Assembly: GCA_015663245.1 (NCBI GenBank)
Contig: DQSN01000109.1
Location: forward strand, 1 to 45,896
Reading direction: 5' to 3'
DNA length: 45,896 bases
Source of the DNA: Leucothrix mucor
GTDB lineage: Bacteria; Pseudomonadota; Gammaproteobacteria; Thiotrichales; Thiotrichaceae
The translations under genes and the position numbers were made by a program. Position 1 is the first letter of the stretch. The number at the start of each line of letters is the position of its first letter. Below are positions 1 to 45,896 of this stretch, one piece after another. Below the pieces are notes generated by a model that was given only the letters and a program-made list of their open reading frames with translations, did not search any database and was not told the origin of the DNA.

Positions 1-94
1 GAAAATGGTTGTTCCCTTTAACGAATTTGACCATAAAACAGGTGCAATCAGGCGAATTTGCAGTAGCTTATTCCATTCTCGGACAGGCTCCTAG
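1..94. repeat. Right part of a short inverted-repeat element (family A), cut by the window edge
   Basis: Positions 76-94 match 26635-26653 base for base over 19 bp, and the similarity continues leftwards with scattered mismatches (TTTAACG near 17 and 26576; TTTGCAGTAGC at 57 and 26617, nearly the same distance apart). The second copy has both ends and is a 166-bp inverted-repeat element, so this stretch is read as the right-hand part of another copy, followed by CTAG as in the other copy. No coding capacity is visible. The left end lies outside the window. Confidence 0.6.
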
Positions 95-184
95 AAAGTC
101 TTTAATTAAGCGAAGAATGTGATAGGACTTATGATAATAGTACAAAAACAGCACCTTACTTTCGACAAATAAAAAAACTCTCTC

Positions 185-1147
185 ATGCTAAGCAATTTTA
201 TATTACCCATTAACCCAATTACTCTAGAAGTTGCTGAACAAGCAGGTATATCCCTCTCTGTGGTGAGAGCCGATAAAATCCACCCTCTAGCCAGTGGCAA
301 TAAACTCTATAAGCTACAACCAAATATTGACTATATGCAGCAACAATCTTACCCACAAGCGCTCAGTTTTGGTGGCGCATTTTCAAATCATATCCATGCT
401 TTAGCTTTATATACTCAGTCCTTGGGCATAGACAGTATTGGCATTATTCGTGGCGAAGAAAAGTATGCTAGCAACCCCACACTCAGTGCCGCTAGGCAAG
501 CTGGAATGACGCTGGTATTTGTCGATAGAAGCACCTACCGCCGTCGCCACAATGAAGATTATTTGCAAGATCTCCAGTCAAAGTACCCTAAAGCATTTAT
601 TATTCCTGAGGGCGGAAGTAACAAATTTGCCTTGCAAGGTTGCAGGATACTTATGCAACAAATAAACAAGCGCCATCTGGAAATCAATGGCATTGTTCCT
701 GATGTCATTACTGTAGCTTGTGGCACTGGTACTACATTTTCAGGGTTAGTAGCAGGTGCTACACACGAGCAATCAGTACAAGCTTACCTGGTGGTGAAAG
801 ATCCTAGCGTACACACCACTATCAACACACAATTAGGCTATAAAATTGCTACTACAAATCATTCTATACATGCGGCTGATTTTGGTGGCTACGCTAAGTT
901 TGATATAGACCTGCTGAATTTCATTCTCGATTTTTTAGCACAAACTAACATTCTACTTGATCCTATTTATAGCAGTAAGATGTGTAAAAAATTAACGCAA
1001 CAAATTGAAGATGGGAAATTCATATCAGGAACCTGTATTACTATTGTCCACTCAGGCGGCTTACAAGCATGGCTGGGAATGAAAGCGAAAGTAATACAGA
1101 TTGCAGATGAGGAGGTATGGAATAAAATCGCAGCAAAAATAAAATAG
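185..1147 (+). CDS. PLP-dependent D-cysteine desulfhydrase / ACC deaminase family protein
   Basis: This 320-residue cytoplasmic protein belongs to the fold-type II PLP enzymes that deaminate D-cysteine or 1-aminocyclopropane-1-carboxylate. Visible family features are the GNKLYKL segment around residues 38-44 with the likely PLP lysine K40, the SNH motif at 67-69 that contacts the substrate carboxylate, and a glycine/threonine phosphate-binding loop (GTGTT) near residues 185-195. Length fits the family. Nothing in the sequence separates D-cysteine desulfhydrase from ACC deaminase, so no gene symbol is given. It stands alone, with no overlapping partner; the gap to the next gene is 97 bp. Family assignment is fairly sure, substrate is not. 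Confidence 0.85.
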   Translation: MLSNFILPINPITLEVAEQAGISLSVVRADKIHPLASGNKLYKLQPNIDYMQQQSYPQALSFGGAFSNHIHALALYTQSLGIDSIGIIRGEEKYASNPTLSAARQAGMTLVFVDRSTYRRRHNEDYLQDLQSKYPKAFIIPEGGSNKFALQGCRILMQQINKRHLEINGIVPDVITVACGTGTTFSGLVAGATHEQSVQAYLVVKDPSVHTTINTQLGYKIATTNHSIHAADFGGYAKFDIDLLNFILDFLAQTNILLDPIYSSKMCKKLTQQIEDGKFISGTCITIVHSGGLQAWLGMKAKVIQIADEEVWNKIAAKIK

Positions 1148-1244
1148 CAACCAATTGACAATTCGCATTGTCGCATGTTTTTTCAATCAATATATTAGCG
1201 TTATCTAATATATATTTACTAAATGATTTTTAAGGGAAAATATT

Positions 1245-1676
1245 ATGAAACTTCAAAAAATGCTTATCACGTCTTTGCTCGCTGTTGCCATATCTACCCC
1301 AGCTTTTGCAGAAAAAGCTCCAACTACTGAACTTGCAGCACCTTTAATTGAGCTTATTCCAGCATTTAAGAAAGTTCGCACAGAACTTAACTTAGATGAA
1401 AAACAGAGTAAGACCGTTGATAACTGGATGAAAGAAGCCCCCGCTAAAAAAGAAGAGCTTAGACAAGAAGTAATAACGGTGCGTAATGAGCTACGTGAAG
1501 CGCTAATTAACCGCGACCCACGCGCTACCCGTGATGCACTTAAGCTTAAACTAGAGAGCGCTAACCGCCGCCTTATCGAGATACAAAGTTTATGTGCTCG
1601 CATGCTTCACAACACACTAAACAAAGAACAATACAAGAAGGTTATTGAACAGTACAGAACAGCATCTAAATCTTAA
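1245..1676 (+). CDS. Small periplasmic helical protein, Spy/CpxP-like
   Basis: The 143-residue product begins with a Sec signal peptide (KLQK, hydrophobic core, cleavage after AFA near residue 22). The mature part is highly charged and probably all helical, with a DEKQSKTVDNWM segment, a basic/acidic heptad-like stretch around residues 65-95 and a second helix with LNKEQYKKV near the C-terminus. That arrangement resembles the Spy/CpxP/heavy-metal-sensor superfamily of periplasmic chaperone-like proteins, but the LTxxQ motifs typical of that family appear only in weakened form (LDEKQ, LNKEQ). A strong hairpin terminator follows at 1686, so the gene is probably a single transcription unit. Function is inferred from shape, not from a recognised orthologue. 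Confidence 0.7.
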   Translation: MKLQKMLITSLLAVAISTPAFAEKAPTTELAAPLIELIPAFKKVRTELNLDEKQSKTVDNWMKEAPAKKEELRQEVITVRNELREALINRDPRATRDALKLKLESANRRLIEIQSLCARMLHNTLNKEQYKKVIEQYRTASKS

Positions 1677-1685
1677 ATGACAAGA

Positions 1686-1715
1686 GAAAGGACACCTGTT
1701 ATAAGGTGTTCTTTC
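1686..1715 (+). terminator. Intrinsic terminator after the Spy-like gene
   Basis: A 12-bp stem (1686-1697 with 1704-1715, one G-T wobble) closes a 6-base loop 10 bp after the stop codon. The arms read GAAAGGACACCT and AGGTGTTCTTTC. The T-rich 3' arm acts as the tail. Confidence 0.75.
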
Positions 1716-1859
1716 TATCTTCACCCTACAAGCCCCGCCTACCTTTTCCACAAAACCTCGCTCCATCACCTACTTAATCAAGACATAAATACACTCGTTA
1801 ATTTCCCTTAAAGTATGTCAAACTACACTTTAAGATTATAAGATCAGAGTGTACCAACA

Positions 1860-2471
1860 ATGCCTCAAAGCAAGCTCATCCAACACCAGCAACAACTTAG
1901 CCAATGTTCACGCTGTCCTGATATGATTCCTCCCGTGATTGTTGGTAACCCGACCCCTTCATCCATTATGAGTGTTGGTCAAGCACCTGGGATACACGAG
2001 GGCAAGGTACAGCGCCCATTTGGTTGGACCGCAGGTAAAACTTTGTTTCAGTGGTTTAATTCAATTGGTACCGACGAAGCAAGTTACCGCGAGCAAGTTT
2101 ATATGGCAGCTGTGTGTCGCTGTTTCCCTGGCAAAAACCCAAAGGGTGGTGGCGATAGAGTGCCGAATAAGCAAGAGATAAAAACTTGCTCACATTGGCT
2201 ACAGCAGGAATACCAACTGATTCAGCCCAAACTACTAATTCCCATTGGTCGATTAGCAATGGAGCAATATCTAGATTTCAAAGTCTTAACTGATATTGTC
2301 GGCAAACAACACCGACAACAACTAGGTGATATAACGCTCGATATTATCCCTCTGCCTCACCCCTCAGGGCTTTCAACATGGTATCGCAAAGCCCCTGGTA
2401 AAGAATTATTACAGGATGCTTTGCACTTAATTCAAAAACATCCTGCTTGGCAAGAAGCTTTTAAGCAGTAG
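1860..2471 (+). CDS. Uracil-DNA glycosylase superfamily protein (family 4-like)
   Basis: The 203-residue product carries the family 4 layout: an N-terminal CSRC cysteine pair (C16, C19), a motif-1-like GQAPG at 40-44 (GEAPG in classical members), RPFGWTAGK at 52-60 matching the GRPFVGxAG segment, a CRCFPGK element near 86-92 and the C-terminal PHPSG motif near 167-171. C16, C19, C86/C88 and C110 could bind a 4Fe-4S cluster as in thermophile family 4 enzymes, though the second cysteine spacing differs from the cases I know. The expected role is base-excision removal of uracil or related damage. The motif-1 glutamate is glutamine here, so activity or specificity may differ. It lies 65 bp before recG in the same direction. 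Confidence 0.8.
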   Translation: MPQSKLIQHQQQLSQCSRCPDMIPPVIVGNPTPSSIMSVGQAPGIHEGKVQRPFGWTAGKTLFQWFNSIGTDEASYREQVYMAAVCRCFPGKNPKGGGDRVPNKQEIKTCSHWLQQEYQLIQPKLLIPIGRLAMEQYLDFKVLTDIVGKQHRQQLGDITLDIIPLPHPSGLSTWYRKAPGKELLQDALHLIQKHPAWQEAFKQ

Positions 2472-2536
2472 AAGCTTTCAATCCCTACTATTGTTATCTA
2501 CAATTATTTTAATCATCATAAAAACACCCTAACGCT

Positions 2537-4618
2537 ATGCCATCTGATAATCCTCTGTTAAAAAATGTCGATACGATTAAAGGCGTTGGCCCAAAAATGT
2601 CGATTCATTTAGAAAAGCTGGGCTTAGAGAAGATTCAAGATTTACTGTTTCACCTTCCCCTGCGTTACCAAGATCGTACACGGGTGTATTCCCTTTCAAG
2701 CATCCGCCACGGGCAAGAGGTGTTAGTTGAAGGTAAGGTTGATCACTGCTCTATTTTATTTAAGCAACGGCGCATGATGATTTGTCAGATTTCTGATGAA
2801 AGCGGCGGCTCACTTACTTTACGTTTTTTTCATTTTAGCAATGCTCAAAAGCTAAGTTTGTCAACAGGCACATTGTTACGATGTTTTGGTGAAATCTATC
2901 AAGGTTATAATAGCCTTGAAATTGTCCATCCTGAATATAAAATTATCAATGAAAATACCCCCTTGGAGCTGGCAGATAGCCTTACGCCAACCTATCCTAG
3001 CACCAAAGGTTTACAGCAACGCACGCTGCGCCGTCTTACCACAGAGGCGATACAACACGTCTCCTTATTGGAAGAAGTTTTCCCCAAAGCCTTACGCCAG
3101 CAATACCTGCTAATGACACTTGCAGAGGCACTAGTTGCTTTGCATCAGCCCACACCTAAAAGCTCGGTTGCAAAACTACTAAGTACCAACCATCCCGCAC
3201 AGCAGCGGCTTATTTTTGAAGAGTTAATCGCACACCATTTAAGTTTGCGTAAATTTCGTGAATACAGCCGTAAAATTAAAGGCATGAAACTACTATCAAA
3301 AGATACCTTATATCAGCAATTATTAACCACCCTACCCTTTGAATTAACAGGTGCGCAACAGCGCGTTATCAAAGAATTAAAGCAGGATATGCAACAAGCA
3401 TGGCCAATGAGCCGCTTGGTGCAAGGAGATGTTGGCTCAGGGAAAACATTAGTTGCGGCAGCTGCGGCACTTACTGCTATTGAATCGGGCTATCAAGTAG
3501 CGCTAATGGTTCCTACCGAGATTCTTGCAGAGCAACATTTAAAGAGTTTTATACAATGGTTTGAGCCGTTAGACCTACGCGTTAGTTTACTTTCTGGACG
3601 GCAAAAAGTAGCAGATCGGCGTGATAATATCGAAAATATAGCGTTAGGTTTAAGTAACTTAGTGATTGGTACGCATGCTCTGTTTCAAGATAGCGTCAAA
3701 TTCAAAAAATTGGGCTTATTAATTATTGATGAGCAACACCGCTTTGGAGTGCATCAACGTCTGGCCTTGCGCGAGAAAGGCAAACAGGGTGAGCTTTATC
3801 CGCATCAGTTAGTAATGACGGCAACTCCAATTCCTCGCACATTGGCAATGACCGCCTATGCAGATATGGATTATTCCGTCATCGATGAGCTTCCTCCTGG
3901 ACGTACTCCCATCAAAACAGTGGTGATTCCAAATACCCGTCGTGATGATATTGTGCAACGCATTAATGCCGTCTGCCAACAAGGCGCACAGGTTTACTGG
4001 GTGTGCACCTTAATTGAAGAATCCGATGCTTTGCAGTGTCAAAATGCTGAGGAGACTTTAGAGCTGTTACAAGAGAATCTGCCTGAGCTAAATATTGGCT
4101 TGGTCCATGGGCGCATGTCTGCTGTCGAAAAAGAAACCACCATGCAATCCTTCAAGTCAGGCGAACTTCACTTATTAGTTGCCACCACCGTAATCGAAGT
4201 GGGCGTGGATGTGCCTAACGCTTCCCTAATGATTATCGAAAATGCCGAGCGCCTTGGGCTAGCACAGTTACATCAATTACGCGGCCGCGTTGGACGAGGC
4301 ATAGCGGCTAGTAGCTGTGTGTTAATGTATCAATCACCTCTTTCTGAAATTGCACGCAAACGCTTAGATGCTTTGCGCAATAGTAACGACGGCTTTGAGA
4401 TTGCTCGTATCGATCTGGAAATCCGTGGCCCTGGTGAAGTCTTTGGCACACGACAAACAGGTGAGTTACAATTTCGTATCGCGGATTTATTACGCGACCA
4501 ACATCTCCTTCCCAGCATTCAAGCCGCTGCCGAAGTTATTATTGAGCAATACCCTGATAGGATTCAGCCCTTAATTGATCGTTGGATCAAAACTGCGGAA
4601 AATTACGTTCATGCCTAA
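2537..4618 (+). CDS. recG: ATP-dependent DNA helicase RecG
   Basis: RecG remodels stalled replication forks and Holliday junctions. The 693-residue length equals that of E. coli RecG. The N-terminal wedge/OB region has the helix-hairpin-helix-like IKGVGPK at 14-20. The helicase core shows Walker A GDVGSGKT near 293-300, the DEQH Walker B box near 396-399, motif III MTATPIPRTLAMT, and the C-terminal QLRGRVGRG and RNSNDGFEIA segments typical of RecG. The ATG has no clear Shine-Dalgarno sequence, but the N-terminus aligns well with known RecG proteins. The last 8 bases overlap the start of the next gene. Confidence 0.98.
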   Translation: MPSDNPLLKNVDTIKGVGPKMSIHLEKLGLEKIQDLLFHLPLRYQDRTRVYSLSSIRHGQEVLVEGKVDHCSILFKQRRMMICQISDESGGSLTLRFFHFSNAQKLSLSTGTLLRCFGEIYQGYNSLEIVHPEYKIINENTPLELADSLTPTYPSTKGLQQRTLRRLTTEAIQHVSLLEEVFPKALRQQYLLMTLAEALVALHQPTPKSSVAKLLSTNHPAQQRLIFEELIAHHLSLRKFREYSRKIKGMKLLSKDTLYQQLLTTLPFELTGAQQRVIKELKQDMQQAWPMSRLVQGDVGSGKTLVAAAAALTAIESGYQVALMVPTEILAEQHLKSFIQWFEPLDLRVSLLSGRQKVADRRDNIENIALGLSNLVIGTHALFQDSVKFKKLGLLIIDEQHRFGVHQRLALREKGKQGELYPHQLVMTATPIPRTLAMTAYADMDYSVIDELPPGRTPIKTVVIPNTRRDDIVQRINAVCQQGAQVYWVCTLIEESDALQCQNAEETLELLQENLPELNIGLVHGRMSAVEKETTMQSFKSGELHLLVATTVIEVGVDVPNASLMIIENAERLGLAQLHQLRGRVGRGIAASSCVLMYQSPLSEIARKRLDALRNSNDGFEIARIDLEIRGPGEVFGTRQTGELQFRIADLLRDQHLLPSIQAAAEVIIEQYPDRIQPLIDRWIKTAENYVHA

Positions 4619-5000
4619 ACAAGATAAGCTATTATTCTCGATTATAGAATCATCTCGTCACCCAAATTTTGCGAGGCTCTACCAGCATCTAAGCATCAAA
4701 GAGCACTGTTTTAACTCCATGCGTAAAGTCATCAAACAACTAAAAACACATCCACCTGATTATATTGTGGCTGAGTTTTTTTATGGCTATGGCAATAATT
4801 ATGCAGGTGTCAATATTAGTAACTTGGATGTGATGTTATATTCCCTGCAAAAATACTCACCTTCTACTAAAGTGATTGTTTTGGTCGATAAAAAAGAGTA
4901 CCAGTATGTCGATAAATTAAACGATATTATTCCACTGCATGAAATATTGATCAGACCGTTTGCAGAAAATTTGATGATAAAAGCATTAAGCACTAACTGA
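4611..5000 (+). CDS. Degenerate receiver-like (CheY-fold) small protein
   Basis: The 129-residue protein starts at an ATG inside the final codons of recG (ATGCCTAA overlap), which suggests translational coupling; an in-frame start further upstream at 4575 would lie deep inside recG and is less likely. The layout recalls a response-regulator receiver domain: a hydrophobic first strand (KLLFSIIES), a third strand (PDYIVAEFF) where the phosphoacceptor aspartate would sit, a fourth strand (TKVIVLVD) and an RPF segment near the C-terminus where receivers have KP. The acidic pocket and the phosphoacceptor aspartate are not obvious, so it may be a pseudo-receiver. No output domain is present. I do not recognise a named family. 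Confidence 0.6.
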   Translation: MPKQDKLLFSIIESSRHPNFARLYQHLSIKEHCFNSMRKVIKQLKTHPPDYIVAEFFYGYGNNYAGVNISNLDVMLYSLQKYSPSTKVIVLVDKKEYQYVDKLNDIIPLHEILIRPFAENLMIKALSTN

Positions 5001-5167
5001 ACAAAGCTGAACCAATTTACACACAGCAATCACTCAACTCAAAATAAAAAAGTAAAGAATAACAGCGTAAACTATTGATTAACAATTAACTTAAAAGCAT
5101 TTTTTGCTGGTGGTTAAATAATACCCACTGGTTAAGTATCCATTCAGCAAGTTTCTATTATTATTCA

Positions 5168-5308
5168 CCTGTCTTCAGTGATAACCACTTATACGGGGTT
5201 TGTGGTAGTGGTTTCATTGATGAATAGGATCGTACTAATAAAAATAATGTCTCCGCCATTTATGACACTCAATGGTAGATATTTAGCCTATTCACATTTG
5301 AAGACAGG
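5168..5308. other. Nested inverted-repeat region in a gene-poor gap
   Basis: The gap 5001-5631 has no convincing gene. Inside it, 5168-5177 (CCTGTCTTCA) pairs perfectly with 5299-5308. Within this outer stem lie two further possible hairpins: AACCAC (5183-5188) with GTGGTT (5207-5213 area), and TGAATAGG (5221-5228) with CCTATTCA (5287-5294). The resulting multi-branch fold could be a structured RNA or a short mobile-element remnant. I match it to no known RNA family. Confidence 0.4.
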
Positions 5309-5402
5309 GGTCTTTGCACAAAATCGGCCATGATTGGGGAGCTGGTTTGCTGGAGCAAGACTACATGGCTTGGGTCTACGGGGGTATTTCCAAGCCACTA
5401 TG

Positions 5403-5435
5403 AAAGCGAATAACTTAGGTTGTTCGCTTTTTTTT
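5403..5435 (+). terminator. Strong intrinsic terminator not linked to a known gene
   Basis: A 12-bp stem (5403-5414 with 5419-5430, one G-T wobble, loop TTAG) is followed by a run of T. The nearest upstream gene ends 400 bp earlier, so the hairpin probably ends an independent transcript from the 5170-5400 region or marks the end of a lost gene. Confidence 0.8.
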
Positions 5436-5631
5436 GCCTGTCATTTATAGCTAGACCTAAGAGCATTAATTACCCTGCATATTATCTCTTTATACATCCT
5501 ACTTTTTTATCTAAATTTCAGCATCAATCACACAAAAACTCTCATTCTCTACTAGCCTTAAAGAAGGTGTGAGACACACCCACCTAACAAAAAAGACAAA
5601 TTATAAAATCACTAACAGGGAGTGTTAGAAA

Positions 5632-7167
5632 ATGAGTAATTTAGACCCGAAAGAAATACAAGCGCAGTTACAAGCCTTTAAGGATGACCCCATTGCGGAA
5701 ATGAATCGTCACCCCGAAAAAACAGTCAAGCAAAATGACATAGCCTTTGGCACTGCTTTCTCCAGTGAAGATATAGAATCAAAACGCTATTTAGATGCCC
5801 GTGAAGAGTTGCGTAATGCATTATTGGAAGTGGAGGATCCAACAACAGGACGAGCTGCCTTTCAAGCGAATGATAATGCCGCTAACTTGGTTGATGATTT
5901 TCAGTTTAACAATCTACAAGCAATGGATGATGCCAACCTGCTAAAAGCAGAGATTCCCGAAAATCCTTGGTCGGATGATTACTGGGCGCTCTATCAAGGT
6001 ATTCTTGGTAATCGATACAGCGATCAAAACTACCCTTCTTCACGTAACTGGAAGGAAAATAAAGACTATATTGATAGCAACTCTGCCGCAGACATCTTAC
6101 AAAGTGGTAGCTCTGCGCGTATCAATGCTTTATCTCCTTCTGAGAAATATGATGCCATTATTGGCGATAACTCAGGTAGTCTAACCCAAGCCATGTGGGC
6201 AGAAGGTAAATCTTATTATGATCGTTTTGGCTCAGTTGAAACATGGATGGGAATCTGTCATGGATGGGCACCAGCGGCTTATATGCTTCCCCGCCCCACC
6301 AAAACAGTCACCTTAACAACACCTGATGGCAGTACGCCTATCGACTTTTACCCATCTGACATCAAATCATTAGCAACCTTGTTATGGGCAAATATTCGCA
6401 CTCAATCACGCTTTATTGGTGGGCGTTGTAACGATAAAGATCCTGCAACTGATCCTAGTAATGGACGTAATTTATCGGATGATTGTTTTGATACCAACCC
6501 TGGCTCATGGCATATGACCGTGGTCAATCAAATTGGTGTGTCCAAACGTAGCCTAGTGGTCGATGCGACTTATGATTATGAGGTGTGGAATCAGCCAGGA
6601 TTATCCTATGAATACAGTTATATCAATCTAAATACTGATCGCTCTACCAGCAACCTTGCAGATGCCATTATAAACTTGGATGATTATGCTAATGATCCTT
6701 TCTCAAGATATCGAAGTAACCGTACACAGCAGATTGTGGGTATCGCAATGGATTTTGATTATATGGTTGAAACCTCTCCTACCGCAGATAGAACGGATAA
6801 TCCTGATAAAGATGCTATTCATACTGCACGCTATCTCTATGATTTAGAAATTGACGCATCAGGAAAAATTATTGGTGGTGAGTGGCGTACAAACATACAC
6901 CCCGATTTTATTTGGACACCCGCCCCCGATGAACAAGCTATTACTGCATTTGAAGATCAAGCAACAGGATCATGGTCGGGCGCAAACAGCCCATTACCTA
7001 GTAACTGGCAATCTGCGGCTCAGCAAGCCTCAGCGCAACAGCGTGCCCCATTAGCAAAAATTGTAGAGCAGATAATTTCCTTTTCAAATGATGTTGCAGC
7101 CAATACGGATAGTGGAACCACTACTCCTGACGGAATAAGCATTGAGGATATTCTTGATAAAATTTAG
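5632..7167 (+). CDS. Transglutaminase-elicitor-like protein (GP42/Vibrio type)
   Basis: The 511-residue product contains the signature GICHGWAPAAYM with a cysteine at 209, a GSWHMTVVN segment with histidine at 294 and a VVDATYDYEVWNQP segment with aspartate at 311. This order and the CHGWAPAA motif match the transglutaminase-elicitor family known from Phytophthora GP42 and marine Vibrio, so a Cys-His-Asp triad for glutamine-lysine crosslinking is likely. The first 100 residues are acidic and not recognised. There is no Sec signal peptide and no transmembrane segment, odd for a family whose best-known members are secreted; the acidic C-terminus could serve another export route, but that is inference. 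A GGGAG ribosome site lies upstream of the ATG. The gene stands alone. Confidence 0.7.
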   Translation: MSNLDPKEIQAQLQAFKDDPIAEMNRHPEKTVKQNDIAFGTAFSSEDIESKRYLDAREELRNALLEVEDPTTGRAAFQANDNAANLVDDFQFNNLQAMDDANLLKAEIPENPWSDDYWALYQGILGNRYSDQNYPSSRNWKENKDYIDSNSAADILQSGSSARINALSPSEKYDAIIGDNSGSLTQAMWAEGKSYYDRFGSVETWMGICHGWAPAAYMLPRPTKTVTLTTPDGSTPIDFYPSDIKSLATLLWANIRTQSRFIGGRCNDKDPATDPSNGRNLSDDCFDTNPGSWHMTVVNQIGVSKRSLVVDATYDYEVWNQPGLSYEYSYINLNTDRSTSNLADAIINLDDYANDPFSRYRSNRTQQIVGIAMDFDYMVETSPTADRTDNPDKDAIHTARYLYDLEIDASGKIIGGEWRTNIHPDFIWTPAPDEQAITAFEDQATGSWSGANSPLPSNWQSAAQQASAQQRAPLAKIVEQIISFSNDVAANTDSGTTTPDGISIEDILDKI

Positions 7168-7248
7168 AGACAAGAAAATAGTTTCTAAAATTATGCAGGG
7201 AAATTCTAGTTTAATATTTTTTCCCCGTAGCCTTCGGCTCCGTTCAGG

Positions 7249-7271
7249 GAGCTAGAATATGCTAGCTCTTT
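7249..7271 (+). terminator. Hairpin after the transglutaminase-like gene
   Basis: A perfect 7-bp stem GAGCTAG/CTAGCTC with a 6-base loop is followed by TTT. A second perfect 10-bp inverted repeat (7293-7302 with 7330-7339) reaches the rseC stop codon. Between the convergent genes the two structures can end transcription from both sides. Confidence 0.55.
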
Positions 7272-7337
7272 AATAGGGTGTTGTAAAAAATAAATACTTG
7301 TAGGTTGCTGCTGGGGAAAAAATATGCGATACAAGTA

Positions 7338-7769
7338 TTATTTTGAAATTGCAATGAGCTGCAATTTAGATTTCATTGTTGTCGAGGCTGCTAGCAGCTT
7401 GCTAACAAACAAACCTACGAGTAAACCAAACAAACCAAAACCGATACTAGCCAATTCACCCGATAATACTTTTCCTAAAGCTGCAGCTAGAAATAATCCT
7501 ACTATGGGTAAAAGATAAATTAATACTGAACCAGACAATAGCCCTTGAGGATGTATCCCCAAAACAACATGATCATTTTGCTGCGCATGAATGGTATTTT
7601 CTACGCGAATGCTTTTACTTGCCCGATCCTGAAATAAGCTACTTAGAAAAGAAGTTGAGCAACTTCCCGCTGATTTACACCCCCCACACGCACCAGCCGA
7701 ACCCGCAGGGCTAACCCAAATATAATCACCCTCTACACGTTCAACTATACCCGCTTCTTCTATCATCAT
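7338..7769 (-). CDS. rseC: RseC/MucC-like sigma-E positive regulator
   Basis: This 143-residue inner-membrane protein is the fourth gene of the rpoE-rseA-rseB-rseC cluster. It shows the family pattern: a short N-terminal domain with a cysteine cluster (CGGCKSAGSC near residues 28-37), then two transmembrane segments (around 78-97 and 103-126) and a short basic tail. RseC/MucC modulates the sigma-E pathway and its homologues also act with electron-transfer systems. The gene starts 8 bp after rseB stops, so it is cotranscribed. Position and topology both support the call. Confidence 0.9.
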   Translation of the reverse strand: MMIEEAGIVERVEGDYIWVSPAGSAGACGGCKSAGSCSTSFLSSLFQDRASKSIRVENTIHAQQNDHVVLGIHPQGLLSGSVLIYLLPIVGLFLAAALGKVLSGELASIGFGLFGLLVGLFVSKLLAASTTMKSKLQLIAISK

Positions 7770-7777
7770 GTTTAGAT

Positions 7778-8677
7778 TTACTTTTTTTGCAGATTATTAA
7801 AAATATCTTTTAATGTTTTAACAGGCACTTCTCCAACCAACGTAATTGCGAAACCATTTTTATAATAGGTCACAACATTCAATGCACCTGAGCGCGTGCC
7901 ACTTTCTTTCGCATTTGATGCTTTTTTAGAGATGAAAATAGAGACTGAACTTAATCCATCCGTCAAAATATAATGTTCGGTTTCCACTCCATTCTGGGCT
8001 TTGTCCATAACGGGAGCTTGGCGCAGAGAAAAGCCTTTAGGTGTCGTCTTTAGGCTCCAGTTTGCATTCGTTACATCGGCTATTGCTAATGTTTTTTGCT
8101 TAAGTTGTCTAGATTTAGCGGCTACTGAGCCTTTTTTTCCACCTATTATTTCTACATTAGTGAACATAAACTGCTCTATAGGCTTATGGCTTTTATCAAT
8201 AATCGTATAATCTAGCAGCAGTGAACTTTCGGTATCTACACAATATTTTTGTAAATAACGCATTCTATCTTTAGGACGAGCAATAACAACCTGGCAAGGG
8301 CGTGACGCTACCTTTCTTATATTACCGAGATCAAAAGAATAGACCGCCTGCATTTTATTATTAATTTCAGGAAGCTTAGACAAGGAATAGTTAGTCACCT
8401 TTCGAGAATACGGTGTACCATTTTTATTGAGGCGCTCTACTCGCTCTATCTCTTCACCATTTTCTATCGTATGTGATACTTTTAAAGTGATCACTTCGTT
8501 ATTTTTCACATGGACTAAAACACCTTTATAGCTTGTCTCGTGTAATGACTGCGTCATTTTATTTAACAAATCAAAAGCTGCATTATCTGCAAATACAGTT
8601 AGCGGCAAGCACGCCAATACCCCAACAAAGTAACTTTTTCGGAATATTGAGTAAGTAGGTTTTATTATTGTTTTCAT
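7778..8677 (-). CDS. rseB: RseB/MucB sigma-E regulatory protein
   Basis: The 299-residue precursor has a signal peptide (basic start, hydrophobic core, cleavage after VFA near residue 30) and is periplasmic. RseB binds the periplasmic part of the anti-sigma factor RseA and shields it from DegS cleavage until lipid or lipopolysaccharide signals release it. The mature part begins with a MucB-type segment (LLNKMTQSLHETSYKG) and continues as the LolA/LppX-like N-terminal domain, followed by a smaller C-terminal domain that ends in TLKDIFNNL. Length fits. It lies 51 bp downstream of rseA. Confidence 0.93.
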   Translation of the reverse strand: MKTIIKPTYSIFRKSYFVGVLACLPLTVFADNAAFDLLNKMTQSLHETSYKGVLVHVKNNEVITLKVSHTIENGEEIERVERLNKNGTPYSRKVTNYSLSKLPEINNKMQAVYSFDLGNIRKVASRPCQVVIARPKDRMRYLQKYCVDTESSLLLDYTIIDKSHKPIEQFMFTNVEIIGGKKGSVAAKSRQLKQKTLAIADVTNANWSLKTTPKGFSLRQAPVMDKAQNGVETEHYILTDGLSSVSIFISKKASNAKESGTRSGALNVVTYYKNGFAITLVGEVPVKTLKDIFNNLQKK

Positions 8678-8728
8678 TTTATTTATACAGCCTCTTTAAT
8701 AGTCATTTTTATGCGGATACAGACTACA

Positions 8729-9289
8729 TCAATAATTCGAATTGTAGCTAACAACACGAATTGACGGCATCATTGAAGTTGTCGATGCATATTGAACATG
8801 ACTGTCTAAATAGTGTTTATAAAGTGTTTGAGTTTTTTTATCAGGATGACGGTAAGTATCAGCAGAGGCAACTAAACTGGAAGTCATCTTCGACTGCGTG
8901 TTCTCTGCCAAAGAAGATGCAGAGCCATTATTACCTGACATAAAACTCTGCATCCCCACCACTGCAAGCGCAGCAACCGATGCGGCAACGGCAAAGCCTG
9001 TAACAGGTCGTACCCAAGCGCCATCATTACTGGCTTTTTTCTCTATGATTTGCACATGAGAATATTCAGGCTCTTCATTAATTTCATCATGAATACCTTT
9101 CAAAAAGTCCATGCCTGCAATGCTTACCTGACTCTCATCTCGCATTGTTTCACCAATTAAGGCATAACATGATAATGATGACTGCAAACTTTCATCTTTA
9201 CCCAATTCATCTAAAATACGCCTTTGCTCAAAATCTCCTGCTTCTCCATCGAGAACTGCGGAGAGATGCTCTGCTGTAGTTATTGACAT
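8729..9289 (-). CDS. rseA: Anti-sigma-E factor RseA/MucA
   Basis: RseA is a single-pass membrane protein whose cytoplasmic N-terminus holds sigma-E inactive. The 186-residue product has the RseA N-terminal pattern (SAVLDGEAGDFEQRRILDEL), one transmembrane segment near residues 95-112 (VTGFAVAASVAALAVVGM) and a periplasmic tail that RseB would bind. I chose the ATG at 9289 because GGTGGG stands about 5 bases upstream; the frame also has a GTG at 9298 that overlaps this ribosome site. It follows rpoE by 49 bp. The C-terminal domain is short compared with E. coli RseA, similar to MucA. Confidence 0.93.
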   Translation of the reverse strand: MSITTAEHLSAVLDGEAGDFEQRRILDELGKDESLQSSLSCYALIGETMRDESQVSIAGMDFLKGIHDEINEEPEYSHVQIIEKKASNDGAWVRPVTGFAVAASVAALAVVGMQSFMSGNNGSASSLAENTQSKMTSSLVASADTYRHPDKKTQTLYKHYLDSHVQYASTTSMMPSIRVVSYNSNY

Positions 9290-9338
9290 AATACCCACCT
9301 TAAATATTTTGCTGATTAATCAGAATCTAAGCCTCGAC

Positions 9339-9914
9339 TCATCTGACTAATGGTTTTAGTTCTTTCTCTATCGCTTCTCTTGCTCTAAAAATACGAGAAC
9401 GTACCGTACCAATAGGGCAATCCATAGTTACTGCAATTTCTTCGTAGCTTAGCCCTTCCAGTTCACGCAAGGTAATCGCCATGCGTAAATCTTCTGGCAA
9501 TGCATCAATAGCAGACATGACCGTGCGATGAATCTCTTCTTTTAGTAATTCATGCTCTGGCGTATCAATTGTTCTTAGAGCGGAACCACCCTCATATTGC
9601 TCCGCTTCTTGTGCATCAATATCCGTTGCTGGCATACGACGCGCCTTTGACACTAGATGGTTCTTTGCCGTATTAATCGCAATACGATACAACCATGTAT
9701 AAAAAGCACTATCGCCACGGAAGTTTTTTAAGCCTCTATATGCTTTAATAAATGCTTCTTGAGCAACATCCATCGATAAATCTTGATCGTGCATGTAGCG
9801 GTTCACTAGGTTGATAACCTTCTGCTGATACTTTAATACCAGTACATCAAAGGCTTTTTTATCACCTGCTTGAACACGTCTTACTAACTCTAAATCTGTT
9901 TGTTTAACGCCCAT
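9339..9914 (-). CDS. rpoE: RNA polymerase sigma-E factor (RpoE/AlgU)
   Basis: This 191-residue ECF sigma factor directs transcription of envelope-stress genes. Region 2 includes QEAFIKAYRGLKNFRGDSAFYTWLYRIA (core and -10 recognition, near residues 52-80), and region 4 holds the helix-turn-helix LEGLSYEEIAVTMDCPIGTVRSRIFRAR near 150-178. Both segments are nearly those of E. coli RpoE and Pseudomonas AlgU. It heads the operon with rseA, rseB and rseC. A sigma-E-like promoter lies 227 bp upstream, consistent with the autoregulation known for the family. mucD, usually in the same cluster, lies 21 kb away in this window. Confidence 0.98.
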   Translation of the reverse strand: MGVKQTDLELVRRVQAGDKKAFDVLVLKYQQKVINLVNRYMHDQDLSMDVAQEAFIKAYRGLKNFRGDSAFYTWLYRIAINTAKNHLVSKARRMPATDIDAQEAEQYEGGSALRTIDTPEHELLKEEIHRTVMSAIDALPEDLRMAITLRELEGLSYEEIAVTMDCPIGTVRSRIFRAREAIEKELKPLVR

Positions 9915-10540
9915 TTGGGCCTAACTCCTTGGCGAAACGATCATGCACCAAATAAAAATTCAGTGAAAAATATAATTCGCTCTCTTATAGAGAAATAAAA
10001 AATCAGTCATTAAATACTAATCTTCCACTCTGAAAAACTCCCTATGTAGCACCCTGCAAAGCGAATGTATCACTACACTCCTCTTACAGAAACTCCATAG
10101 GCAATCACCAAAGGATAAAAACCAAACAGGCTTATATCCATAAGAACTATAAAAGAAATAATAGTTCCCTGATGTAACCACCCAAACCTACCATAGGTCG
10201 GGATTATTGAATACTACTCAAACTTGTAAACCATCGCCTTAACACGACAATGCTACTTTATTAATAACAAACAATCTATTATAGGATATAGTAAGCTCAG
10301 GTCAAATATCAGACACCCCCCCTATCAGCATCAACAAACAGACAATCACAAAAATCATTCTGAGATTAATCTGCTAATTAAAATCTCCCATATGAAATTG
10401 TTTTCTATTGTTTTACGTTATAGAAAGGGGCGGTAAACTGACCAGCAGTATACATAAATATAGAGACTCACATTTAATAGGCAATAGATACCTCATACTA
10501 AAACCTATCAGACTGAATGAGTCCTTGGGGCTTTTATAAA
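9915..10540. other. Divergent regulatory gap between rpoE and nadB
   Basis: The gap of about 630 bp separates two diverging genes. It holds the sigma-E-like promoter at 10141-10168 and otherwise AT-rich sequence without a plausible open frame. I see no tRNA, repeat element or terminator. A promoter for nadB must lie in the right half, but I could not choose one with confidence. Confidence 0.6.
10141..10168 (-). promoter_or_regulatory. Sigma-E-type promoter for rpoE
   Basis: On the minus strand GGAACTA (10168-10162), a 16-base spacer and TCTTA (10145-10141) match the sigma-E consensus GGAACTT-N16-TCTGA at all but two positions. It points toward rpoE, 227 bp away, which would leave a long leader. 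Autoregulation from such a promoter is typical for rpoE. Pattern match only. Confidence 0.5.
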
Positions 10541-12172
10541 ATGAACAATACAAGTTATGACGTACTCATCATTGGCAGTGGGGCTTCAGGGCTAAGCTTA
10601 GCATTGAGCCTTCCTGAGAGTTTTAGTATTGCAATACTCAGCAAAGATACCCTCACAGAAGGTAGTACCGTCTACGCTCAAGGTGGAATATCAGCCGTTG
10701 CTGACAAAAATGACAGTATCGACTCACACATTGAAGATACCTTAAATGCGGGCGCAGGACTTTGTTCAAAAGATGTTGTACGCAAAGTCATTACCCAAGG
10801 TCCTGACGCACTCAGATGGCTACTAGACGCTGGAGTACCGTTTACTAAAGATGAAAATATTGATAGCGACGATATAGATGGCTTACACCTTACTCGCGAA
10901 GGTGGGCACTCTAATCGACGTGTCGCTCACGCAGCGGATGCTAGTGGTTATGCCATAGAAACCACACTACTAGAAAAAGTAAAACAACGTGAAAACATCT
11001 CCCTATTTGAGTTTCATATCGCCGTTGATTTAATCACCTCACGAAAGCTCAAGTTACTACAGCGCAACAACCTTAATCTAGGCGCTTACGTTCTTAATCG
11101 AAAAACTAAAAAAATCTCCATTTTTAGAGCCAAATTCACTATTCTTGCCACAGGTGGAGCTAGTAAAGTCTATCTTTATACTAGCAACCCTGATGGCGCA
11201 AGTGGTGATGGTATCGCTATGGCTTGGCGTGCGGGTTGCCGCATTTCTAATATGGAATTTATGCAGTTTCACCCCACCTGCCTCTATCACCCTCATGCTA
11301 AATCCTACTTAATCACCGAAGCAGTTCGTGGTGAGGGTGGTCGATTACTCTTGCCTGATGGCACGCGCTTTATGGAAAAATACGATCCTCGCGCAGAGTT
11401 AGCACCACGTGATATTGTCGCTCGCACCATCGACCATGAAATGAAACGCCTAGGTATCGACTCTGTATTTATCGATATTAGTCACCGTTCCAAAAAATTC
11501 ATCACCGAACATTTTCCTAATGTCTACGCTACCTGTGAGAAATTTGGCTACGACATGAGCAAAGAACCTGTCCCTGTTGTACCTGCAGCTCACTACACCT
11601 GCGGCGGCATTGTTGTTGATGATAAAGGGCAAACTGACATTGATAATCTCTATGCTATTGGCGAGTGTAGCTTCACAGGACTGCACGGTGCTAACCGCAT
11701 GGCAAGTAACTCATTGCTTGAATGTATTGTTTATGGACAGTTTTGTGCGGAAGACATAATCGACAAAGTAAATAATAATACGACTGATTTTGATATCCCC
11801 GAGTGGGATGAAAGCCGCGTAACAGACTCTGATGAGCGTGTTGTCATCAATCATAACTGGGACGAAGTACGCCGTTTCATGTGGGACTATGTTGGTATAG
11901 TTCGCACCACTAAACGCTTAGAACGCGCTAGAACACGTATAGAGATGTTACTTCAAGAAATTGATGAGTATTATACAAACTTCCGTATTACAAGTGACCT
12001 TCTAGAATTACGCAATCTTGCAGAAGTAGCTCGCTTAATTATACGCTCAGCACAGCGACGCGAAGAAAGTCGCGGATTACACTACACCTTGGATTACCCC
12101 GAGAAGAACCCCAATTTAGAACAGGTTAATACCATTTTAGACCCCATTAGACGGCCTTCAAACAAAGGCTAA
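10541..12172 (+). CDS. nadB: L-aspartate oxidase NadB
   Basis: NadB oxidises L-aspartate to iminoaspartate, the first step of de novo NAD synthesis. The protein begins with an FAD-binding strand and loop ([11 protein letters not shown]), has the succinate-dehydrogenase-like catalytic segments [20 protein letters not shown]-type (rendered here as [11 protein letters not shown]) and a second FAD segment with [20 protein letters not shown]. Total length is 543 residues from the chosen ATG at 10541; an earlier in-frame ATG at 10517 would add 8 residues, but the later start gives an N-terminus like that of known NadB proteins. NadB next to rpoE, divergently oriented, is a common gammaproteobacterial arrangement. 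nadA and nadC are not in the window. Confidence 0.96.
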
Positions 12173-12212
12173 CCCCTAATTAACTATAGAAAGAACCAAG
12201 AGATATTTAATA

Positions 12213-12521
12213 ATGACTGACGCAGATACAAACAAACTCTTCAAACAATTTGCAGACTCCTACATTGATGTAGGCAACCAGCTTTTAGAAGAGCATGACT
12301 CAAACCTTGTTGGCTCTTCGTTTATCTATGGCGCTGCACGCTTTAGTTCTTTTATCGTCGCTTCGGGATCAAAAGACTTAGATCAATTTAAAGCCAACAA
12401 AGAAAATGCCATCGATCATTTTGTTGGTCAGTTCAAACAAATGCTTGAAGAAAACCTAACAAACTATGAGTCAGCATTTACCGAAGAAGCACCTAAATAC
12501 TCACAATATATGAAGAAATAA
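12213..12521 (+). CDS. DUF3144 family small protein
   Basis: The 102-residue soluble protein shows the family core NQLLEEH...FIYGAARFSSFIVAS around residues 22-52, followed by a helical tail. It is acidic, with no signal peptide or membrane segment, so it is probably cytoplasmic. It lies 40 bp after nadB in the same direction and may be cotranscribed. It converges with yhbY, with only 5 bp between the stop codons. The molecular function of the family is not known to me. Confidence 0.8.
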   Translation: MTDADTNKLFKQFADSYIDVGNQLLEEHDSNLVGSSFIYGAARFSSFIVASGSKDLDQFKANKENAIDHFVGQFKQMLEENLTNYESAFTEEAPKYSQYMKK

Positions 12522-12526
12522 ATGAT

Positions 12527-12826
12527 TTAACTAAAGCCTTCAATCTTCCCTTTTTGAGGATTGAAGCGATAAAGCACCGCAATATTACCCACACGTTGAA
12601 TTAATATTGCATGATGCTTTTCTGCCATCTGCTGAATAAGCTCATCGCGAGCATCACGATCACCCAAACCTATTTTCACCTTAATCAATTGATGATGTTT
12701 AATTGCGATAGATAGCTCAGCATCAATACTATCCTTCATTCCATGCTGACCAACAGCTACGACAGGCTTTAAAGAATGCGCTAAGGCTTTGAGTTGTTTC
12801 TTTTGACTATTTGATAAATTATTCAT
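12527..12826 (-). CDS. yhbY: Ribosome-associated CRM-domain RNA-binding protein YhbY
   Basis: The 99-residue product is a single CRM domain, the fold that associates with pre-50S ribosomal subunits. It begins NLSNSQKKQLKALAHSLKPVV and has the GLGD loop near residues 57-60, the equivalent of the RNA-binding GxxG motif. I placed the start at the ATG at 12826, because a start at the frame's left limit would add 16 residues that the family lacks. It diverges from rlmE, another 50S maturation gene, across an 84-bp gap, as in many gammaproteobacteria. A hairpin inside its 3' end (12538-12545 with 12559-12566) may help stop transcription from DUF3144. Confidence 0.94.
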   Translation of the reverse strand: MNNLSNSQKKQLKALAHSLKPVVAVGQHGMKDSIDAELSIAIKHHQLIKVKIGLGDRDARDELIQQMAEKHHAILIQRVGNIAVLYRFNPQKGKIEGFS

Positions 12827-12910
12827 GGGCTGAATTGTATAGGAAGGTAGGCGTAAGTACCCGCATAAAATCATTAGATTATTTATGCGCAGATACTTAT
12901 ACTACTGGGT

Positions 12911-13546
12911 ATGGCAAAAAGTAAAAGTAGTAATGCGTGGTTACAGGAACATTTTGATGATGAGTACGTCAAAAAATCACAGCAAGATGGTTATCGTTCA
13001 AGAGCGGTTTATAAGCTGGAAGAAATCCAAATAAGAGAACAGCTTATCAAGCCCAATATGAAAGTTATCGACTTAGGGGCAGCACCAGGAGGCTGGAGCC
13101 AATATGCGACTAAACTGGTTGGTAAGAACGGACGTGTTATTGCTAGTGACATATTAGACATAGACCCCCTGCCCTTTGTTGAATTTATCCAAGGTGACTT
13201 TACCGAAGAAAGCGTCTTAAATGAAATTCTAAGCGTATTAGACAAAGACTCGTCTAGTAATAAAAAGTTAGATATTGTAATTTCAGATATGTCCCCCAAT
13301 ATGAGTGGAGTGGAAAGCATTGATTTGCCACGCTCATTATATCTATGCGAACTAGCGCTAGAAATGGCAAGAGAAGTCTTAAAACCTGGTGGTTCACTGC
13401 TTGTGAAGCTTTTCCAAGGGCAAGGCTCTGATGAGTATCTACGTGATGTACGCAGTAGTTTTAAGCAGGTAAAAATAAGAAAACCTAAAGCATCACGAGC
13501 ACGTAGTAAAGAAGTTTATGTCGTGGCTAAAAACTTCCACATATAG
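12911..13546 (+). CDS. rlmE: 23S rRNA 2'-O-methyltransferase RlmE (FtsJ/RrmJ)
   Basis: RlmE methylates U2552 of 23S rRNA in the 50S subunit. The 211-residue protein has the SAM-binding loop [11 protein letters not shown] near 54-64 and the family's K-D-K-E catalytic tetrad at K35, D126, K166 and E201, in the positions expected from E. coli (K38, D124, K164, E199). It precedes ftsH as in E. coli, with 168 bp between. yhbY diverges upstream, so two ribosome-maturation genes share a control region. Confidence 0.97.
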
Positions 13547-13702
13547 ACCTAGGTTAATTTGAGTCACACGCTTTATCATGTAAAATGATCAAATTATATA
13601 TAATTGTCTGCAATAAACTTTATGATTAATGCATAATTTTATTCCGACAGTTGTATCCAAGTCAAAATTAGTCTTAATAGTTACACTAATTTGCACTGCA
13701 TT

Positions 13703-13707
13703 GAGGA
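13703..13707 (+). promoter_or_regulatory. Ribosome binding site that decides the ftsH start
   Basis: GAGGA sits 7 bases before the TTG at 13715 and inside the frame if the upstream TTG at 13691 were used. The spacing favours 13715, which also gives the expected FtsH N-terminus. Confidence 0.7.
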
Positions 13708-13714
13708 ATGTTCG

Positions 13715-15655
13715 TTGAGTGATCTAAATAAAAATATTTTAATGTGGGTTGTTATTGCCCTTGTCTTAGTTGCTGTATTCAGTAAGTTTCAAGATCAAGG
13801 TGTAGCACGCTCTACAGATGTTTCTTACTCTGACTTTTTAGGTCAAGTAAAAAATAGTGGCATTAGCGAAGTCACCATTCGTGGACAAGTTATTACAGGT
13901 AAAACAGCCTCTAATGCAAAGTTCCAAACATATGCTCCTATCAACGACCCTAAAATGATTGATGACCTCATCTCAAGCGATGTTGCTATTAAAGTTGAGC
14001 CACCTGAAGGTCGCTCAATACTGTTAGATATTCTCATCAACACCATTCCTTTCTTACTTATTATTGGCTTGTGGATTTATATCATGCGTCAAATGCAAGG
14101 CGGCGGCGGTAAAGGCGGCCCCATGTCATTTGGTAAAAGTAAAGCACGCATGATGTCGGAAGACCAAATCAAAGTGACCTTTGCAGATGTTGCTGGCTGT
14201 GAAGAAGCAAAAGAAGAAGTTTATGAGCTGGTAGAATTTCTTAGCGACCCGAGTAAATTCCAGAAATTAGGTGGAAAAATTCCACGCGGGGTATTACTAG
14301 CAGGATCACCTGGTACAGGCAAAACATTACTCGCAAAAGCAATTGCAGGCGAAGCAAAGGTTCCTTTCTTTAGCATCTCTGGTTCTGACTTTGTTGAAAT
14401 GTTTGTTGGTGTTGGTGCATCACGCGTACGTGATATGTTTGAACAGGCAAAAAAACACGCTCCTTGCATTATCTTCATCGATGAAATTGATGCTGTAGGT
14501 CGTAAACGTGGCGCTGGCATGGGCGGTGGTAATGATGAGCGTGAGCAAACACTTAACCAACTATTAGTTGAGATGGATGGTTTTGAAGGTTCAGAAGGCG
14601 TTATCGTAATTGCTGCCACTAACCGCCCTGATGTACTTGACCCTGCCCTATTACGCCCAGGACGTTTTGACCGCCAAGTTGTAGTGCCTCTTCCTGATGT
14701 TCGTGGACGTGAAAAAATTCTAATTGTACACATGCGCAAAGTGCCTCTTGGTGATGACGTAAAACCTGCCTTACTTGCTCGTGGTACTCCTGGCTTCTCA
14801 GGCGCAGATCTTGCTAACCTTGTTAATGAAGCAGCGTTATTTGCTGCACGATCAGACAAACGCACGGTAAGCATGGAAGAGTTCGAGAAAGCAAAAGATA
14901 AAATCATGATGGGTGCCGAGCGCAAATCCATGGTGATGAATGAAAAAGAAAAGAAAAATACAGCTTACCATGAGGCGGGCCATGCTATCGTCGGACTTAA
15001 CGTACCAGAGCATGACCCTGTTTATAAAGTCAGCATTATTCCTCGTGGTCGCGCACTAGGTATTACCATGTTCTTACCTGAAGAAGATCGCTTTAGCTAC
15101 AGCAAACAACACCTAGAAAGCCAAATCTCAACACTCTATGGTGGTCGTTTAGCTGAAGAAATCATCTTTGGAAAAGAAAGTGTTACCACGGGTGCATCGA
15201 ACGATATTGAGCGTGCTACTGAACTAGCACGTAATATGGTCACTAAATGGGGCTTATCCGAGAAACTAGGTCCTTTGACCTATGCAGAAGAACAAACCGA
15301 AGGCTACCTTGGTATGGGAGGCTCTCAATCGTCCCATATGTCCGATGATACAGCCAAAGATATTGATGATGAAATTCGTATGTTTATCGACACTAACTAC
15401 GACCGTGCTGAGAATATTCTGAATGATAATCTCGACAAGTTACATGCAATGGCAGAAGCACTTCTAAAATATGAAACTATCGACCGCACTCAAATAGATG
15501 CCATTATGAAAGGTGAAGTACCACCTCCTCCAAAAGATTGGAGCGATGATGATGACAGCACGCTGAACCCTAGCGACGACTCCGAAAGCAAGGAAGAACC
15601 CGTAGATGAAAAGGAAGCCGATGATATATCTGCTGATACTGCTAGTTTGCACTGA
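13715..15655 (+). CDS. ftsH: ATP-dependent zinc metalloprotease FtsH
   Basis: FtsH is the membrane-bound AAA+ protease that degrades misfolded membrane proteins, sigma-32 and LpxC. Two transmembrane segments (about residues 8-24 and 98-118) flank a small periplasmic domain. The AAA module has Walker A GSPGTGKT near 193-200, the pore segment FVGVG, Walker [10 protein letters not shown] and the second region of homology ending RPGRFDRQV. The zinc site HEAGH lies near 418-422. The C-terminus is acidic, typical for the family. I chose the TTG start at 13715 (646 residues, beginning MSDLNKN) because GAGGA precedes it. A terminator at 15724 ends the unit; folP and glmM, which follow in E. coli, are absent. 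Confidence 0.97.
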
Positions 15656-15723
15656 TGCTACGATTACACTTTCCACTTAACTAAAGAGACTTCCTCTTTA
15701 TATACTTGGAAGATATAATACTA

Positions 15724-15753
15724 AAATCCTCGCTCCTTAGCGGGGATTTTTTT
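15724..15753 (+). terminator. Intrinsic terminator after ftsH
   Basis: A 10-bp stem (15724-15733 with 15740-15749, one wobble) closes a 6-base loop and runs into seven T. It lies about 70 bp after the ftsH stop. Confidence 0.85.
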
Positions 15754-15926
15754 AATATCACAAGCACTTTATATATCCAGCACAACAATCTACTCCCCCT
15801 TTTTTGACTTTTTCAGGAAGCTTTCCCTCGAGCTAAATCAAAGAATTCAGGTAAAACCGCACTTAACATTCAAGTACTTTTCCACTTTTAAACAGATTTT
15901 ACAAAAAAAATCTGGCAGAATGAACT

Positions 15927-16580
15927 ATGGAATTCGACAGTCTAAATCACTCAGAAATACGTTCACAAATAAGCCATATCGCTTGTCCCGACTGTGATTT
16001 ACTGCAAACAATTCCAGCACTTGCTAATAAACAAGTCGCCCATTGTCTTCGTTGCCATTCTACTTTATTCAAAAATCAAAAAAATTCTATCGATCGTAGC
16101 CTCGCTTTTGCGATTACAGGTCTAATTTTATTTATTATCTCCAACCTCTTTCCTCTACTTTCTCTTAAAGCACTTGGCTTAACACAAGACGGAACACTGC
16201 TAACAACCGCTCTCTCTTTATTTAAAGCTAATCAGCCCTTGTTAAGTATTTTAATGCTCTTCACGACTATAATTTTTCCAGCAACCACTTTGATTGGTAC
16301 AATTTACATTCTTATTCAAATAAAAACAGATAAAATCAATCACTATACTGCACCTATTTTTCGTTTCTTACGTAGCACTGAAGCATGGGGAATGTTAGAA
16401 ATTTTGATGCTTGCTATTTTAGTCACCTTAGTAAAACTTGGGGATATTGCAGATGTTATTATCGGCACATCTTTGTACGCATTTTGCTTGCTCATTTTAG
16501 CGTTAAGCTTATTAAGTTATTCCTTAAACCCACATGACGTATGGAACAAGTTAAGAATAAAAAATGGCTGTGCTTTATGA
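15927..16580 (+). CDS. pqiA: PqiA-like membrane protein, N-terminal half
   Basis: The 217-residue protein equals one of the two repeats of E. coli PqiA/LetA. It has a cysteine-rich zinc-ribbon-like start (CPDC near 19-22 and CLRC near 40-43) followed by four transmembrane segments between about residues 55 and 205, ending in LNPHDVWNKL. PqiA proteins work in the inner membrane with the MCE protein PqiB, which spans the periplasm and is linked to lipid movement between membranes. The stop codon overlaps the next start as ATGA, so the two half-size proteins are coupled and should form one unit. E. coli makes both halves as one polypeptide of about 417 residues. Confidence 0.9.
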   Translation: MEFDSLNHSEIRSQISHIACPDCDLLQTIPALANKQVAHCLRCHSTLFKNQKNSIDRSLAFAITGLILFIISNLFPLLSLKALGLTQDGTLLTTALSLFKANQPLLSILMLFTTIIFPATTLIGTIYILIQIKTDKINHYTAPIFRFLRSTEAWGMLEILMLAILVTLVKLGDIADVIIGTSLYAFCLLILALSLLSYSLNPHDVWNKLRIKNGCAL

Positions 16581-17251
16581 CGACTGCCCGCGAAGCTGGA
16601 CTCATTTCCTGTCATTTTTGCCACACATTAAGCAAGCTACCTGATGATATTGAGACTAATACCGTACTTCACTGCCCTTGCTGCCAATCGAATCTTCATT
16701 CGCGGATTCATGCGAGTCTAAGCAGAACATGGGCATTACTAATTGCAGCATTTATTTTATATATTCCCGCTAATACCTACCCCATTATGACCTTTGTATA
16801 TTTGGGTGATGGACAACCTGATACTATTTTAAGCGGGGTTATAAGCTTACTTTCTCATGGCTTATGGCCCTTAGCATTTATTATTTTTCTCGCCAGTATT
16901 TTCATCCCCATTCTTAAACTATTAACCTTATTCGGCTTGTTACTCAGCATTCATTTTAAAACACATTGGCGACCCAAAGATCGTACCATTATGTATCGTG
17001 TAACAGAGTTTGTAGGACGATGGTCAATGGTCGATATTTTTGTTATTGCACTCCTAGTCGCCTTAGTGCAATTTGGCAATAGCGCCACCGTTACCCCAGG
17101 ACTAGGTGCGCTAGCATTTGCAGCAGTCGTCATACTTACTATGTTTGCCGCCCATACTTTTGATCCCCGCTTAATATGGGACGCAATGGAAAACCAACAA
17201 AATACAAATGATACAACCGACCAAAGCATGATAGATACTAATGGCAAATAA
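16577..17251 (+). CDS. pqiA: PqiA-like membrane protein, C-terminal half
   Basis: This 224-residue protein is the second PqiA repeat. It also begins with a paired CxxC zinc-ribbon-like motif (CHFC, CPCC) and has four predicted transmembrane segments, with the conserved WSMVDIFVIALLVALVQFG helix near residues 148-168. I chose the ATG at 16577, which overlaps the preceding stop codon as ATGA; an earlier ATG in the frame at 16541 would lie inside the previous gene. Its 3' end overlaps pqiB by 11 bp. Two adjacent half-genes instead of one fused pqiA is a known variant in the family, not a frameshift, since each half starts with its own zinc ribbon. Confidence 0.9.
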   Translation: MTTAREAGLISCHFCHTLSKLPDDIETNTVLHCPCCQSNLHSRIHASLSRTWALLIAAFILYIPANTYPIMTFVYLGDGQPDTILSGVISLLSHGLWPLAFIIFLASIFIPILKLLTLFGLLLSIHFKTHWRPKDRTIMYRVTEFVGRWSMVDIFVIALLVALVQFGNSATVTPGLGALAFAAVVILTMFAAHTFDPRLIWDAMENQQNTNDTTDQSMIDTNGK

Positions 17252-19052
17252 CGACTACCCTACAGCACAAATCCATACTGCACCACGCTTCTCACTTATT
17301 TGGATTATTCCCCTTACTGCCGCCATAATTGCAGGTTGGTTAACTTTCAAACACTACAGCGAACGCGGCAGCATCATTACCATCACCTTCGACAAAGCCT
17401 CTGGTATCGAAGCAAAAAAAACTCCTATTCGCTATAAAGATATTCAAGTCGGCAAAGTTAAAAAACTAAGTCTTACTTCAGATTTGCAAAAAGTACTCGT
17501 GACTGCCGAAATATTCCCTGAAATGGCAGAAAATTTAAGTGGCGATACACGTTTTTGGGTCGAGCGACCTCGGCTAACCTTTCAAGGAATTAGCGGCTTA
17601 GACACCCTACTTTCTGGTGTACATATAGGCATTGACCCTGGCGAAAAAAGTGAAGCCCGAGATCACTACGAAGGTTTAGCTACCGCGCCTATAATTACTA
17701 CAGGAGAAAAAGGTCGTTCCATTATTTTAAACAGCACCAACCTAGGTTCTTTAAATATTGGCTCACCCGTTTACTATCATAAAATAAATGTTGGCGAAGT
17801 CACCAGTTACGAACTTAATGATCATAATGGTAGTGTCGATATTTCCATCTATGTACACGCACCCTACGATAAAAAAATCAAAACAAATAGTCGTTTCTGG
17901 AATGCTAGTGGTTTAGAAATGGAGTTAAGCTCAAGCGGTGTTAATGCACGCATGGAGTCTCTTGCGTCCTTACTCATCGGCGGCATTGCCTTTGATACGC
18001 CTATCGACAAACTTGGTTACGACCTTGATGGAGAAACCAGCTATAAACTCTATGAGAGCTATAAACTTGCAAATGACGACACCCAACGCTTAGAAAAAAT
18101 CTTCTATGTGATGTATTTTGACGACAGCCTACATGGTTTAAACCCCGACTCTTTAATCGAATATAGCGGCGTAAAAGTAGGCAAAGTTGAGAGTATCGTC
18201 TTAGAGAAAAACAATAAAAATAATCAAGTAAAAACACTGGTAAAAGTATCACTCTTTATTGATAAATTTTCCGAAAAAAAGCAACGCACCGATGCAGAAA
18301 GAACCTTACAAAATCTTGTTAGTAACGGGCTTAAAGCTCAATTAACGGTTGATAGCCTTATTACAGGCGCGCAATATATATCCCTGATCATGCCCAAAAA
18401 GCCACTTGCTAAGCAAGAAATAAAACAAGTCTTCGCCCTACTCCCAACAGATGCCAACGAGCCTGCTATTTTCCCCACTACAGGCTCGCTCACTTCCTTA
18501 CTTAACTTCGATGCCAGTGAAATTACAGATGAACTAAGCAAAGCCATTTCTAGTGTCACAACCTTACTTAACTCCAAAGATGTTAAGAAAACACTCAAAG
18601 GCATTGCTTCAACCTCTGAAAGCATTAGTAAAATCACTCAAGAATTACAGAAAAAAGGTTTCTCAGGTGAGTTAGTTAAAACCCTCGCTAGTGCACAAAA
18701 AACAGTAGATGACATAAGTTTACTCTTAGTCGATACCCGCCGAGCTATTAATGTATTACAAAAAGATGGCAGTCAAACCCTGCGTACCATCACAAATGTC
18801 AGTAACAAATTACAAAAAGATGCCAGCAAAACACTAAATACCCTCAGTAACGTCAGTAATAAATTACAGAAAGATTTAAAAATCACCTTAAAAAATGTTG
18901 ATCAAGGTATTAAGTCCACACTCCATGAAGACTCCGCACTACAATATCGATTGCAACAACTCATTAATGACTTAGGCGAAGCATCAAAATCTTTCTCTAT
19001 TCTTGCTGATACGCTACAGCGCAAACCTAACTCCGTTATTTTTGGAAAATAA
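17241..19052 (+). CDS. pqiB: MCE-domain protein PqiB, intermembrane lipid transport
   Basis: PqiB-type proteins form a periplasmic tube of stacked MCE domains anchored in the inner membrane. The 603-residue product has one N-terminal transmembrane segment (about 18-36) and three MCE repeats, recognisable at RYKDIQVGKVKKLSL (near 62-77), PVYYHKINVGEVTSYEL and EYSGVKVGKVESI. The C-terminal 150 residues are repetitive and coiled-coil-like (SNKLQKDASKTL, SNKLQKDLKITL), as expected for the helical needle of PqiB. It overlaps pqiA by 11 bp and is followed 5 bp later by pqiC. Confidence 0.93.
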   Translation: MANNDYPTAQIHTAPRFSLIWIIPLTAAIIAGWLTFKHYSERGSIITITFDKASGIEAKKTPIRYKDIQVGKVKKLSLTSDLQKVLVTAEIFPEMAENLSGDTRFWVERPRLTFQGISGLDTLLSGVHIGIDPGEKSEARDHYEGLATAPIITTGEKGRSIILNSTNLGSLNIGSPVYYHKINVGEVTSYELNDHNGSVDISIYVHAPYDKKIKTNSRFWNASGLEMELSSSGVNARMESLASLLIGGIAFDTPIDKLGYDLDGETSYKLYESYKLANDDTQRLEKIFYVMYFDDSLHGLNPDSLIEYSGVKVGKVESIVLEKNNKNNQVKTLVKVSLFIDKFSEKKQRTDAERTLQNLVSNGLKAQLTVDSLITGAQYISLIMPKKPLAKQEIKQVFALLPTDANEPAIFPTTGSLTSLLNFDASEITDELSKAISSVTTLLNSKDVKKTLKGIASTSESISKITQELQKKGFSGELVKTLASAQKTVDDISLLLVDTRRAINVLQKDGSQTLRTITNVSNKLQKDASKTLNTLSNVSNKLQKDLKITLKNVDQGIKSTLHEDSALQYRLQQLINDLGEASKSFSILADTLQRKPNSVIFGK

Positions 19053-19057
19053 ACACT

Positions 19058-19666
19058 ATGATGTCACCTTCTCCTCTGCTCGGCATACTGCTATTTCCCC
19101 TATTGCTTAGCGCCTGCTCAACCTTATCAGGTGGTGATGAATCAGGAGGAACTCGCTTTTATTCCTTATCCTCACTCCCACCTGTAGCGGCTAGTAATAA
19201 ACTGCGTATTGGTGTAGGCCCCTTAGAAATTCCACGTTTATTAAATCGTCCACAAATTATCAGCCGAAAAAATAGCAATGAAATCAAAATGGCTGAAAAT
19301 CATCAATGGGGAGGTTCCTATAAAGAGGAGCTGATTCAAACACTTGCCGACAACTTATCATCCCTACTAAAAACAGACAGCATCGAACAATATCCATGGA
19401 AATTTGCCTTCAAACCCAGCTATCAAATTCGCGTTAATATCGAACGCTTTGATGGAGAAATAGGTAAAAGCATCACCCTTAAAGCACGCTGGCGTTTACT
19501 ACGAAATAACAAAGAAATACTAGTTAAACAAACCCTCGTCAATACACCGATACATGGCAATAGCTACACTGATTATGTAAAAGCACAGAGTCAGGCTTTG
19601 GAAACCTTTAGCAAAAAAATTGCAGATAAAATAAAATACCTGCGATTTAAATCTCCTAGCACTTAA
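19058..19666 (+). CDS. pqiC: PqiC outer-membrane lipoprotein
   Basis: The 202-residue precursor has a lipoprotein signal peptide with the lipobox LLSAC (lipidated cysteine near residue 20). The mature part matches the PqiC/DUF330 (ABC-type transport auxiliary lipoprotein) pattern: RFYSLSSLP, an IGVGPLEIPRLLNRPQI segment near residues 50-67 and a YKEELIQTLADNL helix. PqiC is the outer-membrane partner of the PqiB tube. It closes the four-gene pqi operon. No convincing terminator is seen before the convergent TRIC gene. Confidence 0.92.
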   Translation: MMSPSPLLGILLFPLLLSACSTLSGGDESGGTRFYSLSSLPPVAASNKLRIGVGPLEIPRLLNRPQIISRKNSNEIKMAENHQWGGSYKEELIQTLADNLSSLLKTDSIEQYPWKFAFKPSYQIRVNIERFDGEIGKSITLKARWRLLRNNKEILVKQTLVNTPIHGNSYTDYVKAQSQALETFSKKIADKIKYLRFKSPST

Positions 19667-19762
19667 TACGTTTTACCCACCCCTTGCTTCACTCAGGACA
19701 AAACAATTATATTGAAAGGAACTTAAACTGCCTATGGTCTTTTTACTATCACACTATAGAAA

Positions 19763-20398
19763 TCACCCCTTAAAACGAAAGGTTGGCAGATTAATATTGA
19801 AATAAATCGCCAGTAGGCGTGCGAGGAATATTGATAGACCAGCAATCACCGCTGCTAAAGCAATGCTGATATTTAAATAGAGTAAGCCTATAAAGAAGAG
19901 AGAACCAAGCCATGAAACGGTGGCGTACAATGGGCTATAAAAAACCAGTGGTGGTTCATTACATAAAATATCTCTAAAAATACCGCCCATGATTCCTGTC
20001 ATCACGCCCATAAAGCTTGCTATCAGCCAAGGTGTGCCTAGCATCAATGCTACCAATGTTCCTGCTACACCAAAGGTTGCGAGACCAGCAGCATCGGGGA
20101 TAAGGAAAAATCGCGGGGAAATTACTAAGAGCCTAGCAATCACAAAAACCACAATGGCACTGACTAATGAGACTATAAAGAAGCTTTGATCTTGAACCCA
20201 AAAAACACTTCTATCGAGTAGTAGATCTCGCAGAGAGCCACCTCCCAAGCCTGTTGATATGGCGATGATAATAACGCCAAATAGATCGTACTCTTTGAAA
20301 CCTGCTTTAAGTACTGCTGAGGCAGAGGATACGATTACTGCTAGTAAAGTAATCCAGTATAGGATTGATAATAATTCGGGAGTTGGATTTATTGTCAT
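19763..20398 (-). CDS. TRIC-type cation channel family protein (YadS/UPF0126)
   Basis: The 211-residue inner-membrane protein has about seven hydrophobic helices and the duplicated GGGSLRDLLL (near residues 51-60) and GGIFRDILC (near 138-146) motifs that mark bacterial TRIC channels. These homotrimers conduct monovalent cations. The two repeats each contribute a similar three-helix unit, which agrees with the internal similarity. It is the last gene of the minus-strand series but 90 bp downstream of the exonuclease-like gene, so it may have its own promoter. Family call is strong; physiological role is unknown. Confidence 0.92.
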   Translation of the reverse strand: MTINPTPELLSILYWITLLAVIVSSASAVLKAGFKEYDLFGVIIIAISTGLGGGSLRDLLLDRSVFWVQDQSFFIVSLVSAIVVFVIARLLVISPRFFLIPDAAGLATFGVAGTLVALMLGTPWLIASFMGVMTGIMGGIFRDILCNEPPLVFYSPLYATVSWLGSLFFIGLLYLNISIALAAVIAGLSIFLARLLAIYFNINLPTFRFKG

Positions 20399-20487
20399 TG
20401 CTTACTCATATTAGTGTGAGTCAGATTTAAATATATTCTGCTATTTCCCTTTGAGACCTCCTTGACTTGATCAAGAATTCTTTTGTT

Positions 20488-21159
20488 TTAATCAGAAAAA
20501 CCTTTATCTGCACATTCGGACATCAAATCAGCATAGGTTTTATTATCAATATTGCCGTGGGTAAGTTGGTAACGTAAGTATATTTGATAACTGTTCATGG
20601 CATTACCTTCGCAGTAGCCGTTAAGCTTATCAAAATCTTCTGCTAGGTAACTTTCCCAAATGCTACGGCTGTCCTTAGTTTCTTCGGAAGGTAGACCTAA
20701 TAAAGTGGCAATTTCATCAATAGAGGTTTTTTCCGAGCTTGAGACTAACGCTTCATTCAAATTAAAATGATTCGCTTTGTCTTCATAATGCGGCGCTATT
20801 TGCAGAGCCTGTTTAATGCTGCGGTAGTTGATCACTTCGGAAGTAAAATAATCATTATCCCATGTTACTAAGACAGGCTCATACCCTTGGACAATATCAA
20901 AGAAGGTGTTGAGTATATCGGCTTCTTTGTCGTCATTTAGAGTGACAGTTTGTATTTTCCCATCTTCATCACTGAGTACCACAGCGATTGCTGCTATCTG
21001 TTGCAAATAACTTGGCAGGCACTCTTCCCCTGTTTTTTGTGCTTGCAGATGAAACAACGCTTTGGCTGCTCCTTTATTATCCAAGCCTTGCAAGTCATGG
21101 AGTTTGGATCCTGTTACAAAATCGGGAATAGTGATAATAGAGTAAGCTAATGTATTCAT
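20488..21159 (-). CDS. PolB-type 3'-5' exonuclease homologue with degenerate active site
   Basis: The 223-residue protein aligns along its length with the predicted PolB-like 3'-5' exonucleases that often sit next to cysM (ITIPDFVTGSKLHDLQGL, LPSYLQQIAAIAVVLSD, GYCEGNAMNSYQIYLRYQL). The catalytic acids are gone, however. ExoI DIE is S7-I8-I9, the ExoII aspartate (WNGxGFD) is T106, the nearby HTDLMD is HFNLNE, and the ExoIII aspartate (YCExD) is N186. About 20 residues between ExoII and ExoIII are also missing. The open frame is intact and 15 bp from cysM, so this looks like a maintained pseudoenzyme that may bind nucleic acid, not a decayed gene. Family motifs are from memory. Confidence 0.8.
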   Translation of the reverse strand: MNTLAYSIITIPDFVTGSKLHDLQGLDNKGAAKALFHLQAQKTGEECLPSYLQQIAAIAVVLSDEDGKIQTVTLNDDKEADILNTFFDIVQGYEPVLVTWDNDYFTSEVINYRSIKQALQIAPHYEDKANHFNLNEALVSSSEKTSIDEIATLLGLPSEETKDSRSIWESYLAEDFDKLNGYCEGNAMNSYQIYLRYQLTHGNIDNKTYADLMSECADKGFSD

Positions 21160-21174
21160 AGTATTTTTACTCTT

Positions 21175-22077
21175 TTAGGCTGGAAATACACCAGTAGAGA
21201 TATAACGATCCCCACGGTCAGGAATGATGGTGACAATTGTAGCATTTTCTACTGTTTGAGAAAGTTTCAATGCTGCGGCAACTGCACCCCCTGCGGATAC
21301 GCCACAAAAAATACCTTCCTCTGTTGCTAGTCGATGCATGGTGCTTTCGGCTTCTATTTGTGTCACATCCATTTTTTGATCAACAATAGCTTGCGCATAG
21401 ATCGAGGGGATGTAGCCTGCACTCCAACGACGAATTCCTGGAATTTTCTCTGCGTCGCTTTGAGGCTCTACGCCCACAATTTGTACCTCAGCATTTTGTT
21501 GCTTTAGGTAGATACTTGTTCCTGTGATTGTACCTGTGGTTCCCATTGCGCTAACAAAATGGGTGACTTCACCGTCTGTATCACGCCAAATTTCTGGCCC
21601 TGTCGTTTCGATATGAGCTTGTGGATTATCAGGGTTGGAGAATTGATCTAATAGATAGCCCTCGCCATCATCATGCATTTTTTGCGCTATATCCCGCGCA
21701 CCTTCCATTCCGCCCTGCTCTTCTGTCACTAATACCAGTTCTGCGCCATAAGCTTTCATTGAGGCTCGCCGCTCTTCGCTCATATTATCGGGCATCACTA
21801 AGATCATTTTATAGCCACGAATAGCGGCAGACATGGCTAAGGCTATGCCTGTATTTCCGCTGGTGGCTTCAATTAATGTATCTCCCGCTTTAATCGTTCC
21901 GCGTTCTTCTGCAAGACGAATCATGCTGAGTGCAGGACGGTCTTTTACTGATCCTGCGGGGTTATTGCCTTCTAATTTTACTAATAGGGCATTGCTTGTA
22001 TCGCCCCCTAGCCGCTGTAAACGTACTAAAGGTGTATTGCCGATAAAGGCTTCTATAGTTGGATATTCTCGTGACAT
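21175..22077 (-). CDS. cysM: Cysteine synthase B (O-acetylserine sulfhydrylase)
   Basis: CysM makes cysteine from O-acetylserine and sulfide or thiosulfate. The 300-residue PLP protein has the internal aldimine lysine K45 in NNPAGSVKDRPAL, the substrate loop EATSGNTGIALAM and the GTTGTITG phosphate-binding loop. Length and the MKAYGAELVLV segment favour CysM over CysK. It lies 21 bp downstream of acpS on the same strand. Confidence 0.94.
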   Translation of the reverse strand: MSREYPTIEAFIGNTPLVRLQRLGGDTSNALLVKLEGNNPAGSVKDRPALSMIRLAEERGTIKAGDTLIEATSGNTGIALAMSAAIRGYKMILVMPDNMSEERRASMKAYGAELVLVTEEQGGMEGARDIAQKMHDDGEGYLLDQFSNPDNPQAHIETTGPEIWRDTDGEVTHFVSAMGTTGTITGTSIYLKQQNAEVQIVGVEPQSDAEKIPGIRRWSAGYIPSIYAQAIVDQKMDVTQIEAESTMHRLATEEGIFCGVSAGGAVAAALKLSQTVENATIVTIIPDRGDRYISTGVFPA

Positions 22078-22098
22078 TATTATGAGTGTCTCTATTAA

Positions 22099-22482
22099 TT
22101 AGTTTTCACCTTCTAAAACGACATAAGCAAGGGCATATTCTTTTTCGTCAGATAGGGATAAGAAACAGTTTTGCACCCCCATGCTTTCGGCAATAGCTTT
22201 GGTGTGTTGATGCAATTCTACCAGCGGTCGTCCAAAAGCATCATTGCTGATTTCAATTTCATGGAAACTCACACCTTTGGCAATGCCTGTGCCGAGCGCT
22301 TTAGATACAGCTTCTTTGGCGGCAAATCGTTTGGCTAAGTAGGCACAAGGCTCGTGATGATCCGCAAAAATAATCTGCTCATTTGGGTGCAATACCCGTC
22401 GAGTAAAAGCTTTGGGGTGACGTGCTAAGACACGTTCGATCCGCTCAACACTGACTAAATCTGTGCCTATACCTTTGATCAT
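22099..22482 (-). CDS. acpS: Holo-acyl-carrier-protein synthase AcpS
   Basis: AcpS transfers the 4'-phosphopantetheine arm from CoA to acyl carrier protein. The 127-residue protein starts GIGTDLVSVERIE with the Mg-binding aspartate and carries the second motif FAAKEAVSKALGTGI. Its first codons overlap the pdxJ stop by 4 bp, the classic pdxJ-acpS coupling. Confidence 0.96.
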   Translation of the reverse strand: MIKGIGTDLVSVERIERVLARHPKAFTRRVLHPNEQIIFADHHEPCAYLAKRFAAKEAVSKALGTGIAKGVSFHEIEISNDAFGRPLVELHQHTKAIAESMGVQNCFLSLSDEKEYALAYVVLEGEN

Positions 22483-23204
22483 CCGCGTGATTGTTCCAAG
22501 ATCAACAGCATCTCTTCAGTGGCTTGCTTAATACCAACAAATACAGCACGTGCAACCATTGAGTGACCGATATTTAACTCTTTGATTTGCGGAATCGCAG
22601 CAATAATTTGCGTGTTGTTATAGTCTAAACCATGACCTGCATTAACTTGGATACCCTGAGCATCGGCATACTCAGTTGCTGCAACAATACGGTCAAACTC
22701 ACGCTTTTGCGCATCGCCTGTTGCATTAGCATAAGTACCTGTATGTAACTCGATTACGGGCGCACCAATATCAGGGACACGTTTTATATGCTCAATACTT
22801 GGCTCTATAAACAAGGAAACACGGATACCTTCCTTATTAAGCACTTGCGTGGCTTTTTTGATGCGATCAAACTGCCCAATCACATCCAAGCCGCCTTCTG
22901 TGGTGAGTTCTTCGCGCTTTTCTGGCACGACACAAGCATCACTGGGTAATACATCACAAGCAATCTTGACCATCTCATCAGTTGCTGCTAACTCAAGGTT
23001 TAAACGTCGCTGACAATACTTTTTGATGGCGTAGACATCTGCATCTTGAATATGACGACGGTCTTCGCGCAAATGAATGGTAATCGCATGCGCCCCCGCT
23101 TGTTCGACTAGCTTCATCGCTTCTAATAAATCAGGATAAATGGTTCCGCGTGCCTGCCTTATCGTTGCGATATGATCGATATTGACACCTAGTTCTAAAC
23201 TCAT
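22479..23204 (-). CDS. pdxJ: Pyridoxine 5'-phosphate synthase PdxJ
   Basis: PdxJ closes the pyridine ring of vitamin B6 from 3-amino-1-hydroxyacetone phosphate and deoxyxylulose phosphate. The TIM-barrel protein begins LGVNIDHIATIRQARG, with HLREDRRHI near 46-54, ELHTGTYA and a phosphate-binding NIGHSMVARAVF near the C-terminus. I chose the ATG at 23204 (241 residues) because AAAGGA lies 6 bases upstream; the ATG at 23210 touches that site. recO lies 64 bp upstream in the same direction. Confidence 0.96.
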   Translation of the reverse strand: MSLELGVNIDHIATIRQARGTIYPDLLEAMKLVEQAGAHAITIHLREDRRHIQDADVYAIKKYCQRRLNLELAATDEMVKIACDVLPSDACVVPEKREELTTEGGLDVIGQFDRIKKATQVLNKEGIRVSLFIEPSIEHIKRVPDIGAPVIELHTGTYANATGDAQKREFDRIVAATEYADAQGIQVNAGHGLDYNNTQIIAAIPQIKELNIGHSMVARAVFVGIKQATEEMLLILEQSRG

Positions 23205-23273
23205 CTGCATTCCTTTATTTAGGAGTCTTTAGAATACTGGACTATAGCATTTATAGAGGCTGTTTAAATGAGA

Positions 23274-23966
23274 TTATAACTTCAAAAATTTACGTGAGTT
23301 AAGTGGCTTACCCACTAAATACGTTAATATTTTATCAAGAAACACCCGCAACTCTTGCCAATCGGCACTCTGCATATTGTTCAAATCACGTAAATTAGTG
23401 AGTAAACTTCCCGAGAGGATAAAACCATCTACTTGCTGTATTTCTGGATTGTTTTTTATAATGCCTTGTTGCGGTATATAGCGGTAACGGAATGATGATG
23501 TTATTTCCTCTCCTGTTTCATCATCTTCATAGAGGTTAATATCGTAACCTAAGCTTTCTAAGAGAAATAGCTCAAAGCGCATTAATGCTTGAGGATTGGT
23601 TTGCGCATCCGTCATACGATGCAATGTTTGCTTGTAGGCTTGGAATAGTTCGCTGGTGGCTTGGTGTTGTTGAGATAAACGATAGACTAGCTCGTTAAGG
23701 TAGAGACCCTTGAGGAGTTCGGTTGTAGGAATATGATGACGACCCCGTTCATCCGCTTGGGTTAAAGTGAACACTTCTCCTCGCCCTATCCATTGCAAAT
23801 ATAAATAACGAAATGGCTCTAAGGTTCCCGCCATTATTTTGCCACGTTTTTTTGCAGGACGCGCTATACAGGGAATGCGTCCATAACCTTGAGTAAAAAC
23901 ATCCAGTAATCGACTATTTTCTCGATAAGGACGGTTTCTTAAAATGTACCCAAAGGATTCTTGCAT
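23274..23966 (-). CDS. recO: DNA repair protein RecO
   Basis: RecO works with RecR and RecF to load RecA onto SSB-coated single-stranded DNA. The 230-residue protein has an N-terminal OB-fold (SFGYILRNRPYRENSRLLDVFT, then GRIPCIARPAKK near 30-41) and a helical C-terminal domain with the RFELFLLESLGYDINL segment near 128-143. The zinc-binding cysteines seen in some RecO proteins are absent, as in E. coli. A 200-bp repeat element separates it from era, so the era-recO link is interrupted by non-coding sequence. Confidence 0.94.
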   Translation of the reverse strand: MQESFGYILRNRPYRENSRLLDVFTQGYGRIPCIARPAKKRGKIMAGTLEPFRYLYLQWIGRGEVFTLTQADERGRHHIPTTELLKGLYLNELVYRLSQQHQATSELFQAYKQTLHRMTDAQTNPQALMRFELFLLESLGYDINLYEDDETGEEITSSFRYRYIPQQGIIKNNPEIQQVDGFILSGSLLTNLRDLNNMQSADWQELRVFLDKILTYLVGKPLNSRKFLKL

Positions 23967-23977
23967 AGCGATAACAT

Positions 23978-24193
23978 TTAGGAATGAGGATTTAATAAGA
24001 TGCGAAACATAACGTAGTATTTTTGTTTCAGGCTGGACGATATTGAAAGGAGCATAGTTACTCTACGCAACGATTAATAGTATTCAAGTTGAGAGAGAAC
24101 GGTTGTTATACCCCTTGGGTGCAAGTTAAGTTTCAGGCTACCAGCTTAAGTTGATAGCCAAGTTTCGTAGATTATTGGACCCTCGTTCCTCAA
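23978..24193. repeat. Inverted-repeat element, family B, long copy (B1)
   Basis: The left end (ATTTAATAAGATGCGAAACA near 23990) is the approximate inverse of the right end (AAGTTTCGTAGATTATTGGA near 24160-24179). The internal sequence shares long blocks with 31268-31433: TTTTTGTTTCAG, AAAGGAG, CTACGCAACG, TTAATA and ATTCAAG occur in the same order. This copy has about 50 extra bases in its right half (about 24095-24155). It has no coding capacity and fills the recO-era gap, reaching the era stop codon. Confidence 0.75.
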
Positions 24194-25122
24194 CGAGTAA
24201 TAATACCAAGATCACCTAAATGTTTAGGATTATTCTGCCAATCTTCTTCGACGCGCACGAAAGTTCTCAGCATTACTTTATTTTCTAGTAGCTCTTCCAA
24301 TATTCTCCGTGCTGCCATGCCCACACGCTTTAGTGTTTCACCCTTTTTACCAATAACAATACCTTTTTGACGCGCTTTTCCTACCCAGATAGTTGCGTCT
24401 ATATCGACACGATGCGGCATTTCGTCAAATTTTTCTATATTGACAGCAACCGAATAAGGCAGTTCTTGATGAAGCTGATTCATTAATTGCTCCCGTATAA
24501 CCTCAGAACAAATCGACCGCAAACTTTGATCGGTAATGCTATCTTCATCAAAAGCATACTCAGAAAAGGGTAATAATGGTTTGATTTTTTTCAGAAGTTC
24601 TTGTGTATTGATGCCTTTGGTTGCGGAAATAGGCATTATTTCTAAAAAATCACGTTTTATTTTGACAGACTCGATATAAGAAAAAAGGCGATTTTTCTCA
24701 ACAATACGATCAACCTTATTAATCAACAAGAAAACAGGACATTTCATGCTCTCTAAGCGTTGCAATACTAAATCATCTTCGGTGGTCCATTTAAGCGCCT
24801 CTACCAGCATAACCACAGCATCAACAGCATCTAAAGCGGCAACAGCAGCAATATTTAAGGTTTTATTCATCAAGGTTTTAGAGTCGTGATGAATACCAGG
24901 CGTATCCGTAAAGATCACTTGATATTTATCTTGGGTGACAATACCACGCACATTGGTTCTGGTGGTTTGCGGCTTATTCACTATGGCGGAGATGCGATAA
25001 CCCACCAAGTGATTCAATAAGGTTGATTTCCCCACATTTGGACGACCTACAATAGCGACATAACCACAACGGGTTTCTGGCTGAGGTAAATTATCATTAT
25101 CTTGCATTTTTGTTGTGTCCAT
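24190..25122 (-). CDS. era: Ribosome-assembly GTPase Era
   Basis: Era binds the 3' end of 16S rRNA and couples 30S maturation to the cell cycle. G1 is GRPNVGKS near residues 27-34, G3 DTPG near 73-76 and G4 NKVD near 136-139. The C-terminal KH domain holds the RNA-binding IGKKGETLKRVG loop. At 310 residues it is near the usual length. It starts 37 bp after rnc, the standard rnc-era order. Its last codons and TGA stop lie at the edge of repeat B1, so the insertion may have set the present C-terminus. Confidence 0.97.
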   Translation of the reverse strand: MDTTKMQDNDNLPQPETRCGYVAIVGRPNVGKSTLLNHLVGYRISAIVNKPQTTRTNVRGIVTQDKYQVIFTDTPGIHHDSKTLMNKTLNIAAVAALDAVDAVVMLVEALKWTTEDDLVLQRLESMKCPVFLLINKVDRIVEKNRLFSYIESVKIKRDFLEIMPISATKGINTQELLKKIKPLLPFSEYAFDEDSITDQSLRSICSEVIREQLMNQLHQELPYSVAVNIEKFDEMPHRVDIDATIWVGKARQKGIVIGKKGETLKRVGMAARRILEELLENKVMLRTFVRVEEDWQNNPKHLGDLGIITR

Positions 25123-25159
25123 TCTTTGTTGTTAACATCCGTATTGAATTTTTTTGAAG

Positions 25160-25834
25160 CTATTTAACATTTTCAGTCACTTGTTCAAAAGCAACAAGTG
25201 CGGCTTTTTGTTCTGCTTTGCGGCGGCTGGTTGAAATTCCCTGTGTGCGTACATCCAAGCCTTTCACGTAACACTCTGCAGTAAATAACTGCCTATGAGC
25301 ATCCCCTGCTGTAGAGACAAGTTCATATTCAGGAATGGGATGACTACGTGATTGCAAGAATTCTTGTAGGCGGCTTTTAGGGTCTTTTAGCTCATCTTCA
25401 CTCGGTAGGTTTTGTAAACGCTCATCAAACAACATCAGTATAAAGTCTTTGGCTTCGCCCATTCCCTGCTCTAAATACACGCTGGCGATAACCGCTTCTA
25501 AGGTATCAGAAAGAATAGATTTACGCCTAAAACCACCACTTTTTAATTCTCCAGCACCTAAATAGAGATAGTCACCAAGTGAAATCTCTATGGCTATTTC
25601 AGCTAATGTACCTTCGTTAACTAAGGATGCGCGCAAGCGGCTCAAATAGCCTTCTGTCGCTCGTGGCATTTGATGATACAAGGCATCGGTGATGACAAAG
25701 CCCAGCACACTATCACCCAAAAACTCCATACGTTCATTATGTTTGCCACTGGCACTACGGTGAGTTAACGCCTGTTTGAAACAATCACTTTTTTGTAAGG
25801 ATTCCGCTAATAGCTTTTCAAGTTTTTGCAGCAC
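25160..25834 (-). CDS. rnc: Ribonuclease III
   Basis: RNase III cuts double-stranded RNA in rRNA and mRNA processing. The catalytic domain contains the family signature ERMEFLGDSVLGF near residues 34-46 and the second acidic cluster SDTLEAVIASVYLEQG. The C-terminal double-stranded-RNA-binding domain starts at DPKSRLQEFLQ near 151 and ends with RRKAEQKAALVAF. The length of 224 is close to E. coli's 226. Confidence 0.97.
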   Translation of the reverse strand: MLQKLEKLLAESLQKSDCFKQALTHRSASGKHNERMEFLGDSVLGFVITDALYHQMPRATEGYLSRLRASLVNEGTLAEIAIEISLGDYLYLGAGELKSGGFRRKSILSDTLEAVIASVYLEQGMGEAKDFILMLFDERLQNLPSEDELKDPKSRLQEFLQSRSHPIPEYELVSTAGDAHRQLFTAECYVKGLDVRTQGISTSRRKAEQKAALVAFEQVTENVK

Positions 25835-25884
25835 AGTATTAAGACCTTCCTAGCCTTTTAAGTTAAATCATAAATTGATAGCAA

Positions 25885-25948
25885 TTCTCCCTAGTCAAGG
25901 AGGCTGTGAACTTCTACAGTAGGAGAACCAAGCCTGATTGGAGCCTCC
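25885..25948. other. Interleaved inverted repeats upstream of rnc
   Basis: In the gap between DUF4845 and rnc, TTCTCC (25885-25890) can pair with GGAGAA (25922-25927), and GGAGGCT (25899-25905) with AGCCTCC (25942-25948). The arms interleave, the layout of an H-type pseudoknot. It would lie in the leader of rnc, whose mRNA leaders are known RNase III targets in other bacteria. Confidence 0.3.
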
Positions 25949-26008
25949 AGTTTAAGCAGAAAATGTAATGCTCTGAATAGAAAGATTGTAACATGGTAAA
26001 ATGAGAGC

Positions 26009-26413
26009 TTATTTACTTTTCTCACCAAGAATCACAGCATATTTAAAATCAAGCAGATAAGATATATTTCCAATCCACGGAGTACGCACTTCATAATTGA
26101 CTCTCAAACGCTTTCTATTATTACCTTTCTTCATCAAAGATAATTTAAAAGGCTTTTTCTTTGCCATTTTTTCTAGTGTATACAAACCATTTATATTCAA
26201 ATATTTATTAATTTGCCCATAAACATACTTAGAACTTTTAGTCTTAATCCCAGGCTCTGCCGCGATGCTATCCATCATTGATCGAACTGAATTAAATTCA
26301 ATATACGATGGACCTACTTTTATTACCGCACTCATCATTAATATACCAAGCGCCGCGACAATCATCCATGATATAAGCGTTAAGCCCTTTTGCTTTCTTC
26401 TACTTGCTTTCAT
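26009..26413 (-). CDS. DUF4845 membrane protein between lepB and rnc
   Basis: The 134-residue protein has a basic N-terminus (RRKQKG) followed by one hydrophobic segment (LTLISWMIVAALGILMMSA, residues 11-29) and a periplasmic domain. The KGLTLI start resembles the cleavage site of type IV prepilins, but the glutamate at position +5 is absent. DUF4845 proteins occupy this same position between signal peptidase and RNase III genes in many gammaproteobacteria and their function is unknown to me. It lies 280 bp from lepB because a repeat element is inserted between them. Confidence 0.85.
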   Translation of the reverse strand: MKASRRKQKGLTLISWMIVAALGILMMSAVIKVGPSYIEFNSVRSMMDSIAAEPGIKTKSSKYVYGQINKYLNINGLYTLEKMAKKKPFKLSLMKKGNNRKRLRVNYEVRTPWIGNISYLLDFKYAVILGEKSK

Positions 26414-26488
26414 ATTTAGCTATTCTTTAATTATTTTTATAATAATAGATTTATCATAGAGTAATAAAACCTACAATACCAAAATCCT

Positions 26489-26654
26489 TGGAGTCTGACC
26501 GAGAACTAGCACTGTAGCGAAAATCACAGAAAGCTTATAAGGTGAGTTGATTTAATGAGGCGAATAGCAGGGCTATTTAACGGTTTCAATAAGCTCAGAT
26601 TATGATGTTCATGGGATTTGCAGTAGCTTCTTAGTTCTCGGACAGGCTCCTAGC
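26489..26654. repeat. Inverted-repeat element, family A, complete copy
   Basis: The left end GGAGTCTGACCGAGAAC (26490-26506) and right end GTTCTCGGACAGGCTCC (26634-26650) are inverted copies with two mismatches, and the similarity extends about 15 bases further inward with small gaps. The interior has no open frame. Flanks CTTG and CTAG could be a diverged 4-bp target duplication of the YTAR type used by IS5-group transposases, but that is inference. It lies in the gap between lepB and DUF4845. Confidence 0.75.
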
Positions 26655-26667
26655 ATACTAGGGCTTT

Positions 26668-26686
26668 GCTTAAGCTAAACTTAAGC
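26668..26686 (-). terminator. Hairpin downstream of lepB
   Basis: A perfect 7-bp stem GCTTAAG/CTTAAGC with a 5-base loop lies 8 bp beyond the lepB stop. It lacks a long T-run on the minus strand, so it may be a 3'-end stabiliser instead of a strong terminator. Confidence 0.4.
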
Positions 26687-26693
26687 CGTCGAC

Positions 26694-27485
26694 TTACTTT
26701 ATGCTTGTGCCAATCCGCGAAGCATTAAAACCATCGCCATTTTCCAGCCAGTTCCAGTGCATCCAAATAAAGACGGCTTTACCGACTATATTTTTCTTTG
26801 GTACAAATCCCCAAACACGGCTATCACTGCTGTTATCACGATTATCACCCATCACAAAATAGCTATTATCTGGCACAATAATATCTGTAGTTTTAGATGA
26901 TCCTGCAAAAATTTGTATGGAGTGCATCACCTCGCCATCTTTACTAGGCAAAGCTTCTTGATAGATACGCGCAGGTCTCTGTCCATAAGGCGTATCAACT
27001 TGAACATCCTGCTGATCAGAATAAACCACTTTTGTATCATTAACGATTAGCTGCTTGTCTTTTGTCCAGCTAATACGATCACCAGGCAAACCTATTACAC
27101 GTTTAATATAGTTGATCGATGGATCATCAGGATAGCGAAACACCATCACATCTCCACGTTCAGGATCAGCCACATCAAATATTTTTTTATGAATAACAGG
27201 TAATCGAACACCATAAGCATATTTCTGCACAAGGATAAAATCACCTATTTGCAACGTAGGAATCATCGATCCTGATGGAATGCGAAATGGCTCTGCAACA
27301 AAAGACCGTAAAATAATAACAATCAACAAAACAGGAAAGAACGAACGTGCATAATCCAGCAATAATGGCGGGTTATCTAAAGAGCGAACTTTTTTCGATG
27401 CGAATAAGCGGTATAACAAGATAATTAAGCCTGATAGCGCTGTTATCGCGACTAACCAGAACTCTAACCCATAATTCATTTCCAA
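26694..27485 (-). CDS. lepB: Signal peptidase I
   Basis: LepB removes signal peptides from exported proteins on the outer face of the inner membrane. The 263-residue protein has two N-terminal transmembrane segments (about 9-25 and 45-62), the catalytic serine S73 in PSGSMIPTL, the general base lysine K128 in YIKRVIGLPGD, and the C-terminal box GDNRDNSSDSRVWGFVP. It is shorter than E. coli LepB (324) because the periplasmic insert is smaller. It lies downstream of lepA with a 59-bp repeat remnant between. Confidence 0.97.
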   Translation of the reverse strand: MEMNYGLEFWLVAITALSGLIILLYRLFASKKVRSLDNPPLLLDYARSFFPVLLIVIILRSFVAEPFRIPSGSMIPTLQIGDFILVQKYAYGVRLPVIHKKIFDVADPERGDVMVFRYPDDPSINYIKRVIGLPGDRISWTKDKQLIVNDTKVVYSDQQDVQVDTPYGQRPARIYQEALPSKDGEVMHSIQIFAGSSKTTDIIVPDNSYFVMGDNRDNSSDSRVWGFVPKKNIVGKAVFIWMHWNWLENGDGFNASRIGTSIK

Positions 27486-27530
27486 TTTTTTATTCCTTTA
27501 TTATTTATCAGAGAACACTTATATCCAAAT

Positions 27531-27589
27531 AGTTAAGGGTTTAATAACTTCTGCAACTTGTCGCAACTTATTAAACCTTTGCTCCTAAG
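27531..27589. repeat. Inverted-repeat element, family B, minimal copy (B2)
   Basis: The two arms (TTAATAACTTCTGCAACTT and CAACTTATTAAACC) match the ends of copies B1 and B3 and lie back to back; the right flank GCTCCTAAG also resembles B3. The interior found in the other copies is missing. It lies between lepA and lepB and can fold as one long hairpin in the lepA-lepB transcript. Confidence 0.6.
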
Positions 27590-27608
27590 CAGAGATCCGT
27601 TCTAGGTT

Positions 27609-29411
27609 CTATTTATCAATTTTTAATACAGCTAAGAACGCTTCTTGAGGGATTTCCACATTGCCCACCTGCTTCATCCGCTTCTTACCCTTTTTCTGCT
27701 TTTCTAGTAATTTGCGCTTACGAGATACATCACCACCGTAACATTTTGCAATGACATTTTTACGCAGTGCCTTCACATTAGAACGAGCAATGATATTACC
27801 GCCTATCGCAGCTTGTATCGCGACATCAAACATTTGACGTTGGATAATTTCGCGCATTTTCTCAACTAAATCACGCCCACGCTTTTGTGCAAAATCTTTA
27901 TGTACAATCACAGAAAGTGCATCAACCTTTTCTCCATTAATAAGAATATCTACCTTTACCAGCGGCGCAGGTTCAAAGCGATCTAACTCATAATCAAACG
28001 AGGCGTAACCACGGCTGACTGATTTAAGGCGATCAAAAAAGTCCAATACAACTTCGCTCAATGGCAGGTCGTAATTAAGTGTCACTTGATTACCCAAATA
28101 TTGCATTTGCTTTTGTACACCGCGTTTTTCGATACACAAAGAAATAACATTACCCACATATTCTTGAGGTACCATGACAGTACCACGAATGATTGGCTCA
28201 CGAATTTCTTCTATTTTATTAACCGCTGGCAACTCAGATGGGTTATGCACCATTTTAATGGTGCCATTGGTTTCTTCTACTTCGTAAATAACGGTTGGCG
28301 CTGTTGTAATAAGATTTAAGTCATACTCACGCTCTAAACGTTCTTGGATGATTTCCATGTGTAGCATGCCAAGGAAACCACAGCGGAAGCCAAAGCCTAA
28401 AGCTTGTGAAGTCTCTGGCTCATAATGCAATGATGCATCATTTAAATGCAACTTATCCAAAGCATCTCGAAAGTTTTCAAAGTCCTCCGCATTTACGGGG
28501 AAGATGCCTGCAAATACACGCGGCTGAACTTCTTTAAATCCTGTCAAAGCTTCATCAGCAGGATTTCTTAGATCAGTTAGCGTATCACCCACTTTTACCG
28601 ATTCTATACCCTTAACGCCTGCAATAACAAAACCAACTTCACCGATTTCTAGAGTATCTCGATCTTCACTTTTAGGCGTGTAAACACCTAAACGATCAAC
28701 CTGAAATTCATTGCCCGTCGACATGGCTTTGATTTTCTGGCGCTTACGTAACTGTCCTTCCATCACACGCACTAAAGAAACAACGCCCAAATAGCTATCA
28801 AACCAAGAATCAATAATAAGGGCTTTAAGTGGCGCTTCAGGATCACCCTTGGGTGGTGGTATCCGTTCAACCAGTTGCTCTAAAAGGTCTTCAATACCAA
28901 TACCCGTTTTTGCACTAACATGCACCGCATCGGTTGCATCGATACCAATAATTTCTTCTATTTCTTGGCTAACTCTATCTGCATCCGCAGCAGGTAAATC
29001 AATTTTATTGAGTACAGGAACCACTTCTAAATCAAGATCTATCGCGGTGTAACAGTTAGCAACGCTTTGAGCTTCAACACCTTGTGAGGCATCCACGACT
29101 AAAAGAGCACCCTCACAGGCCGATAGGGAGCGCGACACCTCATAAGAAAAATCAACGTGACCAGGTGTATCGATGAAATTCAGATGATATATTTCACCAT
29201 TTCTTGCTTTATAGTTTAACGAAACACTTTGGGCTTTAATGGTAATACCACGCTCGCGCTCAATATCCATTGAGTCTAGCACTTGAGAATCCATTTCTCT
29301 ATCACTCAAGCCACCGCAGTACTGTATAAAGCGATCAGATAGGGTTGATTTGCCATGATCGATATGTGCGATGATAGAAAAATTTCGTATGTTTTGATTC
29401 GCTTCAGCCAT
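27609..29411 (-). CDS. lepA: Elongation factor 4 (LepA)
   Basis: LepA is a translational GTPase related to EF-G that back-translocates or helps ribosome assembly. The 600-residue length is typical. G1 is AHIDHGKST near residues 15-23, G2 [10 protein letters not shown]3 DTPGHVDF and G4 NKIDLP. The LepA-specific C-terminal domain follows, with [17 protein letters not shown] and the [17 protein letters not shown] basic tail. Confidence 0.98.
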
Positions 29412-29449
29412 TAATTTTTATCACTATTAGTTTAGCTATAAAGATCCTT

Positions 29450-29716
29450 TTAAGAGTCTCTCATAGCTTTCAAGATTCGTTCAAACTCTTCATCATCAAA
29501 GAAGTGATAAAAAACGACTTCTTCTTGATACATTACAACGGGAACATCCACATTATATTTTTCGCACAATTCAGGATCATCATCAATATCAACCAACTTG
29601 ATATTGAATTTTACTTGCTGATCTTTATTTTGCTGCATATACATAAAAGCTATCATTTGCTCGCACAAATGACAGCCTTCGCGATAATACACTATTAGGG
29701 TATGCGGATTAGACAT
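29450..29716 (-). CDS. Glutaredoxin-like protein (DUF836 type)
   Basis: The 88-residue thioredoxin-fold protein has the active-site CHLC at residues 15-18 and the cis-proline segment VPVVMYQ near 59-65. It lies between mucD and lepA, 13 bp from mucD, where many gammaproteobacteria have the same small glutaredoxin-like gene. A thiol-disulfide exchange role is likely, but the partner is unknown. Confidence 0.88.
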   Translation of the reverse strand: MSNPHTLIVYYREGCHLCEQMIAFMYMQQNKDQQVKFNIKLVDIDDDPELCEKYNVDVPVVMYQEEVVFYHFFDDEEFERILKAMRDS

Positions 29717-29729
29717 TATTTTTTAATTA

Positions 29730-31166
29730 CTATTTATTCACATTATGCTCAATGATAAAAGCTACAAATTGAGCACTACCTTCACGTATAACCAAAGCAG
29801 CAACAGGGGCGCCATTGGGCAAACTATTTACTAATGCTTTAAATTGCTTAACACTTGTAACCGACTGACCGTTAAATATTTTGATCACATCATCTGCTTG
29901 CATACCCGCTCTGTTAGCCCGACCAGAACCCGCACGCTTAACAAGAATGCCACCCTTATCTATTTGCAATAATTTACGGTCGGATCGGCTTAAATCTACT
30001 AGCTCCATCCCCATCACAGCATTTACTTCATTATTCTTTTTAGGCTTTTTAGTTTTCTTTTCAACAACCTCTGTTGGCAACTCACTTAATTTAAGTTTTA
30101 CTATTTGCGTACTGCCGCCTCGACGCACTTTTACATCGACTTCTTTTTCTGTTGATGTACTACCTACTATAATGGGCAGGTCAGAGGCGCTATTAACTTT
30201 GTTATGATTAAACTCAAGAATAATATCACCCTGCTTCAAGATACCGATTGCAGGACCTTCTCGCATCACCTCAGCAATCAATGCGCCCGTTGGCTGATTC
30301 AAACCAAAAGATTTTGCCAAACTAACAGTAACCTCTTGAATAAACACACCCAACCAACCACGCTTTACGTGCCCTGTAGCTTTAAGTTGTGCAACGACAT
30401 TCTTTACTACATCAACAGGTATGGCAAACGACACTCCCATAAAACCACCCGATTGACTGTAAATTTGTGAGTTAATACCCACTACTTCACCTTTCATATT
30501 GAACAGTGGCCCACCTGAATTACCAGGGTTAATCGCTACATCTGTCTGAATAAAAGGTACATAGTTTTCTTCTGGCAAACTACGCCCTTTAGCACTGACG
30601 ATGCCCGCCGTGACACTATGATCAAAACCAAAAGGGGAACCTATCGCAATAACCCACTCACCTACTTCTAACTGCTTGGAACTACCTGTTGTCAATACAG
30701 GAAAATCTGTCCCTTCAACTTTTAATAAAGCGATGTCACTACGTTTATCCGTACCTATTAATGTCGCAGCTAGCTCACGCCTATCACTTAGTTTGACAAT
30801 TATTTTATCCGCTCCCGCCACCACATGGTGATTGGTTACGATATAACCATCAGAAGAGATAATAAAACCTGAACCTAGGGAGCTAGATTCATCAATACCA
30901 CCCTCGGGGTTTTCTTCATAGTCAAAAAAACGCTTCATCAAATCATCGATGACTTCGTTACCACTATTGCTGTCTGGTGGTGCTTTAAAAGGTTGAGGAG
31001 ACTGCTGAAGCTGAGGCTCTTCTCGCTCCGTACTGATATTAACAACAGCAGCACTATGAGCTTTTACCAACTTAGTAAAATTTGGCAACTCTGCGGCATT
31101 GAGTGTTAATGTCAGTAAAAATAATATCGTTGCAGTCAAGAATTTGATTGTAAAGGTGCTACTCAT
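29730..31166 (-). CDS. mucD: Periplasmic serine protease MucD/DegP
   Basis: MucD degrades damaged periplasmic proteins and restrains the sigma-E pathway in pseudomonads. From the ATG at 31166 the protein has 478 residues, with a signal peptide cleaved after NAA near residue 25. The trypsin-like triad is H114 (TNHHVV), D144 (SDIALLK) and S217 (NPGNSGGP). Two PDZ domains follow, near 255-345 and 380-475. I rejected the TTG at 31199 because it would put 11 polar residues before the signal peptide. In pseudomonads mucD follows mucC; here it lies 21 kb from rseC. Confidence 0.95.
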   Translation of the reverse strand: MSSTFTIKFLTATILFLLTLTLNAAELPNFTKLVKAHSAAVVNISTEREEPQLQQSPQPFKAPPDSNSGNEVIDDLMKRFFDYEENPEGGIDESSSLGSGFIISSDGYIVTNHHVVAGADKIIVKLSDRRELAATLIGTDKRSDIALLKVEGTDFPVLTTGSSKQLEVGEWVIAIGSPFGFDHSVTAGIVSAKGRSLPEENYVPFIQTDVAINPGNSGGPLFNMKGEVVGINSQIYSQSGGFMGVSFAIPVDVVKNVVAQLKATGHVKRGWLGVFIQEVTVSLAKSFGLNQPTGALIAEVMREGPAIGILKQGDIILEFNHNKVNSASDLPIIVGSTSTEKEVDVKVRRGGSTQIVKLKLSELPTEVVEKKTKKPKKNNEVNAVMGMELVDLSRSDRKLLQIDKGGILVKRAGSGRANRAGMQADDVIKIFNGQSVTSVKQFKALVNSLPNGAPVAALVIREGSAQFVAFIIEHNVNK

Positions 31167-31267
31167 GCTGGAATATTCTCCCTGATATTTATTCCACAAA
31201 CATTACAAAAATGACCCACTCTGTAAGGTTGTTATTTTATTATTACTATTGCTGATGATTTATTCTA

Positions 31268-31433
31268 ACAGAATGAAGGTTTAATAAGCCGCGAAACTTA
31301 ACGTGAAATTTTTGTTTCAGCTTGGATAACATTAAAAGGAGTATAATCATGCTACGCAACGGTTAATATCATTCAAGCTGGGATAGTAAAAACAAGTCTA
31401 AGTTTCGCAGCTTATTGAATCCTTGCCCCTAAG
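31268..31433. repeat. Inverted-repeat element, family B, typical copy (B3)
   Basis: The ends TTAATAAGCCGCGAAACTT (31281-31299) and AAGTTTCGCAGCTTATTGAA (31400-31419) are near-perfect inverted copies, and weaker pairing extends about 15 bases outside them. It fills most of the divergent gap 31167-31592 between mucD and purB. Apart from it, the gap holds only a TATAAT box at 31483-31488 that could serve purB, without a good -35 box. Confidence 0.75.
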
Positions 31434-31556
31434 AATCAAAGATTGAGTGCAGGTACTTATATTCCCCAACAAACTCCTGCGCTATAATATCCTTTTTCTA
31501 TAACTTTCTTAACCTTTTTAATTACATTCTAAATAAAACCTGTTTTCAGGCGATAA

Positions 31557-32959
<1,403 letters not shown>

Positions 32960-32960
<1 letters not shown>

Positions 32961-34102
32961 TGAACTCTCTCCTCAGCAACGGAATTCTTGGTGATTTAAG
33001 CCACCAAGAATTTCTAGATGAGTATTGGCAGCAAAAACCTTTACTCATTCGGCAAGCATTTAATGGCTCCCCTTTGGAGCTTAGTCCTGAAGAGCTAGCA
33101 GGTATTGCCTGTGACACCGATGCTCCCTCACGCATTGTTATCGAACACGGCAAATCACCATGGGAGTCGTTGTTTGGACCTTTTGATGATGAAACCTTTG
33201 CCCAGCTACCCGAATCTCACTGGACTTTATTAGTCAATGACTTAGAGCGTTACCTTCCTGAGTTACGTGAAATTATTGAATACTTCCGATTTATTCCTGA
33301 CTGGCGCATTGATGACTTAATGCTCAGCTACGCAGTAGAGCAAGGCTCTGTTGGCCCGCACACTGATGAATATGATGTTTTTTTAATTCAAACTGCTGGC
33401 AAGCGTCGCTGGCAACTTGACACACAAGAAAATCATACCAAAGAAATTCTTCCTGATTGCTCACTCAGTATATTAAAACACTTTGATCAAAATACTGACT
33501 GGGTTCTAGAAGCTGGCGATATGCTCTACCTGCCACCCAACTTGCCACATTATGGTGTCGCTCAAGATAATGACTGCATGACATTATCTATAGGGTTTCG
33601 CGCGCCCAGTCAGCAAGAGTTAATCAACAGTTGGGTAGAATCGGTCAGCGAAAGCCCTAAATTTAAACAGCGCTATAACGATCAGAAGCGATTATCACAG
33701 CAGAACCCAGCCGAAATAACTAAACAAGATATTGAAGCGCTTTCTAATATGGTATTAGAAGGCATTGATTCACAAAAAAATAATCTATCTATCTGGTTAG
33801 GAAAACACCTAACAGAAACAAAAGGAGAAGCTGCAGAAGAACAACTGTTTACAGAAGAACCCCTCATTAAAGAAGATCGTTTCATACGCAAAAGCTGGCT
33901 GAGGCTAGCTTATATTGAGGAAAATGGACTACATTTTTTTGCTGATGGGAAGCACTTTGAAGTACCCGACAACGCAAAGGAAAGCATATTTTATCTCTGT
34001 AAACATTACGATTACTCAAAATCACGCATAGCAAAATATTGTGAACTAACCTTCTTTAAGAATATCTTTGACCAGCTTAGAAATGATGGAGGTATAATTT
34101 AA
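32960..34102 (+). CDS. roxA: Ribosomal protein uL16 arginine hydroxylase RoxA (YcfD)
   Basis: RoxA is a 2-oxoglutarate/Fe(II) oxygenase that hydroxylates an arginine of ribosomal protein L16. The JmjC cupin domain includes the iron ligands H134 and D136 (HTDEYDVF) and H197 (LPHYGV). A C-terminal winged-helix-like region covers the last 150 residues. The 380-residue length matches E. coli YcfD (373). It overlaps purB by one base. Confidence 0.94.
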
Positions 34103-34161
34103 AAATATAACGTGCTCTGATTTTGCAAATAAACTTAATAAAAATAAAACCTACAAAATCA

Positions 34162-34761
34162 ATGAATAATAAAAAAATAATTTTACTCTTAAGTCTTGCC
34201 ACTGCTTTATTTAGTCAACAATCTTATGCCGCAAGTTACTCACAACGACTCGTCGATGCAGCAATCGAAAGAACTTATCACAAAGTGACTTACGATGGTT
34301 CATACCGTCGCATTGGCTTTCCCTATGGCGATGTGCCAAAAAATATTGGGGTCTGCACCGACGTTGTTATTCGCGCCTATAGAAAACTAGGTATCGACTT
34401 ACAAGAACGCGTCAACGACGATATGAGTAAACGTTTTTTTGAATATCCCAGCTTTGCAAAGTGGGGAATGTCACGACCTGATGCAAATATAGATCATCGA
34501 CGCGTACCTAATTTACGTACATTTTTTGCAAAAAATGGCATCAATTTACCCACGACAAATAATGCAAATGATTACAGACCTGGTGACATAGTAACGTGGA
34601 ACATTGCGCCAAATTTACCACATATTGGCATCGTGACTAATATCATTTCACAAGATAATAAAAGACCTATAATTGCTCACAATATTGGCAAAGGCCCACA
34701 ACTAGAAGATGTATTATTTAAGTTGAAAATTACAGGTCACTACCGATATTTACCTGGTTAA
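34162..34761 (+). CDS. DUF1287 family periplasmic protein
   Basis: From the ATG at 34162 the 199-residue precursor has a signal peptide cleaved after SYA near residue 23. The mature domain shows the family pattern: RIGFPYGDVPKNIGVCTDVVIRAYR with cysteine C65, DHRRVPNLRTFF near 112-123 and DIVTWNI...LPHIGIV. The Cys-His arrangement recalls papain-like amidases, so a cell-wall or amide substrate is possible, but the family is uncharacterised. The frame runs upstream to a TTG at 34123, which would put 13 basic residues before the signal peptide, so I rejected it. Confidence 0.85.
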   Translation: MNNKKIILLLSLATALFSQQSYAASYSQRLVDAAIERTYHKVTYDGSYRRIGFPYGDVPKNIGVCTDVVIRAYRKLGIDLQERVNDDMSKRFFEYPSFAKWGMSRPDANIDHRRVPNLRTFFAKNGINLPTTNNANDYRPGDIVTWNIAPNLPHIGIVTNIISQDNKRPIIAHNIGKGPQLEDVLFKLKITGHYRYLPG

Positions 34762-35203
34762 TATTCTACTAATTTAAGTAGCCAAAATCAGGGGATACTA
34801 GGAAGGGCACAAGTATTTTTATACTATTCAATAGTTCGGACCAACCCTGAAGCTTAAATATCAATATTTAGAATGTATAAAATTAGAACAATTGACTGAA
34901 TTTTTCTAAAACTTGTCCTACTCTCAAGAAGAGCTACAAAATTCGCATTCAACTTAAGTTGAAACAGGTGATAATGAGAAATTTTATTTATACCAGTATA
35001 AATACAAAATGCTTATTTATCATGCAGATTAATCAATAAAATTATTACTATGCATTGAATATATCAATTGTACTTTTAATAACTTTATTGCGATGCTAGC
35101 TTCACAGTAGACCCGCTAGATAAATGCTATAAGCACTATTCGACATATCTACCGACTCATATACATCAGGAAGATGTATTGCGAGAGAAGAAGGAATATT
35201 ATT
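34762..35203. other. AT-rich gap with palindromes before the small secreted gene
   Basis: No gene is seen in this 442-bp gap. It holds a perfect 16-bp palindrome TTCAACTTAAGTTGAA (34948-34963), an 18-bp dyad ATTTATACCAGTATAAAT (34986-35003) and a 7-bp-arm hairpin (35161-35167 with 35173-35179) close to the next start codon. The first two are operator-sized and 39 bp apart centre to centre. Confidence 0.5.
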
Positions 35204-35482
35204 ATGATTAATAAAAAAATAAAGTTAGCCATTTTTACGGGCGTGGTATTTGCCTCTTTTGCTACCCTACCCGTAATCGCAGGATCCACAGTAATTAGCA
35301 TAAAAGGAAGCAACGCCAAAGCTGACCTTTCGCGCATCTCGGCTAAGTCACGCGCATTTCGAAAGTTTGGGCGTAACATTACGGTACTTTCAAACAGAAT
35401 ATTAAAAAAATCAGGCTGCCGTAGAATTGTTATTAAAACAGTTAAAGGTGAAAGAGAAACTCTAAAACTTTGTAAGAAGTAA
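35204..35482 (+). CDS. Small secreted basic protein, unknown function
   Basis: The 92-residue precursor has a clear signal peptide (NKKIKLAIFTGVVFASF, cleavage after VIA near residue 26). The mature part of about 66 residues is strongly basic, with many lysines and arginines, and has two cysteines (near residues 72 and 90) that could form a disulfide. I chose the ATG at 35204 because AAGGAA stands about 8 bases upstream. I do not recognise a family; a cationic periplasmic or exported peptide is as far as the sequence goes. Confidence 0.65.
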   Translation: MINKKIKLAIFTGVVFASFATLPVIAGSTVISIKGSNAKADLSRISAKSRAFRKFGRNITVLSNRILKKSGCRRIVIKTVKGERETLKLCKK

Positions 35483-35512
35483 TACCACAAGACCTGAAGT
35501 TACATCATCTAA

Positions 35513-35553
35513 ACCCCATGCTACCGCCTCTATTTTAGAGCGGCTATATGGGT
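35513..35553 (+). terminator. Extended hairpin after the small secreted gene
   Basis: Two consecutive stems, ACCCCAT/ATGGGT (35513-35519 with 35548-35553) and CCGCCTCTA/TAGAGCGG (35524-35532 with 35536-35543), each with one bulged C, make a long stem-loop 30 bp after the stop codon. A short T/C-rich tail follows. The rest of the gap to 35920 holds only one doubtful minus-strand frame. Confidence 0.5.
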
Positions 35554-35572
35554 GATTTCTCTACCCTCTAAT

Positions 35573-35740
35573 TTATCCTTCATTTTCTAAGTGCCTCGCC
35601 CAGTCAATAGTCACCTCACTCCACTCCTCTTTGAAGAAATAGATTAAAATCAATATTTTATCTTTATTTTTACCCGCCCTAAACTTTCTATTACTTTTTA
35701 TCTCATTTATTCTACCGACTATCTTTTTCTGTATATTCAT
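35573..35740 (-). CDS. Possible small basic protein, doubtful
   Basis: A 55-codon frame opposite to the neighbouring genes starts at an ATG at 35740 and encodes a charged peptide (NIQKKIVGRINEIKSNRKF...EWARHLENEG-like end, here DWARHLENEG). It has no recognised family, membrane segment or signal peptide and no good ribosome site. It may be a chance frame in AT-rich DNA. Confidence 0.2.
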   Translation of the reverse strand: MNIQKKIVGRINEIKSNRKFRAGKNKDKILILIYFFKEEWSEVTIDWARHLENEG

Positions 35741-35920
35741 TATACAATCACCAAAAATTGCGTCCTTATTGAACAACATCGAAAAGATACCGCAATAAAA
35801 ATTATAATAACAAGCAGAAAACCACATTTTCAATGGGCTTCATCACTCGCAATATGCAAACTTTTACAACGAAAATTATAAAATGCGAATGACTACAATC
35901 AAGACAATAATCGGGGATCT

Positions 35921-36604
35921 ATGAGAGTTCTAATAGTAGAAGATGAGAAAGACATTCTCAATCAATTAACAGAAGCGTTAAAAAAAGCGGGCTTTACTAT
36001 TGATGCCGCCGAAGATGGCTCACAAGGGCTCTATTATGCGACAGAGTATCCCATTGATATTGCAGTCATTGACCTAGGCCTACCCAAAATTGACGGCATG
36101 GACATTATAAAAAACGTACGCGCCAAAGGTCTCGATTACCCCATCCTTATACTAACAGCAAGAACAAGCTGGCAAAGTAGAGTAGAAGGCTTAGAAGCTG
36201 GTGCGGATGATTATCTTGACAAGCCTTATCACAAGGAAGAGCTAATCGCTAGATTGCGCGCATTACTGAGACGTACGGGACGCTGGTCTCAATCAGAATA
36301 TATCTGTGGCGCTGTACGTTTGAACACTTCAGAGCAACGCGTATATCTTAATGACAACGAAGTAACTTTAACTGCTTTTGAATACAAGGTTCTACAACAC
36401 CTCATGTTACACGCAGGCGAGGTGATATCAAAAACCGAGCTAACCGAAAGCATGTATGATGAAGAGTCCGACCGTGACAGCAATGTTATCGAGGTATTCA
36501 TTCGCCGCTTACGCATGAAATTAGATCCAGACGGCACCTTAGCCCCAATAGAAACACTAAGAGGGCGAGGCTATCGCTTTACTCTTGAGCGAAATAACGC
36601 TTAA
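35921..36604 (+). CDS. phoP: PhoP-type response regulator
   Basis: The 227-residue OmpR/PhoB-family regulator has a receiver domain with acid pocket E7-D8, phosphoacceptor D51, T79 and K101, and a C-terminal winged helix (residues 130-222) ending RGRGYRFTLE. The sequence near the phosphorylation site (VIDLGLPKIDGMD) and the neighbouring PhoQ-like kinase make PhoP the best assignment. A GGGGA ribosome site precedes the start. It is followed 148 bp later by the kinase. Confidence 0.9.
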   Translation: MRVLIVEDEKDILNQLTEALKKAGFTIDAAEDGSQGLYYATEYPIDIAVIDLGLPKIDGMDIIKNVRAKGLDYPILILTARTSWQSRVEGLEAGADDYLDKPYHKEELIARLRALLRRTGRWSQSEYICGAVRLNTSEQRVYLNDNEVTLTAFEYKVLQHLMLHAGEVISKTELTESMYDEESDRDSNVIEVFIRRLRMKLDPDGTLAPIETLRGRGYRFTLERNNA

Positions 36605-36752
36605 AAAATCAGATAATACATTTTGTAGTCCTGCGCACGACATACGGACTATAAAATGATATTACCTTACATCAAACCCACCTCCATACAAATAACAGCC
36701 CTGTTTTCTCTATACCAATAAAAATTCATAGAAAAAATTACCGTATGGAGAA

Positions 36753-38303
36753 GTGCTTTTACAAAAAAATATAATAAACTCCAGAGTAAAAGAGATGAGT
36801 TCTAAAAATCACTCCCCCATCCCTATAAACCATAGACATAATGGCATTTTTTCATCTTTAACAAAGTCATTACTCAGCCGACAATTACTAAGCTCATTTC
36901 TTATAACCATCATTGGTCTATCAATATTAAGCGGATTGTACTACTACAGCCAACAAAAATCTTATATTGAACAAGAGCATAAAACCGCCAATACCTTAGA
37001 CAATGATATATTAGGAATAATAGATTACAACCAAGCAACGGGGCGATACTTCATTGACCCAGAGCTTTATCCTGATATGGAACAGATCATAACTCAGCAT
37101 CAATTAACATCAAATATAGATGATCATTTTGCTTACATTGTTAGTAAAGATACCAATCAAATTATTTGGCACAGTCAGTATTACAAAGATGCCAACTATG
37201 AGGATATCAACAAGCCCCCATATCCAAAAAAATATTCAGATGTACTACCTCTATTCCAACCTAGAAAAAAAATCAAAAATGGAGAAAACAACTTAGAGAT
37301 CTTACCCCCTACAAACGCTATCAAAGAGGGACGCAATACAGCCGATAATAATTACTTAGTGTATTACAGTGCCTTTTCTGAAGCTCCCCATAACTTTTAT
37401 CTCATAGTCGCAAAATCCTCCAAGGAAATGGAAAAAAATAAGTCTGACATAATACAAAAAATAAGTATTTTGATATTAATTAGCAGCCTTTTAGTGCTGA
37501 TCGCACAATTAGTAAATAGTTATTTGGTAATTACACCAATAAAACGATTTGAACGAGAAATAAAGAACATTGAATCAGGCAAGCAAGAGTTTGTTAAAGC
37601 TCGATATCCCACTGAGTTGCTAGAAGTTAAAGGGGCTATCAATGCCTTAGTACATGTAGAAAAGGGACAGAAAAAACGCTACAGAGAGGCTTTAGATAAT
37701 CTTGCACATAGCCTAAAAACACCACTTGCCGTTCTACAAGGCGTTGCAGAAAATAGCAGCTCAATGAGTGACAAACAGCGCACCACCTTAGTTAATCAAG
37801 TCGGCAGAATGAATGACATTATCGCTTATCAACTTCGTCGTGCAGTTGTCAATGATCACAATGCAAATATCAAACGTATAGATATTCGCCCTATTCTCTA
37901 TCGACTAAAAAATTCACTTCTGAAAGTGCATCATGACAAAGTATTTGAAATTGAGATAAATGTAGATGAAAATACCGAGTGTCGCATGGATCTTGATGAT
38001 TTAATGGAGGTCTTTGGCAACCTTATCAACAATGCCTGCCGCTTTTCTGTTGATATCGTATCAATAACAGCCATTCACGATGGAGAAACCATTATTGTTG
38101 ATATTGATGATGATGGACTAGGCTTTCCTGACATGAACCCCTCCGCCCTATTAAAAAGAGGCATTCGAGCCGACAGCAAAACCGAAGGTCAAGGTATAGG
38201 CCTAGCAATTAGCAATGAAATTGTAGAAGCAGCAGGCGGAAAAATAGAGCTACTGGTATCACCTTATGTAGGAGCACGAGTTAGACTATATTTACCCGCA
38301 TAA
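36753..38303 (+). CDS. phoQ: PhoQ-type sensor histidine kinase
   Basis: The kinase has two transmembrane segments (about residues 45-63 and 236-260) around a periplasmic sensor domain of about 170 residues. The cytoplasmic part has a HAMP-like linker, the H-box LAHSLKTPLAVLQG with phospho-histidine H319, the N-box NLINNACRF and ATP-lid motifs DIDDDGLGFP and GQGIGLAI. The H-box is nearly that of E. coli PhoQ. The frame begins with a GTG at 36753; the ATG at 36795 would give a 502-residue protein and is at least as likely. The sensor domain does not show an evident acidic patch for magnesium sensing. Confidence 0.88.
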   Translation: MLLQKNIINSRVKEMSSKNHSPIPINHRHNGIFSSLTKSLLSRQLLSSFLITIIGLSILSGLYYYSQQKSYIEQEHKTANTLDNDILGIIDYNQATGRYFIDPELYPDMEQIITQHQLTSNIDDHFAYIVSKDTNQIIWHSQYYKDANYEDINKPPYPKKYSDVLPLFQPRKKIKNGENNLEILPPTNAIKEGRNTADNNYLVYYSAFSEAPHNFYLIVAKSSKEMEKNKSDIIQKISILILISSLLVLIAQLVNSYLVITPIKRFEREIKNIESGKQEFVKARYPTELLEVKGAINALVHVEKGQKKRYREALDNLAHSLKTPLAVLQGVAENSSSMSDKQRTTLVNQVGRMNDIIAYQLRRAVVNDHNANIKRIDIRPILYRLKNSLLKVHHDKVFEIEINVDENTECRMDLDDLMEVFGNLINNACRFSVDIVSITAIHDGETIIVDIDDDGLGFPDMNPSALLKRGIRADSKTEGQGIGLAISNEIVEAAGGKIELLVSPYVGARVRLYLPA

Positions 38304-38577
38304 TAATAGTCGCCACCTGAAAATACACACCCAAGCATTTCAAAATATACTACTGAGTCTTTACATCCCAATAGAGATTCAGTTAGTGGAATAATGCAAA
38401 AAATCTGGAGCAAGCAATATTTCCCCCCATAGACAAGCCCTACTGTTTAGTCTTCAACAATAAGATAAACTAAGACGAAGAAAGAACAAGCCCACCAAAA
38501 AATAAGGTAGCCCGTATTTATAAAAAAATACAAAGTATTGATAAAAACAAAAGAATTTAGCCATAACAAGAAATGAA

Positions 38578-38653
38578 TGGCGTCCCCACGGGGGTTCGAA
38601 CCCCGGTTACCGCCGTGAAAGGGCGGTGTCCTAGGCCTCTAGACGATGGGGAC
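38578..38653 (-). tRNA. tRNA-Glu (TTC), copy 1
   Basis: The minus-strand sequence folds as a full cloverleaf: acceptor GTCCCCA/TGGGGAC, anticodon stem CCGCC/GGCGG with loop CTTTCAC (anticodon TTC), T-arm with TTCGAAC, discriminator G and an encoded CCA. It is 76 bases with a D-loop one base longer than copy 2. The D-arm reads as in E. coli tRNA-Glu. Confidence 0.97.
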
Positions 38654-38682
38654 TTAGGAATATTCATATATGAGAGTAAAAA

Positions 38683-38757
38683 TGGCGTCCCCACGGGGAT
38701 TTGAACCCCGGTTACCGCCGTGAAAGGGCGGTGTCCTAACCACTAGACGATGGGGAC
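38683..38757 (-). tRNA. tRNA-Glu (TTC), copy 2
   Basis: A second cloverleaf with identical acceptor and anticodon arms (anticodon TTC) and encoded CCA, 75 bases long. It differs from copy 1 in the D-loop (TAGTGGTTAGG) and in the T-loop (TTCAAAT). The copies are 29 bp apart and read in the same direction, so they are likely processed from one transcript. Confidence 0.97.
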
Positions 38758-38784
38758 ACAGTTTAGTGCGACCTTACATCAACG

Positions 38785-39015
38785 CTATTTTTTACTTTCT
38801 GAGTTGTTTTCCAACTCACTTTCTCTTGGAGAAAACATGATAATAGTTGACATTCCTGTAAAAAAAATGACAAAACCAAATGGAACACTCATTAAAAATA
38901 ACTTAGCAAGCTCATCATTATCGCCTTGGAACATTATACCAAAACCGAACATAAGCCCGACAACGGTAATAAATAAGCCGATATAAAGAATTACTTTGCC
39001 AATAAGAGCAATCAT
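38785..39015 (-). CDS. Small membrane protein between tRNA genes
   Basis: The 76-residue protein starts at the ATG at 39015 and has two transmembrane segments (about 4-25 and 38-58) joined by a short loop (FQGDNDELAKLF), with a charged C-terminal tail (SPRESELENNSESKK). The frame runs further upstream through tRNA-Ala, but that part translates the tRNA (GAIAQLGERCNGIAE, a common artefact) and is not coding. GGTTGG lies just upstream of the ATG. It is probably read from the tRNA transcript. I recognise no family. Confidence 0.6.
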   Translation of the reverse strand: MIALIGKVILYIGLFITVVGLMFGFGIMFQGDNDELAKLFLMSVPFGFVIFFTGMSTIIMFSPRESELENNSESKK

Positions 39016-39041
39016 ATTTTTCCAACCTCTTCTACACATTC

Positions 39042-39117
39042 TGGTGGAGCTAGGCGGGATCGAACCGCCGACCTCTGCAATGCCATTGCAGCGCTCTCCC
39101 AGCTGAGCTATAGCCCC
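39042..39117 (-). tRNA. tRNA-Ala (GGC)
   Basis: The cloverleaf has acceptor GGGGCTA/TAGCTCC, D-arm GCTCAGCTGGGAGAGC, anticodon stem CTGCA/TGCAG with loop ATGGCAT (anticodon GGC, reading GCC/GCU), T-arm with TTCGATC and an encoded CCA. It is 76 bases and close to E. coli tRNA-Ala(GGC). Confidence 0.97.
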
Positions 39118-39136
39118 AGTGCTAAAAGAAGCGCGA

Positions 39137-39165
39137 ATTCTGCGGGAATAAGGCAATACTGTCAA
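39137..39165 (-). promoter_or_regulatory. Sigma-70 promoter of the tRNA unit with GC-rich discriminator
   Basis: On the minus strand TTGACA (39165-39160), a 17-base spacer and CAGAAT (39142-39137) form a near-consensus promoter. The bases after the -10 box read TCGCGC, a GC-rich discriminator of the kind that makes stable-RNA promoters sensitive to ppGpp. The tRNA-Ala 5' end lies 20 bases beyond the -10 box. Confidence 0.75.
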
Positions 39166-39436
39166 GCATATTTAAATCAATTCTCTAATTAAATTAAAAA
39201 TACTTTTCTCACTGCAATAGCCTTCATTTTATACACCATCCATTGGTCTGTAATCCCTCATTTACGGCACAGCTAAAGTTATAATAATCTTCTGGTAAAT
39301 ATTCAAGTTTGAAAATTAATCTCTATGTGTTTTTTATGCATCTAAACTGAAATACCATCTATCAGATGATATGAAACCTATAGTGAACTGTTAGCTCTAA
39401 ACTGAACTTATAAACAAAATAATAATAAAAATAATT

Positions 39437-41932
39437 ATGGCTTATAAAATCTTAGGAAAGCTTGCGCTTGCGCTGCTGCTCATCACACATACGGCGATTA
39501 CATTAGCAGCGGAGAACACACGATCCCCGCTTGGTATCAACAGCAATGAAGTAATGGATGATGACGCCAGTGTCCCTTTCGTTGATGTATTCAGAGCTTC
39601 TGTGCCTTTTGAAGAGGCTCGACCTTGGCTAACCAAGGGAAAGGTAAAGTATGATGCTAACGGGTGGCCCGTTTATATAGAGAAAAATGGTCAGGTAGGA
39701 ACTCGTTTTATCAACAAACTCCCTGCTGGAACTGTTCCTGATGGTTTATACACCGTATTGTACGAAGGCAAGGGTAAACTTATTTATGGCAATGATGCAA
39801 AGTTAGTACATCACACTCCAGGAAAGGATATTGTCGCGATCACCGCTGGCAAAGACAAAGAGTTACGTGGAACATTAATCATCAAAGAAACTGACCCTCA
39901 AGATCATATACGCAACATCCGTATATTGATGCCTGGAGGAATTTGCATGAACAATCCTAATAAGAGAGTCCACAGCGAAAAAAGTTGCCCTAGAGGTCGC
40001 TACCTGTCCTTCGAAAAACACTACGCAAGCATCATCTTTAACCCTGATTATTTAAACTATATGAATGATTTTAAAGTTATTCGCTTTATGAATATGGCGG
40101 GAATCACCAGAAACCCTATCACTCACTGGAACGAACGCAACACCATGTCGCAACAAACATGGGGTGGCAAACCTACCGTGCGTGGAGCACCTCTTGAAAT
40201 CATGGTAGAACTAGCCAATCAAACAGGTTCAGACCCTTGGTTTTGCCTGCCACACAAGGCAAGTGATGACTATATCCGCAAATTTTCCAGTTATGTGCGT
40301 GATCATTTGCGCCCAGGGTTAAAAGTGTATGTTGAATATACCAATGAAGCATGGAACACTATTTTTACCCAAGCACATTATATGAAGGATCAAGGCGAAG
40401 AGTTAGGACTTGATGGCGATAGAACCAAAGCGGGTAATAAGTTCTACTCCATGCGCTCAGTACAAATTTTTGATATTTGGGAAAAAACCTTTGGTAATAC
40501 ACAACGACTTGTACGTGTAATGGGGAGTTGGACGGGGTACTCACGTCTCTCAGAAATGTTACTGACCTACCGTGATGCCTACAAAAAGACTGACGCACTA
40601 GCTATTGCGCCCTATTTCTACCCAAAACTTGCTACTGCGCGACGCGCAAAATCAAAGAATGATATATTCAAAGCTTTATATGATAAGAAAGAACTGTACT
40701 CTATTCCTGGTGTTATTAAATTAATCTCTAAACATGCCAAATTGACCAAAGATTACGGCATTGACCTAATCGCCTACGAAGGTGGTCAGCACCTAGTTGA
40801 TTGGAAGAGCAGGTCAATTCACAAAAACCCAACCAAGCTATTAATCGCAGCTAATAGAGACTGGCGAATGGCTAAAGCCTATAAAGACTTTTTGGATGGA
40901 TGGAAAAGAGCAGGTGGAACCTTGTTTGTGAACTTCTCAGCACCTCGCACATCACAATGGTTTGGTAGCTGGGGGACTAAAGAGTATTTGACGCAACCAT
41001 TAAATAAAGCACCCAAACACCGCGCCCTCCTCCAATTTATTCGCTCTAATCCATGTTGGTGGAAAGGTTGTACCAGCCCTTATTTTGTACGAAAAGCCAA
41101 GCCTGCGAAAAATCCTGGCACAGGTGTTTATGCCTTGGTTAGAAATGGCAAAAAATCCACTTACAAAAAAGCAGCTAAAACTGCTACCAAGGCTGTTACA
41201 CCAAAACCAAAGGTAGTGATTACTAAAAAACCTAGCACAACTATAACAACAGTAGCCGCGGCAAGTACGGTGATATTAGCCAAACCTGTCATCAAAGAGA
41301 TCGTTAAACCCACATCTAAGTTTACGCAAAAACCTATTAAACAAGCACAACGCCCAGACTTGATCATTAGACGTAGCAAACAACATGGGCAATGGAGTCA
41401 TCAAGAGGCTGTCCAACTCAAAAATATTATTGGTGGCAACTTAACAGGCAAAAAGGATTTAAGTGCAGTCTGGCAAGCAAAGTGGGACAATGAGTTTTTA
41501 CACATACGCGTAGATACTTTAGATGACCACTTTGTACGCGACTCAGCAGCTCCGTGGAGTGACGACTCGATTGAAATTTATATAGATGCTGATGGCAGTC
41601 GCACCGCATCATTTGATGGCAAAAATGACTTCCATTTGATTTTCCGTTGGAAAGATCAAAAAGTTAATTTAAGCCAGAACTCAGCACGAAGAGGCGATAT
41701 GAGAGTCCAACAAACCATGACACGTACAGATCATGGACTCATATTAGAAGCAGCCATACCATGGAGATCACTAGGTGTTCAACCAAAAGAAGGACATTCT
41801 ATTGGTATCGACATACAAATCAATGATGATGATGATGGGAATGACCGTGACGCCAAGCTAGCATGGCACGCTAAAAGTGATGATTCATGGAAGAATCCAC
41901 AAACATTTGGCCGTTTAGTACTTGGAATATAA
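39437..41932 (+). CDS. Secreted TIM-barrel-like glycosidase candidate with CBM9-like C-terminus
   Basis: The 831-residue precursor has a signal peptide (cleavage after LAA near residue 25), then a module that opens LGINSNEV...SVPFVDVFRASVPF. The core shows the pattern of clan GH-A hydrolases: YVEYTNEAWN with an Asn-Glu pair N303-E304 (acid/base position) and LIAYEGGQHLVDW with E448 (nucleophile position), 144 residues apart. A Lys/Thr/Pro-rich linker (about 555-650) leads to a C-terminal CBM9-like beta domain (DLSAVWQAKWDNEFLHIRV, SDDSIEIYIDADGSR, EAAIPWRSLG), as in xylanases and sugar-binding proteins. I cannot place the core in a named GH family. A paralogue follows downstream. Polysaccharide cleavage outside the cell is inferred. 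Confidence 0.75.
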   Translation: MAYKILGKLALALLLITHTAITLAAENTRSPLGINSNEVMDDDASVPFVDVFRASVPFEEARPWLTKGKVKYDANGWPVYIEKNGQVGTRFINKLPAGTVPDGLYTVLYEGKGKLIYGNDAKLVHHTPGKDIVAITAGKDKELRGTLIIKETDPQDHIRNIRILMPGGICMNNPNKRVHSEKSCPRGRYLSFEKHYASIIFNPDYLNYMNDFKVIRFMNMAGITRNPITHWNERNTMSQQTWGGKPTVRGAPLEIMVELANQTGSDPWFCLPHKASDDYIRKFSSYVRDHLRPGLKVYVEYTNEAWNTIFTQAHYMKDQGEELGLDGDRTKAGNKFYSMRSVQIFDIWEKTFGNTQRLVRVMGSWTGYSRLSEMLLTYRDAYKKTDALAIAPYFYPKLATARRAKSKNDIFKALYDKKELYSIPGVIKLISKHAKLTKDYGIDLIAYEGGQHLVDWKSRSIHKNPTKLLIAANRDWRMAKAYKDFLDGWKRAGGTLFVNFSAPRTSQWFGSWGTKEYLTQPLNKAPKHRALLQFIRSNPCWWKGCTSPYFVRKAKPAKNPGTGVYALVRNGKKSTYKKAAKTATKAVTPKPKVVITKKPSTTITTVAAASTVILAKPVIKEIVKPTSKFTQKPIKQAQRPDLIIRRSKQHGQWSHQEAVQLKNIIGGNLTGKKDLSAVWQAKWDNEFLHIRVDTLDDHFVRDSAAPWSDDSIEIYIDADGSRTASFDGKNDFHLIFRWKDQKVNLSQNSARRGDMRVQQTMTRTDHGLILEAAIPWRSLGVQPKEGHSIGIDIQINDDDDGNDRDAKLAWHAKSDDSWKNPQTFGRLVLGI

Positions 41933-41986
41933 CACTTAGTACATAAATACTACTTCCATGCTTTATATAACTATAGAGTACTCCTC

Positions 41987-42015
41987 CTTTCCCAGTAGCT
42001 CAGCTACTGGGAAAG
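41987..42015 (+). terminator. Perfect hairpin between the two glycosidase-like genes
   Basis: Two perfect 14-base arms (CTTTCCCAGTAGCT and AGCTACTGGGAAAG) flank a single central base, 54 bp after the first gene's stop. The tail after the hairpin is only moderately T-rich (CTTGTATTTT). It probably limits read-through into the second gene and stabilises the first transcript. Confidence 0.7.
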
Positions 42016-42040
42016 CTTGTATTTTGAGCAGTTGTTTTAC

Positions 42041-42069
42041 TTGAAAAAAGCAGCTTTGGACTAGATAAT
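42041..42069 (+). promoter_or_regulatory. Sigma-70 promoter for the second glycosidase-like gene
   Basis: TTGAAA (42041-42046), a 17-base spacer and GATAAT (42064-42069) match the sigma-70 consensus with two mismatches. It lies between the hairpin and the second gene, about 95 bp before its start, so the second gene can be expressed alone. Confidence 0.6.
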
Positions 42070-42165
42070 CTCGTACTAGCTGGTATACGGACGAATAGAA
42101 TGAGTAGGTTTGTTATTTAAAACCAACATTATTTATCAGTTTATTTTCACAACACTCCTTTAGCT

Positions 42166-44394
42166 ATGGATGGTTTAATGCGTGTATTCAAAAAAGTACC
42201 TGTACTTATCTCTCTTATTTCCGCAATAAGTATTGGTCTACTACTCTACCTTATATCACGTCCCCAGCCAGTTCCCACACCGACAAAATCTGAACTGAAA
42301 ACCATACAAAAAAGCCATAGTGATGCAATTTTGGGTATTAACACCAATGAGGTAGGTGAAGATACATCAAGTATTCCCTTCGTTGATCTATTTAAAGCCT
42401 CCATTCCTTTTGATGAAACATACCCTTGGTTAAGTAAAAAAGAAGTTGAATATGATCAGAATGGCTGGCCAAAAAATTTACATGGTGGTGTTGCAGGCAC
42501 AAAGTTTCTTAACCGACTTCCCGTGGGCACAGTGCCTGATGGTTTTTACACCGTTCTTTACGAAGGTCAGGGAAAAATCCACTATGGTAACGATGCCGCG
42601 CTAGTCGTACATCGCCCTGGAAAAGACATTATTGAAGTGAAAGCAGGTAAAGATAATATTCTTAATGCCTCCTTAGTCATTAGAGCAACTGACCCAAAAA
42701 ATTATATCCGCAATATCCGCATTCTTATGTCTGGTGGCATCTGTAAAAATGCACCACATAAGCATGTACAAGATAATAGCGACTGCGCCTCAAATGATTA
42801 TCTATCTTTTGAAGAAAACTATAAGACCATACTGTTTAACCCCTATTACATAGACTTTATGCGCCACTTTAAAGTGGTGCGTTTTATGAATATGCAGGGA
42901 ATGACGCGCAATCCTATTGAAGATTGGAAGGATCGTAATACTCTCGAAAAAGCAACTTGGGGAGGCAAACCGAAGTCCCGAGGTGCTCCTGTAGAGATCA
43001 TGGTAGAACTTGCAAATCACCTAAAAGCCAACCCTTGGTTCTCCATGCCTTACAAAGCAAGTGATGATTACATCCAAGAATTCGCACAATACGTTAATGA
43101 TAATTTAGACCCCGAACTAAAAGTCTATGTCGAATATAGCAATGAGACATGGAACCCTATTTTTGTGCATCACGAATATGCAATGCAGATGGGAATAAAA
43201 CAAAATCTTGATAAAGAAGAAAGTGTTGCAGGGCAAAAATATTATTCAAAACGAAGTGTTGAAACTTTTAACATTTGGCAAAAAGAGTTTAAAGGTACTG
43301 AGCGATTAATTCGTACCATCGGTGGCTGGTCAAGTAACTCACGTCTTTCCAGCCTATTACTCTCCTATAAGGATGCTTACAAATACACCGATGCGCTAGC
43401 TATTGCGCCCTACTTTACCGCTAAATTAGACAAAATCAGAAAAGCCGAAACAACAGATGATATTTTTGATTTACTCACCAGTAAATATTCCAAAAACGGT
43501 TTAACTGCCAGTATCCAACAAATGCGCGTCCAACAAAAAGTTGCCGAAGCATTTGGGGTGGATTTAGTTGCCTATGAAGGCGGTCAGCACTTAGTTGATT
43601 GGGATACAAGAAAGGTAGATGATGATCCCAACCCGCTTCTGTACGCTGCCAACCGCGACCCAAGAATGGGCGAACTGTATCTTGAATATTTACGGGCATG
43701 GAACAAGGCAGGCGGAAAAGTTTTTGTGCTGTTTAGCGCACCAAGAATTTATAGTTGGTACGGTAGCTGGGGACTCAAAGAGCATATCTCTCAAGCACGC
43801 GATAAAGCACCTAAGTTTGATGCAACACTCAGCTACTTAGAAGAAATCAAGAAAATACGTGATATATCGAGCCGACAATTAAAAGTTGGAAAAAGTAAAA
43901 CTATCGCTATTCCCGCCTCTAAAAACATTAAAGATATTTGGAGCTTAGAAACCTATTGGCTAATTGATCCAGCCCCTAAAGAGACAATATCAGCCGACTT
44001 AATCGAACCACAGTTAGACATAAAAAAAGACCTATCTGCAAAATGGCAAGCGCACTGGGATAGCGAAAAACTTTATCTAACCCTTGCAATACAAGATGAC
44101 AAGGTGCAACTAGGTGACTCCGTACAGTTCAATATAACCACCGATAAACTCTATCAGTTTGAACACTCTCCCTATGGCAATGCTAGCAATACATCTCTTT
44201 GTACAGAAGTTGAAGGAGGCTACCTGCTGACACTTGCCATCTCCTGGAAGAAGTTAAACTTCGAGCCACACGCTACTGCTAAAATACGCCTACGTCTGCA
44301 TATTACTGATGTTGACGAAGGCGCAAAAACAACAGTACTAATTTGGCCAGCATCGCGCACCAAACTAGATCCTATTATGGAGCTGGGCAATTAA
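42166..44394 (+). CDS. Membrane-anchored paralogue of the TIM-barrel-like glycosidase candidate
   Basis: The 742-residue protein is collinear with the upstream gene: ILGINTNEV...SIPFVDLFKASIPF, YVEYSNETWN with N326-E327 and LVAYEGGQHLVDW with E471, the same 144-residue spacing. Instead of a cleavable signal peptide it has an uncleaved hydrophobic segment (VPVLISLISAISIGLLLYLI, about residues 11-30), so it is probably anchored to the inner membrane facing the periplasm. The Lys/Thr/Pro linker is missing. A shortened, diverged CBM9-like domain follows (DLSAKWQAHWDSEKLYLTL near 648-666). An ATG four codons later (42178) is an alternative start. A duplication with split localisation is the simplest reading. 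Confidence 0.75.
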   Translation: MDGLMRVFKKVPVLISLISAISIGLLLYLISRPQPVPTPTKSELKTIQKSHSDAILGINTNEVGEDTSSIPFVDLFKASIPFDETYPWLSKKEVEYDQNGWPKNLHGGVAGTKFLNRLPVGTVPDGFYTVLYEGQGKIHYGNDAALVVHRPGKDIIEVKAGKDNILNASLVIRATDPKNYIRNIRILMSGGICKNAPHKHVQDNSDCASNDYLSFEENYKTILFNPYYIDFMRHFKVVRFMNMQGMTRNPIEDWKDRNTLEKATWGGKPKSRGAPVEIMVELANHLKANPWFSMPYKASDDYIQEFAQYVNDNLDPELKVYVEYSNETWNPIFVHHEYAMQMGIKQNLDKEESVAGQKYYSKRSVETFNIWQKEFKGTERLIRTIGGWSSNSRLSSLLLSYKDAYKYTDALAIAPYFTAKLDKIRKAETTDDIFDLLTSKYSKNGLTASIQQMRVQQKVAEAFGVDLVAYEGGQHLVDWDTRKVDDDPNPLLYAANRDPRMGELYLEYLRAWNKAGGKVFVLFSAPRIYSWYGSWGLKEHISQARDKAPKFDATLSYLEEIKKIRDISSRQLKVGKSKTIAIPASKNIKDIWSLETYWLIDPAPKETISADLIEPQLDIKKDLSAKWQAHWDSEKLYLTLAIQDDKVQLGDSVQFNITTDKLYQFEHSPYGNASNTSLCTEVEGGYLLTLAISWKKLNFEPHATAKIRLRLHITDVDEGAKTTVLIWPASRTKLDPIMELGN

Positions 44395-44614
44395 CACTCG
44401 ATGCTTCCGTTTTTTAGATTCAATCAATTGAAAAGTATAAGTATAAAAGACCATAGGCATAACTCCTTTCCTACCTAAGGCTCCAGCGTGAGCGCCCTAA
44501 GACAGACTATTAAGTCCATGTAATTAAAGGATAAATGCAATATACTATAAAACATCACACGCAAGCATTCCCTTTATTTGAAGGCTGAAGCATTAAAATA
44601 GTAGCTAAAGGTTT

Positions 44615-45631
44615 CTAGACAATGGCGGTGATACTATCAACAGCCTCAGACCACTGCTTTGTATCCAACAATGCTGAGCGATTCATAAATGGCTGTCCTT
44701 TCATTCTATTCAATCGCTGGATTGATTCATCACTTTGCTTGATATTTGCCTTATCAATCACATCGATAACACCTTGACGGTTATTACACACAAGTATCAT
44801 ATCGCAACCTGCCTCAGTTGCCGCTTCTGCTCTTTCTGCAAAGCCTCCAACTACAGATGCACCCTCCATGCTTAGATCATCACTAAAAATCACACCATCA
44901 AAGACTAGTTTACCGCGCAAAATATCTTGCAGCCAAATACGTGAAAAGCCTGCTGGATTACTATCAACCTCAGAATAAATAACATGGGCAGGCATAATGG
45001 CGTCTAACCCCCGTCTCATTAACTGGGCAAACGGCATAATATCCTGCGCCCAAATTTCATCAAAAGTTCGATCATCCTTAGGTATATCAACATGAGAGTC
45101 AGCAACAACAGCACCATGACCAGGGAAATGCTTACCTGTTGATGCCATACCTGCCTCCCGCATACCTTCAATATAAGGCACTGCCAATGCCGCGACCAGA
45201 TCAGGTTGACGATGAAAAGAGCGATCACCAATCACCTCACTCACTCCATAATTCAAATCTAAAACGGGAGCAAAGCTAAAATCTATATCACTCGCTCTTA
45301 ACTCCGAAGCCATCAGCCAACCATGATGATGCGACATCTGTAAAAAGGTCTGCTCATCATCCGACGATTCATACAACTTTGCGAGTGCAGGCAAACTAGT
45401 AAACTCTTCGCGAAAACGCTGTACTCTACCACCTTCGTGATCCACCGCAATTAAGACATCTTGTTTTGCTGATTTTCTAATCTGGCGAATAAGCTCTTCT
45501 AATTGATCAACCGACTCATAGTTACGTGTAAATAATATGACTCCACCTGCCATTGGATGATCCAGCAATTCTTTTTCTTCAGCACTTAATACCGTGCCCT
45601 GCAAATCCAACATTAATGATGCAATACTCAT
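44615..45631 (-). CDS. nagZ: Beta-N-acetylhexosaminidase NagZ
   Basis: NagZ removes N-acetylglucosamine from anhydro-muropeptides during cytoplasmic cell-wall recycling. The 338-residue GH3 protein has the family motif KHFPGHG near residues 167-173 with the D177/H180 catalytic dyad on the following loop, and the nucleophile aspartate in FSDDLSMEGA near 251. No signal peptide is present, as expected. It converges with the upstream glycosidase-like pair, so adjacency does not imply coregulation. Confidence 0.97.
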   Translation of the reverse strand: MSIASLMLDLQGTVLSAEEKELLDHPMAGGVILFTRNYESVDQLEELIRQIRKSAKQDVLIAVDHEGGRVQRFREEFTSLPALAKLYESSDDEQTFLQMSHHHGWLMASELRASDIDFSFAPVLDLNYGVSEVIGDRSFHRQPDLVAALAVPYIEGMREAGMASTGKHFPGHGAVVADSHVDIPKDDRTFDEIWAQDIMPFAQLMRRGLDAIMPAHVIYSEVDSNPAGFSRIWLQDILRGKLVFDGVIFSDDLSMEGASVVGGFAERAEAATEAGCDMILVCNNRQGVIDVIDKANIKQSDESIQRLNRMKGQPFMNRSALLDTKQWSEAVDSITAIV

Positions 45632-45896
45632 TAATCACTCCTTTAAAAACCAATTATTAATTTTTAGAAAATTATCGAAAGTCCAAAATAAAGTACTTAT
45701 TTTTAACTATACTTTTAGTACAACATAACGCTTCATACATGACGTGAAGCTACTAAAATAGTAACAAATTAACATGAATCAACTACATCATAAATAGACT
45801 TAGATAAGATTAGGGAAAACGAAGAAATCGTCCCTATTCTCATCATTAAAAGAATGGCTTTTAACCGACAACACTCTGTAAGTTTACCAAAAAAAA

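Follow-up and report, generated by a model that had tools for sequence, protein, structure and literature searches.

The P1–P2 gene pair and its neighbourhood

We analysed a stretch of 45,896 nucleotides (the window), a single contig from the 2.7 Mb draft genome of Leucothrix mucor. Two genes lie in tandem on its forward strand: P1 (39437..41932, 831 aa), predicted to encode an exported GH-A-like enzyme with a C-terminal CBM9 domain, and P2 (42166..44394, 742 aa), predicted to encode a membrane-anchored GH-A-like paralogue. P1 was recognized as a gene by its open reading frame, purifying selection and orthologues, and P2 by its open reading frame and its identity to P1, which BLASTP put at 54% over 516 residues with one gap. 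P1 carries N303 and E304 in the motif VEYTNEAWN and E448 in AYEGGQHLVDW; the equivalents in P2 are N326/E327 and E471, and in both proteins the second glutamate follows the Asn-Glu pair after exactly 144 residues. The initial annotation had described adjacent genes for collinear paralogues, and the reading frames, identity, motifs and spacing all bear this out. It had also spoken of two such genes; this is right for the pair and too low for the host genome, in which we found eight on seven contigs. Orthologues of P1 are present in Cocleimonas, Leucothrix, Thiothrix and Thiolinea, and the nearest named relatives of its core (up to 91% identical) come from MAGs labelled Thiotrichaceae, Cocleimonas or Leucothrix.

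Upstream of P1, Pfam identified an OmpR-type response regulator (36604 being the end of its gene, which starts at 35921) and a histidine kinase (36753-38303), together spanning 35921..38303 on the forward strand. This two-component system, which may regulate the P1/P2 pair, is also found upstream of P1 in the orthologous loci of Cocleimonas and Leucothrix. The gene for a DUF1287 protein (34123-34761 in the window, E = 8e-67) immediately precedes the two-component system and P1, and does so in the loci of these two genera as well. Between the two-component system and P1, the reverse strand carries three tRNA genes (two Glu, one Ala; 38578-39117). A consensus scan placed a terminator-like hairpin of 13 pairs between P1 and P2 (41987..42015, forward strand), which makes a single P1-P2 operon doubtful. 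We considered the NagZ-like GH3 gene adjoining P2 as a functional partner and rejected it, as it is absent beside P1-P2 in the relatives fetched. Elsewhere in the window, the list of open reading frames includes a 511-aa protein (5632-7167) with neither an evident role nor a signal peptide.

The two proteins differ at both ends. By rule-based criteria, P1 begins with a putative signal peptide (about residues 1-25; 39437..39511, forward strand), a hydrophobic stretch followed by small residues before the core, and most copies of the family have such a cleavable-looking peptide directly before the core. The same criteria gave P2 and its orthologues a membrane helix and a linker instead; in P2 the helix comprises residues 2-31 (42169..42258, forward strand) in the AlphaFold model, and the layout is the same in the orthologues. 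At the C-terminus, the CBM9 domain of P1 (residues 652-829; 41390..41923, forward strand) matches Pfam with E = 3e-40 and the CBM9 of Thermotoga maritima Xyn10A (PDB 1i82) with E = 3.5e-18. Its W707 (41555-41557) and W818 (41888-41890, both forward strand) fall in the clamp columns of the alignment, opposite W71 and W175 of TmCBM9-2, the clamp tryptophans of that domain (PMC8280721). P2 ends in a CBM9-like β-sandwich (about residues 579-740; 43900..44385, forward strand), for which 1i82 is the best Foldseek match and the Pfam CBM9 match is weak and partial (E = 2.5e-6, with a score of 27.9 narrowly passing against 23.4). The P2 model retains the fold, and in P2 and all its aligned orthologues both clamp-tryptophan columns are deleted or replaced. 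The CBM9-like domains proposed initially are thus found in full in P1, clamp included, and as a fold without the sugar clamp in P2. Across the family, 61 of 62 C-terminal tails matched CBM9, and both clamp tryptophans are kept in 37, that of P1 among them. Judged from N-terminal layout and clamp states, P1 has the look of an exported protein that can hold on to sugar chains, while P2 looks fixed in the inner membrane and devoid of sugar grip by the CBM9 route; the pattern is plain in the sequences, and its meaning for localisation and binding is what we infer from it.

Predicted fold, active site and relation to named families

An AlphaFold2 model of the P1 core, built with 68 sequences (model residue 1 is P1 residue 27), reached a pLDDT of 93.2 and a pTM of 0.92. 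It forms a (β/α)8 barrel in which all eight strands can be traced. Strand 1 comprises model residues 6-9 and strand 2 residues 188-190, and a β-domain (about 44-152) lies between them, corresponding to about residues 70-178 of P1 (39644..39970, forward strand) by AlphaFold secondary structure. Strand 4 (271-275) is followed by the Asn-Glu pair (277-278), and strand 7 (417-420) by the second glutamate (422); an invariant arginine (190) closes strand 2, and Tyr 367 comes after strand 6. In P1 numbering, N303-E304 (40343..40348) would hold the acid/base, E448 (40778..40780) would be the nucleophile, and the arginine is R216 (40082..40084; all forward strand). The full-length P2 model (pLDDT 86.6) has the same barrel, with E327 immediately after strand 4 and E471 immediately after strand 7, together with the N-terminal helix and C-terminal sandwich described above; alignment and model agree on N326-E327 (43141..43146) as predicted acid/base and on E471 (43576..43578, both forward strand) as predicted nucleophile.

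A barrel with an Asn-Glu pair after strand 4 and a glutamate after strand 7 is the plan of clan GH-A, to which the initial annotation had attributed the motifs. A TIM barrel with E304/E448 and E327/E471 after these strands had been set beforehand as the test of that attribution, and we saw it in both models. The models agree with the clan in the barrel, in an Asn-preceded predicted acid/base at the end of strand 4, in a predicted nucleophile at the end of strand 7 and in their nearest folds. For both models the nearest PDB folds by Foldseek were almost all clan GH-A enzymes, from about ten families, which we take to include GH51, 53, 10, 26, 164, 79, 5, 1 and 2 (numbers partly from entry titles). 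Identity was about 10%, TM-scores were at most about 0.5, and no family stood ahead of the others. A viral structure library yielded nothing beyond diffuse TIM-barrel matches. P1 and P2 thus share the barrel and the Asn-Glu/Glu placement with the retaining hydrolases of the clan (GH51, GH10, GH26, GH53, GH79, GH164, GH5, GH30), but differ from them in their low structural and sequence similarity, in the lack of any sequence or profile match and, for P1, in the extra β-domain between strands 1 and 2.

The conservation alignment comprised Thiotrichaceae, alphaproteobacteria, another gammaproteobacterium and a cyanobacterium, with some loci entered twice. The arginine, the Asn-Glu pair, a Trp-Asn pair and the strand-7 glutamate are identical in all covering rows (147-148; 147/147 for R216 and N303-E304, 148/148 for E448), and the strand-6 tyrosine is kept in all but one. 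Pairs of orthologues gave dN of 0.06-0.11 and a dS that is saturated or about 2, so the genes are under strong purifying selection by this measure. Invariant catalytic columns together with low dN against dS look like the mark of a working active site. In the tree, P1 and P2 fall into separate, well-supported clades with several genera in each, which implies that the duplication predates those genera. Apparent in-frame stops in some relatives had suggested pseudogenes; we read them as the normal ends of shorter, core-only copies. One copy, on a contig filed as Aquificaceae (QOAQ01000145.1), nests within this Thiotrichaceae genus in the tree, and the contig is most likely mis-binned.

Searches with single sequences (P1 core, P2 and 14 relatives) and with a 16-sequence profile found no credible Pfam family for the core and no matching chain among PDB sequences, and neither P1 nor P2 matched an NCBIfam model. 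The C-terminal CBM9 was the sole domain recognized in these three collections. The GH5 profile PF00150 gave no Pfam match and an hhalign probability of 0.1-0.3%; the GH39 profile PF01229 gave none either and, as a three-sequence profile, at most about 2% in hhalign, where the same small alignments related GH5 to GH39 with 65% probability. The initial view that the core resembles no named glycoside hydrolase family therefore holds against Pfam, NCBIfam and PDB sequences, and a literature search found no named family for such proteins. We regard P1 and P2 as members of a candidate undescribed family, set apart by comparison with those three collections, as distinct from CAZy/dbCAN profiles. It is somewhat unlikely that the core instead belongs to a numbered CAZy family lacking representation in Pfam, NCBIfam or PDB: new families enter CAZy every year, but the literature search and the three collections were silent, and where alphaproteobacterial members have an annotation, it reads hypothetical or refers to RTX repeats or to a GH16 domain fused to the core.

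Distribution and setting of the family

The family was found in all 63 genomes checked from Thiotrichaceae and its order (8 genera), with 3-16 matches each, and every filamentous sulfur bacterium of the group that we checked carries several copies. Elsewhere it is sparse, with 8 of 366 sampled genomes positive among other Gammaproteobacteria and 12 of 397 in a further sample of genomes spread over the phylum, nine of these 12 within one family. Relatives with the invariant catalytic residues include alphaproteobacteria and a cyanobacterium. The gene also occurs in members of the group for which no sheath has been described, so the sheath cannot be the only substrate.

Within Thiotrichaceae, the other copies are scattered in the genomes, and synteny with exopolysaccharide genes is weak: about 10 of 84 loci have a gene resembling an exopolysaccharide reference within the fetched flanks, in one case a sugar transferase at a distance of 107 bp. 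Loci outside Thiotrichaceae are more informative. The Shinella copy adjoins polysaccharide-export and O-antigen-ligase genes; in Rhodobacter, it stands among genes for Wzz, a sugar transferase, the exosortase XrtD, a glycosyltransferase and a flippase; in Novosphingobium, it follows an exosortase-like gene (judged from its sequence) and one short gene. In Paracoccus, where the core is fused to GH16, the surrounding stretch also encodes a lipopolysaccharide-biosynthesis protein, a nucleotide-sugar dehydrogenase and glycosyltransferases. RTX repeats occur on the Roseobacter, Rhodobacter and Paracoccus copies. The Pseudoalteromonas copy had no exopolysaccharide-type neighbours.

Some copies have further peculiarities. 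A paralogue on contig C84 (L039:7548-10244, reverse strand) is lipoprotein-like (LTAC-G), has an insert of about 80 residues in the core and adjoins a gene for a LamG-plus-GDSL (SGNH) protein (L039:5892-7124, reverse strand). In several Rhodobacteraceae-like relatives (L125, L131), an SGNH-like domain is apparently fused ahead of the same core.

Proposed function and alternatives

We favour the reading that P1 and P2 represent an undescribed family of clan-GH-A-type retaining β-glycosidases that trim or remodel exopolysaccharide made by the cell itself, and consider it reasonably probable as a whole. Its parts differ in strength. Retaining glycosidase chemistry of the GH-A type is likely; that the substrate is a polymer of the cell's own making is a view toward which the evidence tips modestly. 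The predicted nucleophile, E448 or E471, would attack the anomeric carbon, with E304 or E327 as acid/base, and cutting would retain configuration and probably occur within the chain (endo mode). The natural substrate would be the exopolysaccharide of the slime, sheath or holdfast. P1 would be exported and tethered to the polymer through its working CBM9, while P2 would face the periplasm from its inner-membrane anchor, its CBM9 remnant no longer gripping sugar.

This reading draws on the barrel with both glutamates, GH-A enzymes as nearest folds, the invariant Arg, Asn-Glu and Glu, and purifying selection; on the intact CBM9 clamp of P1 and the alphaproteobacterial exopolysaccharide and exosortase loci, some with RTX or GH16 fusions; and on the universal presence and multiplication in Thiotrichaceae. 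That the proteins act on polysaccharides, as first suggested, is supported by the CBM9 domains, the export signals and the loci of the alphaproteobacterial relatives. A precedent is PslG (GH39) of Pseudomonas aeruginosa, a retaining endo-glucosidase whose gene belongs to the Psl cluster (PMC11912335). PslG is of GH-A type and encoded with exopolysaccharide biosynthesis genes, and we take it as the closest functional precedent by analogy, one that may work alike; it differs from P1 and P2 in profile, as the hhalign value of at most about 2% against GH39 indicates, and in having no CBM9 and not being multiplied. Against our reading count the modest TM-scores to known GH-A enzymes, the small share of Thiotrichaceae loci with a recognized exopolysaccharide gene, and the copies, P2 included, that have no intact CBM9.

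Many copies per genome and secretion together with CBM9, which was first recognized in xylanases, would also suit nutritional depolymerases that break down polysaccharides of foreign origin (from algae, plants or animals) as a carbon source. We consider this unlikely: the alphaproteobacterial relatives sit in loci for synthesis and export, the host genome yielded no GH5 and no GH39 at the thresholds applied, P2-type copies remain at the membrane, and presence in all 63 genomes of the group is more in keeping with a core function of the cell than with nutrition. P1 resembles Xyn10A in its CBM9; P2-type copies have lost the clamp, and the module is joined here to an unassigned core in place of a GH10 xylanase. 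Retaining GH-A-type active sites can also transglycosylate, and a role in building matrix or sheath by joining or cross-linking chains with the same two glutamates would fit the universal presence of the family and the predicted periplasmic position of P2. Hydrolysis is, however, the commoner activity of the clan, and the sequence offers no way of telling the two apart; transglycosylases in place of hydrolases are quite improbable in our estimate. Protein parts do decay, as in the CBM9 of P2, but catalytically dead sugar-binding scaffolds of GH-like fold are barely credible, because dead paralogues usually lose one of the catalytic residues and both Glu, the Asn and the Arg are invariant here even in distant bacteria.

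On the reading as self-directed glycosidases, P1 and P2 form a candidate new family of a mechanistic kind already known, all the more interesting for occurring throughout the filamentous sulfur bacteria, and in multiple copies. Sheathed filaments and rosettes are known from members of the group (PMC8570282, PMC3368414), which makes a link to sheath, rosettes or holdfast plausible. The Thiothrix nivea genome paper describes sheath layers 'of so far unknown structure' (PMC3368414). More tentatively, we suggest an unnumbered clan-GH-A family, with several copies in each Thiotrichaceae genome, whose role would be to build or remodel the polymer of filament, sheath and rosette, with an ancient division of labour between a secreted, CBM9-tethered form (P1) in the matrix and a form anchored to the membrane (P2) in the periplasm. 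If confirmed, the family would bring a new member, one whose inserted domain is unusual, into a large and well-studied clan of glycosidases, would provide candidate enzymes shaping matrix, sheath or holdfast in Thiothrix, Leucothrix and Cocleimonas, and would let automatic annotation name a set of proteins that are now labelled 'hypothetical' or 'calcium-binding' in exopolysaccharide loci of alphaproteobacteria. If the assignment of P1 to the matrix and P2 to the periplasm is true, the sheath and holdfast enzymology of filamentous sulfur bacteria would become directly testable.
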